64,000 bases of DNA from Meghimatium bilineatum (lineage: Eukaryota; Mollusca; Gastropoda; Stylommatophora; Philomycidae): contig CM067298.1 of NCBI GenBank assembly GCA_034231615.1, positions 66,731,591-66,795,590 of the forward strand, given 5' to 3'. The translations under genes and the position numbers were made by a program. This document shows positions 1-64,000 of this stretch, one piece after another. Each line of letters starts with the position of its first letter. The stretch's first letter is position 1. The notes beneath the pieces were generated by a model that worked only from the letters and a program-made list of their open reading frames with translations, was not told the origin of the DNA and did not search any database.

Positions 1-2225
1 TCTGCTAGCAAAATTGGCAATCGATGAACCAGCTATAATTTTAACCGATTCAGGATAAAAATGACATGTTATTAGTAATTTGTAGATAAGAGTCATTCTC
101 ATTGGCGCTCGCAAATCTATAAAAATGAAACAAAGATTTTAGAATCTTTGAGAGAATTGGGATATGGCCATGGTTAATTTGTTTAAATTGCTGCATTGAG
201 AGAAAAACTCAGTTTTGAAAAACTATATTTAGTTTGCACTTTTAACTTATTGTATAGGGAAGCAACTTGTCTGAAAAATAAATTGATTCCTAAATAACAA
301 AAGTGAAATTCTTAATGCATATTCAAAGATATGGGCAGTAAATGTTAATACGGCAAGGCTCTTGGCGAAAGAAGGAGTCTGAATATTTCAGTCTGCATGT
401 GTGCATGTGTAAACTTGAACACGCACACAATCTCTCACACACACAAATATTTAGTAATACATATTCTTTGGTCTAATAGAGATTTGGACAATTACAATGG
501 ATGTGGAAAGAAGAATAATAGTTTACAAAAAGTAGCCTAGAAGACGAATATTCAGTGCACATGACATAAGACCAATGTATATGTCTGGAATGAAATAAAC
601 GATTTTGCTGGTCAATAACATTTAGAAATTGTGAAATATCCCAACATTGGACATGAGAGGCCACGATTCCTTTTCACCCATACTGTCCTGCATGAGACTA
701 AAAGAAGGGGTAAAATGCATTTATAATATCAAAACTGAGTAGGATTAAATTTCTCCACTCAAACCACTGAGAGGAATGGTGGATTTTTGCATTTCTAAAG
801 GGAAACACCTACAACCCTGAGGGATCTGGATTTGATGATGGATAAAAGATGCATATCATGCTAATTGGAATGCCTTTAGATAAATTTTTCTTGGGAAGGG
901 GTTGGAAGAAGAGACCTATCCCTACCAGGCACTCCCATAGGATACGGATAGTGGAAAGGCCTGCAGTCTATATAATCGAATCCGGAGTCCTAACCTGACT
1001 GAGTGATAGAAGGTGAAGATCAACTGTAATAAAGATGATCTAGAAAGAATGTCCCACGAGACAATTAACTACCGGTAGATGTTGCATTGGCAAGAGTTTT
1101 AGCTTGCAGCATAAATAAGATTTTTTAAAATCCTGCATGAATTACAATGCAGAATCCAATTATGAAAATAATAATAGGGAATTATACCAGGAAAGAGAAC
1201 ACAAGGATGATAATTTTTTAGGAATGATAATTTAGGAAAGAAACAATCAACAATGGTATGGTACCACAGGGACAGAAGTGGCGGAAACATGGCACACTGG
1301 AAAGAAATTATAGCCTATGCTCTCTTAAGAGGTTCAGTTGCTTAATGGTAGAGAATGTTCAGAAGTACTTATCAAACAACAATGGGTAAGACTACAGTAA
1401 AATTAGATGAAATGGTCTTTTATCAAAACAGGAGTCAGTGTTCTAAAAAGTACAATAATACCAACATTTTCTCCAAACACAAAGGACAAATGGTATTAGC
1501 TAAAGAAGAAAATGAAAATCTAAAACACACAACACACTGCACATTTGAAATTTAAATAAAATTATTAAGGAGACAGAATATAAATCATAGAAACATAGTA
1601 AGTTATTTTTAAATTTGGCCAATTTTTTTCACAATAACACTTTGTTTCACAGAATCTTTCACAGATAATCTTCTTAATGACTTATTAAGAAGAAGTCCTA
1701 AGAAGGCCTTTCATCTGTGGAAGGACTACTTATGGATGAAAAAATTATAATTTGTTTCTATTTTATACAATGTTGAAAATATGGACAGATAAAAAAACAC
1801 AATGAAGATATCTTGAAAATAATTCAAAAAAATATTAATCACTCAAATGGCAACTATTTTTCTCGCAGCAAGTGAAGAACACAAAAATAAATAACCAGCA
1901 GATACCCAAAACTGATTCATCAATATTCCTTAGCGTTACATTGAATACCAGACTCACCTGAAAACTAAATATTGGAAAAATACAAACTAAAGCCTTTCAA
2001 AATCTCCAAGAACCCTTTTTTTTTAAACTAGCTATCACATCCTGGATCACAAACTAAAAAATACTAAAACAATTATATACGAGCCAGTAAGTTGTCTACA
2101 ACTTACAGGCCTACCTAAGTTGACAGTCCCTTAAAGTATGTATCAGAACAAACCCCTTGGAGTGAAGGGGATGGAATAACAATATACATTCAGACCCATG
2201 GATATATATACAATATATATATCCA
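1..2225. other. No gene or clear element seen
   Basis: AT-rich sequence with short microsatellite-like patches (CA-rich near 420-450, TA-rich near 2205-2222). I see no exon with good splice sites, no recognisable element domain and no RNA gene. If gene 1 continues to the left, this is probably one of its introns or its downstream flank. Confidence 0.4.
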
Positions 2226-3835
2226 CACAAGCCTAGAGATATGATCAGAACACCAAGAGGGAAATTCTGCAATAATTATGATGCAGAAATTCAGGCAATT
2301 AGGATAAGTCAGTCAGTCCCTCTTTTACCAAGTTTGGCACATAGGGAGGATGTCATAGTTCTCCATGCTTGTCGGCCAGTTGCCAAGGAATGCAGGTCTT
2401 ATGCATTTATGCCTGTTGATTTCATAACAGTTCTTCTGAGCGTTGTTTCTGGTCTTCCCTGTTTTATTTTCCCGTCCGGTGTCCACATGAAGGCTTGTCA
2501 CCGAATTATGTCTTTCTTTATTCTAAGTATGTGGCCAATGTATGTCCAGCAAGATTTTCTGATGATGTTCGTCACATGTTCTTGTTATGTCTCCTCTCTT
2601 AGTATGCCATTTAATTTGAAATATTTCCAAATAGTAATCTTTCCGATTGTGATTTTTCTGAGGCATCTATTCTAGAAGGCAACTAACTTCTTATCCAATA
2701 TTGCGGTAGATTTCCAACTTTCACATCCATATGTCAATGATGGAATCACACTTGCATTGAATAGTCGCAGTTTGATGTTTACTTGCATTCTTCGATCTGC
2801 AGATATTTGAGTTTGTTAAAGGCGTGGAAGGCCTTTATTCGAGTCATGATTTCTGAGTTTGTATTCCAGTCTGCTGTTATCTTGCTTCCCAAATATACAA
2901 AATTTGAAACATCTAGTATATTATCGTCTAGTTTAATTGATTCTGTCAGACCGGCAAAGTTCATGATTTTCATTTTATGTTTATTTGAAGGCCTATCTAT
3001 TGCGCGAAAAATTTCTTATTGAGTCTTTCTGTTTTTTCTTGGAGATATTGGTGTGTTGAACTCAGTAGAGCAATATCATCTGCGAAGGTTAGATCTTCCA
3101 GGGTCTTGTTTATCCATTTGATTCATAGTTGTTTTTGGTCTGTGCATTTCCTCATCACCCAGTCAATCGCGATGCAAAACAGTATTGGAGACAACACATC
3201 CGTTTTACTACTGTTGTTACTGAAAACTACTTTCTGTTCTTACACAACAAGCTGTATCGGAGTAAAATCTTTCATGATATTGAAATATTTCATCAGGATG
3301 TTATTAGGACTTACAAAAACTACTTAATGAACTGATTTACCAGTATAGGGTAACCATGCAATGGATACCCTCTCACTGTGGAATACCAGGAAATGAAAAA
3401 GCAGACCAACTGGCTAAGGAAGGTGCTGCTGAAGACCAACCAGAAATACCAATCACCTACCATCAGAAAAAACAGACGATCAAGTCAATAAGAAAGCCAC
3501 AAACACCAATTTACACTTTCAATTTATATTTACACAAGATGACTAACATTGTGAACAGATTAAAACAAGTTATAATTCTACGCCTCAGAACAGGACACAA
3601 CGGACTTCGCAGTCACATGTATACAAAGTTCAAGATTGGCAACACGGCCATGTGTACATGCGGACAGGCAGTACAGAGTGGCAAACATACTTCAAGAGTG
3701 TTCTGATTATGAAACGCTGAGGCAGACATATTGGCCAGAGGAAACAATACTAGAATCAAAGCTCTATGGGCCACTGTGTGAACTACAAAAGACAGTGAGT
3801 TTTATTAACCTTCAGTATGCTGTGGGCGAGTTCAC
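2226..3835 (+). mobile_element. I/Nimb-like LINE, RNase H and C-terminal fragment, interrupted
   Basis: The plus strand encodes the end of a non-LTR retrotransposon polyprotein. The RNase H glutamate motif (NYDAEIQAI) lies near 2272-2300, and after an interruption the motif QWIPSHCGIPGNEKADQLAK lies at 3359-3418. A cysteine-containing C-terminal domain follows (RLRTGHNGLRSHMYTKFKIG). The insert at 2305-3302 is a minus-strand LINE flanked by the 7-bp direct repeat attagga (2298-2304 and 3303-3309). A 2-bp deletion near 3690, relative to the sister copy at 25.2-25.8 kb, shifts the frame of the final segment, which continues to about 3830. The element is inactive. Assignment to the I/Nimb/Jockey group rests on the RNase H domain and on the C-terminal domain typical of these LINEs. 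Confidence 0.8.
2305..3302 (-). mobile_element. LINE 3' fragment (reverse transcriptase C-terminal half)
   Basis: Read on the minus strand, this encodes the catalytic part of a LINE reverse transcriptase. It has VLSPILFCIAIDWVM near 3205-3145, the active-site motif LTFADDIALL near 3095-3065, FVYLGSKITAD near 2920-2890, and a typical LINE tail region ending near 2310. Several stops and frameshifts are present. The 3' end carries a short ACTG repeat (gtcagtcag). A second copy of the same 3' end lies at about 18140-18290. The fragment is 5'-truncated, interrupts the RNase H LINE of the opposite strand, and is flanked by the 7-bp direct repeat attagga. Confidence 0.8.
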
Positions 3836-5329
3836 GCACCCGGAGTACATGTTCCCTTGGGCCCTGTGGGCAAGGTCACGCACCATTCGATATAGCCTGA
3901 TTCCCGAGCACGGAACTTCACGAAGTTACGCTCATTTGACGTAGTAATTCCCGCCACACGAAGCTAGGAATACGTCACAGTTTGAAGGTCAAATTCCTTT
4001 ATACATTACGATTGTAAGGGAGAGAAACCCGGTTGACTTTGTCAACGCATTTCTAGAGCGACTTTAGCCATTTTGGGCCATATTTTATTAACAAATTGAC
4101 TACCGCGTGGCGTGGGTAAGTGATCGTGACTACATGTTCTAATTGTTGTTTTTTGTGTTTAATATGGTGTTATTTGATAAGAATGTTTGTGTATTCGTTC
4201 AAAAACACAAAAATAATATGTAATGGACAATAATTACGTTGTGTGTCGGGCTAGACCTAGTGTTGACAGGACGGACAATATATGCGATTTCTTCACGTTT
4301 TATTAGTTTTTTTTAGTTCATATTATATTAGTTTGGATATAAAACAATAAGTATAGGTATTTATGAGGATTTTATCAATGTTGCCACACACTCCTCATGT
4401 ATTAGGATCGTCAAGAAGGTATATTTGCAATTTTGAAAATAGCATTTTGCATTTTTTTTAAATTGTACACCAAAATAAACTTGGACCATACCTAGAATTT
4501 GAACACAAACCTCATGGAATAAAACAAACCTCTTTAAATAATGATAACTTACAAAACCAATGTATTTTTTGTTATTTGATACTGCTATATCTATATGCAG
4601 ATATTTCCTACAACAAATTTTTTAAACTCCAGCTTAGCTCAGAATATTTGCGATGGTTAAATTTATTTTGTAGAATACACACAAAAAAACATTTGCATAT
4701 ACAACCTATAAAGTTGTATGCCTAAATAATGACACTAGTGAAGAGTAGCTGTAAATATCAACAATTCAGTCAGTTTAATTTTCATTCCGTAGCACACTGG
4801 CAATAATAATGGTTAGGCAGTGAGAGGTTTTGATAATAGATCAGACAAGCATAAAGAATGACCATTTGGCAGGATAGAGAATTTTCAGTTTTAAACTTTT
4901 AGCTGCTATCGTGACTTTACACATTACTCATATGGACTAGTTAAAAGTCACCTCATTGGTTTATTATTTATTTTTTTAAACCAAAAAAAAAAACATGATT
5001 GCTCTGAAATCATCAAGCACCAGTATTTTAGTGTCAATAACATCTTAGTATGATGGAATTTTTGTAGCCCTAGAAAAGGAATTAGCCAATGATAAGTCAT
5101 TGAAGAAAGGATTTAAGCACAGCTGGGATCAGTTATTTAGGGCAATGTAGCAGCTAAACGATTAAATATTAGTTATGAAGATTTTGTACCAGTAATGACA
5201 AACACAAAACAAGCACATTGGATAAATAATAGAACTGGCACAATATGTCACTGTACACTGGGGAGTGGGGGAAAGAACTTTTCAATTATGCTAGATATTG
5301 TAGAGTAGAAAGCCTACTAAAAAATGTAA
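3836..5329. other. No gene seen
   Basis: The first 300 bases are less AT-rich than the rest, which is strongly AT-rich. No reading frame, splice-bounded exon or element domain could be supported. Confidence 0.4.
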
Positions 5330-5622
5330 AGGTATATCTTATGGCAGCAACCTGCCATCGGGATGAAGATAACTCATGTACTAGGCCGCAGCAACTATTA
5401 TGTGGAATAGCCAGTTCCCTTCCTTGCTGTCTTTACCTCCACTAACTCATGTGTCAGGTACTCATTTGCAGCTGACTCAAATGGAATAGTGGTCCATGTC
5501 AAGCAAGAAACCACAACCTAGATTTTTTATTTGTCTGGACGTGGTTTTGAACTTGGTACGTTGTAACCTAGTGACAGCAACCAAACTCACTATCAACTAG
5601 GCTACCTACTGAGCTCCCCAAT
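5330..5622 (-). mobile_element. Probable tRNA-derived SINE
   Basis: On the minus strand the sequence starting at 5622 resembles a tRNA head. GGGGAGCTCAGTAGGTAGCC is followed by an A-box-like stretch (TAGCCTAGTTGATAG) and, about 50 bases on, a B-box-like AGTTCAAAACC. A non-tRNA body continues to roughly 5330. No second copy was seen in the window and no clear target-site duplication was found, so the 3' boundary is approximate. Confidence 0.45.
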
Positions 5623-6388
5623 TTAAAATGTTAATCTGTTCCCTGCAATTCGGGTACAGGATCTACTGTGATCTTTAGTCAGATTTGTTGATTGCCATTT
5701 CAAAAACAGGTAAAGCATGGTCTGGGTCAGTTTGTTTTCTGATCCTCACACATCATTTTCTATGTTCCTTTGGAACTTGTGTCTAATTTGTGCCTACCAA
5801 TGTTTATAATGATCATAGTAGTGATCAAGAACCCTCAGCATGTAATGTCATCCCTAACCCCAACCCCTCCTAAACTGTAGGCTAATCTGCCTTTCATTAT
5901 TACCCTCTCTCCTCAACAACAACCATATCAGTGTCTATAACCTCTATAGCAAATCTTTACACTGTAACATAAATAAAACAACTGCCCTTAAAAATCTTAC
6001 TGGTTCGCTTGGTGATATTTCTAATAATTTATTGTACTCTCTTTCCACACTAGAAACAAAGTGCACATGCTTTGAGCACTAAATGGCACTTGATGCTAAA
6101 ATTAATGAAATATTGGCTAAAGAAAGTATATTGGCATACAAAGTGTGTACCCCAAAAATTATATTTTGTTGTCAATTATAAATGTTCAATAAATTGTCAA
6201 ATACATCTAGCTCTTATATGGTCAATTTTCAAACTACCTGAATAACACACTTCAAGTTTGCTACAAATATTGGATAGTCAGTTGTTTACCAGATAAACTT
6301 CAATCATCTCAATAAAACTTTTCTTCATCTGCTCATAATTTTAGTCATCTGGTAGCTGTAGTACCTAGGCTAGTTTCTCGTAACTTAC
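5623..6388. other. Intergenic or intronic, no gene seen
   Basis: This lies immediately downstream (minus sense) of the last recognised cassette exon of gene 1. I looked for a constant exon with a phase-1 acceptor and did not find a convincing one. Either it lies left of the window or it is too short or divergent to see. Confidence 0.4.
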
Positions 6389-6503
6389 CTGATGCTTCTT
6401 TGTTCCTCGAAATTCTTCTACGGATCTTTTGATAGCAATTTGTGTAAAAGTACTGCTCAATATGTCCAGCATGATGATGCAACACTGGCATGCGATGGAA
6501 CAA
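6389..6503 (-). CDS. Gene 1 cassette exon A7 (mutually exclusive type)
   Basis: This 115-nt exon has acceptor caactcag before 6503 and donor G|GTAAGT at 6388. It enters in phase 0 and leaves in phase 1 (38 codons + 1 nt). It starts LFHRMPVL, has the shared aromatic-Tyr-x-Asn core as FYTN, and ends in a basic run (KIRRRISRNKEAS). It is the seventh and most distal exon of a homologous array. A 663-nt intron separates it from A6, longer than the other gaps. An ATG-started reading in another frame across this exon does not fit the array. Function unknown; the basic second half could bind nucleic acid (inference). Confidence 0.82.
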
Positions 6504-7166
6504 CTGAGTTGGATGTAAAAGTGCTTTTTAAACCTATCTATGACACATTCACACGATTTCAATGACAGTGAGTCTTGTATGTGAGCCCTTTCTCAATATA
6601 GCAGCATTCAACTGTGACTGATATTTGGTCCATTAAAGTGACTTATTCATGGGTTGGATGGGAGACTTACCTGTTTTTACAGTGTTGAAAGAAGCCTTTA
6701 ATAATTATTTGAACAAATCTGACACAAGTTTATAAAATAATGTTAACAAAGGGACTTGATATTCCATGAAGAAACATAAAACTGTGATAGAAACTACAAG
6801 TGTTTGAACAAAAAACACACTGATAATTAAATTACTCCAGTGTAATACATTTTTAAAACAAATGAATTAGAAAGGGAAAATAATATTCACCATTTACTCA
6901 CAGAATGTTTACTTTTTTAATTCTAAGACACAACAAAACCATAGTAAACACTAATCAGCCCTTCTATCTCAACTGATAAGATATTTAGCCAAATTTCAAT
7001 CAAGGAAAACTATTCAGATGCATAAATGGAACAGCACAACAATGAAGACAAGATAGGGCTACACATAAAAAAAATTACTGAGAAATCAAGATCACATACA
7101 CCTTTTTGTTCTTAAAGATATATGTAAACCTTTGAAGCTAATGGGCTTAAGAAGCTGTGCACATAC

Positions 7167-7275
7167 TTGGCTGAAATCTGTCTCGATCCCTGTACATTCG
7201 CCGCATACTGTTAATATAGAAATTGTCCACCACTGACTCATATCTTGTTAGCAGAGAGGGCATTCGACGAAACAG
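7167..7275 (-). CDS. Gene 1 cassette exon A6
   Basis: This 109-nt exon has acceptor ttctcag before 7275 and donor A|GTATGT at 7166, a weaker donor than its sisters. It enters in phase 0 and leaves in phase 1 (36 codons + 1). It begins LFRRMPSL, carries FYINSMRRMYRDRDR and ends RFQP. Its core matches A4 and A5 at Phe/Met-Tyr-x-Asn and Arg-x-Met/Ile. The 3n+1 length means that splicing it to any other cassette would shift the frame. Confidence 0.82.
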
Positions 7276-7530
7276 CTGAGAACAGCAAATTAGACGGATC
7301 AGTCTCAGAAAACTGTTTTCCTGGCTATTTTATACATTTTCAACCTAAAATGTTACATCGAAATTCAAAGCTTTCGGAAGTATCACCTTTATGAAGAAGT
7401 GTTTGCCACAACAATCCAACCAAAAGCGCATGGAAAAATCAATATCAGCCATTCCTGTCTATTATACAGCAGTGGTGAATTCTTATTTTTAAAAGCCGTC
7501 ACAAGAAACCTTTGCATCTATCAAACTCAC

Positions 7531-7630
7531 CCGACTGACGCCTTAGTTGAATCTTTCTCATACTGTTAACATACATGTAGTGTTGTGTGCGTAGGTATGA
7601 GTATCTTAAGACTGGTAAACGTCTGAAAAT
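7531..7630 (-). CDS. Gene 1 cassette exon A5
   Basis: This 100-nt exon is the shortest of the array (33 codons + 1). I placed the acceptor at tatcacag, ending at 7631, because only that site gives the phase-0 start IFRRLPVL shared by the family. The nearer ttttcag at 7623 would put the exon out of frame. The donor is G|GTGAGT at 7530. The exon carries MYVNSMRKIQLRRQS. It is homologous to A1-A4, A6 and A7. Confidence 0.8.
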
Positions 7631-7881
7631 CTGTGATACATATTTGTTTCAGCTAAATTTAGTCAAAGTGCATTCAGTCTAGAATAAAAGCACTGTGGTG
7701 ATGAAATGGAATGGTTGCCAAGTCTAAACCCTTGAGATGAAATGTAGCATAATATTCTGTGTACCTAACTGCATAACAGCACAGATACATGATAGCTTGA
7801 GCGATCAACTATCAGCACCAATATAGAAGGGAGTAGTGTGGAGCTTATGTCTAGAGATCATCTACAAGATTCTTTACTTAC

Positions 7882-7993
7882 CCCTCACATTAGCTCTCAG
7901 GCGTCTTTTTTGCATTTTCCGTGTTGCGTTAACATAGAATGTCTCCAAAGCCCGTTTAGGGTGATTCATGAGGACAGGCATACGAAGGAATAG
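7882..7993 (-). CDS. Gene 1 cassette exon A4
   Basis: This 112-nt exon has acceptor caccag before 7993 and donor G|GTAAGT at 7881. It enters in phase 0 and leaves in phase 1 (37 codons + 1). It starts LFLRMPVL, has FYVNATRKMQKRRLRANVR and is highly basic at the C-terminal end. Its first eight residues are identical to those of A3, which suggests a recent duplication or strong constraint. Confidence 0.84.
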
Positions 7994-8218
7994 CTGGTGC
8001 GTTAAGAGGAATTTTTGAATAAGCAAGAGACAATGTAGATACCTCACAAATTGATCAATCATGCCTTTAGTGATGGTGTATAACAATAATTAAAGATATG
8101 GTTTGCAATCCCTTCATCAAGAAGCTCATCAAAAATCAGAGCAAAACCACATAATACACAACAACTACAAGCCAGGAAAAATAATACAATCCGGCGGCGA
8201 GGCAAATAGCGTACTCAC

Positions 8219-8333
8219 CAATACTTAATTGTCCTCGGCTGCGCCATCGACGGGAGTTTCTACTAGCATTCTCATAGAAAATGTGCTCCACTTTTAAACT
8301 GTTCATCCGTAACACAGGCATGCGTAGAAATAG
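8219..8333 (-). CDS. Gene 1 cassette exon A3
   Basis: This 115-nt exon has acceptor atatcag before 8333 and donor G|GTGAGT at 8218. It enters in phase 0 and leaves in phase 1 (38 codons + 1). It starts LFLRMPVL, has IFYENASRNSRRWRSRG and ends QLSI. It shares the common framework but has lost the Lys-Met pair found in most sisters. An ATG near 8321 opens the same frame but is internal and not needed. Confidence 0.84.
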
Positions 8334-8727
8334 CTGATATAATCAACAAAAGATGTTTCCTTGCAAAATGCCCATCAACAACTGACATATTCTATGTGTA
8401 ATCCCTTACAAACAGCAGGGACACCTGGAAACTGGGCCCAATATTACATATTACTTGCAGGACTTTATACGGCTACTTTTTCTTTATTTTACGTGTCAGA
8501 TGTACCTAATAATTTGTCCACAGATGGAAAATTCCCCAAAGAATATTTAACTATCACTATGACAAATATTAACTTCCGGAAATGAAATGTGACAGTACAA
8601 GAATGATAATCCTTATTCCACACCAGCAAAACAATTCCTATGGCTGACGTACATGGGGCTACAACACCAGCCCAAACTAGTCTTCCTGGTTTAAAAAAAA
8701 GTATAAAAACCTAAACAATAAACTCAC

Positions 8728-8839
8728 TGCAGTCTTTCTGTCTACATCGCCTTAGTGACATCTTTTTCATACTGTTGGCATAGAGCAACGTCTCAACACG
8801 CACAGGATCATGAGAAAGTAGAGGTATCCTTAGAAACAA
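8728..8839 (-). CDS. Gene 1 cassette exon A2
   Basis: This 112-nt exon has acceptor ctgtcag before 8839 and donor A|GTGAGT at 8727. It enters in phase 0 and leaves in phase 1 (37 codons + 1). It starts LFLRIPLL, has LLYANSMKKMSLRRCRQKDC and so keeps the Tyr-x-Asn-Ser-Met core. The RRCR sequence near the end is shared with A1, so A1 and A2 look like the closest relatives. Confidence 0.84.
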
Positions 8840-9233
8840 CTGACAGATAACACATATAGGTTCAATCAAATCAGATGGAAAGCAGCAATTAATGAGAATC
8901 TACTGAAAGAGTCCTTTTGTTACTGTTCTAAACAAGTGAGCCCTTTTGACTTTTTAAGAGTATAACTACAGACTGCAACAGCTGTATATTCTTCATGAAA
9001 TATTTTGCCAGTCAATTATTATAGAAACACTTCCCTAAAGAACCTATAGTGACAGTCATTAACTGTAGAAGTCATTTGCAGTCACTAAAACAAAATAGGA
9101 CATCATGTATCTGTTATTGTATAACAATCTATATGCTTACCTTGCCTATGAACTAGAAATTAGCTTTCCACAATTTCATAAGTGATGGCTACAGACATAT
9201 TTTATTCCTTGAAGAACACTGTGTTTTACTTAC

Positions 9234-9339
9234 TTTTATGTCTACATCGTCTGTATGACATTTTGGCACGACAATTTTTCAAGAAATAATGTCTTGTGCG
9301 CTCAAGGTCGAAATTCAAAATGGGAGTCCTCAAGAATAT
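9234..9339 (-). CDS. Gene 1 cassette exon A1
   Basis: This 106-nt exon has acceptor tctgccag before 9339 and donor A|GTAAGT at 9233. It enters in phase 0 and leaves in phase 1 (35 codons + 1). It begins IFLRTPIL, has HYFLKNCRAKMSYRRCRHK and is the first cassette met after the microexons. It is the most divergent at the Tyr-x-Asn core (FLKN). Confidence 0.82.
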
Positions 9340-10405
9340 CTGGCAGAGTATTGTACTATAAATTAAAGTGCTACCAATGAATAAATTATAATGTTGATGT
9401 GAGCCCTTCTGTCTTATTGGGGGGAAAAGCAGGAAACAGATACCTTACAGCACACTTCCAACTGCTTAACATTATTCGCAAAAATTTATTTTCTCACAAA
9501 AACTGCATTTGTGTTCCAGAAAATTATAGAAAGAGTGTTCAAGAATGACCATCTTCCAACTTTAAATTCAATGGTATAATTTGACTAGAATTTAAAATAT
9601 ATAAAAATCACTGCCGTAGGATATTTCCACATGCACTAAAACATTTTACACTTACAGTACTATTGACAGTAATCTATTTAGGTTGTGCATGTATGAATTT
9701 TAAAATATATGCCTTAAAGTCTGAACTAATTGGTTCCAGAACGTGGTGCACAGAACCAAACCCCTATTTAAAATGTATCTGCCAAGATATATGAAAGTAT
9801 TATGACAAAGCTATGAGCTATATTCAAGCAAATGAATTACATCCTTATGTTGTTGCCAACACAAAATGTGGCCCAGGGAAACGGAAACATAAATTCATTC
9901 ACTGAACTTGCGTGTTCTATTTTTTTATGAAACACTTAACATACACAAGCTACTAGGGTGTCAATCATGCGGAATAAATTTTCAGCATAACCTCATGGGG
10001 CTTGGAATTAATGATTCCCATGAATCTGAAATTTCTGTTCCATTTCACCATCTTTTCCTGATATAAATTGCCATTACGTAATAGAGAAATGTGATAAAAT
10101 GACAAAATAATACAAAGTGTTTTTAACAAGAGCAGAAAGGTTACAAAGTTCACATGATACAAAACACCCAAATACAAAAAGTTATTGTAATAAAATTGTT
10201 GATTTCAATTTGTAAATGTAAGAAAACACACAAAACTTACTGTAAGTTCCCTATATTCCACTTGTAAGTAATTTTAGATGTTTTTTACAAGCACTCTGAT
10301 GTGTCATACTGCCATCAAGTGTATAAATGCATCATCTGATTTTGGTGTTTAAAGATTTGGAGGGCTAGGCATCGTCTATACTCATAACAATAAAAAATCA
10401 CTTAC
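9340..10405. other. Intron of gene 1 before the cassette array
   Basis: AT-rich sequence between the second microexon and cassette A1. No repeat family seen elsewhere in the window was recognised here. A donor-like site near 10235 has stop codons in every upstream frame and was not accepted as an exon. Confidence 0.5.
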
Positions 10406-10456
10406 CTCCTGATGCCTCTTGGATGCCCTCTTCGAGTTATTTTTCAATACATTTAA
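10406..10456 (-). CDS. Gene 1 candidate microexon E6 (basic)
   Basis: This 51-nt candidate has acceptor ttaaatcag before 10456 and donor GAG|GTAAGT at 10405. It is phase 0 on both sides and encodes 17 residues, LNVLKNNSKRASKRHQE. The KR-x-x-KR pattern is rich in basic residues, like a short nuclear-localisation or DNA-contact insert (inference). It fits between the phase-0 donor of the 18378-18458 exon and the phase-0 acceptors of the cassettes. Because it is a multiple of three it could be included or skipped without loss of frame. The evidence is splice sites, phase and composition only. Confidence 0.6.
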
Positions 10457-12152
10457 CTGATTTAATAAATTTAACCACTAAAGTAAACTTCAATCAATGG
10501 CAGTGTTCAGAGACAATGAAGCAACTCTGCAAGTGAATTCCTCTATACTGTTCCAAATATCAGCAGTTAAGTTCTTTACACACAAGTGACAAAAATGATA
10601 GATTTCAAACACTGCATAGTTCAAGAAAAAGATATTCAAGATTTCCCACAAAAAAAGTGCTAGCCTGCAGAACAAGGACCTACTCTACAGCAATGAGGAA
10701 AGACCTACTTTATGAAAGTGGAACAGACCTACCAAAGACCTAATCTTAGACCTCAAGGTGCTCAGAAATTTTAACTGACTGATGTAAGGGATTACAACCA
10801 AAATAGTACCTATCTCTAACTTTTTTCTTTTTCATAATACTGAAGGACATTGCCAAAATATTGAATGCCAAAAAAATATGGCTTTCTGTGTTCACTAGCA
10901 ATTTGGATAATTAAAAAAATGTTTGTTTCACCACAGCACCAAAATCAAAAGGGCTCTTTATCCTAACAATATAGTTGCTCTTGTTTCATTAAATGCATGG
11001 TTATCTTAACATATAAATAATATAAAAACAATATCAACATCATTTCATCAATGTCATATGTAAGGCTCATGAATAAACTTTACCGCAAGATTCAATGTGA
11101 ACCTATTGAATCCTGAAAGGAAACTTCAAAATAATCCACTTTATTGTACTCAAGTGTTTCCATGTGCTCAATTCCTCACCACTGCAAAGAGGTTCAGTCA
11201 AAGCATGCAACTCTACTCAAATGAAATACCCAGGAACCTCATAGTTTCTTATAGTTTATTTTTAATAAGATATTTTGGCCTAATGTTGAATTCAATCTCT
11301 TAGGGAATACATGGCAAATAACAAATCAAAACATTGTTTGCCAGTCTCATACATGAGCTTTACATTTACATTAAATTTTCTAAGCACAACATACCAAAAT
11401 ACCCCACTGTGTAGATTCACAAGTACTTTTACAATCATCCATCTCCCCACACTATAAATTAGAATTTTAACGATTCTAGCAGATTGCCATTTTACAGCTG
11501 TCACCTGCAAGACCAAACCACATCAAGGTGGAGAGGGTCAGCTCTGGGGTATGATCTAGTACTTTTAACTTGCTAACAGCTCAAATCATTGCAAATTTCT
11601 TACAAATTATTCACGTTATCCCTAATTGGGTGGAAATATCATCAGATGCTAGTGCACTATTTAATCGTCTAAATGTTCTCTATTCAACTCTCTTCAGTCA
11701 ACACAGCTGAACATATGAATATTTCTAACTCATGAAAATGTGAATGCAGCAACCTCAATTAAAACTCACTCTTGGGTATGATAAGCTTATGAGCTACCTT
11801 TATTTTTTTTTAACATACTTAGAATATACTGAATATTGTGATGTCTGTTAATTTACTCACTAATACCATACTCATACCCTATACCACAAGTGATATTTGT
11901 GTATTAAACGTTGCCACAGTATGACCTTATTATCACCAGATATAATCAATTCTTTGGTGAGTTGTGCTTAGAAATACAGCAAAATAGTCAGTCAAATAGC
12001 ATTGCACAAACTTTTTTAAATGTTTCATTAGGCCGAAAACTTTCATTTTGTTCATTTTTAGTTTTGCTTACAACTTCTATGCAATGCTATTTATTAAATC
12101 AGTTATTATGCATCTAATTAATACATTATCTAATTGTATATCAGACACTTAC

Positions 12153-12188
12153 TCCAGATGCATCGTCATATAATGATGAAGTGGATGT
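12153..12188 (-). CDS. Gene 1 candidate microexon E5
   Basis: This 36-nt candidate has acceptor atactgtcag before 12188 and donor GGA|GTAAGT at 12152. It is phase 0 on both sides and encodes TSTSSLYDDASG. It is serine/threonine-rich and acidic, unlike the basic E6. Its position and phase fit the gene 1 chain, and it could be optional since its length is a multiple of three. Short length makes a chance match possible. Confidence 0.55.
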
Positions 12189-12739
12189 CTGACAGTATTC
12201 AGAAAACATTTGACTAAATTGTATTAATGACAGACTCAATCCAGTAATGTATAAACCATTAATGTAAATATATAATGCTAACAATATAATTATCTTTTGC
12301 AGCAGCAATCTGTTATTCGTTATCACAACAAATTGCTTACATATTTATAATAAAAGTTACAATGAAAGTAGCAGGTCATTACATATTTTTTATGAGCAGT
12401 ATTAAGATTTTTAAATTCATCCATGTGTAAATAATTGTTCATATCTATTTCATGTTTAACATAGGTGATGGTGGTAGCTGTCACTGTTCCAACCATGAGT
12501 AGGATTTCTTCGCTTTGTACTTGAATATATTGTGTTACCAATTCCTATTGTTCATACAGTATAATTAGTCTTTCAATGTGGATGGTCACTCCAAGTGCCA
12601 CCAACTGTCAAAATTGATTTCATTTAACTATTTCATCATCATCAGGTGCCATTTCAGCTGACGTAGGTGATAATGGATCTCCACAGCTATCACTAGTACT
12701 ATGTAATAGGCTCGTATTGACTCTATGCCATGTCAAGTT

Positions 12740-12925
12740 GTTAAAATATCCAATATTTTCTCACATTATCACCCTGTCTCTCTGCTTTCAATCTTGCCTG
12801 TTTTAATTATATTCTCAAAATCTCCCAGTCTCATAGCATAACCAAATCTGTATTTTCCTTATATTATTAAGCTTCATCTCGCATTTGACTAAACATTCAT
12901 AATGCTCATATATCTTTGCCGTCTG
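12740..12925 (-). mobile_element. LINE fragment, degraded
   Basis: About 150 bases resemble 35400-35560, with the shared stretch tttcaatcttgcctgtt and a later gcatttgact. That region belongs to a minus-strand LINE reverse transcriptase. Only a short, stop-ridden remnant remains. Confidence 0.45.
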
Positions 12926-13689
12926 TCCGCTGTGAAGTGTAGGGCATTTATATTTAATTTTTAGTTTTTGATTTATTTCTTATAAAATGTAAGTTGTGTA
13001 TTTTCACTCATTCACAATAAACCAATACCAGCAAATATTTCTTACTGATACAATGTCAGTCTTACATGCCCTTTTACAGAGGTAAACTGCCAGAATTCAA
13101 AGAATCCCAGTGAGATGTGCGCATTTAAAGGATAGGTCACATTTGATATTAGGAATTGAAACAGCAGATAATGCTAGCAAAAGAGGGAGCAATACAGGGG
13201 CAATAACCTCATTAAAGCTATTGGATAAGACAAACACACAAAAGATACCTATCACTATCTGAAGTGATAACAAGTAACCACATTCTGTATCAGGACAGGA
13301 CACCAGATTAAGAGACACATAGAAAGGCTGGCTTCATAACCTGTGTTCCTGTGGATGGGTAGCACAGATGACAGAACATATTCTGCAAGATTGCAATACA
13401 CTAAAGCAGCAGTGAGCTGGTTATTGGCAGCCTGCAGGGACATGTCAACAGAAAACTGAGAGTCTTGAAGAGCTTTCAAATACAGAAACATTTATCAAGA
13501 AAACTAAACTTACTATGCAGAAATAGCTAAAACATGTTACCTAGAAGATGATTCATTCTAATTTTTTTTGGGCATCATTCCTCTGTGCACTGAATCAACA
13601 ATTTTCTGCAAGAATTTATTAGAAATATTTCTACTAAGAGAGTTGTTTGGTTTATTCAATCAAAACAAATTAAATTTAGCCAGTCTTTG

Positions 13690-15260
13690 CCACATATTCA
13701 CATTTGAGCTCCGGGTAGAGCATGGTTCCTCAACAAGCCTCTTCCATCTTTCACTATTACTTTCAACTCTACATGTTTTATCAAGTCTTTGTGTCTCTGC
13801 ATCTTCTGATATTTCTTGGACTTCCTCTTAACCTCTTACCCACGGGTTCCAGAACAGTGCCTATTTTACAATTCTGTCCATGTGTCTTAATGTATGCCCT
13901 AACATCTCAAGCACCATTTCTTTAGCTCATCCAAGAGTGTTAAGCTCTTTGCATGAGTTTATCACTGGTGGTCTTATCGTACCATTTCAAACTTTACATT
14001 CTATGTATACATCGATTGCTGAAGGTTTGTAATTTTCTGACTGTCCCTTTCATTGTACATGTTTCAGAGGTATTCAACAACACCGATATATTTGAGTTTT
14101 AATATTTTTATTTTGTATTTTGATGTACTTTGAATGTCATATATTTTCTAATGATTACTGCTGACAATGTTTGATCCTCCTTCTGTCAATGTTGCTGCCT
14201 AGATATGTGTGTGATTCTACCCCCTGAAGAGTTGTTTCACTTAGCGTAACCTGGTTTCCATTCACAGAATTTATTCTCATATTTATTTTGTTCTGTGTAT
14301 ATTCAAGCCAATGTGCTCTTACTTGTCATTTTAGAATATTCAACATTTCTTTTCTCTGAGTAGTTGTGAGTCAAGTCAGCAATACAAGCAAAATCCAAGT
14401 CATCTAATTGTTTCATCAGTATCCATTGGATTCCATATTAGCTATTTTAGATTTCATAATCCAATATATATCTAGCAAAAAGAAAATGTTTGGAGACTCA
14501 TCAACCCTTCATAGAGAACTCTTTTCATTTCATCATATATTTTATCTATTAGGTTTGTACTCTTGCTTGGAACTCCATGCTTTAATAGCTTTCACAGAAA
14601 CTCCCTATCTAAACTGTCAAATGTTATAAACAAAACCTATATACAGTGTAGAATTTCATTCTTCTTTGCTCCCAAACTCCCTCAGAGTAGCAGGATGTAG
14701 TGCAGAGAATGGAATGCATTGTTTCATATATTACTGCTTGGCATCAGCATCGCTTCTGTATCACTTTGATCCGCTATGTGATGGAACAGCAAACTCAATC
14801 AACAAAACATCCTTGGTTGCCGTTTATCACAGCATGCATGTTAAATAAATGCCACTTATTTTTTCCCTTAAAGACCCGGCAACACACAAATTTCATTCTA
14901 AGCTATGTGCTAGGTTACAATCTGGTCTGTGTATTAGCTATTCTGTTGAAAACCTGCCTGTTCTCTTGGTCGTCTATGATATTTGTTAATCTATTTAGAA
15001 TAATCCTGTTCAGTAATTTTCCTGGAACTGATATAGCATTATCCCAGCTAAATCTTTAAATCTCCTTTCTTAGGTTGTTTAATGTGATACTCTTTTTTTC
15101 AAGCCTGTCTGTATTTCTTATTTTCCTCCCATATTTCATACCAAGCAGTTTTTACATTAACGCTATTAAAATATCTTTGTGTTGGTCTCTGTATGTATGC
15201 TGTCTGGGCTGGTTTCTTTGCCATCTTTTAGTAGTTTAATTGAATTTGCTATTTCTTCTT
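13690..15260 (-). mobile_element. Decayed LINE reverse transcriptase, interrupted by RepA
   Basis: On the minus strand, broken frames give recognisable LINE reverse transcriptase pieces. SVPGKLLNRIILNRLTNIID lies near 15040-14980. A decayed active-site region (LDDLDFACIADLTHNYSEK) lies near 14405-14345. A tail region with KLQTFSNRCIHRM lies near 14030-13990. Stops occur throughout. A RepA retroposon (14663-14888) is inserted in the middle. Confidence 0.65.
14663..14888 (-). mobile_element. RepA retroposon, old copy
   Basis: A diverged copy of the RepA family (agcaggatgtagtgcagagaatgg and cccggcaacacac are diagnostic), flanked by the direct repeat aatttcattct (14652-14662 and 14889-14899). 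It lies inside the decayed LINE reverse transcriptase. Its divergence from the 46.9-kb copy suggests an older insertion. Confidence 0.65.
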
Positions 15261-16780
15261 CACTTGATATTCAGTCTTTGCTAGAACCCAAGAAAAAATG
15301 GCACTCAAATTTGTGCAATCTTTCTATTATTACCTGTTAAATTAATCACAATTCAATCAGTTTTTTAAATTTATTTGTCTTATCTGATTATTCCATACTA
15401 ACTACACAAAAAAACAGCTTTGATATTAACAAAATAAAATGAACAATGAATGAAAATGGCTAAAATAACCAGTGTCTATGTGAAATGCCTATCTAAGCAA
15501 GGTGTATGTGAAATGGCTATCTTCCATTCATGTACTACTTCATAAGTGAGAACTACATATAGGTGTTACTGCTAAATCAAAAGTTAAGTGAAGTTGGATT
15601 TATATCAAGACAGCTAATTATCAATATGCAATTTCCACTACTTTATACAGTTGTTCTTTCACTGCTTGGAATGTCTCAAAAATAGTGATAACATTTCCAA
15701 AAATTGTAAATCTCATCAGATTCAATGTTCTTGTATTGCTACAAACCAATATGACTGTGTAACTTCAGTGTTCACCTATAAAACTATGTAATAACTTGCT
15801 ATTTTCATTATAAGAATTAATATCATTAACACAAAAGTAATACATAGCAACTTTTATATCTACTTTTAGAATAGCATTTCACTGCTGCATACAGTACCAT
15901 TTATTTTACTCCTGTCATTTGTAGAAACATTTCAAAGAAAATATATCATGCGTGAAACAAGAGCATCTATATTAAAATAAATACACTATTATTTAAATAT
16001 AACTATCTAATAAATTAACGCATTGTGATCACATTTCCTTACTTTGCCTAAATACAGCATGTTTTGTTATATTTTCATTGTAGCTGTCCATATTTATGAT
16101 CTTTAATTGCCCATATATCATAAATGTCCACACAAAAAGTTATGATATATGATTGATTTGAATTAGAGCAGCACCACATTAAATTTCCCCAACGTTTCAT
16201 GTTGACAAAAGCACTGGTAAATAATACATTAAAAAATGTCCTTGTTTTACTCTGTGGTATGTAAAGAATTGTGGACTTTTGAACGGGACTTCTAGTAACA
16301 AAAATGTTCAAGTTGCTAAATTATTGAGTTGATATGTTTGGAATATATATATTATTGTTTAAAATAAACAGCAGAGAAAATTAAACTAGCATCATTATTA
16401 AATGTTTTTGTGTTTTGTATAACTGCACGTGTATGTACATTTATTCAAAGTGAGGAAATGTGAAATCCCAATTACTACAGTTATAACAGTAATAAAAAAA
16501 AAAGCTTTCTACAATGCACAGTTTAATTTTGTAACTTTTCACACAAGTTGAAAATTTGGTGCAAAAAGTTTTATAAACTTTTAGTAAAATAAATGCACAT
16601 GCTTCTTCAATTTCCAAAAAGAAACTAGCCACAACTTTTTTTTTAAACTGTTATGGAAGTTGTAACTGAGCATTGCTGACAAGCTGCATCACAAAGCAAC
16701 ATGAAACTTGCAGTGAGTATAAGAAGGTAATAAATCTTTATTGAAGTGAACCTAGCCTAACTATATTGCTGATACTATTC
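15261..16780. other. Gene 1 intron, nothing recognised
   Basis: Very AT-rich sequence in the intron between the 18378-18458 exon and microexon E5. No exon with consistent phase and no known repeat family was seen. Confidence 0.45.
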
Positions 16781-17410
16781 AACATCTATTGAGACTAATA
16801 ATACCTATTAATCATACCTATGGTATGATTGCAACTTCGCACAACGGACATATTCATAGGTGCTCAGATCTCCGCTGCAGTAAATCTCAGGGTGTAGCGA
16901 CTGATATTCCTGTTCTGTGTAGATTGCTCTTTTTGAGATTTTGGAGAGGTGTTCTAACAAATAGGTACGCCCTGACAGACCATAGTCTTTCTGACAAAAG
17001 AACAGGTTCTCAGTTGTCAAACTGAGGCAACACTCACAGTCACATCGGCATAGATGTGTACAGGTGGTTTATGGATGCATGTTTAGCCCTTAAAGGCATT
17101 ACAGTGTTTCAATATCTCAGGATTATGAAGTCTTGTCAGATCTCACATATCTAGGACATTTCTTTCAGTTTGTTAACCCATTCGCTCTATGTCATATCTA
17201 GCAATCCCCATCACCTAGGAGTTAGTCACAAAAGAACAAATGTGCAATCTCTGCACCTCTTAAAAGATGTGGCACATTTTATTTACAAGAGATAGGTTGT
17301 GAGCCTATCCCACCTATTTCTTAGTCACCTCCTACAATATGCCTGGGAAAAAAAGTGACCATATTCTTTGCACCCTGAATAAGAAGTCCAAGGCTAGGCT
17401 GCAACACAGG
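16781..17410 (-). repeat. Older dispersed repeat R4
   Basis: The part from about 17040 to 17410 is repeated at about 50280-50605 plus 52285-52370. Matching phrases include atatctcaggatta, cctaggagt and cctcctacaatatgcctgg. The copy here is uninterrupted. It therefore marks the empty site for the LINE inserted into the other copy at 50618-52272. The stretch before it (16790-17020) has a minus-strand frame with no recognised domain. Confidence 0.5.
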
Positions 17411-18139
17411 CGTGTCTATAAAACAGCTGGTCACATCCAAATGTGCAGTTTTGTTAAGTAACATGCAACTTTGGATCTAATGTTATTTCATCATATCAAC
17501 TGCAGCTTTATATTTTAGAAAGACACCAAATGTAGCTAACTCTTATAAGGATTCTTTAAAAATCATTTGGTCTTTCTCAATGGTCAGCCCTTGATATTCA
17601 GCAGAATGTAGACCAAATAATGGAGATGCACTGTCATGGTTTTATTTGTACTAAATGACACACATCTGATTTCTGCAGTAGGACTCTAAATAAGTTGCAG
17701 CGCTTCACCCGGCAGCATAACAGTTAATATACTAGAATATTTCACCATTTTCCATCTGCTGCCTGCAGAACCTGTCCAATTTATGCTCTGTGTAATGTGT
17801 CATATTCATATCCAGAACATCAGTCATGTCAGTTTTCTTAAAACTCCAGTGATATGAGATGTGATAAAACATTCCTCGATGTTCATGTTCAGTGTAGGTT
17901 TGAAGTAGACAAGGTGGCCAAAGAAGACATGGCTGGATAATATCAAGGACTGGACAAAGTGTGAAGCTTGAAAACTCATCGTGATAGAAATGTGTGATCT
18001 TTCTGCACAGAATGTCTCCAAGTGACACCCCTACTACCCTGACGGGTTCTTACAGCTGACGGGAATTGAACAGGGTTATGGGTTTTATTATTTCAGATAC
18101 CATTATTTTAAGATGTATATTTTATATTACAGTGGTCAA

Positions 18140-18290
18140 TGCTGCTGATTCCTTCAGTCAGTCAGTCACTCTTTTGCCAAGTTTAGCACATAGGGCGGAT
18201 GTCGTAGTTCTCCATGCCAGTCAGTAAGTTGCTAAGGATTGCAGGTCTTGTGCATTTATGCCTGTTGATTTTATTCATTCATAAATGTTC
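18140..18290 (-). mobile_element. LINE 3' end, second copy
   Basis: Matches 2310-2430 closely (agcacatagggcggatgtcg followed by ttctccatgcc) and includes the same CAGT-repeat end. It is a short, heavily truncated insertion of the LINE found at 2305-3302. Confidence 0.6.
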
Positions 18291-18377
18291 TGAGCTGATC
18301 CCTTACACTTCATAATATTACTCAATGCAAGTTTCTGGTTACATGTGATCATTTCAACATTAGTAAATGAAACTTAC

Positions 18378-18458
18378 CTCTGCCAGTGCTTTATCAAAAA
18401 GCTCTTTGTCACGCTTCCCTGTAAAAGGGTACATTGCATGAGCTTCTCGCATATTACG
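18378..18458 (-). CDS. Gene 1 exon E4
   Basis: This 81-nt exon has acceptor ttttttcgacag before 18458 and donor GAG|GTAAGT at 18377. It is phase 0 on both sides and has 27 codons. It encodes RNMREAHAMYPFTGKRDKEL followed by FDKALAE, a charged and probably helical segment. Joined to a cassette the product reads DKALAE-LFLRMPVL, so the variable segment continues a helical region. Its phase matches the exon before (26501-26574) and either microexon or cassette after. A 6-kb intron on the left and an 8-kb intron on the right are full of repeats. No homologue is recognised. Confidence 0.82.
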
Positions 18459-18984
18459 CTGTCGAAAAAACAAAGATCATAAAATTTTATATTTACGCAA
18501 TAGGGAAACTAAAGATTTCTTATACTTTCTTCTGATTACTACACTGTAATTTACGATGAGGTGGTTGAAATGTATGCACCTTTTGGTTGCACATCAATTT
18601 TTAGAAATGAACTTTTCGGACATTTCCTCTCTCAGATTACTCACTTAGCCAGTAATATATTACCAGGGTCACTACTTTTGTGGTATACAGGGTAATTATT
18701 GTGTCTGACTGCATCCACTATCTTTGCAAAAGTTCCTACGATGACAAAATATATAGATATGTGAGACATGTTTGGCCATTGAACAGAATGTGCTTTGATA
18801 GTTTTTCCATGAAAAGTGTTCAAAAAGGTTTCTGTATTATTTTCAACTGTGTTCATGAGGTCCAAATTGATCTGCTCTATTCTCCTTTCCTCTGAATTTC
18901 GGTGAATTTCCTGTGAAATGTGTCCTATTCACCTCCATTAACTATCTTCTATCTACATACATGATGATGTTCCTCCTTCACAAG

Positions 18985-19445
18985 CGAAGATGATCATGGC
19001 ATGAAAAACAATAAAGGTAGAAAAACACCAAAACATTTGTGATTGTCTAATTTGATTTATGAGTTCATAGATGCTGGATGAGTCAGATTCGTGCCAGGAA
19101 AGTTCTATTGCAGTGCATGCAGGAGTGTAGAGGGTTTGGAGTAGGAGTTTTCGGATTTGTCCTTCCGCTTTCATTGCTTGTAAATTGCCCGCAGTGTTCT
19201 TTCTTTTTCAAATTTAGTGATGCCAGCAGTGATCTGGGTACGCCCAACCGAGTGATAACGGATTGTAGTCTCCTAGGAGCTAGGATCGATGCTGCAGTGC
19301 TTGAGTTTTTTATGTGATCCTTGAAGCGCTTTTTCTGCCTGCAGCTTGAACATTTACCATCGCAGAGCTCCCCATAGAACAATCTCTTTGGAAGAAGCTT
19401 GTCTGGCATACAAACGATGGATACGATTTAATGCAGGGCATGGAT
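18985..19445 (-). mobile_element. LINE C-terminal fragment
   Basis: The minus strand encodes a decayed LINE tail. It has LLPKRLFYGELCDGKCSSCR followed by QKKRFKDHIKNS, then CMHCNRTFLARI, the C-terminal zinc-knuckle-like motif of this LINE type. Related fragments of the same type lie at 24290-24895, 45290-46135, 59690-60070 and 63195-63470. Confidence 0.7.
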
Positions 19446-19739
19446 ACATACATACACTGCATTAAATCGCCATTAACGCAACACACACACATATATATAA
19501 AAATGATATATTTATGGGGATTTCTGTCTTTTTAATAATTTATGTTCTGGTTTCTAATTTTTAACACTCCAGAACAGTTTCAATCATAGTATGCGCAGTT
19601 ATCTTAATAATTTATAATGATCTGTGCGCTACCCATGGAGGGGGGGCTGGGCACGCTCAGTGGGTAGCATGTAGATAGATAGATCCATTACATTTACATA
19701 TTTTTGTTACCTTTTGATACCTAAATGTCACCTACCGCA

Positions 19740-20215
19740 GTTTCATTAAATTAGTGGGACCCACGTTATTAGAAAGAAACTTTTGAAATTACTGAAACTA
19801 AATGAAGGGTGGCTTCTAACTACAGCAATAAAAAGGAAGCTACAGTATTTTGGACACCTAGAGCCCACCGAAGATGGATGTGTCAGGCCATTGGCGCAAA
19901 TAAAATGGCGACACAACGCATTTCCATTCTCTGGACTACATCCTGCAGGAAATCTAGTAGGATCATGATCCTGCTACAAGGAAGATCCAGCAGGAGTTAA
20001 ACATTGAAGGAGAAGACACCTATAGACATGAAAGCATAAATTTTTATTCTGGAGGGCAGAGTGCCAGACAAGAGATTCAGAGGAAGACCAAGAAGACAAT
20101 GGACCAGTGACATCAAAGAATGTATTAACATGTCTCTGGCCAAAGCAGGCCTGCTTTCCAGGGACAGAGGAATTCAGAGTATCCACGACAAAGACAACGT
20201 TCTGTAAAAAATAAC
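19740..20215 (+). mobile_element. LINE C-terminal fragment split by RepB
   Basis: The plus strand encodes LLTTAIKRKLQYFGHLE before the RepB insert. After it come GRVPDKRFRGRPRRQWTSDI and a tail ending near 20200, which is typical of the C-terminus of a LINE reverse transcriptase. A RepB element (19864-20014) splits it, with a matching 11-bp direct repeat (one mismatch). Confidence 0.65.
19864..20014 (+). mobile_element. RepB retroposon
   Basis: About 150-bp element of the RepB family, starting cccaccgaagatggatgtg and ending in a GAA-rich tail. It is flanked by gacacctagag (19853-19863) and gacacctatag (20015-20025), an 11-bp target-site duplication with one mismatch. It is inserted in a LINE tail. 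Confidence 0.75.
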
Positions 20216-20502
20216 TTGATCAATATACATGTTAGTGGAGATGGAAAGATATTTGTACATTGCACACTTAGTGGGGGACATCTGTAAACAATATATAGGC
20301 TAACAAATTAACACTATGGGAAGCTAATTCTGCCACTCCCTACTGGGTACCAAAGATTGGAAAATCCAAGCTGGATTGACAGAGGGACTGAGGAAACTGG
20401 GCATAACTATCCTTTAACTGATACAGACCGACAAGACTCATAACAGTCCCTAACCAGAATCGTTAAATCTTGAGACCGAAAAGACTCCTCCACTATTAGT
20501 TT

Positions 20503-20775
20503 CCTTTTTTTTTTTTTTTTTTTTTTTTACATTTTTCATAATGTAATATTTATTTTATACTCCAATATTTATTTTGTCCTTTTCGATATCTATATCAACA
20601 TAAGGATGGTTCCAATCGAAAGTGTAATATCTTCACATTACTTCTTGCATGATTTTGATGTGCGATGATATCAATTTTGTAAAGTTATTGCTAAGTTTTG
20701 AACATGGGTGTATGTGAGAACATGGGTGTATGTGATGTCATTTTTCCTTATATTCTATATATATATATATATATT
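20503..20775. repeat. Poly-T run and TA microsatellite
   Basis: A run of about 25 T at 20503-20528, then a TA microsatellite near 20755-20774. A 16-bp direct repeat (aacatgggtgtatgtg) occurs twice near 20700-20735. Simple sequence only. Confidence 0.8.
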
Positions 20776-21149
20776 TTTATATTATTACTTATGTTCTTAA
20801 AATAATAACTTTTATTTACTTTAGTCTCTATTATTGAAATCCAATCTGACAGCTGTTATTTAGCATCATGTTTTAAAATTTTTATATATTAACTTTAATC
20901 TTTTTCAAAAATCACTTCAAAGTGATAATCACATTATCTGTCCATTTCTGTTTTAAAATATATATATATTACAATTAGTGTAAATATACTTAGAAGTACT
21001 ATTTTTGGTTTCCTTGATAGAGGGCACACAAAAAAAACCCACAATAATAATTCCGTCTAAACTAAAATAATTACATGCAGAATCAGTTAAATATCTCCCA
21101 AGATAAAAATAAAGATTTTATTTGTATTCTTTTCATTTGCGTCCTGAAA

Positions 21150-22475
21150 CATGGCGTAACCTAGAAAAATCAAACTGCACATATTATCAATACATGCCTC
21201 TGTGAAACAACAAATCTGTCAGTCCTTCAAGATGCAAAGTTTGTACCAACACTTCTGAATAGGAGTCATCTATCTCTCAGTCGACCTGACATGATTATCT
21301 GTTCATCTGATATAGACTCATGCTCTCTAGAAATCCTTGATGACATCAGAAGTGATCATAGACCAATCCTCACCACCATAACTACACCCCAACTAAGAAT
21401 GTTTCAAACAGAAAACTTGCTGGAATTTTCGCAAGGTAGAATGGAAACCATTCCAAGAAATATCTGATTATGTCATATCAACAGCAATGATGTAAAAAAA
21501 TTGACTGCTGAGGTGACATAAGATATCCTCAATTTAGAATCACAAAGCATCTTAAGGGGTAGTAGAAAATTTTGCAAACCATTCTACAAAAAAGAAATGC
21601 AACCTGGAATCCTTGAGAGAAAAAAAGCAAGAGAAACCCTTGAGATTGCATCTTTCACAAGAAGCAAAAATCCTTTACAATTAAAAAAATGTAAAAAAAA
21701 AGGAAAACTAATAGTGAAGGAGGCCAAACATGACAAGTAGGCAAAAACATGCGCTAAAAACATAGTAGAAAGGCTTGGTAGCTGATCAATAATTTGTAGA
21801 GCAAGGAGATCTACACCACCAGCTGCATGTGAAATACATACAAATGTAGAACCCCTTGAGATACGAAGAGATATGGCTGCAATGGAGGCTTATGAATGAA
21901 GCAAAAGAATGAACAAAGACCACTCAAAAAAATGTAGAAAACTGGCAACTAAACCTGAGAATAAATCACGTCAGTCTTCAGCCATGTCAATCAAATTCTT
22001 CTGCTTTTATTCTCAAACTTCTGCATATTAGCAGAATGTAGTCCAGAGAATGGAATCTGTTGTCATGGTTTACTGCATAGCATAGATTGGGTCATTTTGA
22101 CCCAATACGGGATGGGACAGCTAACTACATCCCATAGCCTCCTTAGTCGCCTCTTACAACATGCATGGAAGGTAAAAGAAGCTGTTATTCTCTTGGGCCC
22201 TAGCAACACACAGGGGAGTCAATGAAATTAAAGACACATATCACCTCCCACACAAGAACTGCAAAGAGTAGATAAATGTTTACCACCACACACAGGTTTT
22301 AAATTGCCGAAAATCAAGACGAGATAAATAATGAAATTTCCGACCCAGTAGGTCTTATTAAAGCTACACAGAAAACAATAGACACATATCCAGAACAATG
22401 GATTCACGTCCATTCTAGATCTTTCAAAACCACCATCAAAACAGCTTTCTTTCTTGATTAGACTACTATAACAGC
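21150..22475 (+). mobile_element. I-like LINE: endonuclease domain to RNase H start, internally deleted
   Basis: Near 21280-21390 the plus strand encodes SRPDMIICSSDI, followed shortly by the motif LEILDDIRSDHRPILTTI. The SDH is the signature end of an apurinic-type LINE endonuclease. A charged linker with frameshifts continues to about 21800. A RepA element (21998-22217) interrupts it. After it, IDTYPEQWIHV near 22375-22415 marks the start of an RNase H region, which then breaks off. The reverse transcriptase domain is missing, so the copy is an internal-deletion remnant. This is the only endonuclease domain I found in the window. Confidence 0.7.
21998..22217 (-). mobile_element. RepA retroposon
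   Basis: RepA copy in minus orientation, flanked by gtcaatcaaatt (21986-21997) and gtcaatgaaatt (22218-22229), a 12-bp target-site duplication with one mismatch. Inserted in the LINE fragment of the opposite strand. Confidence 0.75.
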
Positions 22476-22899
22476 ATGTGGGGAAACTCATAATATAAGT
22501 GCTTCCAGCAGCCTTCCCAGTGTATATACCTGGGATTCCTGGTGTTGATTGTGAGATCTTTATAAAATAAATTACTTTGCTTTCCCTCCCCTCTAAATAC
22601 TCCCATTTCTGACATTCTCTGCTATGTGTATGTTCTCAGCTTTATTGACATAATCTTTATCTTGCAATGAATTTATTACTGCCTTGATCAAATCTGTTTT
22701 TTCTCTTTTTTATTGTGCTGTGTATCACCAAATTGCCTGCCAAAAATTCAGCTCTCTTGTTTCCTCTGACCCCAGCATGACCAGGGCAGTATATCCATGT
22801 AATGCTCTGCACAATTTAGTTATTCAGTAAGTCCTACCATTACTTCTCAGCATGCACCTCTCTATCCTGCGCAGCACGCCATGAGAGTCCGTGAGTACT

Positions 22900-24250
22900 A
22901 CATTGATGTATCAGCCATCAACCAATAAAGTGCTGCAATAACTCCCTTTATTCCCATCCTCACGCTTGATGTGACCAGTGGAGTATGCAGAAGATCTCTC
23001 AACCAACTTCACGTCGCCTCTGCAGGCAACAAAACCCCAATCTTCCCCATTTGTATCTCTATCAACCGAGCCACCTGTGTATATAACCTTGCCCCGTGGC
23101 CTTGAATGTAGCTGCGCCCCACCAAAGATGGATGTGTCAGGATATTGGCGCAAATAAAATGGCAACACAATGCATTTTCATTCTCTGGACTACATTTTGC
23201 ACGAAATATAGAATGGATCATGGTCCTGCTACAATAGAGATCCAGCAGGAGTTTGAGAATGAACGCTGAAGAAGAATGTAGCTGCGCGAGCTCATGCACT
23301 GCAACCTAGGCCCTGACACCAGTCCACCTTTGACATGCTTTACATAGCAGTATCATTACTTTAGGCAGTGATTTCTTCTCAACTCAATGTCTAACTCCAC
23401 CCATTCACTGCCCTTTCCTATTTCTTCAAATTCACATAATCTTTGTAGTGTGTCTTAAGCCTCTAGCACCCATGATCTGCCACGCTTGATTCATTTTCCC
23501 TTTGACTCATCTAGACGTTGGTGTAACGGGTGGTGGTTGTATTATTACTTTAAGGTACGACCTAATCTGTGCTACCTGATGTCTCACTCTAATACTGGGG
23601 AGATCAAGCAGAAATCTCATTGCAGAGATGGGTGCATCTCTAGTACACTCCAGTACCACTCTCAGTGCTTCATTTTGGACTTTTTCCAATCTATCGACTT
23701 GTGCCTGTTACAGTGTTAGTGGGCCAAGGCCATAATCTATGACAGATAGCACAAGCACTTGTAGAAGCAGAAACAGTACCTATTGCTGCATGTCGAAAAT
23801 CGCCATAACTTTGATAACACTGATTCCTCTTTTCGACTGCTGAATCATATTTGTGATTTTTGTTGAATGAGAGACTTATATCAAAGGTTATCCCAAGATA
23901 TTTAAGGTGCTGTTCTCTCTCAATGAATGAGCCCACGCAACTGACAGTGTGTCGCTGACCAGATTATTCAAAGATTACTAGACGACCTTTGCTTTCGAGG
24001 GATTTATCACAGCGTTATATGTTCTGCGCCATACCAACAATGGATCTAGTTCACTCTGTACACTGTCAGCTTTATCTATTCTGTTAGTGCCCATGTTGAA
24101 TAGTGGGACATCATCAGCATTAGAACTCTACAAGTGCTTGAGGTTTGAAATTTAGCAAAGTATACGCATTAAAAAGCTCTAGGGACAGAAGAGATCCTTG
24201 TGGCAGACCAGGTGCTATTGTTCTGATCTCAGACATCCAGAATACACATC
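22900..24250 (-). mobile_element. LINE reverse transcriptase and RNase H fragment (type Z, copy 1)
   Basis: Read on the minus strand, the RT thumb region comes first (HLKYLGITFDISLSFNKNH near 23910-23860, then KVQNEALRVVLECTRDAPIS near 23690-23620). An RNase H start follows (VIYTGGSVDRDTNG near 23090-23045, with Gly replacing the Asp of the usual TDGS) and then KLVERSSAYST. Loss of that catalytic aspartate and several frame breaks make it inactive. A RepB insert (23118-23273) interrupts it. A closely related copy lies at 48435-49690. Confidence 0.75.
23118..23273 (+). mobile_element. RepB retroposon
   Basis: RepB copy flanked by a perfect 14-bp target-site duplication, gaatgtagctgcgc (23104-23117 and 23274-23287). 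It lies in the type Z LINE near its RNase H start. The perfect duplication indicates a fairly recent insertion. Confidence 0.85.
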
Positions 24251-24289
24251 AGAGCAACTTTTATACAGAATAGCACATTTGCTATCCAG

Positions 24290-24895
24290 GGTATGATGCA
24301 GGGATGGATAGCGTGTTACTTTAGCATGTCAATTTCCAGTGTTGTTATACGCTAGTGAAACATGGACTGTATATAGATGTTGTGAGGACACTCAATCACT
24401 TTCACACAACTTGTCTAAGAAAAGTTTGAACATCATATGGCAAGATAAGATTCCAGATACCACTATCCTTGACAGATATAGTATACCCAGCATTGATACT
24501 ATCCTGATGCAGATTCGTTGGGCAGGTCATTTGGTACGTATGTCAGACCATTGTCTGCCAAATATACTTCACTATGGTGAACTGGAGATGGGTACATGAT
24601 CTCAAGGTGACCAAAAAGAAGTACTAAAAGGACTCTTTAAAGACCTCACTGAAAGCTTACGAAATAGAACAAGACACCTGGGAAAAACTTGCACAAAATA
24701 GATCTACATGGCGCCCTGCAATAAAAAAGAGTGCATCATCTTGCGAAAAGAGGAGAAATGCAGCTAGAAAGTCACGGATCGACCAAAATCTGTCTATAGT
24801 GGTCATTCCATGTCCAAACTGCCCAAGGACATTTAAAGCTCAAATAGGGTTTATTAGCTATCTACAAACTATTAGGCACGGTCAAAATTATAACT
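24290..24895 (+). mobile_element. LINE reverse transcriptase C-terminus with zinc-finger-like tail
   Basis: The plus strand encodes LLYASETWTVYRCCEDTQSL near 24341-24400, IWQDKIPDTTILDR and IRWAGHLVRMSDHCLPNIL near 24510-24565. After frame breaks it ends VVIPCPNCPRTFKAQIGF near 24800-24853. This order (SETWT, RWAGHLVRM, then a Cys-x2-Cys tail) is the usual end of this LINE type. Confidence 0.8.
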
Positions 24896-25226
24896 AAATT
24901 TTCAAAGATGGATGTAAACAAATGGTCATCACTTGTGATGGATGAGCACACATGAAACTGTTGACCACCATCTTTTTGAATGTCCAGCACTGGATGATGT
25001 CAGGAAAATGCTTTTCTCTCCAGGGTCAGATAAATGGAACACCTTTTATAGAACAAATCTACAGCTCACAAACATATGCATATACCACACAGTGGCATTG
25101 GGTCAAAGGGTATGAGCCCATGGACAGTTGCATCAGCAACCAACCAACCATCAACAAAAACATCACATGACCAGAGTTGATGCTAAATGAGTTGTGAAAA
25201 AACCTACCATCTGTGTGATTCATCTA

Positions 25227-25795
25227 TTGATAAATAGCCTAGAGATACGATGAGAACGCCAACAGGGAAATTCTCCAATAATTATGATGCAGAAATGCAA
25301 GCTTCAAACTCTCCAGTGTTGGAAAACTAACAGACTTGCAAAAACTACTTAATGAACTGTTTTACCAGTATAGGGTAACCATGCAGTGGATACCCTCTCA
25401 CTGTGGAACACCAGGTAATGAAAAAGCAGACCAACTGGCTAAGGAAGATGCTGCATAAGACTAACCAGATGTACCAATTACCTACCATCAGAAAAAAACA
25501 GATGATCAAATCATTAAGAAAGCCACAAACACCAACACAAGATGACTATCACATTGTGAACAGATTAAAACAAGTTATAATTCTACGCTTCAGAACAGGA
25601 CACAACCGACTTCGCAGTCACATGTATACAAAGTTCAAGATTGGCAACACAGCCATGTGTATATGTGGACAGGCTGCACAGAGTGCCAAACATATACTTC
25701 AAGAGTGTTCTGATTATGAGGCAGACACATTGGCCAGAGGAAACAACACTGGAATCAAAGCTCTATGGACAACTGTGTAAACTACGAGTATAAAA
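25227..25795 (+). mobile_element. I/Nimb-like LINE RNase H and C-terminal fragment
   Basis: Sister copy of the plus-strand fragment at 2226-3835. It has NYDAEMQA near 25280, MQWIPSHCGTPGNEKADQLA at 25381-25440 and RFRTGHNRLRSHMYTKFKIG near 25590-25650. Here the site of the 2-bp deletion seen at 3690 is intact, but a stop codon at about 25456 interrupts the frame where the other copy is open. The two copies therefore decayed independently. Confidence 0.8.
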
Positions 25796-26500
25796 GAGTT
25801 TTAATTAAGAGACAATAACAGATATAGACATGTTTCAAGTGAATGAAAGAAGAAGCTAAATATCTGAGTTTTACACATTTCTAGGTTTTGTCAGGTTTCA
25901 GAGCCATAAAGTAATCTATTTATTATCTTTTCTCTGTTTTTACTGTTAGGCGTTGCAGGATTGAATGCCATTTGGTTTTTGAGCTATGAACATGTCATTT
26001 GATGTGCAGTAATATTACAGCATCCCAGGACGCCAATCACTAATTTATTTAATCTAATCTTTTTTATGGTCTTTTGTTTGTTTTCATTGTCATGTTTTAT
26101 TTTACTGCTGGACAACATGGGTTCATTCTCATTTAAATGGTTGAACCATTTAATATATTAGACCACAGATGTTCCAACAGATCCTTCATTCCTCACATTG
26201 TCTCTTCTTATTCCACAGTATATATAGCACTAAAAACCATAAATTACTACAAACTTAAAATTTGTAATGTTGTTGGTGTCGATATCCAAATGCTGATATG
26301 TAATTCTACTGTTGTCAGCACAATGCCATTCTTAAAAAAGTGCAGGTTTTCTGTAGTTGACAGTGATCCATATAGTAAGTCAGTTACATTTGTATTAAAA
26401 TTATGCATGTATAGATGTTATTTTTAATACCTATAATTGTGTCATATGGAATTTCAATACTCTACAATATCTTTATCAATTTGCTAATGTCATTACTTAC

Positions 26501-26574
26501 CAAAAATGTTAAATGCTGATCTGTTCCTTTCCTATAATACATTTCTAGCTCTTCTTGTTGGGCACGCGTGAGAG
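26501..26574 (-). CDS. Gene 1 exon E3
   Basis: This 74-nt exon has acceptor actcccacag before 26574 and donor TTG|GTAAGT at 26500. Two bases complete the codon split from E2, then 24 codons encode LTRAQQEELEMYYRKGTDQH followed by LTFL, ending in phase 0. The charged, leucine-containing pattern suggests a helix that continues into E4. Splice sites on both sides are good and the joined frame is open. No family recognised. Confidence 0.82.
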
Positions 26575-26754
26575 CTGTGGGAGTAATCAAAGAATGGTAA
26601 GTAGCCAGTCAAAAAACCCTTAGTCTGATCATTTTAATTCTAAGTGGTTACAAGACACAACAATTGTGTGTGTGAGTGTGTTGGAACATGGAATTACTTA
26701 ACATTAGAAAGTCAAAAACAATAATTCAGTGTTTATGACTATATCATACTTCTG

Positions 26755-27065
26755 AACTTGTTCTCAAACTCCTCCAGATTAGCTGAAGTCTGGAGAAAGA
26801 AATGTATTGTGTCATGGTTTACAGCACTACAATTGCACATTAAGTTAGGACAAAATGTAAAATTTATGTTCATAACAATGAGCCCTTTGTCAAAGTCAGA
26901 AAATTGTCAAATACACGAAAATCATTTGACTGTGAGAAAATGAATTTGATAGTCGTCGGATCATCATCACTGCAAACTGGACACATCCAGAGTTGCTCCG
27001 ATCTCTCCCTGAGTGTATCTACCATTACACTTCTGCTGACAGTACCGGCCCTCTGCTGGTTGACC
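26755..27065 (-). repeat. RepA remnant and shared repeat R5
   Basis: 26755-26850 is a partial RepA copy (ttctcaaactcctccagatta). 26945-27060, read on the minus strand, matches 62020-62120 on the plus strand. Both hold a phrase translating to TLRERSEQLW near a Cys-x2-Cys (CPVC) pair. R5 is probably coding debris of a retroelement, but the family is not identified. Confidence 0.5.
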
Positions 27066-27844
27066 ATAATTCTTTTGCGTTCACTTTTAGCAACACCGCA
27101 TTTCAAACCCTGATCTTTAATTCTGGACATTGAAAAGGAATCATCATCCACACTAGTCTCACTCTTGCATGCTATATCTCTTATGAAGTTCAAAATGTCA
27201 ACTCGATACATTGCCATGTGCCACAATTGTGTATGACACCAGTCGATCTGCTCTTTCATTGCCTCGAACACTCACATGTCCCTGCATGAAAATAAATGTA
27301 TCTACTTTCAAACTATCCTTTCTCAAGGCCTTAACCCACTGTTCGTGACTGAGACCCACTTGTACCTTCCTAATTTGATATTAGTCCCATCGAAACCAAA
27401 TCCTTGAAGTGAAGATGAGGCAGGGGCTGGAAACTAAGAGTGATTGGACCATCCCCAATATTGAGCAGGACCACTGTCCTGCCCAAGCAAGTAAAGGTGC
27501 TGAAATCACAGATATATCAGACAAAGAGGCGCAAACGTGGTATCATGCAACCTATTTAATGTCTGTACAACAAAAATCGTAATGGTTCTCGCCCTGTGAA
27601 GTTCCTCCAGGCAGGAGCAATGCTGGATTTTGAACCTCAATAGAATTGTGGCTATTGACAGTACTACAGTCCTTCTGACTGAATTAATATGGATCCTGTT
27701 CGTTTGTTTTTTATTATTGTTGAGTATTTGATTGATCACTGTTTACATACTTCGGAGTCACATGCCGAAAATAGCTACGGTTAACAAATAGATTTCATGC
27801 AAATTGAAAACTATCGTCGTTCCTGTTTACATTTTAGTTGTTAG

Positions 27845-28085
27845 GTCTAAGGAAAAACAAGCAAGTTAAGCTACCAACCAGTCAGCCTCTTCCTTCAGTT
27901 GCGTAGGGAAAACAATGGAGAGAATGGTCATTTCTAGACTGATAAAATACCTAGAAGAAAACCAAAAGCTCACCAAGACACTCTCTTCCTATAGGAAAAA
28001 TCGAAGCACTTAAGACCAGCTTATATACCTAGCACAGGAAATCGAAAATGCTTTTCAAAAGAAGGAAAGGGGTGCAAAGGGAACG
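27845..28085 (+). mobile_element. LINE reverse transcriptase, fingers region
   Basis: The plus strand encodes GKTMERMVISRLIKYLEENQ, followed later by QLIYLAQEIENAFQKKE near 28015-28068, the fingers region of an I/Jockey-like reverse transcriptase. The sequence breaks at about 28070-28086, where the GC-richer segment begins, and the next reverse transcriptase block (AFDKVW) resumes at about 29447. Confidence 0.7.
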
Positions 28086-29178
28086 CATTGCTCTAGGCGG
28101 GCCCAGGGTTAGCAGATAACCAAGATCCCAAATGTACCTCCACGCTGTGCACCCTGGAAACAGAAATACAGCAGCTCGAGCTGATTCTGGCCAAATCATT
28201 TGGGGATCGTGTCCGAGAATGTGGAGGTAGCAGATGGAAAGAGATTTGACTGCACAAGACAGACAATATCTCCGACACCACCAGCATCACCACATATAGC
28301 GACACTGTCGACATACAGTGAAGCAAGTCAGTCCAGTCCGAACATTGGAGGGGCGGCCAATGTAAAATGCACGTAAAGGTAGATGCATGGCGAGACACAA
28401 ATAGATTTCATACCGAGTACAATGAAACAATGAAAGGGCAGAACAGCGCTAGAGGACTTAGGCAAGAAAGGGACAACGAAGGTAGTCCTGGTCCAACTCT
28501 ACTGTCAAGTTTTCCTATACCGGAAGTACACTTGCAGAGAGAGGGTTCCGTACCCGATGGGCTCAGGCACAAAAGGGACAACGATTTAGCCCTGGCCCAA
28601 CTCTACTGTCAGGTTTTCCTACACCGGAAATACACTGGAAGAGAGAAAGGCTTCAGTACCTGATGGGATAAGGCGCTATTGGGACAAGGACGCTCAGATC
28701 TAGAACGCCTTGCTCTCAAACGCGTGGTGTGAGACTCAAACTTGGACAAGGAGTGCATGATGTCAGTGAATGACACCTCGGCTAAGAGGGCGAAAGAGCC
28801 AGGGTCCAACTCCTCTGTTGAGTTCTTCCCCTTAAGGAACCAGGCTCACGGATGAGAAACGGTTCAGTACCCAATGGGCACAGGCACAGCACGTCCAATT
28901 ACACGAGGCAAGTTCATAGACAGAGGAACACCTTGTGCGAGTCAGACGAGAGTAAAAATCATCTGGGCGAAGAGTCGCCACTACGCGTGCCTGGAGACAG
29001 ATATAGAGGCTGTCACAGGCTAAGGGTAGCCCACCCGAATTGTCAAGGCATGCCGAAATCGGATGTGCTAGGCCTACAAGGCGCATAACGGTGGCACAAC
29101 GTAATCACGCTCCCGACGGAAATCGCACGGATATCCGTGGTGGTTACAATGGAGCGAATGCAAAACAAACAAACAGAA
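28086..29178 (+). repeat. Long GC-richer retroposon with internal tandem units (RepC-long)
   Basis: A segment clearly richer in G+C than its surroundings. Two tandem units of about 105-110 bp (near 28450-28560 and 28561-28670) share ggacaacga, ccaactctactgtca and cagtacc-like phrases, and a more diverged third unit lies near 28790-28900. The 3' end (29045-29178) is the RepC sequence ending in AAACAAACAAAC. A partial long copy lies at 62950-63175 and short copies at 33778-33906 and 43181-43301. No convincing protein-coding frame was recognised. Confidence 0.55.
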
Positions 29179-29219
29179 GAAGGAAAGATTGCTGGCTACT
29201 TTTATGGACTTCATTTCCA

Positions 29220-30725
29220 TTAATTTTTTCCCTTTGAACAAGCACTCTTTCTTCTCTTCTGTCATCCAGTGGGCGGATGTTTACATGTTTTTCCATTGCA
29301 TGGATTGGGGTGGTTTTCATCCCTCCAGAGATAAGTCGAAGTCCTGCATTTTGTACTTTAGATAGGCGATCAGTATTTGTTTCTGATGCTGATGCCCATG
29401 CTGTCATTCCATATTCTACTACAGGTCTGACTGTACCCATGTAGAGTACGGCCTTCGATAAGGTGTGGAAAGAGGGAGTCCTCTTCAAGCTTCTCCAAAA
29501 CAAAATTGAAGGAAGAATGTTTAGCTGGATAAAAGATTTCCTCTGCTACCGCACTGCAAGAGTAAAAGTAGATGGTAAACTAAGCAAACATTTTACTCTC
29601 CGAAAAGGAGTACCTCAAGGAGGAGTGATCTCTCCTACCCTCTTCCTAGTATTCATCAATAATATGGGATCCAAAGATATCAACAGACCACAATATTTCG
29701 CCTTAGAACAGGCCACTGCAGACTGTTGGGTCACCTTTATCGATTAAGGATCTCATACACAGATGAATGTCCATGTGGATCCGGAACCCAGACTCCAGAA
29801 CACATACTTCAGGACTGCCCAACATACAAAGAGCAGAGACAGCAGACCTGGCCAGAGGATAAAGACTTGAGGCAAAAGCTATGGGGCAGCCGCTCTGACC
29901 TGGAGAAGACAGTGGACTTCGTCTTGACGACAGCTCTGACGGTATAGCATGACCACATGCTGAACGCAGAAGAATGATATGGGAGAGAAACTGTCGCATC
30001 ATATTTCAAAGGCCCTTCATGCAGATGACTGCTGCCTGGAGTGCGGCAGGTAACCTATCTACTGCAAAAAAACAATGCAGACCGCACTTGACACCCTAAG
30101 TGAATGGGCATCTGACTGGGGAGTCAAGATCAACCTATCAACCAAGTAAAAGCAAATCTTAAAATAAATGGAAGTGAGCTAGCACATGTGGAGAACCCTA
30201 CATATCTAGGGGTCACACTAGACAAGCGACTCACCTGAAAACCACACCTAATAACCACACTGAGCAAAAAGCAACCAGGAGGCTATCCTTGAAGAAACTT
30301 GCAGGCACAAGCTGGGGAGCAAATGGAAATATTCTCCGAAAAGTCTACATGGGTACAGTCAGACCTGTAGTAGAATATGGAATGACAGCATGGGATTCAG
30401 CATCAGAAACAAATACTGATCGCCTATCTAAAGTACAAAATGCAGGACTTTGACTTATCTCTGGAGGGATGAAAACCACTCCAATCCATGCAATGGAAAA
30501 ACATGTAAACATCCGCCCACTGGATGACAGAAGAGAAGAAAGAGTGCTTGTTCAAAGGGAAAAAATTAAGCGCATGCCAAACCATCCGATATATGCACAA
30601 ATTTCTAGATCAACCACAAGCAGGTTGAAGAGAACCAGCTTCTGTCAAATCTCAAAAGATCTCCATGAACAACATAAAGAAATCCTCAAAACCTTCCAAA
30701 TGAAATTGAAACACTAACAGACTTT
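29220..30725 (+). mobile_element. Rearranged LINE reverse transcriptase mosaic
   Basis: The pieces are out of order. 29220-29455 is an inverted copy of the RT segment at 30340-30565, almost identical. At about 29447-29700 the plus strand resumes with AFDKVWKEGVLFKLLQNKIE and RKGVPQGGVISPTLFLVFIN. 29702-29946 is a C-terminal domain from downstream of RNase H (RISYTDECPCGSGTQTPEH). At about 30012 the RT returns at its active site (ALHADD), followed by the thumb and MEKHVNIRPLDDRREERV near 30487-30540. Stops are present. The element is dead and was assembled by several rearrangements. Confidence 0.75.
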
Positions 30726-30861
30726 GAAGAGCCAGGCAATAGTCTCCAGAATGTCTCCATAATAACACAGGTTCCTGGAATAATTAATAAAAAATACCAA
30801 ACTCCACATTAGCTTCATTATTAAATGACATGGGGGAAAAATAGGCCTAAAATAAATTGAT

Positions 30862-31127
30862 CTTCTTCTTCTTCTGCGTTCGTTCTCAAACTCCTGCAGA
30901 TTAGCAGGATGTAGTCCGGAGAAGGGAATGCATTGTGTCATGGTTTACAGCATTGCTGCGATATCTGCGCCTTTCGGCCTGACACATCCGACTTCAGCAT
31001 GGCTTTGGGTCACTGACCCTATATGGGATGGGACAGCCAACTCCATCCCATAACCCCCTTATACGACTTGCATGGAAGGTAAACAGTGTTGCTATTCTTT
31101 GCTCCCCATTTGGCAACACACGGGCGT
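30862..31127 (-). mobile_element. RepA retroposon
   Basis: Near-full RepA copy, minus orientation, with a cttcttcttcttctgcg head (GAA tail on the minus strand). It is flanked by a perfect 10-bp repeat ataaattgat (30852-30861 and 31128-31137). Confidence 0.85.
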
Positions 31128-31379
31128 ATAAATTGATGTTATGGACTACTAAAACTACTAGGCTGAAAAACTACTAGGCTATCAAATTTTTCTTTGACTC
31201 TGCACCCTTTAACACCCACTCCCTGTATTCCTATCCTTACCTTATATTCTTGATTACTCCTGTAACTTTCTGTAGCACAATATCATTTTTTGCCACACTC
31301 TGGTCTCAGGCGCATATTCTTCGTTTGATTATTATATCATATTAAAAACTTGGTTCGGGTCAACAAAATATGTAATGAC

Positions 31380-31625
31380 AGATTCGCTATGTCCTTGGTG
31401 ATCATGAAAAGCATTGTTAGGTGGCGAAATTTGAAGTTGGGATGGTAGTGAATATAGTGACAACAGGAAAGATAGAAGGGAAAAGATCATGGGGAAGACC
31501 CAGAGAAAAGATATTGGACAGTTTGACTAAATGGCTTCGATTGACGACACCAAAAGAGATGACATATGAGAGATGGATGTACATGGAGAAATATGATCGT
31601 CAACACCATTCGGCACGACACTTGA
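31380..31625 (+). mobile_element. LINE C-terminal fragment (type X)
   Basis: The plus strand encodes NIVTTGKIEGKRSWGRPREK, then ILDSLTKWLRLT, the usual tail of one LINE type. Related tails occur at 47205-47470, 52540-52890 (minus) and 53715-54190. Only the last few hundred bases of the element are left. Confidence 0.65.
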
Positions 31626-31959
31626 TGATAATGTTGGTAGTGAAATGGAGGCATTTCATTGTACGTTTTCTGTATTTATGTGTTGTCAATGTACTACAGC
31701 CTACTAATCTACAGAAGCATGAGAACAAACACAAAATGTGATGAAGCAGTAGATTGAAAAAATGTAGTTATACAGAAAAACATAACCATCAAGTCTTTTA
31801 TAGACAAGAGACAGAGCACAAAAAATCCAGATACATTATGCAGAATATCACATATAAAACAAAATGCTATGCTGTTAATTGCTCTACAGAAAAGATTTGT
31901 CAAGCTTGGGCACATAAAACATATTTATCATCCTTTCCATGCTTCTGCTATGATCATTC

Positions 31960-32215
31960 ATTAATCTTCAAATTCAACATTGATCATGTATGGTTTTAGG
32001 TCATCTTGAGTTCCACATTTGTTTTGCAGAGAAGCTCCAGTGGGCCAGATTGTCATTCTGTAAACAGTGTAACTGCGACAATTTTGTAGTATGTGTTCTG
32101 GTGTATGTGTTGCTGTTCCGCAGATGCATGCCACAGAGTTGCTAATACTGATTCGATTAATACATGTTTTTAGACGGCAGTGGCCTGTTCTCAGTTGAAA
32201 TATCATGACCTTTAA
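31960..32215 (-). mobile_element. I/Nimb-like LINE C-terminal domain
   Basis: The minus strand encodes FQLRTGHCRLKTCINRISIS, then CICGTATHTPEHILQNC. This is the Cys-containing domain that follows RNase H in I/Nimb-like LINEs. It is open over about 80 residues. Confidence 0.75.
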
Positions 32216-33183
32216 TTTCTGTTAAACTTGCAAATGTTATGCTCTTGGCTACAGTTTCTGTTTCATACTCTCCTCTGAAGTCGCATAGATTGTTTTAGGG
32301 TTTTACTTCCCTGAAGCTTTGTGTTACGCAGATGTGAGGTTGCCTCCTGTTATTGCTAATTGTCTGCTTTTTCGTTACCAGTGGTGCCACAGCGAGCATT
32401 AATATTTAAACAAATGTTGAAAAACCTGTTGTTCTGAGTTCACCTTTCATTTTTATCAATCCAATGATTATCCTGGTAAATTTTTAAGTTATAGCAAATG
32501 TCTACAAATGTAATCTAGCCATAGACACCCAATGTCGACATATGTTTACATTGAGGTAGCCATTTGTAATCATGGACAACAATCGTCCATGTTAATTTCC
32601 CATCATGCTCTTATATTTTCTGAGTGATTATCCCTGAATTTTTCGGAGATATAAATACCTAGTCGTAATTTGTTTGACGTGTTCACGTTTGCAAGCCATA
32701 CTGTATGAACATAACGTCGGTGAAGCTATTGTTTAGTAATTCTTCATGGATGATGATTCAGATGAAGACAATTTGCAAGGCTTTAGTGTTGCAGGAACTG
32801 TAGATCAACATATGGTTGAGGGATATGTTGATAATATTTAATAGTAAAGTAAATGCTATCATTTATGATGAATTTGCTGAGCTGGGTTTGCTACAGATAG
32901 GCCTACAGACGACCTTGAAATTGGAAATCCTTAGTGTGCATTTGTCCACAACTGTCCATCTTTGCTGTCCACAACACTGACACACACATGCAAAAGACAC
33001 CTCCAAATCAGATCCACTTATCTCTACTGTCTTCGAATTTGAAATCATAACTCAAATTAAAAAAATTATGCCAAAAAAGCAAACTAGTGCAGAAAAACCA
33101 GAAGTCATAAGAAATGACCGCATTCCAGAGGAAGTATGCATTTTTCTCTGAGTTAAAAAGCTACTAGTTAAAAATGAACTTAC
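32216..33183. other. Gene 1 intron, nothing recognised
   Basis: Intronic sequence between exons E3 and E2. No second exon with matching phase and no repeat shared with the rest of the window was recognised here. Confidence 0.45.
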
Positions 33184-33336
33184 TTGATGGGTCTCCTGCT
33201 CCCTCTAAAGAGCTTGCATACATATCTTGCTGCTGCGGTGCTGGACCACCAGCAGCACTAGCATAATTGGAAGGACTTTGATGTAGCATCACAGGGTAAG
33301 TAGGGGCTGCTGGTTGGCTTTTGCCTCTTCCAGGAC
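33184..33336 (-). CDS. Gene 1 exon E2
   Basis: This 153-nt exon has acceptor tttaccattag before 33336 and donor A|GTAAGT at 33183. It starts and ends in phase 1. It encodes a low-complexity, Pro/Ala/Gln/Ser-rich stretch beginning PGRGKSQPAAPTYPVMLHQS and ending SSLEGAGDPS. Such composition is common in disordered regions of nuclear regulators (inference). It could be skipped without shifting the frame because both phases are equal. The join with E1 makes a Gly codon and the join with E3 a Thr codon, both open. Confidence 0.82.
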
Positions 33337-33777
33337 CTAATGGTAAAGATAAATAAAGTGGCTTTATATATTTTTTAATTTTTACTTTTTTTAAATCATG
33401 AAATTTGTGGATGTCTTGTATTTAGAAAACCTTTTTAATGTCAATTTTACTATCAACATTTGAAAATGTTTACGCATGTTACCAGGTCTGAAAGCAAAGA
33501 ACAGTAACAATAGTACTTATGTATAACACAGGTTTTTGATATTTCACTTAAACACAACAGATCGACTATCACTAAGACTAAGGGATTATAAGGTGTAAAT
33601 ACAAAAACATACAAATGACAATACACAAGACATTTTCAATGTTTCGAACCGTTAGGTCTTTCTCAAGAATATATATAAAACAAACAATGAAAACAGTAAA
33701 AATAATGTTACCACCAGAGGCACTAAATACACTATTGACCTTCAAAAACTATGAAGTATTAGGTATTAGGTATGTTG

Positions 33778-33906
33778 TTTGTTTGTTTGTTTTTCGTTCG
33801 CTCCATTGTAACCATCACGGATATCCGTGCGATTTCCGCCGGGAGCGTGATTACGTTGTGCCACCGTTATGCGCCTTGTAGGCCTAGCACATCCGATTTC
33901 GGCATG
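33778..33906 (-). mobile_element. RepC short retroposon
   Basis: A 129-bp element with a TTTG-repeat at its left end (CAAA tail on the minus strand), flanked by a perfect 13-bp duplication attaggtatgttg (33765-33777 and 33907-33919). Its body matches 29045-29178 and 43181-43301. Confidence 0.85.
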
Positions 33907-34577
33907 ATTAGGTATGTTGATTATCACCTTATCACACCGGACATGTCCATAAGTGATCCGATCTACGCTTCAGGTAGAACTATGAAGTTCAAGGTGACAA
34001 TGATTATGTGGAAACGTAGTCATAAAAACTGGTTTTATTGAAAATTGGACAAGATATGATAACATATAACAAATTATTACCCAATACAACATGGAAAGCA
34101 ATACAATAAGAACCACACCAACACTTTAAACAAATGAATGTTCGGAGTCCAAAAGGCTTGAGAGTAACAAACAAAAATAAATCTATTTTCAAAAGTGTAA
34201 CTAGATCTGTCGTCTGTGGTGCAAGATCTGAAGGCAGTGACCTAGATATCGAGGGCACAATGTCAACCATCACCACTGAAATGAATGGCAACTGGTAGGT
34301 TCTCTGTATTTTATGGCATGGTGCCTACAGAAGCAGTCTCTCAATCATAAGCTTGTTTCACCTATATACTTATTGTCACAATGTTTACATATGACGTAAA
34401 TGACATTATGGGATTCACATGTAAAGGCATCACCTATAGTGAAATTGGCCTTAGGAAATGAAACAAAGGGGTATCAACTACACAGGGATGTGTAGCAATG
34501 AATAGTGCCAAAGTGAGCAGGAACAACTCTTGAGATGACTGGACCAAGATGCCATTGAGATTTCTGTCACGCCTATA

Positions 34578-34631
34578 GGCACCCAAAGGAAAGTCCTGGA
34601 AAGCGGCACCCAAAGGAAAGTCCTGGAAAGC
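34578..34631. repeat. Tandem 27-bp duplication
   Basis: Two adjacent identical 27-bp units (34578-34604 and 34605-34631), each containing cccaaaggaaagtcctgg. The duplication lies inside the Penelope-like coding region and keeps its frame. Confidence 0.9.
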
Positions 34632-35399
34632 GGCACAAGTTTCAGAATCAGACAGTAGGAGGGAATAATGCTTAAACAAGATTCGAAAGACAGAAGAGTT
34701 ATGGGGATGAAAAGTAAGAACAAGTTTAACTCTATCAGAGGAGGATGAAGTACCCTGAGTATGAGTTAAGGTATCAAGTCAAAATAACGGATTTGAAGCA
34801 TGCTGATGAAAGGACACTGTCAACAAACGTCTACGAAATAAATAAATCATCTCAGAGGATTTATCAAGAAAGTCATCATCACTACATAAGCGACGAAGGA
34901 GCTGAGAAAATGGCAGAGTTGCTTCAAGCAGGAGGATGAGAAGTGTAGAGTAGAAAACCATGTGCATCAGTAGGTTTGTAGTAAACAGATCTGCTGAGGT
35001 AAGGGGATGAGTGACAATGTCAAGATTCAAACAACATTCAGAACAGTATCACAACCACATGTCATGCCTATCACAGAGAAGACAATAGGGTTGTTTGTGG
35101 AGTTTAACCCTGTCAATCATAAGTCAAAGAAAATATAAAAATCGCAAATTAAGACTAAATAGATTATTGTATTGTTCAGAACATAAAAGGGTACTATAAC
35201 CCTTGCCAAAAAGGAAACAATGGTGGTCATAATGATTTCAACATTAAAAATTATCCAAAAAAAGAAGGAAATGTCAGGACATTCAATGTTAACTAATTGC
35301 CCATAAGTATTTTTTAAGGGTTCTGACGGAATAAAACTAAATTTTGTGTGTTGCGATCCATAATCATCTTGTCCCATGCCGGCTGGCGTTGGCGATCAT

Positions 35400-37100
35400 C
35401 GCTCTCTTTTTCCAGCATTATATATCAAGCACTGTCTCTTTGCCTTCAATCTTGCCTGTTGTCACTATGTTCTCCAAACTTCCCTGTATCATGAAGTAGC
35501 CAAAAAATGAAGATTATTTTTTCTTATATTATTGATTAAGATCTGTTTCGCATTTGACTCAACACCTCCCCATTTGTTTTTGTGGCAGTCCATGGTGCTC
35601 TCAGCATTCTTCTGTAGAACCACATCTCTAATGACTAATTTCCCACTTTCCTGTTTGTTTATTGTCGCATCCATATGTTAGTATAGGAGTTGTATAGTAC
35701 TGCAGAACTCTCTTCCACACCTCTAATGACAAGGTCACACAATATATTTTTCATTTTTCTGAATGTTGCTTTTGCCTGCCCTATTCTTCTTGTTTCTGTT
35801 GAACTTCTTCCATCTGCTGTAATCGTTGTACCTAAATATTTAAAATGGTGGACCTGTTTTAATACTACCGGGGTATATCATTCAATTTGATCTTGCAAGG
35901 TTTGGTAATTTGTTTCTTTGAAATAACCATTACTTCTGTTTTCTTGATATTTAGGAAGAGGACTTTCTCTTTACTTCCTTGACTACAACATTAATTAATT
36001 CTTGAAGGTCTTCCTCACTTTTAGCAATCATAACAGTGTCATCCGCATATCTCAAATTATTTATGGTATGTCCTTCCACTGATATTCCTGGGATATCTAC
36101 TATTGCATGCATTATGAATAAGTATGAATGATACTGCATAAAAAGAACAAGTCTGGTGAAATTACACAACCCTGTGAACGCCTTGTTTTATTTGTTGAAA
36201 GGGGCAAAATCGATTACCTACTATTATTGATGCTGTTTGTAGCCAGTACTAGTTCTTGATGATTTGTAAATCCTTACTCTCGATGTTTCGCCCGTGTGTT
36301 GCCGGGCCCGAAAGGAAAGCAAAGAATAGCAACACTGTTTACCTTCCACGCTTGTCGTAAAAGGCGACTAAGGAGGTCATGGGATGGAGTTTGCTGTCCC
36401 ATCTCATATAGGGTCAGTGAGCCACAGCCATGCTGAAGTCAGATGTGTCCGGACAAAAGTCGCAGATATTGCAGCAATGCTGTAAACCATGACACAACGC
36501 ATTCCGTTCTCAGGACTACATCCTGCTAATCTGCAGGAGTTTGAGAACGAATGCAGAAGAAGACTCTTGATGTTCAAATTCTCTAGCATGCATACAAATT
36601 CACTATGTTTAACTTTATCAAATGCTTTTGTGTAATCTATAAAATAGAAGTACAGGTCTGTTTTTAGCTCTCAATGTTTTCAAAATATATATAGTATTGG
36701 TGGTACCTTTGCCTTCTACAAAGCCACGCTGTTCTGGACTGTTTCCCACTCTCTTCATAATGATGCATTGTATCTATTCTGTACAATTATTTTGTATCTT
36801 TCTTTAATGTCAGCATCTGATTTCAATAATGCTAAATCTAATTTCATGTTTCTTGGCGATCTCTTGATTTACGCTAAACTTATATAAAATTTCCCTACCA
36901 TTACTATATGATCACTGTTGCAGTCAGCACCTGGCCTTGTTTTCATAATTATAATGCTGTTGCTGTCTTTTAGAGACATATAATCATTTAGATTCCATGT
37001 ATTATCTCCTGGGATAATCCATTTACACAACCTTTTTGGATGTTTATTAAATTATGTGCTTGTGTCCAATCAATCAATAAGTCACCTCTTTCGCTCTTAA
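35400..37100 (-). mobile_element. LINE reverse transcriptase fragment (type X), interrupted by RepA
   Basis: The minus strand encodes a RT active-site region, INNLRYADDTVMIAKSEEDL, near 36060-36000. C-terminal pieces continue down to about 35400, and N-terminal RT pieces lie at about 36570-37090. A RepA element at 36288-36562 separates the halves. The ADD triad is intact here, but stops and frame changes make the whole inactive. The plus-strand copy at 47640-48440 is related. Confidence 0.7.
36288..36562 (+). mobile_element. RepA retroposon
   Basis: Full-length RepA copy in plus orientation (gcccgtgtgttgccgg at the left, gcagaagaaga at the right). It is flanked by actctcgatgtt (36276-36287) and actcttgatgtt (36563-36574), a 12-bp duplication with one mismatch. 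Inserted in the type X LINE. Confidence 0.85.
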
Positions 37101-37834
37101 CCCCCTAAACCAAATCTTCCAGTCACATGTTAGCTCTAAATAAGGCAAATTGAATGGTAGCAGAATGGTACTTCACCCTAGATGAAAGCACACAAAATTT
37201 TTTATGATTGAGAGCGAACTCAAACAAACCCAGAAACACAACCTCAGTTAAAAGGTGGTAGCTGTAGTGGTAGTCTTAGGACCTGGCATCATTCACCAAC
37301 ATTATTTTAGTTCCTCTACACCAGTTAGATTAAATATTGCCTAAAGGCCAAATATGACATGTAAAGCCATTTATACTGGCCAACAGACTGCTTTAACCCT
37401 ATAAATGTCACAGCAAACGAAAAATTGCTAGAGTCCTTCCTAATTGTTACTGTGTATTTGATGTCACTAAAATGCAAATGAATCTATATTTTCCCAATCA
37501 CAAATGGAAAATAACCATTATAAATTAATTTCTGATTACATAGGAGTTTTATTCTCTGCTCCTTTCAAAGTATTCAAGCCCATTAGTAGGCAAAAATTGC
37601 CTGTGGTCAAACACCTCTGCATTTGATATACTGACCACAAATAATCTGCCATGCTCTACACCATCAATCCAAAATACACTCCAATCCACATCTAAAAAAC
37701 AAATTGTAGGCCCACACTCACATGAGCATGTACACATAAAGAGTCCATTCTCAGGGATTAATGGCAAGTGGTTACATGTGAACCTATTTTGCATGGTATG
37801 TAATTATTCTATTCAGGTATGAGTACCTCCTATA

Positions 37835-38215
37835 CATGCAAGTGTTCTCAAACTCCTGATTAAATGGATGTAGTTCAACTGAGAGAATAAAATGCATTGC
37901 TATGGGTCATAGCTTAATTTTATCTCCACTTTCAGCCCATCTGACATCAGCATGGATTTTGAGTCACTTCTCTGCTGAAGATGTTGGGCCATTGGCGCAA
38001 ATAAATCGGCAACACAATGCATTTCCATTCTCAGGGCTATATCCTGCTGGAAATCTAGCATGGGAGATACAGTGGGAGTTTGAGAATGAACGATGAAGAA
38101 GAAGAGTCACTTCAACATTTATGGTGGGACAGCCAAACTCCACCCTGAACTGCCCAGTGACTTCTTATGACATACATGGTGTTTCTATTCTTTGTTTTTC
38201 TTCAGAAACCTCACT
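37835..38215 (-). mobile_element. RepA retroposon containing a RepB insertion
   Basis: Diverged RepA, minus orientation, split by RepB at 37970-38103. The left part is 37835-37969 and the right part continues at 38113 with tggtgggacagcc and gacatacatgg. The RepB copy came second. Confidence 0.65.
37970..38103 (+). mobile_element. RepB retroposon nested in RepA
   Basis: RepB copy with the diagnostic gggccattggcgcaaataaa, ending in gatgaagaagaa. It is flanked by the 9-bp repeat gagtcactt (37961-37969 and 38104-38112), both halves of which belong to the surrounding RepA sequence. Confidence 0.75.
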
Positions 38216-38296
38216 AATGATACACCAGACAAATCACCCATACAATAGAATACCTTAGTAGATGACATGCTTATATATTGCAGCTTTCGGTAAAAA

Positions 38297-38508
38297 TGCT
38301 GTTTCGTCCACCATTGGGCTATATAACGTTACGGATTTCCCTTGAAAAACCAATCATATCTATTCACACCTTAGACAAGAATTCTTAGAGAATTAATTAT
38401 TAATTCTAAACACTGATTCTAACCCCTCTCCCCCCTCCCAAAATAATCTATAAACTAATTCTAATCCTTTTAACCCCCCTAAAAGTCACAATGGTGGACG
38501 AAACAGCA
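38297..38508. mobile_element. Candidate MITE with 20-bp terminal inverted repeats
   Basis: The stretch tgctgtttcgtccaccattg (38297-38316) is the exact inverse complement of 38489-38508. The 212-bp interval has no coding sequence. A sequence like the right end also occurs at 43600-43620 (tggtggacgaaacc) and a variant at 43008-43024. No target-site duplication was clear. Confidence 0.55.
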
Positions 38509-39049
38509 GATGCGCACAGCTTTCTTCTAGATGCTATCCATGTATACAATGATTCATGTTTTTCAGGCTTTTTGTGTTTTTATGCTTTACCATTAGTTTT
38601 ATGCACCTTCTGTGGTTATGGAACTTGCCTTCCTATGACTGATGTCCATCATAAAGACAGTGACTCAAAAAAAGACGAGACTTTTGCTTGAACTTTTGTT
38701 CTGCAGTAAAAGAGAAGTTCTGCAAAACCAGTAGGCAATAGGCTACAGGGAATGAGCACAATTAATCCTATTTTGACTGCATTCGCTTAGAGTAGTGTAC
38801 AGATACAAACCATCTTCCAGGTGGTGTAAATTATTGTCTGGTTCAGGGTTGGTAAAAAAAAAAAAATATGACAATGACATTGGGTCCATGAGCATCAACC
38901 AACCAACCTCTCGGTAACCCACTTCACAAGAGTGGCTATAATGACTATTTTATTGCTGCTGTCATAGCGCAGTCTCACACCCAAACCAGAGTAATATATC
39001 ATTAATTTATTCTTTAAACATCACTGCATATTTGAAATATAAAACTCAC

Positions 39050-39858
39050 CTGAAGTTTGATTACTCCCTGAGTATGAACAACTGCTTTGATTAGACATAT
39101 ATTCCTCCTTAACAATACTAATGTCAGGATCAATTACTGGTTTCTGGTCAACCTCTGATGAATTCTGATCGTCAAGAAAATTGGATGCAAAGTTTTGACT
39201 GTCATCTTCTTCACCGCCTGAATGAAAGACATTTGCACTTTCGTAATCGTCCCCACTACTGCCTAATTGACCACTGTTCAAAGGACTAGGTAATATGTCA
39301 TTTCTTCCCATTTTTGCAGCTGGACCGCCTGAGTCATGATATCGGGGTGATTGGGGCATACCAATCTTAGCTGGGCTTCCAACTTTACCAATATGTCTAC
39401 GCTGAGGTGGTGTGCGTGGACGTTTTGAACCAAGAGGATAAGAGTCTGGTGGACCTGCTCTTGTAGATGGACTTCTGTATGACCCTATTGTGCCAACATT
39501 TGTACTATTTGGCACTGCCTGGCTTGATTCTTCCATGACAATTGTCTCTTCATTTTGTTTTTCAGGTTCTGCTGCCTTTTTTGGTGGTGGCTTTGGTTTT
39601 TCTGCTGGCTGTGCATGAAAGCTATTGCTAATGAATGTAATGGAGTTGTCATTCTTACATACTTTTTCATTTAGCACATAATCCACTTTTTTTCCTGTAT
39701 CACTGTCAACATTAATGTAGATGTGACCTATAACTTCTACTCCTTTATCAAAATCAACATAGCCATTGCATAACGACTGCAAAAACTTGGCCAGAGATGC
39801 GATGAACTTTGACGACGAGTCGAAATCCATGATAAAGATAGATCCACTGCCTCACAAT
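39050..39858 (-). CDS. Gene 1 exon E1 with the start codon
   Basis: The coding part runs from ATG at 39830 to 39050, giving 260 codons plus one base. Donor G|GTGAGT. An acceptor-like tttctacag ends at 39859, and an in-frame TGA lies between it and the ATG, so this ATG is the likely start and the leader is probably spliced. Residues 1-75 look folded (FIASLAKFLQSL, then VEVIGHIYINVDSDTG). Residues 78-92 are Pro/Lys-rich. 134-146 holds GSKRPRTPPQRRH, like a nuclear-localisation signal. 193-225 is acidic. 240-243 is VKEE, which fits the SUMO consensus. The pattern suggests a nuclear regulatory protein (inference). I do not recognise the family. It is the longest open frame in the window without retroelement features. 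Confidence 0.85.
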
Positions 39859-40435
39859 CTGTAGAAATGAAAAGGAATCAATTATTCTGGAGAGTGTGTG
39901 TGTGTGAGTGTATATGTAAATCTACTTCTTGAGCAATTAGTTACCTGAAAGGAAACCAAAGAATAGCAACAATGCAGACTGCCAGACAAGGATAGAGCTG
40001 GCTCAATACCCCTTAGGGTCAAGACGATGTACCCATTTGGTACCAGTTATACACTGGGTCATTGACTATTTTCGATTCCGCCTGCCTATATCCTCTTTCC
40101 GTCAGGTCTTCATCATTGCCTAGTACCTATTTTGAATTTTTTCATGTTTACCATGTGATCTCTGATACATGAAACCTTATGGACTTGTTACAGAAATATT
40201 TATATTTTCACTGAGCTATGCGACTTATAACTATCTATATTTTATTGTCTCATTCTCATTTCCTTCTTTATTACTCTCTTGTCTACTGCACTTGTTCTTC
40301 ATGTTGTGTCTTTCTCTTATCTTGCTGGTCTTTCCCTTTTCTTGTCCGCATCTCATTACATGCTTCATATCATGCAATATGTTCCAACTATCATTGTCAT
40401 ACCATATGTACATTTGTATGTTAAGTAATTTGTCT
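39859..40435. other. 5' flank or leader intron of gene 1
   Basis: A partial RepA start (gaaaccaaagaatagcaac) lies near 39955, followed by pyrimidine-rich AT-rich DNA. No promoter element or leader exon could be assigned. Confidence 0.4.
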
Positions 40436-41845
40436 TTGTCTTACCTACATAAAAGAGTTGGGAGTGCAACTAGTTGTGATAAAGAGCTAGTCCTACTATG
40501 TCTAAGGGTACCACAGAAAGAGATATTGTCCACACACTGTTTCTGGTCGACATCAATGATTTGGTTGCAGAGCTACCATATGGTACAAAAGTGGCAATGT
40601 ATGGTGATAACTTGGTAATATGATACATTGAAGAAGTTGAAACAGTGGCTACTAAACAGGTACAGAGAGCAATAGATGTCTTAACCACATGGACCAACAA
40701 ATGTGTCAATTTCAACATAGATAAGTGAGCACTACTCTTTCACCAAAACAAAAAGATGGTGACAAAGTTAAATTGAGAGGTCCTGAAGGAATACAGGACA
40801 CACATTTGGCAGTAGGCGTAAATGAAAAGAAACATCAAAACAAGTAGAACTACATGGAGAGCAAATTGCAAAATATTTAGTCAAGTTTACCAGCAGGGCA
40901 TATGACCACACCTGAAATATGGAACAACTGCATGTGTGTCCAGCATTAAATAGTGCATTACATGAGCTAGATAAGGTGCAACAGATCATAACAGGGGGCA
41001 ATAAAATCAATACCCACAGTAGAGATGGAGACGATACAAATACTGAGTGAACGCAGATACAAATGCAGAAAAGTTCCACTTTATAACAAGTCATCCAATG
41101 AAAGACAGATTTCAAAACTTAGCAAATAGACTGAAAAGAATTACCAAACCCTAAATTGCGTACCAGAGCAAACTCCCGGATTAGGATTATCTATTCACAG
41201 ACAGGTGCAAAGAATTTTCAGTGAGAATGAACAATCTTGTACAGACAGTTGCCATCAGTCTACTGGATGATGAATATCAACAGAGTATATACAGATTGGT
41301 CTGCAGAAAATTCAGTAGAAATGGAGGAGCAGGAATATATATGGAGTACCCTCACAAAGTTAGGGATACAATCGAAGTATCAACAGTGAAATTCTGTCAT
41401 AATTATGATGCAGAAATCCAGGCAATCAAGGTGATAACTGAAAAACTGCTGAGCGTCAATCTTGATTCATAGCCTGTAGTATTCCTGACATACGCAAGAT
41501 CAGCACTCCAATCCAGAAAATTACCAACCTGCAAATACTATTGACCAAATGAAATAAGTAGCTATGCAGTATACCATTGCATTGTGGAATAGCAGATCAT
41601 ATGACTAAGAAGGGAGCTGTTTGCTGATGATCAACCAGATGTGCTAATGACATACCATCAAAAGAAACATGATCAAAGCAATAAGAAAGTAAATTCTAAC
41701 ACAATACTACCAAACTATGAACAGACCAGTATGTCATTATTTCCTTTCTCAGTATATACACAAGGATGGTATATGTCACATTCCAATTAGCTATTTGTTG
41801 TCATGGTAAACAGTCTCACATGAACTTTTCTTATGATTTTGTAAT
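40436..41845 (+). mobile_element. I/Nimb-like LINE reverse transcriptase to RNase H, decayed
   Basis: The plus strand gives the RT palm near 40530-40620 (LFLVDINDLVAELPYGTKVA) followed at once by MYGDNLVI where MYADDLVI is usual. A thumb region and then RNase H parts follow to about 41690 (RNGGAGIYMEY, HNYDAEIQAIKV, and a broken counterpart of the GNEKADQLAK motif). The active-site second aspartate is lost. Many stops. Related copies lie at 2226-3835 and 25227-25795. Confidence 0.7.
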
Positions 41846-42124
41846 AACTCTTTACCAGTTATTTCCCTTGAATTTTTCGCCAGTATTTGAAAGACCCATA
41901 CATTGTCCTATGGGACCCTAGATTACAATTACACCTTATCTCCCTGGGCCCAGATTATTTTTTGACAATGTGCATTATTTGTGGTGTGTGGTAAACACAG
42001 TAACTTTTTTGTTTGTAAAGTATCAAAATAATTTGTGCACATGTAAATAAAGGAGTGAATACTGAATACAATTTTTTTTTTAAATTGTTGCATGTGTGAT
42101 ATGACAGTTATGAGGTTCAAAATT

Positions 42125-42143
42125 GGGGGGGGGGGGGGGGGGG
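42125..42143 (+). repeat. Uninterrupted run of 19 G
   Basis: Nineteen consecutive G bases in otherwise AT-rich DNA. Such a run can form G-quadruplex structures and its length is likely polymorphic or prone to sequencing error. Confidence 0.9.
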
Positions 42144-43170
42144 TGTCTATTCTTCTTGGATACTGATTCGATCAAAGATCTTGAAGGCTTCAGTGTGTTA
42201 GTTACTGTATAAAATCATTGAAATATTTAACAATAATAGTAATGTAAACTAGGTTAGTAGTCCGGGTTTTCTGGCTATCATCATCCTTGGCCCAGTGAGT
42301 GGACTAGGTCTAGTCTATCAGAGTAATTATGTAGTTGCGTTTTTGTTATTGTCTATGTTTGTAGTCCCACTGACACACACAAACACACTACCATATCCAG
42401 CATCCACTTATCTCTATTGTCTCATAATTTGAAAAAAATAAAAATTGTTATCTGTTTCCTATCTACCTAGGAATGTTTCGACAACTGGAAATGAGAAAAA
42501 CAGGAAATTGCTAGCGCATGATACAGGAGGAATGTAAATTTAACTCTGAGGCTTGAATGCAAACCAGAAGAGATGTAGTAACGTGTCCGGATTAGGTAGA
42601 CGTAATAGACCATTTACTGAGATGCTGTCGCCAGTTGTGTCGTGGATAGGAAATTAGCTATCTTAGAAGGTTAATTATGCAAAGACCATAAATTTTGATG
42701 TGGCAGAAATTTGTGATCACCTCAGAGATTATAGAAGATCCAGATTCATTGATATTCCAGTCATTTAGAAATTGCTACTGGATGGAAAGGGAACTTATGC
42801 TGAATAACTTGATGGACATGGGGGCAATCTGATTGGAAATAATCTAATCGTGTAAAACGAATAAAACTGAGGAATGCTGAGAAACATCAGCGTAAAACAT
42901 AAGTTATTATGTCGGGGAATGTGACTTCACAGCATCCTTTAATTTTATTAGTGTTACACGGAAATCTGTGATGTCGGCTAGTTAAAAATGTAAACTATTT
43001 ATAGCGCAGTGGTGGACGTAACCAAATATATACCCCAATTTTTGGTGCTTATGCGTCTCGGGAGTCCATCAATTTTATTTATTTTACACTGAAAACCATA
43101 GTCGCTAGTTGAATGTGTAAACAGTGTTATATTAATTGAAACACCTTATTCAAATTTGCGAATGCAACTT
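42144..43170. other. No gene seen
   Basis: No exon or element recognised. A tggtggacgtaacc motif near 43010 resembles the end of the MITE at 38297-38508. Confidence 0.4.
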
Positions 43171-43180
43171 ACAGAGCCAG

Positions 43181-43301
43181 ACATGCCGAAATCGGATGTG
43201 CTAGGCTTACAAGGCGCATAACGGTGGCACAATGTAATCACGCTCCCGGCGGAAATCGCCCGGACACCCGTGATGGTTACAATGGATCGAACGCAAAACA
43301 A
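43181..43301 (+). mobile_element. RepC short retroposon
   Basis: A 121-bp element (acatgccgaaatcggatgtg to aacgcaaaacaa), flanked by a perfect 10-bp duplication acagagccag (43171-43180 and 43302-43311). Confidence 0.85.
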
Positions 43302-43725
43302 ACAGAGCCAGTCATGTTTTCTGTCCATAATTTTTTCTTTTTTTGATATTTGTGCGTTGGAACATGTCCAGTGCTTCCTTTTTTACGCGTGCGCAATTGA
43401 CTGGATCGTCTCGATACAGGCTTAAGATTTATTTCTTTTGCAATTACTTCATTATGGGGGGGGGTGAACCGTTTGTTAAAAAATTCTTTTTTGAAACCAA
43501 CCACCCCTCCATGGAACGGCATACGTTCAAACCTTGACCATACTCGATTCCCATACTGCCTAGCACATGTTAGGAAATACCTCAAAAAGTAAAAAAAAAG
43601 GTCACAGTGGTGGACGAAACCGTAGATGCATAGTTATCCATAGTTTTACCACAATTTTTTACTTGCAAGGCATTCCATTGATAGTGATAGCCTTCAATAA
43701 ACAATCATCTGAAAAGAGGGCTGAA

Positions 43726-43835
43726 GTACATTATAGTTCTCCGCTGTGACCTTTGCTCTTATTTCGAGGTGTTACCTGACCTTTGTTGTGTGATTTGGCA
43801 AGCTATTTATAGCACAGCGGAGAACTATTCTGTAC
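43726..43835. repeat. Small foldback repeat
   Basis: Inverted arms of 23 bp (43726-43748 and 43813-43835) match at 21 positions, including atagttctccgctgtg and its exact inverse. The loop is about 64 bp. No coding content. Confidence 0.7.
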
Positions 43836-45289
43836 TTTCACCAAAAAGGAAATAGGAAGACCCAGACGAAGATGGATTGATGACAAAGAGAAATACTAGA
43901 ACACAGAACTGCATTGCTGCACTATGGACTTTGGCGGCAGCATCACAGTTTGCTAAAGAGAGAAGACTTCGACTTCCTATGAATGATGCCTAGTGGCACA
44001 CCATGGATAGGACAAGACACTGCCTAAGGCCTAACAAAAGCTGCCTCCTTCCATCAAAAAAATGACATAAAAAGCTAAAATAATTGTTAATGAAACTTAA
44101 TGTCATCGTTCATAATCCTGGGGATTTAATCAGCTAATTTCAAACCGCCGGCTACGGCAAGTCGTTCACTACCTAACCTAGCGTTGCTTCACATACTAGG
44201 CTGGTGTCAATCAATAAATTAATAAATAAATAATGGCGCTATAATTATTTAATGATTTAATCACGCTCTCTCAACACAACAATCCCATTCGTTATTGTAA
44301 TCGAAAATAATGTGATTTTACTGCATGATGAAACCTTTCAAATTGCATATATTGTTGAGCCTACATGGCAGGCTTTTTTTTTGTTGTTGAAGGTAGTCTC
44401 AAGTCTAAAAATTGGTTGCAAAAGGGTTAAGATTGTTCGAAGTATTGATTTTGCAGAGTCCTCTAATCGTTCTAAATAAAACTAACTCAATGTTAAAGCA
44501 TCAAACCTCAAGAGTACACAAACCACAATCATAATGAGAAGATGACAATATAATTAACAATGTTTCTCGTAATAGGTTACCGTTGTAGCGTCAAAAATGA
44601 CGACAATGAACTATCTAGGACGCCATCTCGTCTTTGACCCTGCCCAGCATGCTCTACTAAATATATTTCTTTGATATAATGCCCGTCCCTGAGTGCGCGC
44701 TAAAAAAATACGGATTGGATTAACATTATATCTTGATATTTGTCTACCTATACATATCTAAAATATTTATGAATAACTTTCTACTAAGATGTTTATATTT
44801 TTTACACTTCAAATAATGTGATATAAAAATTTACGTTAGTACAAAAAACTGTAAATACTCCAACTAGGCTTACGTGTTTTAGTGAGAGATATTTGATTCA
44901 ACCACATATTACATATAGTGACACGTGTAATATATTTTCTCACTTATATACGTAAAAAACAAGATAAATTTAATATTTAAAATTATTTTTCACAAATAAC
45001 GTACAAATAACTTTTTGAATTGAGAGTAGTTTGGGGGAAACAAGTATCTTCGCAAAGCACTATGGGAATGGATAATGTTAACCCTTTGTCGCCTAATCAA
45101 TACTCCATATGAAAATAAAAACCATAGACCTAAAAAAAAAACAAAGATCGAACAAATAAGGTATTTTGGAGATTGTCTCCGAACTATATCCAGCTAATCT
45201 GCAGGTTTTGAAAAGAATGCAGAAGAAGGACATTAAAATGCATGACATTGTTGAATACTTTACTTTACTAGAGTAGTGGGGAGACTAAC
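43836..45289. other. No gene seen
   Basis: Mostly unclassified AT-rich DNA. 43840-44030 may hold a retroelement tail (gacccagacgaagatggattg). 45150-45230 includes a short RepA 3' end (ctaatctgcagg, gcagaagaagg). Confidence 0.4.
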
Positions 45290-46135
45290 AAGTGATGATG
45301 ATGGTGTCCTTCGCTAGCGAAGATTAGCATGGCATGAGAAAAAATAAATGTGATGAACAAGTAGAGAAAAAAAACATTTGTGATTGTCTAATTTCGTTTG
45401 TGAGTTCGTAGATGTCCGATTCGTGCCAGGAAAGTTCTAATGTAGTGCATGCAGGAGCGCAGAGGGTTTGGGGTAGGAAAGTTTTTGCAATTATCATTCC
45501 ACTTTCCGTCGCTTGCAAATTGCCTGTAGTGTTCATTCTTTTTATAAATTTAGTAACGGCAGCAGCGATCTGGGTGTGCCAAGTTGAGAGATCAGTGGCT
45601 GTAGTCTCCCAGGAGCTAGGATCGATGCTGCAGTGTTGGAGAGGAGTATTTAGGCTATCCATAAAGCGCTTTTTCTGCCCTCCGCTTGAACGTTTACCAT
45701 CGCACATAGGCCTATGCCCATAGAATATCTTTGGAAGGCGCTTGTTTGGCATACGGACGATGTGGCCAGTCCAGCGGAGTTGGAACCTAGTCAGCAGGGC
45801 ATGGATGCTTTGCATGCGGGACTTTTGAAAAATTTCCGTTTCTGGTACTAGATCCTGCCAACGTACTCCCATGAGGTTTCTTAGGCACCGAATGTGGAAA
45901 GAGTTAAGCTGTCGATGGTGTCTCGCATAGGCAGTCCACGAAGACGCAGCATAAAGCAGTGTTGATAGAAAAGGTACACGTCCAACTTAATTGTCAAATT
46001 GAGACCATGCCTGATCCGGACGTTGGCACGAAGACTACCGAATGCCACACTACCGTGAGCAATACCCAGGACAACATCCTCGTCAATTGTTGCAATTTGT
46101 GATAGGATGGTGACGAGATAATGGAAGTAAAGACT
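45290..46135 (-). mobile_element. LINE reverse transcriptase C-terminal half
   Basis: The minus strand encodes GSVAFGSLRANVRIRHGLNL near 46055-46000. Then come WQDLVPETEIFQKSRMQSIH, LRWTGHIVRMPNKRLPKIFY near 45785-45725 and QKKRFMDSLNTP. The final Cys-x2-Cys tail is frameshifted near 45450. The region 45324-45872 is open for 182 codons but starts inside the domain. Same LINE type as 24290-24895. Confidence 0.8.
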
Positions 46136-46139
46136 AGGA

Positions 46140-46875
46140 TCAACCCTTATTAAAATATAGATGGGCTTGTTGATTGGCGATTCTTCTTCTTTTCGTTTGC
46201 GATGTGACATATCTACATAGCAACTTAGGTTTTCTTAATGAATGTTGCTGTATTTGAAAGCTCCTGGGTGCTCCCATATAACTTTTCTCGATATCCGTCT
46301 CTTTGGGATAGTGTTCCTCCTTTAACTGTCTTAGTGCAGTGCAGTCTTGTATGATATGCTCCGCTGTCTGTACCCACATGATGATGGGACCAGTCATAGT
46401 CTATTTAAGTGACTGTGTAGTCTGTTGTCTCATGTCCTGATGAGGAAGATAATAATCTGCTCAGCTATGTCAAGATAGTCTTCTTCTTCATCGTTCTTCA
46501 GTTGGATATATGGCTACAGCGCCAATAACTTCAATGAATTGTGTGATTCGCTTCAGGTCACCCATTAAACCCTTCGTCTATAAGTACTGCCGTCTCAGTG
46601 GGCCATAATTTCTCCATTTCTTCTTGGTAGAGTTGGCAAGCATGAAGAATGTGTTCTGCAGTCTCTGGGCTCAGTCCGCAGTTGCACAGGTCTGTCTCAC
46701 CAATCTTCAGCTTTCGGACAATGTGACTTCTTAGTCTGTTGTGGCTAGTTCGTAGTCTGAAGATGATGGTTTGTTCCTTGCGTGTGTTTTGATGATAGGG
46801 GTCATTTGGTTCTGCAGTTGGATGTATCTGCTTCCACTTTTTCTTATATTCTGCTTTTAACATAGTCTTACGTAT
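46140..46875 (-). mobile_element. Two I/Nimb-like LINE C-terminal fragments
   Basis: 46490-46870, minus strand, encodes IIFRLRTSHNRLRSHIVRKL, then CNCGLSPETAEHILHAC and EEMEKLWPTE. 46140-46400 encodes a second, shorter copy of the final part (TAEHIIQDC and EEHYPKETDIEKS). Both are the Cys-rich domain after RNase H. Confidence 0.7.
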
Positions 46876-46889
46876 TATATATATAATAG

Positions 46890-47170
46890 CGCCCGTGTGT
46901 TGCCGGGGCCCGAAAGGGGAGCAAAGAATAGCAACACTGTTTACCTTCCACGCATGTCGTAAAAGGCGACTAAGGAGGTTATGGGATGGAGTTGGCTGTC
47001 CCATCCCATATAGGGTCAGCGACCCAAAGCTATGCTGAAGTCGGATGTGTCAGGCCGAAAGGCGCAGATATCGCAGCAATGCGGTAAACCATGACACAAC
47101 GCATACCGTTCTCCGGACTACATCCTGCTAATCTGCAGGAGTTTGAGAACGAACGCAGAAGAAGAAGAAG
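46890..47170 (+). mobile_element. RepA retroposon, best-preserved copy
   Basis: A 281-bp element beginning cgcccgtgtgttgccggggc and ending in cgcagaagaagaagaag. It is flanked by a perfect 13-bp duplication atatatataatag (46877-46889 and 47171-47183). It has no open reading frame of note, and I see no RNA polymerase III A and B boxes. It can serve as family reference. Confidence 0.88.
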
Positions 47171-47204
47171 ATATATATAATAGTACATATTATCACTTTC
47201 TATT

Positions 47205-48440
47205 TGTTCTATTGAAACGGACCTTAATCAATAATATAAGAAAGAGACAATCTTCATTTTTTGGCCACTTCATGAGACAGGGAGGTTTGGAGAACATGGT
47301 CACAACAGGCAAGATTGAAGGCAACATAGATAGAGGGCAACAACGTGAGAAAATAGTAGACAGTTTGACAACTTGGCACGGCAGGGAAACAACAACGATC
47401 TTGATGTATAATACTGGAGACAAAGAGCGATTGAGAGCCATGACCGCCTACGCCAGCCGACACGGCACCTGATGATGATTTGTTCCAGTGATCCCCTTTC
47501 CTTGCCAGGAGATTAGCTGTATAATTTTGAGGTATACCACAGTTACCATGGATTGGATCCACTGCAGAACTTTTTGGTAGTACTCCTGAGGTGTAGTAAG
47601 CAGGCCATAAGTTCATTCTTTGGATATCTATTTAATATCTACACAGAGAATAACTTTAAAAATATAGAAGAAATTCCAGGACTCAAGATCAATGGGAAAA
47701 CAATAAACAACTGTAGATATATGCAGATGACACTTCTTTTTGCAGAAAGTGAACATGAACTACAAAGACTAATAGATCAAGTCAATAAGTCAATTAATGA
47801 ATATGGACTGGTTATAAATATCCAAAAAGCAAAAACCATGATAATCAGCAAAGACACAGAAGAACCAGAGCTAAACATAAAAATACATGGACAGAAACTA
47901 CAACAAGTAAAATATTATCAATATCTTGGACACATACCCGGTAGTCACAATTGATGGCAGATGTGAAACAGAAGTTAACAGGAGAATAGGAATAGCTAAA
48001 AGTACCTTCAATGACATGAGGAAAATATTAACATCTAAACTAATTACAAACAAGTTAAAAATTAGAATGATAAAATGCTACATATATTCTATATTAATGT
48101 ATGGCTCAGAAACGTGGACACTAAATAAACAATTGGAAGACAGAATTGATGCCTTTGAGATGTGGGTATATAGAAGAATAGGGAGAACATCATGGAAAGA
48201 GAAGAAAACAAATAAAGAGGTGCTAAAGACACTTAATATGAAGAAAGAACTACTAAGCGAAATAAAGATCAGGAAATAAAAATTTTGGACACATTAAAAG
48301 ACATGACACCTTATTGAAGACCTTACTTGAGAGTAAAGTCAAAGGCAAGCGAGCGAGAGGTAGGCAGAGATACAAGTGGAAGAGTAACATCACACGATAG
48401 ACAGGTTACAGTCTAACAGAGTGCACCACCAAGACAAGAG
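47205..48440 (+). mobile_element. LINE reverse transcriptase fragments (type X)
   Basis: 47205-47470 is a type X tail (FGHFMRQGGLENMVTTGKIE). 47640-48440 is a separate, longer piece with the RT region around INNCRYMQMTLLFAESEHEL, where the usual YADDT is disrupted to YMQMT by a small frame change near 47720. YYQYLGHIPGSH, SILMYGSETWTLNKQLEDRI near 48090-48150 and MWVYRRIGRTSWKEKK follow. The frame continues after a shift near 47935-47950. Not functional. Confidence 0.75.
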
Positions 48441-48702
48441 TCAGGGGATGTTGGAGATCAGTTGCTGCCAACCTTTGTTGCAGATATGGTACTTGATGAT
48501 GAGTATTACCGCGTGAGTTAATGTATCAATTATCAAACAATTAAGTACTGCTATAATTCCCTCCATCTCCATCCTCATGCTCGATGTGACAGTAGAATAT
48601 GCTGAAGATTTCTCAACCAACTTCACGCTGTTTCTGTAGGCAACAAAACCCCAACCGCTTTTATTTGTGTTTCTGTTAACTGAGCAATCTGTGTATATAA
48701 TT

Positions 48703-48861
48703 CTTCTTCTTCAGCATTCATTCTCAAACTCCCCCTGGATCTCTCTTCTAGCAGGACTATGATCCTACCAGATTTCCAGCAGGATGTAGTCCAGAGAATG
48801 GAAATGCGTTGTGTTGCCATTTTATTTGCGCCAATGGCCCAACACATCCACCTGTGGTGAA
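48703..48861 (-). mobile_element. RepB retroposon
   Basis: Minus-orientation RepB, flanked by a perfect 11-bp duplication tgtatataatt (48692-48702 and 48862-48872), in the type Z LINE. Confidence 0.85.
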
Positions 48862-49287
48862 TGTATATAATTATGTCTTGTGGTTTCGAGTGTAGCTGCG
48901 TGAGTTGATGCACTGTAATCTGGGCGTTGACACCCGTCCATTTTCAACACGGATAGTCTTCGCTTTTTCTAAAGTATTACTACTTTAGTCAGTGATTTCT
49001 TCTCAGTGTCTACCTCCACCCATTTACTTCCCTTTCCTATTTCTTCAAATTCAGCCTCTACCATCCATGATCTGCCACACTCGATTCGTTTTCCTTTTGA
49101 CTCATCTAGACGTTGGTATAGTGGGTGGTGGTTGTATTCTGTCACTTTAATGTACGACCTAACCTATGCTACTTGATGACGCACTCAAATGCTGGGAAGA
49201 TCAAACAGAAATCTCATAGTAAAGATGGGTTTATTCCTAGTACACCTCTCATTGCCTCATTTTGGACTGTTTTCAATCTATCGACTT

Positions 49288-49446
49288 CCCACTGAAGACG
49301 GATGTGATGGGCCATTGATGCAAATAAAACGGCAACACAGCGCATTTCCATTCTCTGGACTACATTCAACTGGAAATCTTGTAGGACCATTGTCCTGTTA
49401 CAAGAGAAATCCAGCGGGAGTTTGAGAATGAACGCTGAAGAAGAAG
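49288..49446 (+). mobile_element. RepB retroposon
   Basis: Plus-orientation RepB (cccactgaagacggatgtg to gctgaagaag), flanked by a perfect 13-bp duplication aatctatcgactt (49275-49287 and 49447-49459), in the type Z LINE. Confidence 0.88.
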
Positions 49447-49831
49447 AATCTATCGACTTATGTCTGCGACAGTGTTATTAGGCCGAGGCCATAATCTATG
49501 ACAGATAGCATCATCACTTGTAGAAACAGAAACAGTACCTATTGCTGCATGTCGAAGGTCGCCATAACCTTGATAACACTGATTCCTCTTTTAGCCTTCT
49601 GAATCATATTTATGATGTGTTTGTTGACTGAATGACAGACTTATATCAAAGGTTATCCCAAGATATTTAAGGTCCTGTTCTCTTTCAATGAATACCGAGT
49701 CTAATGCTGCTGAAACAGACGTCAACATCAGGGCACAACTCTGGCCCTTGCGACAGGTTTCTTTGTTGTTCTGTCCACCTACGCTGTTCACGAACTGTGA
49801 GGGCTGAAGCTCTAGCGATGTTTTTATGGCT

Positions 49832-50106
49832 TCTTCTTCTGCGTTCATTCTCAAACTCCTGCAGATCAGCAGGATGTAGTCCGGAGAACGGAATGCGTTG
49901 TGTCATGGTTTACAGTATTGCTGCAATATCTGCACCTTTTGGCCTGCCACATCCAACTTCAGCATAGCTTTGTGTCACTGACCCTATATGTGATGGGACA
50001 GCCAACTCCATCCCATAACCTCCTTAGTCGCCTCTTACGACATGCATGGAAGGTAAAAAGTGTTGCTATTTGTTTGCTCCCTTTGGGCCCCAACAACACA
50101 CAGGCA
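49832..50106 (-). mobile_element. RepA retroposon
   Basis: Minus-orientation RepA with a 5' tcttcttctgcg end. It is flanked by a perfect 11-bp duplication tttttatggct (49821-49831 and 50107-50117). Confidence 0.85.
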
Positions 50107-50269
50107 TTTTTATGGCTAACATATTAATGAAAGCGAGTTGTCATTCACCTTTACAGAAATTTCCGTTGATGAACATGAACTTATCCTTATCAACTAACCA
50201 ACTGATCCCCTTCCCCTTTCTGACAAAAACTGGTTGTGTAACTGAAGAGACATCCGGACTCACATACGG

Positions 50270-50605
50270 TTGTCTCAAATGCATTGTTGTGGGTGATTGT
50301 TTAGTCCCTGAAGGCTTCCAATGCACCAGTATCTCAGGATTACCACGTCCTGCCAGAATGATGAACACAGGACACACTTCTGGGCCAACTGTCTCATCAT
50401 TCTTCTGTCTGATTTGTTGACCCGTTTACAGTGATGGCACATCTAGCATTTCTCGTTACCTAGGAGTCTGCCACAAGAGAACAAAAGTGCAATGTCAGCT
50501 GGCTTGCATCTCTTCGTCATCCAGGGGAGTTATTTGATAGAAGACAAAAGTAAGAAATTGAGACAGGACTCGACGCTGATTTTTTTTCACAAGTAAAAGG
50601 TTGTC
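50270..50605 (-). repeat. R4 repeat, left half of an interrupted copy
   Basis: Corresponds to the left part of 17040-17410. The right part continues after the nested LINE at about 52285-52370 (ccttagttgcctcctacgac). The 12-bp duplication atcctatccttc at both junctions lies in R4 sequence. Confidence 0.55.
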
Positions 50606-50656
50606 ATCCTATCCTTCTTCTTCTTCTTCTTCTGCGATCAGTTTCCTATGCTCATA

Positions 50657-51375
50657 CGAGGCGTGTTCAAATGAAAACGGGACTTGTTACACCACGCGTG
50701 ATAGAGCGCACTGATATTGATGACATTTTGCACTAGTAATGAGTATCCAATAATTTACATACGGTCACGTGTTCATCTTCTCAGCATGCATATGTGCTGC
50801 AGAAGACTGTTAACAATATGGCGGGTGTGATTCCGAACCCGTCCAAAGTGAATCAGCGTGCTGTGATCCAGTTTCTTTCATTTGAAGGATGTCAAGCAGT
50901 AGACATTCATCGGAGAATGAAGGCAGCATATGGTAACAAATGTTTGTCGAGGACTAGAGTGATGGAGTGGGTGCGTATGTTTAAAGACGGACGTGAGTTA
51001 ACGGCAGATCTTGCACGGCCAGGTCAGGCGCATATTGTTGCAACAGAAGAAGCCATAGCCGTGCTTGATAAAGCAGTACTGACTGACCGCCGTCGGAGCA
51101 TTCGTTCGCTTGCAGAAGAATTCCATATGTCAATTGGGACAGCCCACATGGTTGTTCGGAAGAAATTGAACTAGCAACTTTTTCTCGGACGGCATTCGAC
51201 GTCTACCTAAACAGTGGGATGCTTGCCTAAATGCATACGGAGATTTTTTCTGATGAACCCAGGTGCATTCTTATTCACAAGTGGTTGCTTTGTTCAATTC
51301 CGTTGAAAATATTAAATTGCGTATGATACTTTTTAAATAAATCCACAAGTCCCGTTTTCATTTGAACACGCCTCG
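50657..51375 (+). mobile_element. Mariner-like element, internally deleted, with perfect TIRs
   Basis: A 719-bp element bounded by perfect 31-bp terminal inverted repeats (cgaggcgtgttcaaatgaaa at each end, inverted) and TA target duplication (50655-50656 and 51376-51377). It lies in the 3' end of the minus-strand LINE. The perfect TIRs suggest recent mobility, helped by transposase from another copy (inference). Confidence 0.92.
50794..51174 (+). pseudogene. Truncated mariner transposase (DNA-binding part)
   Basis: This frame gives the N-terminal, DNA-binding half of a mariner transposase. A start at 50818 (MAGVIPNPSKVNQRAVIQFL) looks most natural; an upstream ATG at 50794 is in the same frame. 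The first helix-turn-helix covers about residues 15-60 of the frame (VIQFLSFEGCQAVDIHRRMK, then RVMEWVRMFKDGR). An ARPG-containing linker follows, then a second helix-turn-helix (RRRSIRSLAEEFHMSIGTAH). The frame then ends. The catalytic aspartate region is missing. The transposase C-terminus reappears at about 51183-51254 (FSDGIRRLPKQWDACLNAYG). The internal deletion removed the DDD/DDE core. Confidence 0.88.
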
Positions 51376-52539
51376 TATGTCTATACAGGAAGGTGGGCTG
51401 CCTCCATGAATTCAGTCGTCAGCAGGAGGTCCTCATGGTTGCCCCACAGCTTCACCTTCAGATCTGTCTCTTGGGGCCATATTTTGGTTCTCACATCATC
51501 AAAGAGTAGGCATGTCTGCAGAATATTTTCTGGAGTTTGGGGATCCTTTTGACATGGGCATTGGTCAGTTTGGGCAGCCTTAATTTTGTGGAGATGTGCT
51601 TGTAGTCTGCAGTGTCCTGTGTGAAGTCTAAAAATTGTGGTTTGTTGTGACCTGTTTAGCTTTAGAATAGGGTCCTGTGGAAAGTTACTGCCTGTTCTCT
51701 GACTCCATGTATGTTTGTATTTTCCTTTGAAGAGGGTTTTTGCTTCAGTCAGTGATATTCTGTGCTGGAATTGTTCCTTTTTTGCACCTGCTTTTGCCAG
51801 TCTGTCAGCTCCTTCATTTCCTGCTATTCCACGGTGTGCAGGGATCCACTGCAGCACAACTTTATTGTTGGCAGCCAGTTGATTTAGAAGTTCTACAGTT
51901 GTTTTTGTTAGATCTTTAGGTTCCTTTTGGATGGTATGGAGTACTGACATGCAGTCACACAAGAAGACTATGTTAGCTCCTTTGAGCCTCTGTTCCTCTA
52001 GAGCCTTTGATGCTTCCAAGATTGCTTGTAGCTCTGCCCTGTAATTTGTTGATAATTTGCGAGTAGCGATTGAGAGTTCTAGTTTTGGGGTGTTTGGTAT
52101 GAGTATTAGTATCCCAGCTCCTCCTTTCTTTACTGCACCCTCTAATGATCCATCTGTGAAGACATGAATCCACTGTGAGGTAGGGTATTGGGTATCTAGG
52201 GGATCAAGTGTTTTTGCCCTAAGGGCAGTAGGGGTTTCCATAGTTTTGCTCTCAATACCTGGTATTGTAAGTATCCTATCCTTCAACTTTCCTTAGTTGC
52301 CTCCTACGACATGCCTGGAAAGAAGACAGCATTTTCACCCTGAACTTGTAGTTCAGGCCCGACCACTACATGGGCCAGCAAAATGGATATAAGCATACCT
52401 ATTTAACAGAAGAGCTAGAGTACAACTAGATGGCTCATCATCATCACTAAGTGGCATCTCCACAATGAAGTTGTCTGCAACAGATCAACAACTCCTGTCT
52501 CTTGTCTTGGTGGTATACTCTGCTAGACTATAATCTGTT

Positions 52540-52895
52540 CATCTCGTGATGTTACTCTCCCACTTGTATCTCTGTCTACCTCTAGTTCTCCTCGTCTTGA
52601 CTTTCCCCTCGAGTAAGGTCTTCAAAAGGTGTCATGTCTTTTAATATCCAAAATAATTTATTTGTGTGCTTTTTATTTTCTTTAATAATTCTTCTTTCAT
52701 TCAAAATGTTGCTAGAACCTCTTTATTTGTTTTCTTCTCTTTCCATGATGTTGTACCTACCAGTATTCTTCTATATACCCACATCTCAAAGGCATTAATT
52801 CTGTCTTCTAGTTGTTTGTTCATTGTCCATGTTTCTGATCCATACATTAATATAGAATATATACTTTTCTGGATAATATTATTAACATGATATTA
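52540..52895 (-). mobile_element. LINE C-terminal fragment (type X)
   Basis: The minus strand gives SILMYGSETWTMNKQLED-like sequence near 52860-52800, then a basic tail near 52600. It matches 48090-48400 on the plus strand. Confidence 0.6.
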
Positions 52896-52899
52896 GTAG

Positions 52900-53714
52900 G
52901 ACAGGCCCCAGTAAAACATTACTCATTTTATTTAGCTATTACAAGTAATGTATGATTGCCTTCTTCTTGTGTGTCACTCTCAAGTAATCAGCACAAATTC
53001 TCATATGATTTGAGTTGGAGGGTGTGAATACTTTGTGCCACTTGTCTACAGCAAAACTGTAAAATTTCAAACTCCAAAGGAAATCAGAGTCAGAACATGA
53101 CTTCTTTTAGTCAAAAGATGGGTAAATAAAGATTTGTTTAAAAAAAAGGCCATCAAATTTCTCAAGAAAAAGAAAAGAAAATTGCTCAGTAAAATGGATG
53201 AATTTGACATTTAAAAAAAAAAAGACATTACCCCCTCCACTATTCGATGTTTTTAACAGCACTGCTTCGTGCATGATAGCCACCAATACTTTTGTTAGTT
53301 AGCCATCAGATTATTACTATAGCACTCTGGATAAGTCCATAGGTGCTCAAATCTCATATTCAGTATGTCCTTCAGCATTGTGCTGACAAGAGTAATATTA
53401 CTCATCAGCATTGACAAAACCAATAATTTATATTCGGAAAATAATATTATTAATGAAGAAACAAGTACAATTAAGAATATTTTTTGACAACATTCAAATA
53501 AACAATTCTTCCTGTATATGTCGTGGTGACAGCTATGGCAAAGCGGTCTTTATTTCCACAGCCAAAAAGCCTTCCAACAGGAAAACACACAGTAATGAAA
53601 GTTTTTAAATTTTTATTGACAACATTAATTATAATAAGAAATGGTTAACTAAATAGATAAATTAGGCATGCATTGGTAATATCAACTGATTTGTTCTCTT
53701 CTGACACTGGCATC
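52900..53714. other. No gene seen
   Basis: AT-rich sequence. A short stretch near 53335-53400 (ataggtgctcaaatctcat) resembles part of 16855-16905, another hint of a low-copy repeat. Confidence 0.4.
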
Positions 53715-54190
53715 TTAGTCAAATACAGAATATATATACAAGGAATATAATAGGTCGAATAGACTATGTTCTTCAATGTCTCATAGAACCACTTCTGTTA
53801 TATGGAAGTGAATCATGGACAATACATAAACAAACAAGTGGGAAACTATGGAATACAGAGATGCTGCTCTTTAGAAGAATGCTGAGAATACCACAGACAG
53901 CTATAAAAACCAATAAAGATATTCAGAGGGAGATTTGCACCAAAAGGGTACCTCATCAACATCGAAAAGAAACAGTTTACATTTATTGGCTACATTATGA
54001 GATGAGGTTTGGAGTACAATGTAACAACAGGCAAATTTAAGGGAAAATGAGACACAGAATGACAAAGAAAGAAACTTCTGTATAGTTTGACATTGTAGCA
54101 TGGTAGAAAATCAGCAGTAGAGCTGATACAGAAAACTGCAGATAGAATGTTGTGGATATACATTTTCACCTTATGCCACATCACATGATG
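53715..54190 (+). mobile_element. LINE C-terminal fragment (type X)
   Basis: The plus strand, with frame breaks, gives LLYGSESWTIHKQ-like sequence near 53795-53840, then an LFRRMLRI-like stretch near 53870 and a degraded tail (QVTTGKFKGK-like) near 54020. The fragment is short and non-functional. Confidence 0.6.
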
Positions 54191-54491
54191 ATGATGATGA
54201 ACAGGCTATACAAATCTGTTTTGTTATGAATCAAGCAGCAAAGTAGATCAATATGCTGATGGCCCATTTTGATCTTTCCAAATTATTGTATTTTGTCTAC
54301 ACAATGAAGTACATTTACATAATAGATATAAGCTACAGTACAAAGCAATGGTGGATGTGGGTAGGAAGAAGTCTGACGAAGTTGTCCACAGCATCCACAA
54401 GGAATCTCAGGACCATTTGCGCACTGTAGCGTATGCTGTGTTGTCTTCTATGCAAGCATTTTTTAAATCTATTTTCTATTACTTTCTATCT

Positions 54492-54780
54492 TCTTCTTCT
54501 TCTTTTTCTTCTGCGTTCGTTCTCAAACTCCTGCAGATTAGCAGGATGTAGTCCGGAGAACGGTATGCGTTGTGTCATGGTTTACAGCATTGCTGCGATA
54601 CCTGCGCCTTTCGGCCTGACACATCCGACTTCAGCATAGCTTTGGGTCGCTGACCCTATATGGGATGGGACAGCCAACTCCATCCCATAACCTCCTTAGT
54701 CGCCTTTTACGACATGCGTGGAAGGTAAACAGTGTTGCTATTCTTTGCTCCCCTTTCGGGCCCCGGCAACACACGGGCTG
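54492..54780 (-). mobile_element. RepA retroposon
   Basis: Well-preserved minus-orientation RepA, flanked by a perfect 10-bp duplication ctttctatct (54482-54491 and 54781-54790). It sits next to the tRNA-derived SINE. Confidence 0.85.
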
Positions 54781-54806
54781 CTTTCTATCTGAAACTACTC
54801 AATTGA

Positions 54807-55069
54807 GGGAGCCGCATTAGCGCAGTAGTTAGCGCACTGGCTTCGCATATGAGTGGTCCTAGGTTCATTCCCCAGTTGAGGCGGAAATGTTTTCAGATCG
54901 CAACGGCTCCCAGGTCGACCCAGCCTTAAATGGGTACTGGATTAATCCGGGATGTAAAGACTGCGAGGGAGAGGAGATGGCTAATTTGCAGAGCCTGTAA
55001 AATGTGAGATCGCTAACATCTCACACCCCTACGGCATTAATAAATGCTATGGGTTACTTTACTTTTTTT
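54807..55069 (+). mobile_element. tRNA-derived SINE
   Basis: A 263-bp element with a tRNA-like head. The A box lies in gcattagcgcagtagttagc and the B box is ggttcattcccc near 54870. A body includes cagccttaaatgggtactgg, and a T-rich tail ends it. A perfect 10-bp duplication actcaattga flanks it (54797-54806 and 55070-55079). It is transcribed by RNA polymerase III in the usual SINE model. The tRNA part has no proper tRNA 3' half, so it is not a tRNA gene. Confidence 0.88.
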
Positions 55070-55289
55070 ACTCAATTGAACATAAGAAAGAAGAGCTAAT
55101 GGCATGTAATTCCTTGGAATCAAACCTTCTTAGCACTACTGTAGATTTGACTTTAGTAAGGGGTAAACAACAAAAAAAAGAAATCTTACCTTCTGTGGTC
55201 GTTCTTTTTTGTCTTTATTGTTTGTTTTCATATTTAGGAATTATAAGCAATAAAGCTTGTGTATTCTTTTGTGCTATTGTCAAAGGTAG

Positions 55290-55545
55290 CTGATATAAAT
55301 GGATATCCCCCATATGGATGTGGAAAGCAACGGGAAACTACCACATTATTTTCCCAAGAAATAATATGACCTTGTCATTAGAGGTGAGGAAGAGAGTTCT
55401 GCAGTGCTATATAACTCTTATACTAACATATGGATGTGAGTCTTGAACAATAAACAAACAGGAAAGTGGGAAATTAGAAGCAATAGAGATGTGGTTCTAC
55501 AGAAGAATGCTGAGAATATACAGGAAGGGGGCGTGAAGTAAAAAT
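55290..55545 (+). mobile_element. LINE C-terminal fragment (type X)
   Basis: The plus strand gives a YGCESWTINKQ-like stretch near 55430-55465, then KLEAIEMWFYRRMLRI near 55475-55520. The counterpart of 35550-35710 on the other strand is clear (ctgcagaa, gacaaggtca). Confidence 0.6.
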
Positions 55546-55714
55546 GTATAATAATTTCAATAGAATACATTATTTTTACATATTTTGTTTTTCTTCATAG
55601 ACATCTGTATAAATCTACAGCAATAAAATTGAACATTTAAAAACATTCTCATGTTAATGCTATCAATATCTTCATAGAACTTATCTAGGAATAACTAGTT
55701 CAACAAGTTACTTC

Positions 55715-55985
55715 TTCCTTTACATGAATGATCAAACTCCTGCTGGTTAGCAGAATGTAGCCCACAGAACAGAATCCATTGTATCATGGTTTTCAGCGTA
55801 GTTGTGAAATGTCTGCTTTTAATGGTGACACAACGCATTTCCATTCTCTGGACTACATCCTGCTGGAAATCTAGTAGGACCATGGTCTTCCTACAAGAGA
55901 GATCCAGCGGGAGTTTGAGAATGAACGCTGAAGAAGGCATGACACATCAGTTTATGGAAGGTCAGGTGGCAACCAACAGTGGTCA
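55715..55985 (-). mobile_element. Degraded RepA with a RepB insertion
   Basis: 55715-55820 is a diverged RepA start (gatcaaactcctgctggttagc). 55825-55936 is a RepB copy on the plus strand (tgacacaacgcatttccatt to aatgaacgctgaagaag). RepA-like sequence resumes (gacacatcag). Duplication at the junctions is not clear. Confidence 0.55.
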
Positions 55986-55989
55986 CTAG

Positions 55990-57897
55990 ACCAACCACCA
56001 TACAATATTATATTTCTAGATGATATGACAGTATAGTGAGGCTTTCTTTTATGAAAACCCCACCAACATTCTATCTTAACAGTTATATATTTTTATGTTG
56101 TAACGTCATGTCGTCAATCATCTCCCCCATGGAGAAGAGGGAGATCCAACTTGTAGAATTGCACTCCATCATAGAACCTAGGTCCTGTGACCTGGACTGT
56201 CAAGATCTAATTGGTTTTATACTGTATGTCGAACTAACACCCAGAAACCAACTGGAGAAAGGGGAAACCTGAGAACCTAGTTCTAGTTCTATCTAGTTCA
56301 GGATGTGACGATCCTACATGTCTTTCCAAATTTGGTAGACATGGCACACGTCTTGTGTGCTGGCAGACTAGGTGACAGGGAAGGAAAGTGATGAAGTACG
56401 CCTCAGATCCACTACCCATAGATAGAAGTCTGGGAAGAGACAAGTCAAATCAGCATCGTATCAGTTAGAAAATGGTGCTCTTGGTCCCCGGCCTTACTTT
56501 GTTGGATCAGCCCGCTGGTTTGAAAGCAAGCTCCAGAAAAATAACCCCAACATGAAAGTGCCTAATAGAAAATATCATATTAGCTCGGATGTCCCCTGGC
56601 TGCCTTGAGTGAAAAATCAGCCATGAGGGGCATACTAAACCTACTACAACTTAACCTATCTGGACTGGACTCAGAAATAAGATCCTAGAACTGAGTAGAA
56701 TACTACACAAACATGTAAGTATGCTACTAATAGTGGAGAGTAGGATGGCTCAGACAACATGTCAGCTGCGATGAGAGATGATTTTATAGGTCAGATAAGT
56801 AGTCACACTCCATGACACTGTTGGATTGTGGGTAATGAAAAAAAGATGATAAAACTCACAATCTCATGGCAAAGTTGAATACACATTTTGTTTTCATAAA
56901 TCCTTCATAGCTTGAACCCAAGACCATTGAGACAAGAGGTTATAACCAAACCTTAATGTTAAGAACTGTAAAAACAAAAAAAAAAACCTGTTATACTGTA
57001 TTTTCCCCATTATGGAGTTACAGGGAGTATTCATGTGGCTTGTGTGATAAAGGCAGCATGCCCTTGTCATGTTTAGGGTAAGTTTTTACTTTCAAATGAA
57101 AGTAATAGTCTTACATATAACATAGGTTCAACTAGTACAGACTTTCCGTATTGATGCAGATGATGGCCCTTCACATCCCCCCCCCCCCAAAAAAAACTCC
57201 CATATATTTATTTTTTATTTTTAAAAGTCATTTAGTGTTAAATTTCTTAATAATTAGGCCTACTACTAATATGAACGTGTTTATCTCATACTCATGTACT
57301 GTACTGCAAAAAATTGGGATTCTTTGGGGATTTTTTGTGTGGTGATAAATACTGACGTTTTTAAAAATTGAAATATGGAAATAAATTTGTTTAAATACAG
57401 ATTTATGAAAAAATAAGTTGACAGAAATGCATAATGGCATAGAATGACAGCTGTGTTATTTCTTCTTGTAGATAAGTTAAGATTTGGAGGAGCTGGGTGC
57501 CACAGAGTACAATTCTGCCCATTGAAGTGCTACACTATAGTATAGATATGCAGACTTTTGAATATACCGTAGGTGCTGCAAATGTCTGTTAAAATGTAAT
57601 TGTGTAGAACATAAGATAAATATATTTGTTCTGCAGCAAACAAAAAACTTTAAGTCTATCAAGAACCTCTTCTGACAGTGGTGAAATAGTGTAAACTTGG
57701 TTGATTTGAACATGTAACAAGATATGACCCTCTTTCTAAAACTAGTCTGCAAGTAGCAGTCAAGGATGAAAGGAAAATAAGTGGTGGGTAAAAATTCTGG
57801 ATTTGCAACATAAAGTACTGGGCCGGGCATTATTTTTGTGCTGATGTCTATAATGTGGCACCCCTAAGACCATGACAGGTTATGGGTACTGTTATTA
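55990..57897. other. No gene seen; downstream flank of gene 2
   Basis: Low-copy sequence with simple C/A tracts near 57177-57197. No domain or splice-bounded exon is supported. Confidence 0.4.
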
Positions 57898-57903
57898 TTT
57901 TAT
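57898..57903 (-). terminator. Candidate polyadenylation signal of gene 2
   Basis: AATAAA on the minus strand, about 70 bases past the stop codon of the zinc-finger exon. Confidence 0.5.
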
Positions 57904-57973
57904 TATAATGGCCTTAATCATTTTACATATTATCTTTGTATATAAAAAATAATTTTGTATCTGACAACTTGCA

Positions 57974-58599
57974 TCAGTCCTCTGTACCAAGATCAATGCT
58001 ATCTCCAGTGGGTGTTTCTGTTAAATGTAAACTAAAGGATAGGCATTCTGTGGTCTCAGAAGTAATGTCAGCTGATGAGCCCAAATCAATTGTGTCATTA
58101 TTGTTTGTTAGGTAGGCTGCAGATGCATCAATAGAACTTGTGGTTCTGGTTGGATGTGAGTTTATAAACTTTGATGAAGACGTGAAAGATTTGAGATTTG
58201 CTATTTGTGCTGCTGGACATGTCTTTCTGTGCATAGGCAAGCTGGTAATGTAAGCAAACTGTCTTCCACAAAGTTCACAAGAAAATGGTTTCTGACCAAG
58301 ATGTCGTCCATTCATGTGTCCTATATACTCACGCCTGGACGGCAATCGTTTACCACAGATTTCACATGCAAAGTTCATCTTTCTTTTCTCCTTTATCAAA
58401 GAGCCCTGCTGAATATGAATAATGTCAGAACTAGGTGGTAATGACTTTTGTGCAAACCTCAATAATGGTGTTGATGGATGAGGTTTCTGTAGGCCAGTGG
58501 AGTTTGAATTGAAATTGAATGTCGATGATGGTGGGAATAATGTCGATGCAGACAATGAAGGGAGTCTCCTTTTCCCTCTATGATTTTGCAAAGAAGAAG
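57974..58599 (-). CDS. Gene 2: terminal exon with two zinc fingers
   Basis: Acceptor ttatccacag ends at 58600. The exon starts with two bases of a split codon (phase 1), then about 207 codons to a TGA at 57974. A serine/proline-rich region comes first. Then FACEICGKRLPSRREYIGHM is a C2H2 finger (C-x2-C-x12-H-x4-H), and FSCELCGRQFAYITSLPMHR with a following KTC is a second finger of C-x2-C-x12-H-x3-C form. They are joined by a GQKPF linker. The tail is Ser/Thr-rich and acidic at the end. Such exons are typical last exons of nuclear DNA-binding proteins, including BTB zinc-finger genes, but no BTB domain is in view. The earlier exons are not identified. Confidence 0.82.
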
Positions 58600-59270
58600 C
58601 TGTGGATAAAAGTGTCAGGAGTGAGTCAAACTAGTTGAGTGCAATTATTTAATCATGAACACATTCCTATGGAGAATGCCATGAAAAGTGTTATAAACTA
58701 GTGTAGTGTTGTAATAAAACAAACAAGGTTAGATATATATCTACTGAAGCAACCAAAATTTATTTTTAAAACGTTAAATAGCAACAATTTTATGTTGAAT
58801 AATAGACAGGATCAATGTTTGACTCCGCATGGCTTGTATCTGTGGGTCTCACCAATGGCCAACTAGACATATCACTCATGCAACACAGAACCTTAGGAGA
58901 TGATGTGCCGCTATATTGAGGTTTTCTTCTTATAGAAGCTTCATGGCACGTCATCTATACAATTATGCTTCTCATGCTTTTATTTTGTTGTTGCAATGTG
59001 TTTTATGCTATGTTATTTTTAGATATATATATGCACTCTCAGTAGTTGGGAGGAGCCAGAGATATACTATGCTGCACTGGGGAGGAGGAAACTGACAGCA
59101 CTGTTTTTTTCCTGTGGCTGAGGCCCATTACAGAGACACAGTGATTCAGGACGTGACAACCCTTTTAACTTGGTTGCATGCATAGAGCAATAGAGAAGTT
59201 CGGCATAACCAGTAGTCAATTAGTGGCAGGAATATGCACAGTGAACCATATCTTGACTGCAGGAATGCTG
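58600..59270. other. Intron of gene 2, nothing recognised
   Basis: The sequence upstream of the zinc-finger exon acceptor. No further exon recognised. Confidence 0.4.
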
Positions 59271-60075
59271 GAAATCTTGTAGGATAATTGTCCTGCTATA
59301 AGAGAGATCTGGTGGGAGTTTGAAAACAAATTAACAAATGATTGAAAGATTTGGAAAGAAAATTAAGGTAAGCCCTCCTAAGGATAAAAATGAACTCATC
59401 CAAAAGTGCAGCTGACCATCTTCACCACATCAGATCCTTGGTACAGAGAGAAACTAGAAATAGGGCCAACAAATACTGGACCAACATATGCTCTTATATA
59501 CAAAAAACTTAATGATTCTTAAACTATGTACAACTTGAAGGTTGCCCTTCAAAATCTATCAATCCTGCATTATCAGGATACTGGCATATGAATTTGAAAC
59601 ACAAACACTGTACTAAATTCATGTAGAGGCTATACATGTTTCATATGTGGTGTCTGAAAAATATTTAACATAAGATATAAATACAGCAGACTGCAGCCAT
59701 GCTAAGATACCATGCCTCTATTCAACTCTCAGACATAGAATTTAAGCCATTTAATATGGCTTGGCCAGTGAAAAGAGATATAGATGTTTAATATGGCTTG
59801 GCCAGTGAAAAGAATGTCAAATGATCACACTCTCAAGGAAATTCTCTTTGGTGAACTCTCACCTGGTGGATGTCAAAGGGGTAGACAAGAACTGAGATAT
59901 TAGGACATCTGCAAAACAGCCTTGAACAATTTTAAGATCAATCCATGTTCTTAGGAAGATTTAGCTGATGATCATACAGCAATGGAGTACAGTGCTACGA
60001 GGAGGCATCCAATTGTCTGAGTGGGCACACAGGGAGAAGTCAGAACCCAGATTTATTATGTATATTCTGTTTTTG
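59271..60075 (+). mobile_element. RepB remnant and LINE C-terminal fragment
   Basis: 59275-59335 is the 3' part of a RepB copy. 59690-60070 encodes a degraded LINE tail (NMAWPVKRMSNDHTLKEILF near 59784-59845) of the same type as 24290-24895. A 30-bp stretch, tttaatatggcttggccagt and on, is repeated in tandem near 59750-59812. Confidence 0.55.
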
Positions 60076-60186
60076 CTCTGAGGATAAAATATTCGGAAAA
60101 TCTGCCAAGAGAATGAGGTTAATTTTTAGACCGGTCTGCTTCCTGATCATTTGTAAAGATGCAAAAGGCCATTATCATTATTGAAT

Positions 60187-60348
60187 CCCACAGAAGACAG
60201 ATGTGTCGGGCCATTGGCGCAAATTAAACGGCGACAAAATGCATTTCCATTCTCTGGACTACATCCTGCTGGAAATCTAGAATGGATCATGGTCCTGCTA
60301 CTAGAGAGATCCAGCAGGAGTTGAGAATGAACACTGAAGAAGAAGAAG
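60187..60348 (+). mobile_element. RepB retroposon
   Basis: RepB copy (cccacagaagacagatgtg to cactgaagaagaagaag). Flanks (atcattattga and atcatttaatga) are similar but not a clean duplication. Confidence 0.75.
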
Positions 60349-60779
60349 ATCATTTAATGATTAAATTTATATACATTTTTGATAAGAATGAGAGCTCTAT
60401 GCTTGGGGACCAGCAAAAATTGTGTGAAATATTAAATGATAACTGGAGTCTTTAACCACAGCTGAAAGCTCTGGAAAAACATTTCTCTATAGAGCAATCA
60501 CATCACTGTACATTGTTGAGACTAGAGCAAGCATCATGAAATTTTCTTATACAGTAGACAGATTGCATCTTCTTTGAGTAGACACAAAGTGTAAACCTGC
60601 TGAGAAGTGTTTCCTTATTCAGAACTTTCCATATCAAAGAAAGGATCCATATCTAAGGATATGATAGGATCATGAATTGACACAGATTCACTGCAGAAGT
60701 TGCGTCTTGTCAACAGGTGGAAAATTGTATATTGTCAGAGGATAGGGAAGAAAAAACTGAATTAAATGTATGCAACATG

Positions 60780-62757
60780 AGATATGCTAGACTGCAGGTG
60801 CAAAATATTGCAGCAATGACGTAAAACATAGCACAGCACACACATTCAAATATTTAAAATCACAAATAGAGATGCTGGTGGTCTCTTCTCTGGCGATCAT
60901 GACTCCAGATTGTATGATATAGGCTGCTGGTTGTATTAAAGTTTCCACTGTGCCATACAATTTCTCTTTGACACTGATTGGGGTGGGCCATATGTTGTTC
61001 CTCAAGTCTGCATACTGGGGACATTCTTGTAAGATATGTTCTTCTGTCAAATTCGTAAGGCTACAATGGCAAAAGCCAGTTGTACCTATTTTGAATTTGG
61101 TGTACAGGTGATGTCTCATTATGTTGTGACCAGTTCTGAGGTGCAACAGGATAACCTGGTCTCTTTTGGATAATTGGTAATTCCCATCTGCATTATATTT
61201 TGGTGGTCTTCTTTCCACTTTTTGTTATAGTTCCTTTATTAATAGTCTTCGCTTCTTCATAACTGAACAGATAGTCTTCTTGAGGTAAATTCCCTCCTGC
61301 TTTGACCAGTCTATCTGCAATATCATTCCCTTCGATGTTACAGTGTTACAGTATCCACTGGATCACCACTAGGAAAATTATTTTGCAAGTGAACTAGAAC
61401 TGCCCTCAATTCCCTCAGTTCGGTGTTCCTGTGTACTTGCAGTGTTGTTATGACAGAGGGTGCATCTGTTAGTAGTACAATATTCCTGTGCAAAAGTTCT
61501 TTATGTTGTAAGATCATTTCTACTGCTTACTTAAGAGTTTCCATTTCTGTCTTAAAATTAGTTGAGAGCTTGCCTGTAGCTATGGCTAAAGTAACATCTT
61601 TCCCGTTTTATTCTGAGGGCCAGTCCTCCTCCTCCATTCTCAATTGCATTTGTGGCCGAGCCATCTGTATAGGCATGAGTTCATGCATCCTGTGGGTAAT
61701 TAACTGTGATGTGATGTTTTATGATACACTTTCTCTCCAAGTCTGTCTGTCCAAGGGGGGATGGTATTGACTAGTTGTATGGACCTCGGTTTCATTTTTC
61801 CTCGGTTTCACAGAGTTGGTGCCTTCTGTATCAGTTTCTTTGTGTTTGCTCCTCTCTAGCCTGCTTCTACCATAGCTATTAATTCTTTGGTGATTCAGGA
61901 GTCTTGTATTTTTATGCTTGTTGAACTACTTTCATATCTCTTCTGTCTTCCACTGACTGAAGACCAGTTATTATTTCTAATGTATATATCAGTGTAGATT
62001 TCATAGATGCAGTGATAATATAGGCATGACCGGTACTGTCAGCAGAAGTGTAATGGCGGATACACTCAAGGAGAGATCGGAGCAACTATGGACGTGTCCA
62101 GTTTGCAGTGGTGATGATCCGACGACTAACTAACTAACTAGTAATAATATGTGTTATTGCTGAATTGTGTTTTAGATGATGTAGTCCAGGCTGCGATGCC
62201 ATACTCTAGTACTGGCCTAACTCTACCTGTGTACAGCCTTTTCAGGATTTTGCTGTCCGCTTCCCATTTTGTGCCTGCTATCTTTTTCATTATGCATATT
62301 CTGTTTCTGGCTCTTTTCTCTTGCCTTTTCTGTCTGCTTTGCACATGTCATTCTAGTCCAGGTAATTCAGAGGTACCCGGTATGTTGCTCTAGTGGAAGT
62401 AAGTGATTGTTTATCTTTAGTGTTGTTGTCTGTACCTTGTTGGATAGGGTGAATATTGTGTGTGTTTTTCCTCTCATTAATGGTGAGCAAACATTTCTTG
62501 GTCCAGATTTATAGTTTGTGCAGTGCCCCTTTCATTCTATTTTTTGCAACTGCTATTGCCTCCCCTCCTGTCCACAAAGCCAGGTCATTTTCATACATTG
62601 CAGAGTTAACCCTAGTCGGTACGCCCTCAATCAATTGAATACCAATTTTAATGACCTTAAAATGACAATAATTACAAGACCAACTAAGCCAAGATGGAAC
62701 TACAAGAAAGCAAAGTGGCACATCTATAAACACAGTTGTAATGTAAAGACTGACTGC
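60780..62757 (-). mobile_element. I/Nimb-like LINE, RT to C-terminus, decayed
   Basis: Minus-strand order from the right: RT active site near 62600 as MYENDLALWT (MYADDLALWT usual), KKIAGTKWEADSKILKRLYT, TGRVRPVLEYGIAAWTTSSK near 62225-62165, remnants of RNase H near 61750-61250, and finally the Cys-rich domain (LRTGHNIMRHHLYTKFKIG, then CHCSLTNLTEEHILQEC near 61075-61025). Frameshifts and stops are frequent. The R5 repeat lies at 62020-62120 within it. The catalytic first aspartate of the pair is replaced. Confidence 0.78.
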
Positions 62758-62923
62758 ATGTAAACTAAAGGATAGGCATTCTGTGGTCTCAGAAGTAATG
62801 TCAGCTGATGAGCCCAAATCAATTGTGTCATTATTGTTTGTTAGGTAGGCTGCAGATGCATCAATAGAACTTGTGGTTCTGGTTGGATGTGAGTTTATAA
62901 ACTTTGATTAAGACGTGAAAGAT
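62758..62923 (-). pseudogene. Duplicated piece of the gene 2 zinc-finger exon
   Basis: 166 bp that match 58025-58190 with one substitution. The piece covers coding sequence after the zinc fingers (SFTSS to the end of LSFSLHL). The substitution changes a Ser TCA codon to a TAA stop. It has no fingers and no splice context. It abuts the decayed LINE on its left and a RepC-like repeat on its right. Confidence 0.9.
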
Positions 62924-62949
62924 GTTTTGGCCTGTAAAGTCCAAGGGCA

Positions 62950-63175
62950 TAAAAAAAAGTCATGGCGTAGAGTTGATACGCATGCGTCACCTGGAGACAG
63001 ATAGGAAGGCTGTTGCAGGATAGGACAACCCACTTGAATAAAAGGTATACCACAATTGGATGTGCTAGGTCTACATGGTACACACTGAACGGTTGCACAA
63101 TTTACTTTATGGCCCGTGGCAGAAATAACATGAAATTTGTGAGGATTAAATGAGAGCAAAAGCACAAAAAAACAT
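62950..63175 (+). repeat. RepC-long copy, diverged
   Basis: Matches 28945-29175 (cgcatgcgtcacctggagac, ggatgtgctagg) with many differences, and ends in an A-rich tail near 63170. Confidence 0.6.
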
Positions 63176-63194
63176 AACAATGACTATTTGTTAC

Positions 63195-63470
63195 ATTTAC
63201 TTTTGAAATTCAGTGAGAGTTATGTCCTTGTCTATGAGTTTGTAGATGGCTAATAGTCTTAAACCCTATTCTGGCTGAAAATGTCCTTGGACAATTCGGG
63301 CATGGAATGACCACTGTAAATGGTTTTTGATTTATCCATGAATCTCTAGCTATTCTATGCTGTTTTATTTCTCCTCTTTTCACACAATTTTTAGACTTTA
63401 TACCACCATGTACTGGGTAGATCATTTTTTTGCATGTTCTTCCCACACATCTTGGTTTATTTCAAAGGCT
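63195..63470 (-). mobile_element. LINE C-terminal zinc-finger-like fragment
   Basis: The minus strand encodes KPFTVVIPCPNCPRTFSARI, then HLQTHRQGHNSH, near 63340-63212. It is the C-terminal tail of the LINE type at 24290-24895, with intact Cys-x2-Cys and His-x3-His positions. Confidence 0.7.
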
Positions 63471-64000
63471 TTCAGCGAGATATTTTAATGAAACCTTGTA
63501 GTGGTTCTTGTAGTGGTCACATTGAGAACGTATGTCACCCTTCAGCAACTCACCAAAGAGAATTATAAAGAAAAGATAGAAACACAGAGAAGAAGCTGGA
63601 GGAGAAACTAGAAAGTTGTGGAAACTAACCAAGCAAATAAATGATGATAGTAACTCTCAGCGATAAACAATTACACTGGAAGATATAGGTAAACTCTACA
63701 CTGGCAGGCAAGCAGCAGACATGCTTGCAGAATCCTAAAGGAAAGAAAGTACCATTGCCATCAATGCATGCATACAACAAAATATTCATCAAGAAATAAA
63801 CAAATGTAGGAACAACACAAACTGTCCAGAAGTCATATCTAAACTATTCACATTACAATAACTAAAGATATAATAATCTATATAACAATCAAATCCATAG
63901 CACGTCCAGGTCGTAGTGGAGTCACATTGAGATGTGGTACAGAAAGATCTCCACACATTATCCTCTACTACCCTGATGAGTTTGGAAACACCCTGTCTAG
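63471..64000. other. No gene seen; possible LINE debris
   Basis: Sequences such as ggcaagcagcagacatgcttg and the run to the end of the window look like retroelement debris. No domain could be assigned. Confidence 0.35.

Follow-up and report, generated by a model that had tools for sequence, protein, structure and literature searches.

The window analysed here is a 64,000-nucleotide stretch of the Meghimatium bilineatum genome (contig CM067298.1); positions follow its numbering, and negative positions lie past its left edge. The minus strand encodes a gene (Table 1) in which four constant exons are followed by one cassette and then by two constant 3' exons. Support for this model comes from a duplicated copy of the locus (C1) on chromosome C2, together with proteins of snails and sea hare that contain exactly one cassette. 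Exon 1 is an open frame with an acceptor and a donor; it is 86% identical on C2, and its N-terminus is common to the homologues. Exon 2 was located with homologue segments (68-69% identity). A direct join of exon 1 to exon 4 was rejected because their phases clash and a linker of 3n+2 is required. The search for such a linker gave exon 3 (top of 10 candidates on phase and splice sites), which is 100% identical on C2 (dN 0) and present in the homologues; a stricter scan for an exon 1-exon 4 linker returned no candidate. Exon 4, also present in the homologues, matches its C2 copy at 26 of 27 residues (dN 0.02) and ends in phase 0, as a sequence-only reading of this DNA had proposed. The same reading had named junctions from exons at 12153 and 10406, and these were rejected because all eight spanning homologues (P0001-P0008) join exon 4 directly to the cassette. 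A single transcription unit that includes the upstream zinc-finger exons was also rejected: a further N-terminal exon near position 218,500 in window numbering indicates that those exons probably form a separate gene.

Table 1. Features of the cassette gene and its candidate RNA-pairing elements, in window numbering.
Feature	Position	Strand	Description
Constant exon 1	39050..39858	-	ATG 39830; 260 aa; N-terminal domain MDFDSSSKF...; donor phase 1
Constant exon 2	33181..33336	-	GPGRGKSQ...GDPSS; phase 1 to 1; splice sites
Constant exon 3	26501..26574	-	LTRAQQEELEMYYRKGTDQHLTFL; phase 1 to 0
Constant exon 4	18378..18458	-	RNMREAHAMYPFTGKRDKELFDKALAE; phase 0 to 0; spliced to one cassette
Candidate docking site	10920..10966	-	47 nt; intron between exon 4 and first cassette
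Candidate selector, cassette 1	9401..9411	-	11-bp uninterrupted dock pairing
Cassette 1	9234..9339	-	106 nt; best match of Lymnaea P0005, 63%
Candidate selector, cassette 2	8938..8953	-	16-bp uninterrupted dock pairing
Cassette 2	8728..8839	-	112 nt; best match of Bradybaena P0001, 81%
Cassette 3	8219..8333	-	115 nt; without clear selector
Cassette 4	7882..7993	-	112 nt; best match of Biomphalaria P0003, 86%
Candidate selector, cassette 5	7689..7701	-	13-bp uninterrupted pairing; overall duplex p = 0.22
Cassette 5	7531..7630	-	100 nt
Cassette 6	7167..7275	-	109 nt; without clear selector
Candidate selector, cassette 7	6583..6592	-	10-bp uninterrupted dock pairing
Cassette 7	6389..6503	-	115 nt
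Cassette 8	first 32 nt at 1..32, continues to -71	-	103 nt
31 further cassettes	past window's left edge, last one starting -41004	-	profile, splice sites
Constant 3' exon A	from -49599 (left of window)	-	follows cassette
Constant 3' exon B	from -51200 (left of window)	-	follows exon A

The cassettes form a minus-strand array of no fewer than 39 homologous exons in tandem, which covers about 50 kb and extends beyond the window's left edge. An array of at least seven had been claimed; those seven are real, and their coordinates, AG acceptors, GT donors, phase-0 starts and 3n+1 lengths were all confirmed, but the true count is far higher. A profile built from the seven finds its own members in the window at E <= 7e-19, with the next open reading frame at E = 0.17. 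Over 264 kb it detects 11 extra copies (E < 0.01), every one on the minus strand, with one straddling the left edge of the window and ten beyond. Scanning for a pyrimidine-AG followed, within an open frame, by the pattern [LIMFV]xx[RHKQ]xPx[LVMI] returned 39 minus-strand hits in the array region, namely 38 of the 39 accepted cassettes and one extra candidate (-19727) that is excluded from the count. The same scan gave no hits on the plus strand of the array region or in a 100-kb minus-strand control. Cassettes -25129 and -35332 are weak (E 0.46 and 0.57, respectively) in an iterated profile that already includes most cassettes; both were retained on acceptor, donor and frame, and -25129 also owing to an 84% identical cassette in homologue P0007. 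Six minus-strand hits of the iterated profile (85998, 23211, 15872, 13649, -58636 and -68227) and one plus-strand open reading frame were dropped.

The cassettes are 97-142 nt long and encode about 37 aa each, with a mean identity within the array of 32% (minimum 17%). The earlier observation that they end basic holds throughout, as the net charge is positive in 39/39 (from +3 to +10, with a mean of +6.8). The Tyr-x-Asn core reported for most copies has a narrower reach: its Asn is invariant in the first seven cassettes, but is present in 16 of the 38 cassettes tabulated by position (the table leaves out cassette -25129). All 39 are readable as 3n+1 from a phase-0 acceptor, and in 37 the best-scoring GT donor is 3n+1. 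Some donors are weak. The sole GT donor listed for cassette -36001 is weak and 3n+2, none is listed for -9899, and those of -10181 are weak though 3n+1; in these three a GCAAGT donor was chosen by eye, which gives 3n+1 and makes them GC donors. Since cassette lengths are 3n+1, double inclusions are out of frame. Paired inclusion had been predicted to shift the frame; joining two adjacent cassettes produces a stop in 38/38 pairs, whereas single inclusion produces one in 0/39. The array was previously described as a C-terminal segment, but two constant exons follow the cassettes and the segment is therefore internal.

We identified Biomphalaria glabrata LOC106053932, an uncharacterised gene, as a homologue. 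Biomphalaria P0003 is 67% identical over 98% of the query (E 1.2e-219); the joined-protein query did not include exon 2, which the relatives later revealed. The order of parts matches that of the LOC106053932 group: the MDFDSS N-terminal domain, then exons 3 and 4, a single cassette, and lastly the 3' exons QFKSPG and DSFLQ. Fifteen homologues were read: ten have one cassette and none has two, the cassette is skipped in two (P0009, P0016), and three end at or before the junction. A homologue search with P0019 matched itself only. Conservation in related species, a point raised by the sequence-only reading, was observed for six C1 cassettes, which are matched at 61-86% by a cassette of another snail or of a transcript-like contig, against the within-array mean of 32%. 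Four of the ten homologue cassettes are without a clear orthologue in the array (36-50%). An arthropod source of the DNA was rejected: a mollusc hemocyanin family had 50 matches, and a first hemocyanin control had none, although the latter carries little weight because it matched nowhere.

A candidate docking site lies ahead of the array. Its 47 nt are identical between C1 and C2, and for the 131 nt around it the genome holds a single further match, in the corresponding position on C2. The mean duplex of this element with cassette-upstream sequence is -26.24 kcal/mol, compared to -20.21 (sd 0.84) across 300 shuffled versions of the dock, all of which have a weaker mean. Complementarity to the dock is found upstream of cassettes (z -1.81) and not in exons (+0.16) or downstream introns (-0.11), and the dock is an outlier among 198 windows of the leader intron. 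Separate cassettes pair with separate parts of it. By cassette, pairing is significant at p <= 0.05 in 21/39 and at p <= 0.01 in 14/39; the 18/39 without significant pairing at the 5% level include cassettes 3 and 6. The longest uninterrupted dock pairing of cassette 4 is only 6 bp. The C2 dock pairs significantly with three of seven C2 cassettes and not with the other four. Paired runs of at least 8 bases are not enriched (24, vs 16.5 in shuffles, maximum 25), and counts of 8-bp runs were rejected as evidence for the dock. Raw duplex-energy ranking was also set aside, as it is confounded by base composition and a control intron behaved similarly; shuffles and position controls were used instead. 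A further dock located behind the array was considered and rejected (best trailer-intron window -2.99, vs -6.33 for the dock).

Pfam gave no match, immunoglobulin and fibronectin domains included, in exon 1, in exon 4-cassette-A-B, or in exons 3-4 plus cassette, and neither Pfam nor PDB matched the protein to a DNA-binding family. A BTB gene was rejected, as none of the 80 BTB matches genome-wide is near the C1 or C2 locus and the N-terminal exon has no Pfam match. A homeodomain-like cassette, seen by eye only, is without Pfam or PDB support. The sibling genes that share this gene's N-terminal domain terminate in C2H2 zinc fingers. The basic cassettes and these siblings suggest that the protein is a transcription factor whose DNA-contact segment can be exchanged, and it probably acts as a DNA-binding regulator in the nucleus. 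Exons 3 and 4 and the cassette would together form a small domain, with the cassette as its last, basic part, in the position occupied by C2H2 zinc fingers in the siblings.

We consider it likely that the locus holds at least 39 mutually exclusive exons, chosen by competing RNA pairing, in a probable nuclear DNA-binding regulator. What the sequence itself provides is the gene model, the array, its frame logic, the one-cassette relatives, the orthologous cassettes, and a conserved element with its complementarity. We predict that each mRNA comprises the four constant exons, one cassette and the two constant 3' exons, and that competing long-range RNA pairing is the most likely means of selecting the cassette. 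The dock in the pre-array intron would pair in the cell with the upstream selector of one cassette at a time, favouring that cassette, and the 3n+1 lengths would put double inclusions out of frame. The sequence-only reading was right in part. Its proposal that exons were duplicated in tandem and are chosen in a mutually exclusive way is supported by the frame, the one-cassette relatives and a docking/selector layout that it had not noticed, but the count, the C-terminal position and the 12153 and 10406 junctions did not stand.

The same mutually exclusive cassettes might instead encode a protein- or RNA-binding surface, so that partners rather than target sites are diversified. We regard this as unlikely, though it deserves weight: basic segments bind RNA too, and no DNA-binding family was matched by Pfam or PDB, whereas the siblings have C2H2 zinc fingers at the corresponding place and all of the cassettes are basic. 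It is less probable still that exclusivity is achieved by frame and nonsense-mediated decay alone, with the conserved intron element otherwise employed (e.g., as a splicing-factor site). Although 3n+1 lengths suffice to spoil double inclusion and a recognisable selector is absent for some cassettes, this would not account for complementarity that is confined to the cassette-upstream region and specific to the dock among the leader-intron windows, nor for the use of different dock parts by different cassettes, a feature that binding by a protein would not require.

That most cassettes are decayed duplicates, with few used, seems very improbable. The three GC donors, several weak donors and the low minimum identity between cassettes speak for it, but no cassette contains a stop, all keep a 3n+1 reading, and six have the matches in other sources described above. 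Two C1/C2 cassette pairs have dN of 0.23 and 0.30 against dS of 0.64 and 0.95, and the relatives' sequences form 90%-identity clusters of 27, 43, 49 and 33.

The zinc-finger siblings (in this genome; Biomphalaria LOC106064207, Babylonia LOC143293577) share with this gene the N-terminal domain, many database isoforms and a variable end, but their variable part consists of C2H2 exons that seem to be terminal, and they lack an internal 3n+1 cassette array. In insects, lola and other BTB zinc-finger genes join alternative DNA-binding ends to an N-terminal domain that stays constant. The present gene has a comparable layout, with DNA binding presumed, but has no BTB match at the C1 locus or the C2 copy, and its cassettes are internal. 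To our knowledge, very large mutually exclusive clusters under docking/selector control are known chiefly from arthropod Dscam, a cell-surface receptor. As in insect Dscam1 exon 6, one gene has a big tandem array from which one cassette per mRNA is expected. According to PMC8042237, one most-conserved docking site of exon 6 lies in the intron that separates the constant from the first variable exon, and complementary selectors precede the variants; the present locus likewise has one conserved candidate dock before the first cassette and, upstream of many cassettes, complementary candidate selectors. Unlike Dscam1, the host is a mollusc and not an arthropod, the encoded protein has no similarity to known domains and is not an Ig receptor, the cassettes are of about 37 aa, and selectors are recognised for part of them only. 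Chelicerate Dscam genes, as presented in PMC4835542, also have big tandem cassette arrays, but theirs are 5' cassettes of Ig-superfamily genes.

If the proposed reading is true, a single gene could encode one segment of its protein in dozens of versions. An independent mollusc case in a probable nuclear regulator would show convergent evolution of the docking/selector mechanism, and that the mechanism can diversify nucleic-acid recognition. It would also offer a mechanism for genes that are databased as dozens of uncharacterised isoforms. More tentatively, and with rather less confidence than in the splicing itself, we suggest that gastropods, independently of arthropod Dscam1, may have evolved a one-gene system in which competing RNA structures direct the splicing of a single recognition segment, out of about 40 (or more if the C2 copy is included), into a transcription factor. 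Cells might thereby gain a code of DNA-binding specificities, either selectable or random, and the system would be the nuclear equivalent of Dscam.

The dock is identical in C1 and C2 while sequence not far off has diverged. Because the locus is duplicated and the dock has stayed identical amid this nearby divergence, dock-selector co-evolution is directly testable.

The seven minus-strand cassette exons that the sequence-only reading had placed at 6389..9339 were found as claimed when the sequence was re-inspected. They are numbered 1-7 from 9339 downward. With a profile built from these seven, we identified 11 further copies downstream on the same strand in the window and 100 kb of flank on either side, and iteration extended the set to 39 cassettes, the first starting at 9339 and the last at -41004 (negative coordinates lie beyond the left edge of the window, which spans 66,731,591-66,795,590 of its contig). 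AG adjoins every cassette at the same motif position. Lengths are 97-142 nt, and all 39 were taken as 3n+1, a count that includes three GC donors picked by eye. Reading an adjacent cassette pair into the constant exon A meets a stop in 38/38 cases, versus 0/39 for single cassettes. In a pattern scan, the cassette motif was not found on the opposite strand of the array or in a 100-kb control. Mean identity among cassettes on this contig (C1) is 32%, and all 39 are basic. Positions 1, 4, 6 and 8 (L, R, P, L) are almost invariant and most later positions vary on the basic background, a pattern to be expected where a scaffold presents a variable face. A possible diverged 40th cassette (VQLRMPFL...; -19727, minus strand) lies outside the profile set.

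A search of the genome (1.6 Gb, 32 contigs) identified a second locus on another contig (C2), where 26 of the 27 residues of exon 4 are identical and cassettes are also present. Comparison of the two loci yielded two constant 3' exons, A, with an entry phase of 1, as needed after 3n+1 cassettes, and B, which ends in EIDPDDEDDI and a stop. The phase of the N-terminal exon requires a linker, exon 3; exon 2 was added from homologues. The full join with cassette 4 is open through to the stop if exon A ends at a GTATGT donor. Between C1 and C2, dN is 0 and dS 0.35 for exon 3, and dN is 0.02 with saturated dS for exon 4; two cassette pairs have dN of 0.30 and 0.23 and dS of 0.95 and 0.64, respectively. 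Few of the C2 cassettes observed correspond unambiguously to a single C1 cassette. Both top-ranking homologues belong to the land snail Bradybaena similaris and lie on separate long contigs, which fits the two copies here. A genome duplication is reported for Stylommatophora (PMC12328838). The genome has 50 hits to the mollusc hemocyanin beta-sandwich family (contigs C15 and C22), which show it to be molluscan, and a land snail or slug is its likely source.

Features of the locus and best C1 matches of cassettes from homologous proteins (P numbers)
Feature	Position	Strand	Remarks
N-terminal exon (exon 1)	39858-39050	minus	86% identical on C2
Exon 2	33336-33181	minus	
Exon 3 (linker)	26574-26501	minus	ranked first among 10 candidates on phase and splice sites; 100% identical on C2
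Exon 4	18458-18378	minus	
Candidate docking site	10920..10966	minus	
Apparent GC-donor (GCAAGT) cassettes	-9899, -10181, -36001	minus	donors chosen by eye
Second array, same docking site	G000:C2:72,753,289-72,829,380	plus	nine cassettes in portions fetched or searched; a lower bound, most of the array lying outside these portions
Biomphalaria cassette	cassette 4		86%
P0007 cassette	-25129		84%
Bradybaena P0001 cassette	cassette 2		81%
Physella cassette	-4546		73%
Lymnaea cassette	cassette 1		63%
P0044 cassette	-33995		61%

The sequence AGGGCT occurs 52-104 nt upstream of 10/39 cassettes, and its complement lies in the leader intron (between exon 4 and cassette 1), within GAGCCCTTTTG. The 131 nt around GAGCCCTTTTG have one other genome match (87% identity), located on C2 between exon 4 and the cassettes there; 47 nt inside are identical in both copies, and likeness drops in the outer flanks. 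A 48-nt window over this candidate docking site was paired with the sequence lying 30-130 nt upstream of each of the 39 cassettes. Mean duplex energy was -26.24; 300 shuffled docks averaged -20.21 (sd 0.84), and none of them reached the value of the dock. Mean z was -1.81 upstream, +0.16 in exons and -0.11 in downstream introns. Among 198 leader-intron windows (mean -0.69, sd 0.86), the dock and a window overlapping it score -5.88 and -6.33, well clear of the next at -3.16. Individually, pairing reached p <= 0.05 for 21/39 cassettes and p <= 0.01 for 14/39; with the C2 dock, 3 of the 7 C2 cassettes tested reached p <= 0.05. Uninterrupted pairings of >= 13 bp number 9 against 0.5 expected, and those of >= 8 show no excess. 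The part of the dock that pairs varies from cassette to cassette. Among the original seven, the best pairings are only at 1, 2, 5 and 7, and no long run was found at 3, 4 and 6. The layout resembles the one reported for Dscam1 exon 6 (PMC8042237), where a single docking site, the most conserved, follows the constant exon ahead of the first variable exon, and every variable exon is preceded by a complementary selector.

The joined protein, queried without exon 2, matches 302 proteins at E <= 1. Leading the best 120 are Bradybaena, Biomphalaria glabrata LOC106053932 isoform X11 and Physella acuta LOC131934887 isoform X11, along with Lymnaea stagnalis and Aplysia californica LOC101860137 isoform X8. 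Among 15 of the 120 inspected for cassette content, 10 carry one cassette and none two, 3 stop at or before the cassette junction, and 2 skip the cassette and are frame-shifted (Biomphalaria isoform X43, P0009; and P0016). In the latter two, the out-of-frame junction of exon 4 with exon A produces an altered C-terminus, possibly a default or regulatory product. The 90%-identity clusters hold 27 (Bradybaena, first copy), 43 (Biomphalaria), 49 (Physella) and 33 (Aplysia) sequences. We infer that many members are cassette isoforms, because one-cassette differences would co-cluster and isoform numbers run up to X43. P0007, P0008 and P0019 probably derive from transcript assemblies, since their source contigs (longest 1,555, 2,047 and 1,694 bases) are too short for the introns of this gene.

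For six of the ten homologue cassettes, a single C1 cassette matches at 61-86% and the runner-up at 38-43%; the remaining four (P0002, P0006, P0008, P0019) reach only 36-50%. Set against the 32% mean within the array, these matches mean that the array had probably diversified by the time these snail lineages diverged and that some cassettes, at least, were retained individually. Exons 3-4 plus cassette alone match 13 proteins; the 9 that are species-named are all from heterobranch gastropods.

No convincing Pfam or PDB match was found for the N-terminal domain or for exons 3-4 plus cassette. The protein contains psi-K-x-E type motifs (VKEE, IKYE), which are linked to SUMO; inspection by eye also shows a basic stretch, SKRPRTPP. 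In sibling genes with the same N-terminal domain, the variable end consists of C2H2 zinc fingers, which seem to attach at the same ...DPS position. Together with the basic cassettes, these clues hint at a nuclear role. The variable segment could instead be a protein- or RNA-binding surface, a reading to which we give distinctly less weight; on balance we think it more likely that the protein is a regulator that contacts DNA through an interchangeable segment.

The closest relatives are named 'uncharacterized protein' or 'hypothetical protein' in databases, and openly licensed PMC papers yielded no account of the gene or of a comparable mollusc array. The class of mechanism is already known; as far as these papers were searched, the gene, the phylum and the kind of protein are new, as is the origin, which appears to be independent.

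The N-terminal exon has 14 genome matches at E <= 2e-8, this gene included, with 7 on C1, 7 on C2 and none elsewhere. By sequence similarity, these loci constitute a gene family, as yet uncharacterised, that shares a highly conserved domain absent from Pfam. Arrays of exon-like C2H2 zinc-finger ORFs (L012-L025) occur on the minus strand from 57977-58630 in the window on to about 188,000, with one type represented 15 times (E <= 2e-7) and a CPVxGC...HWxxKHE...PLTL type 7 times. These are probably alternative exons of a sibling gene with its N-terminal exon near 218,500. ORFs resembling, by eye, reverse transcriptase/RNase H retroelement fragments (3308-3703, 45327-45986, 51384-52292 and elsewhere) and a short dispersed repeat lie in introns and intergenic stretches.
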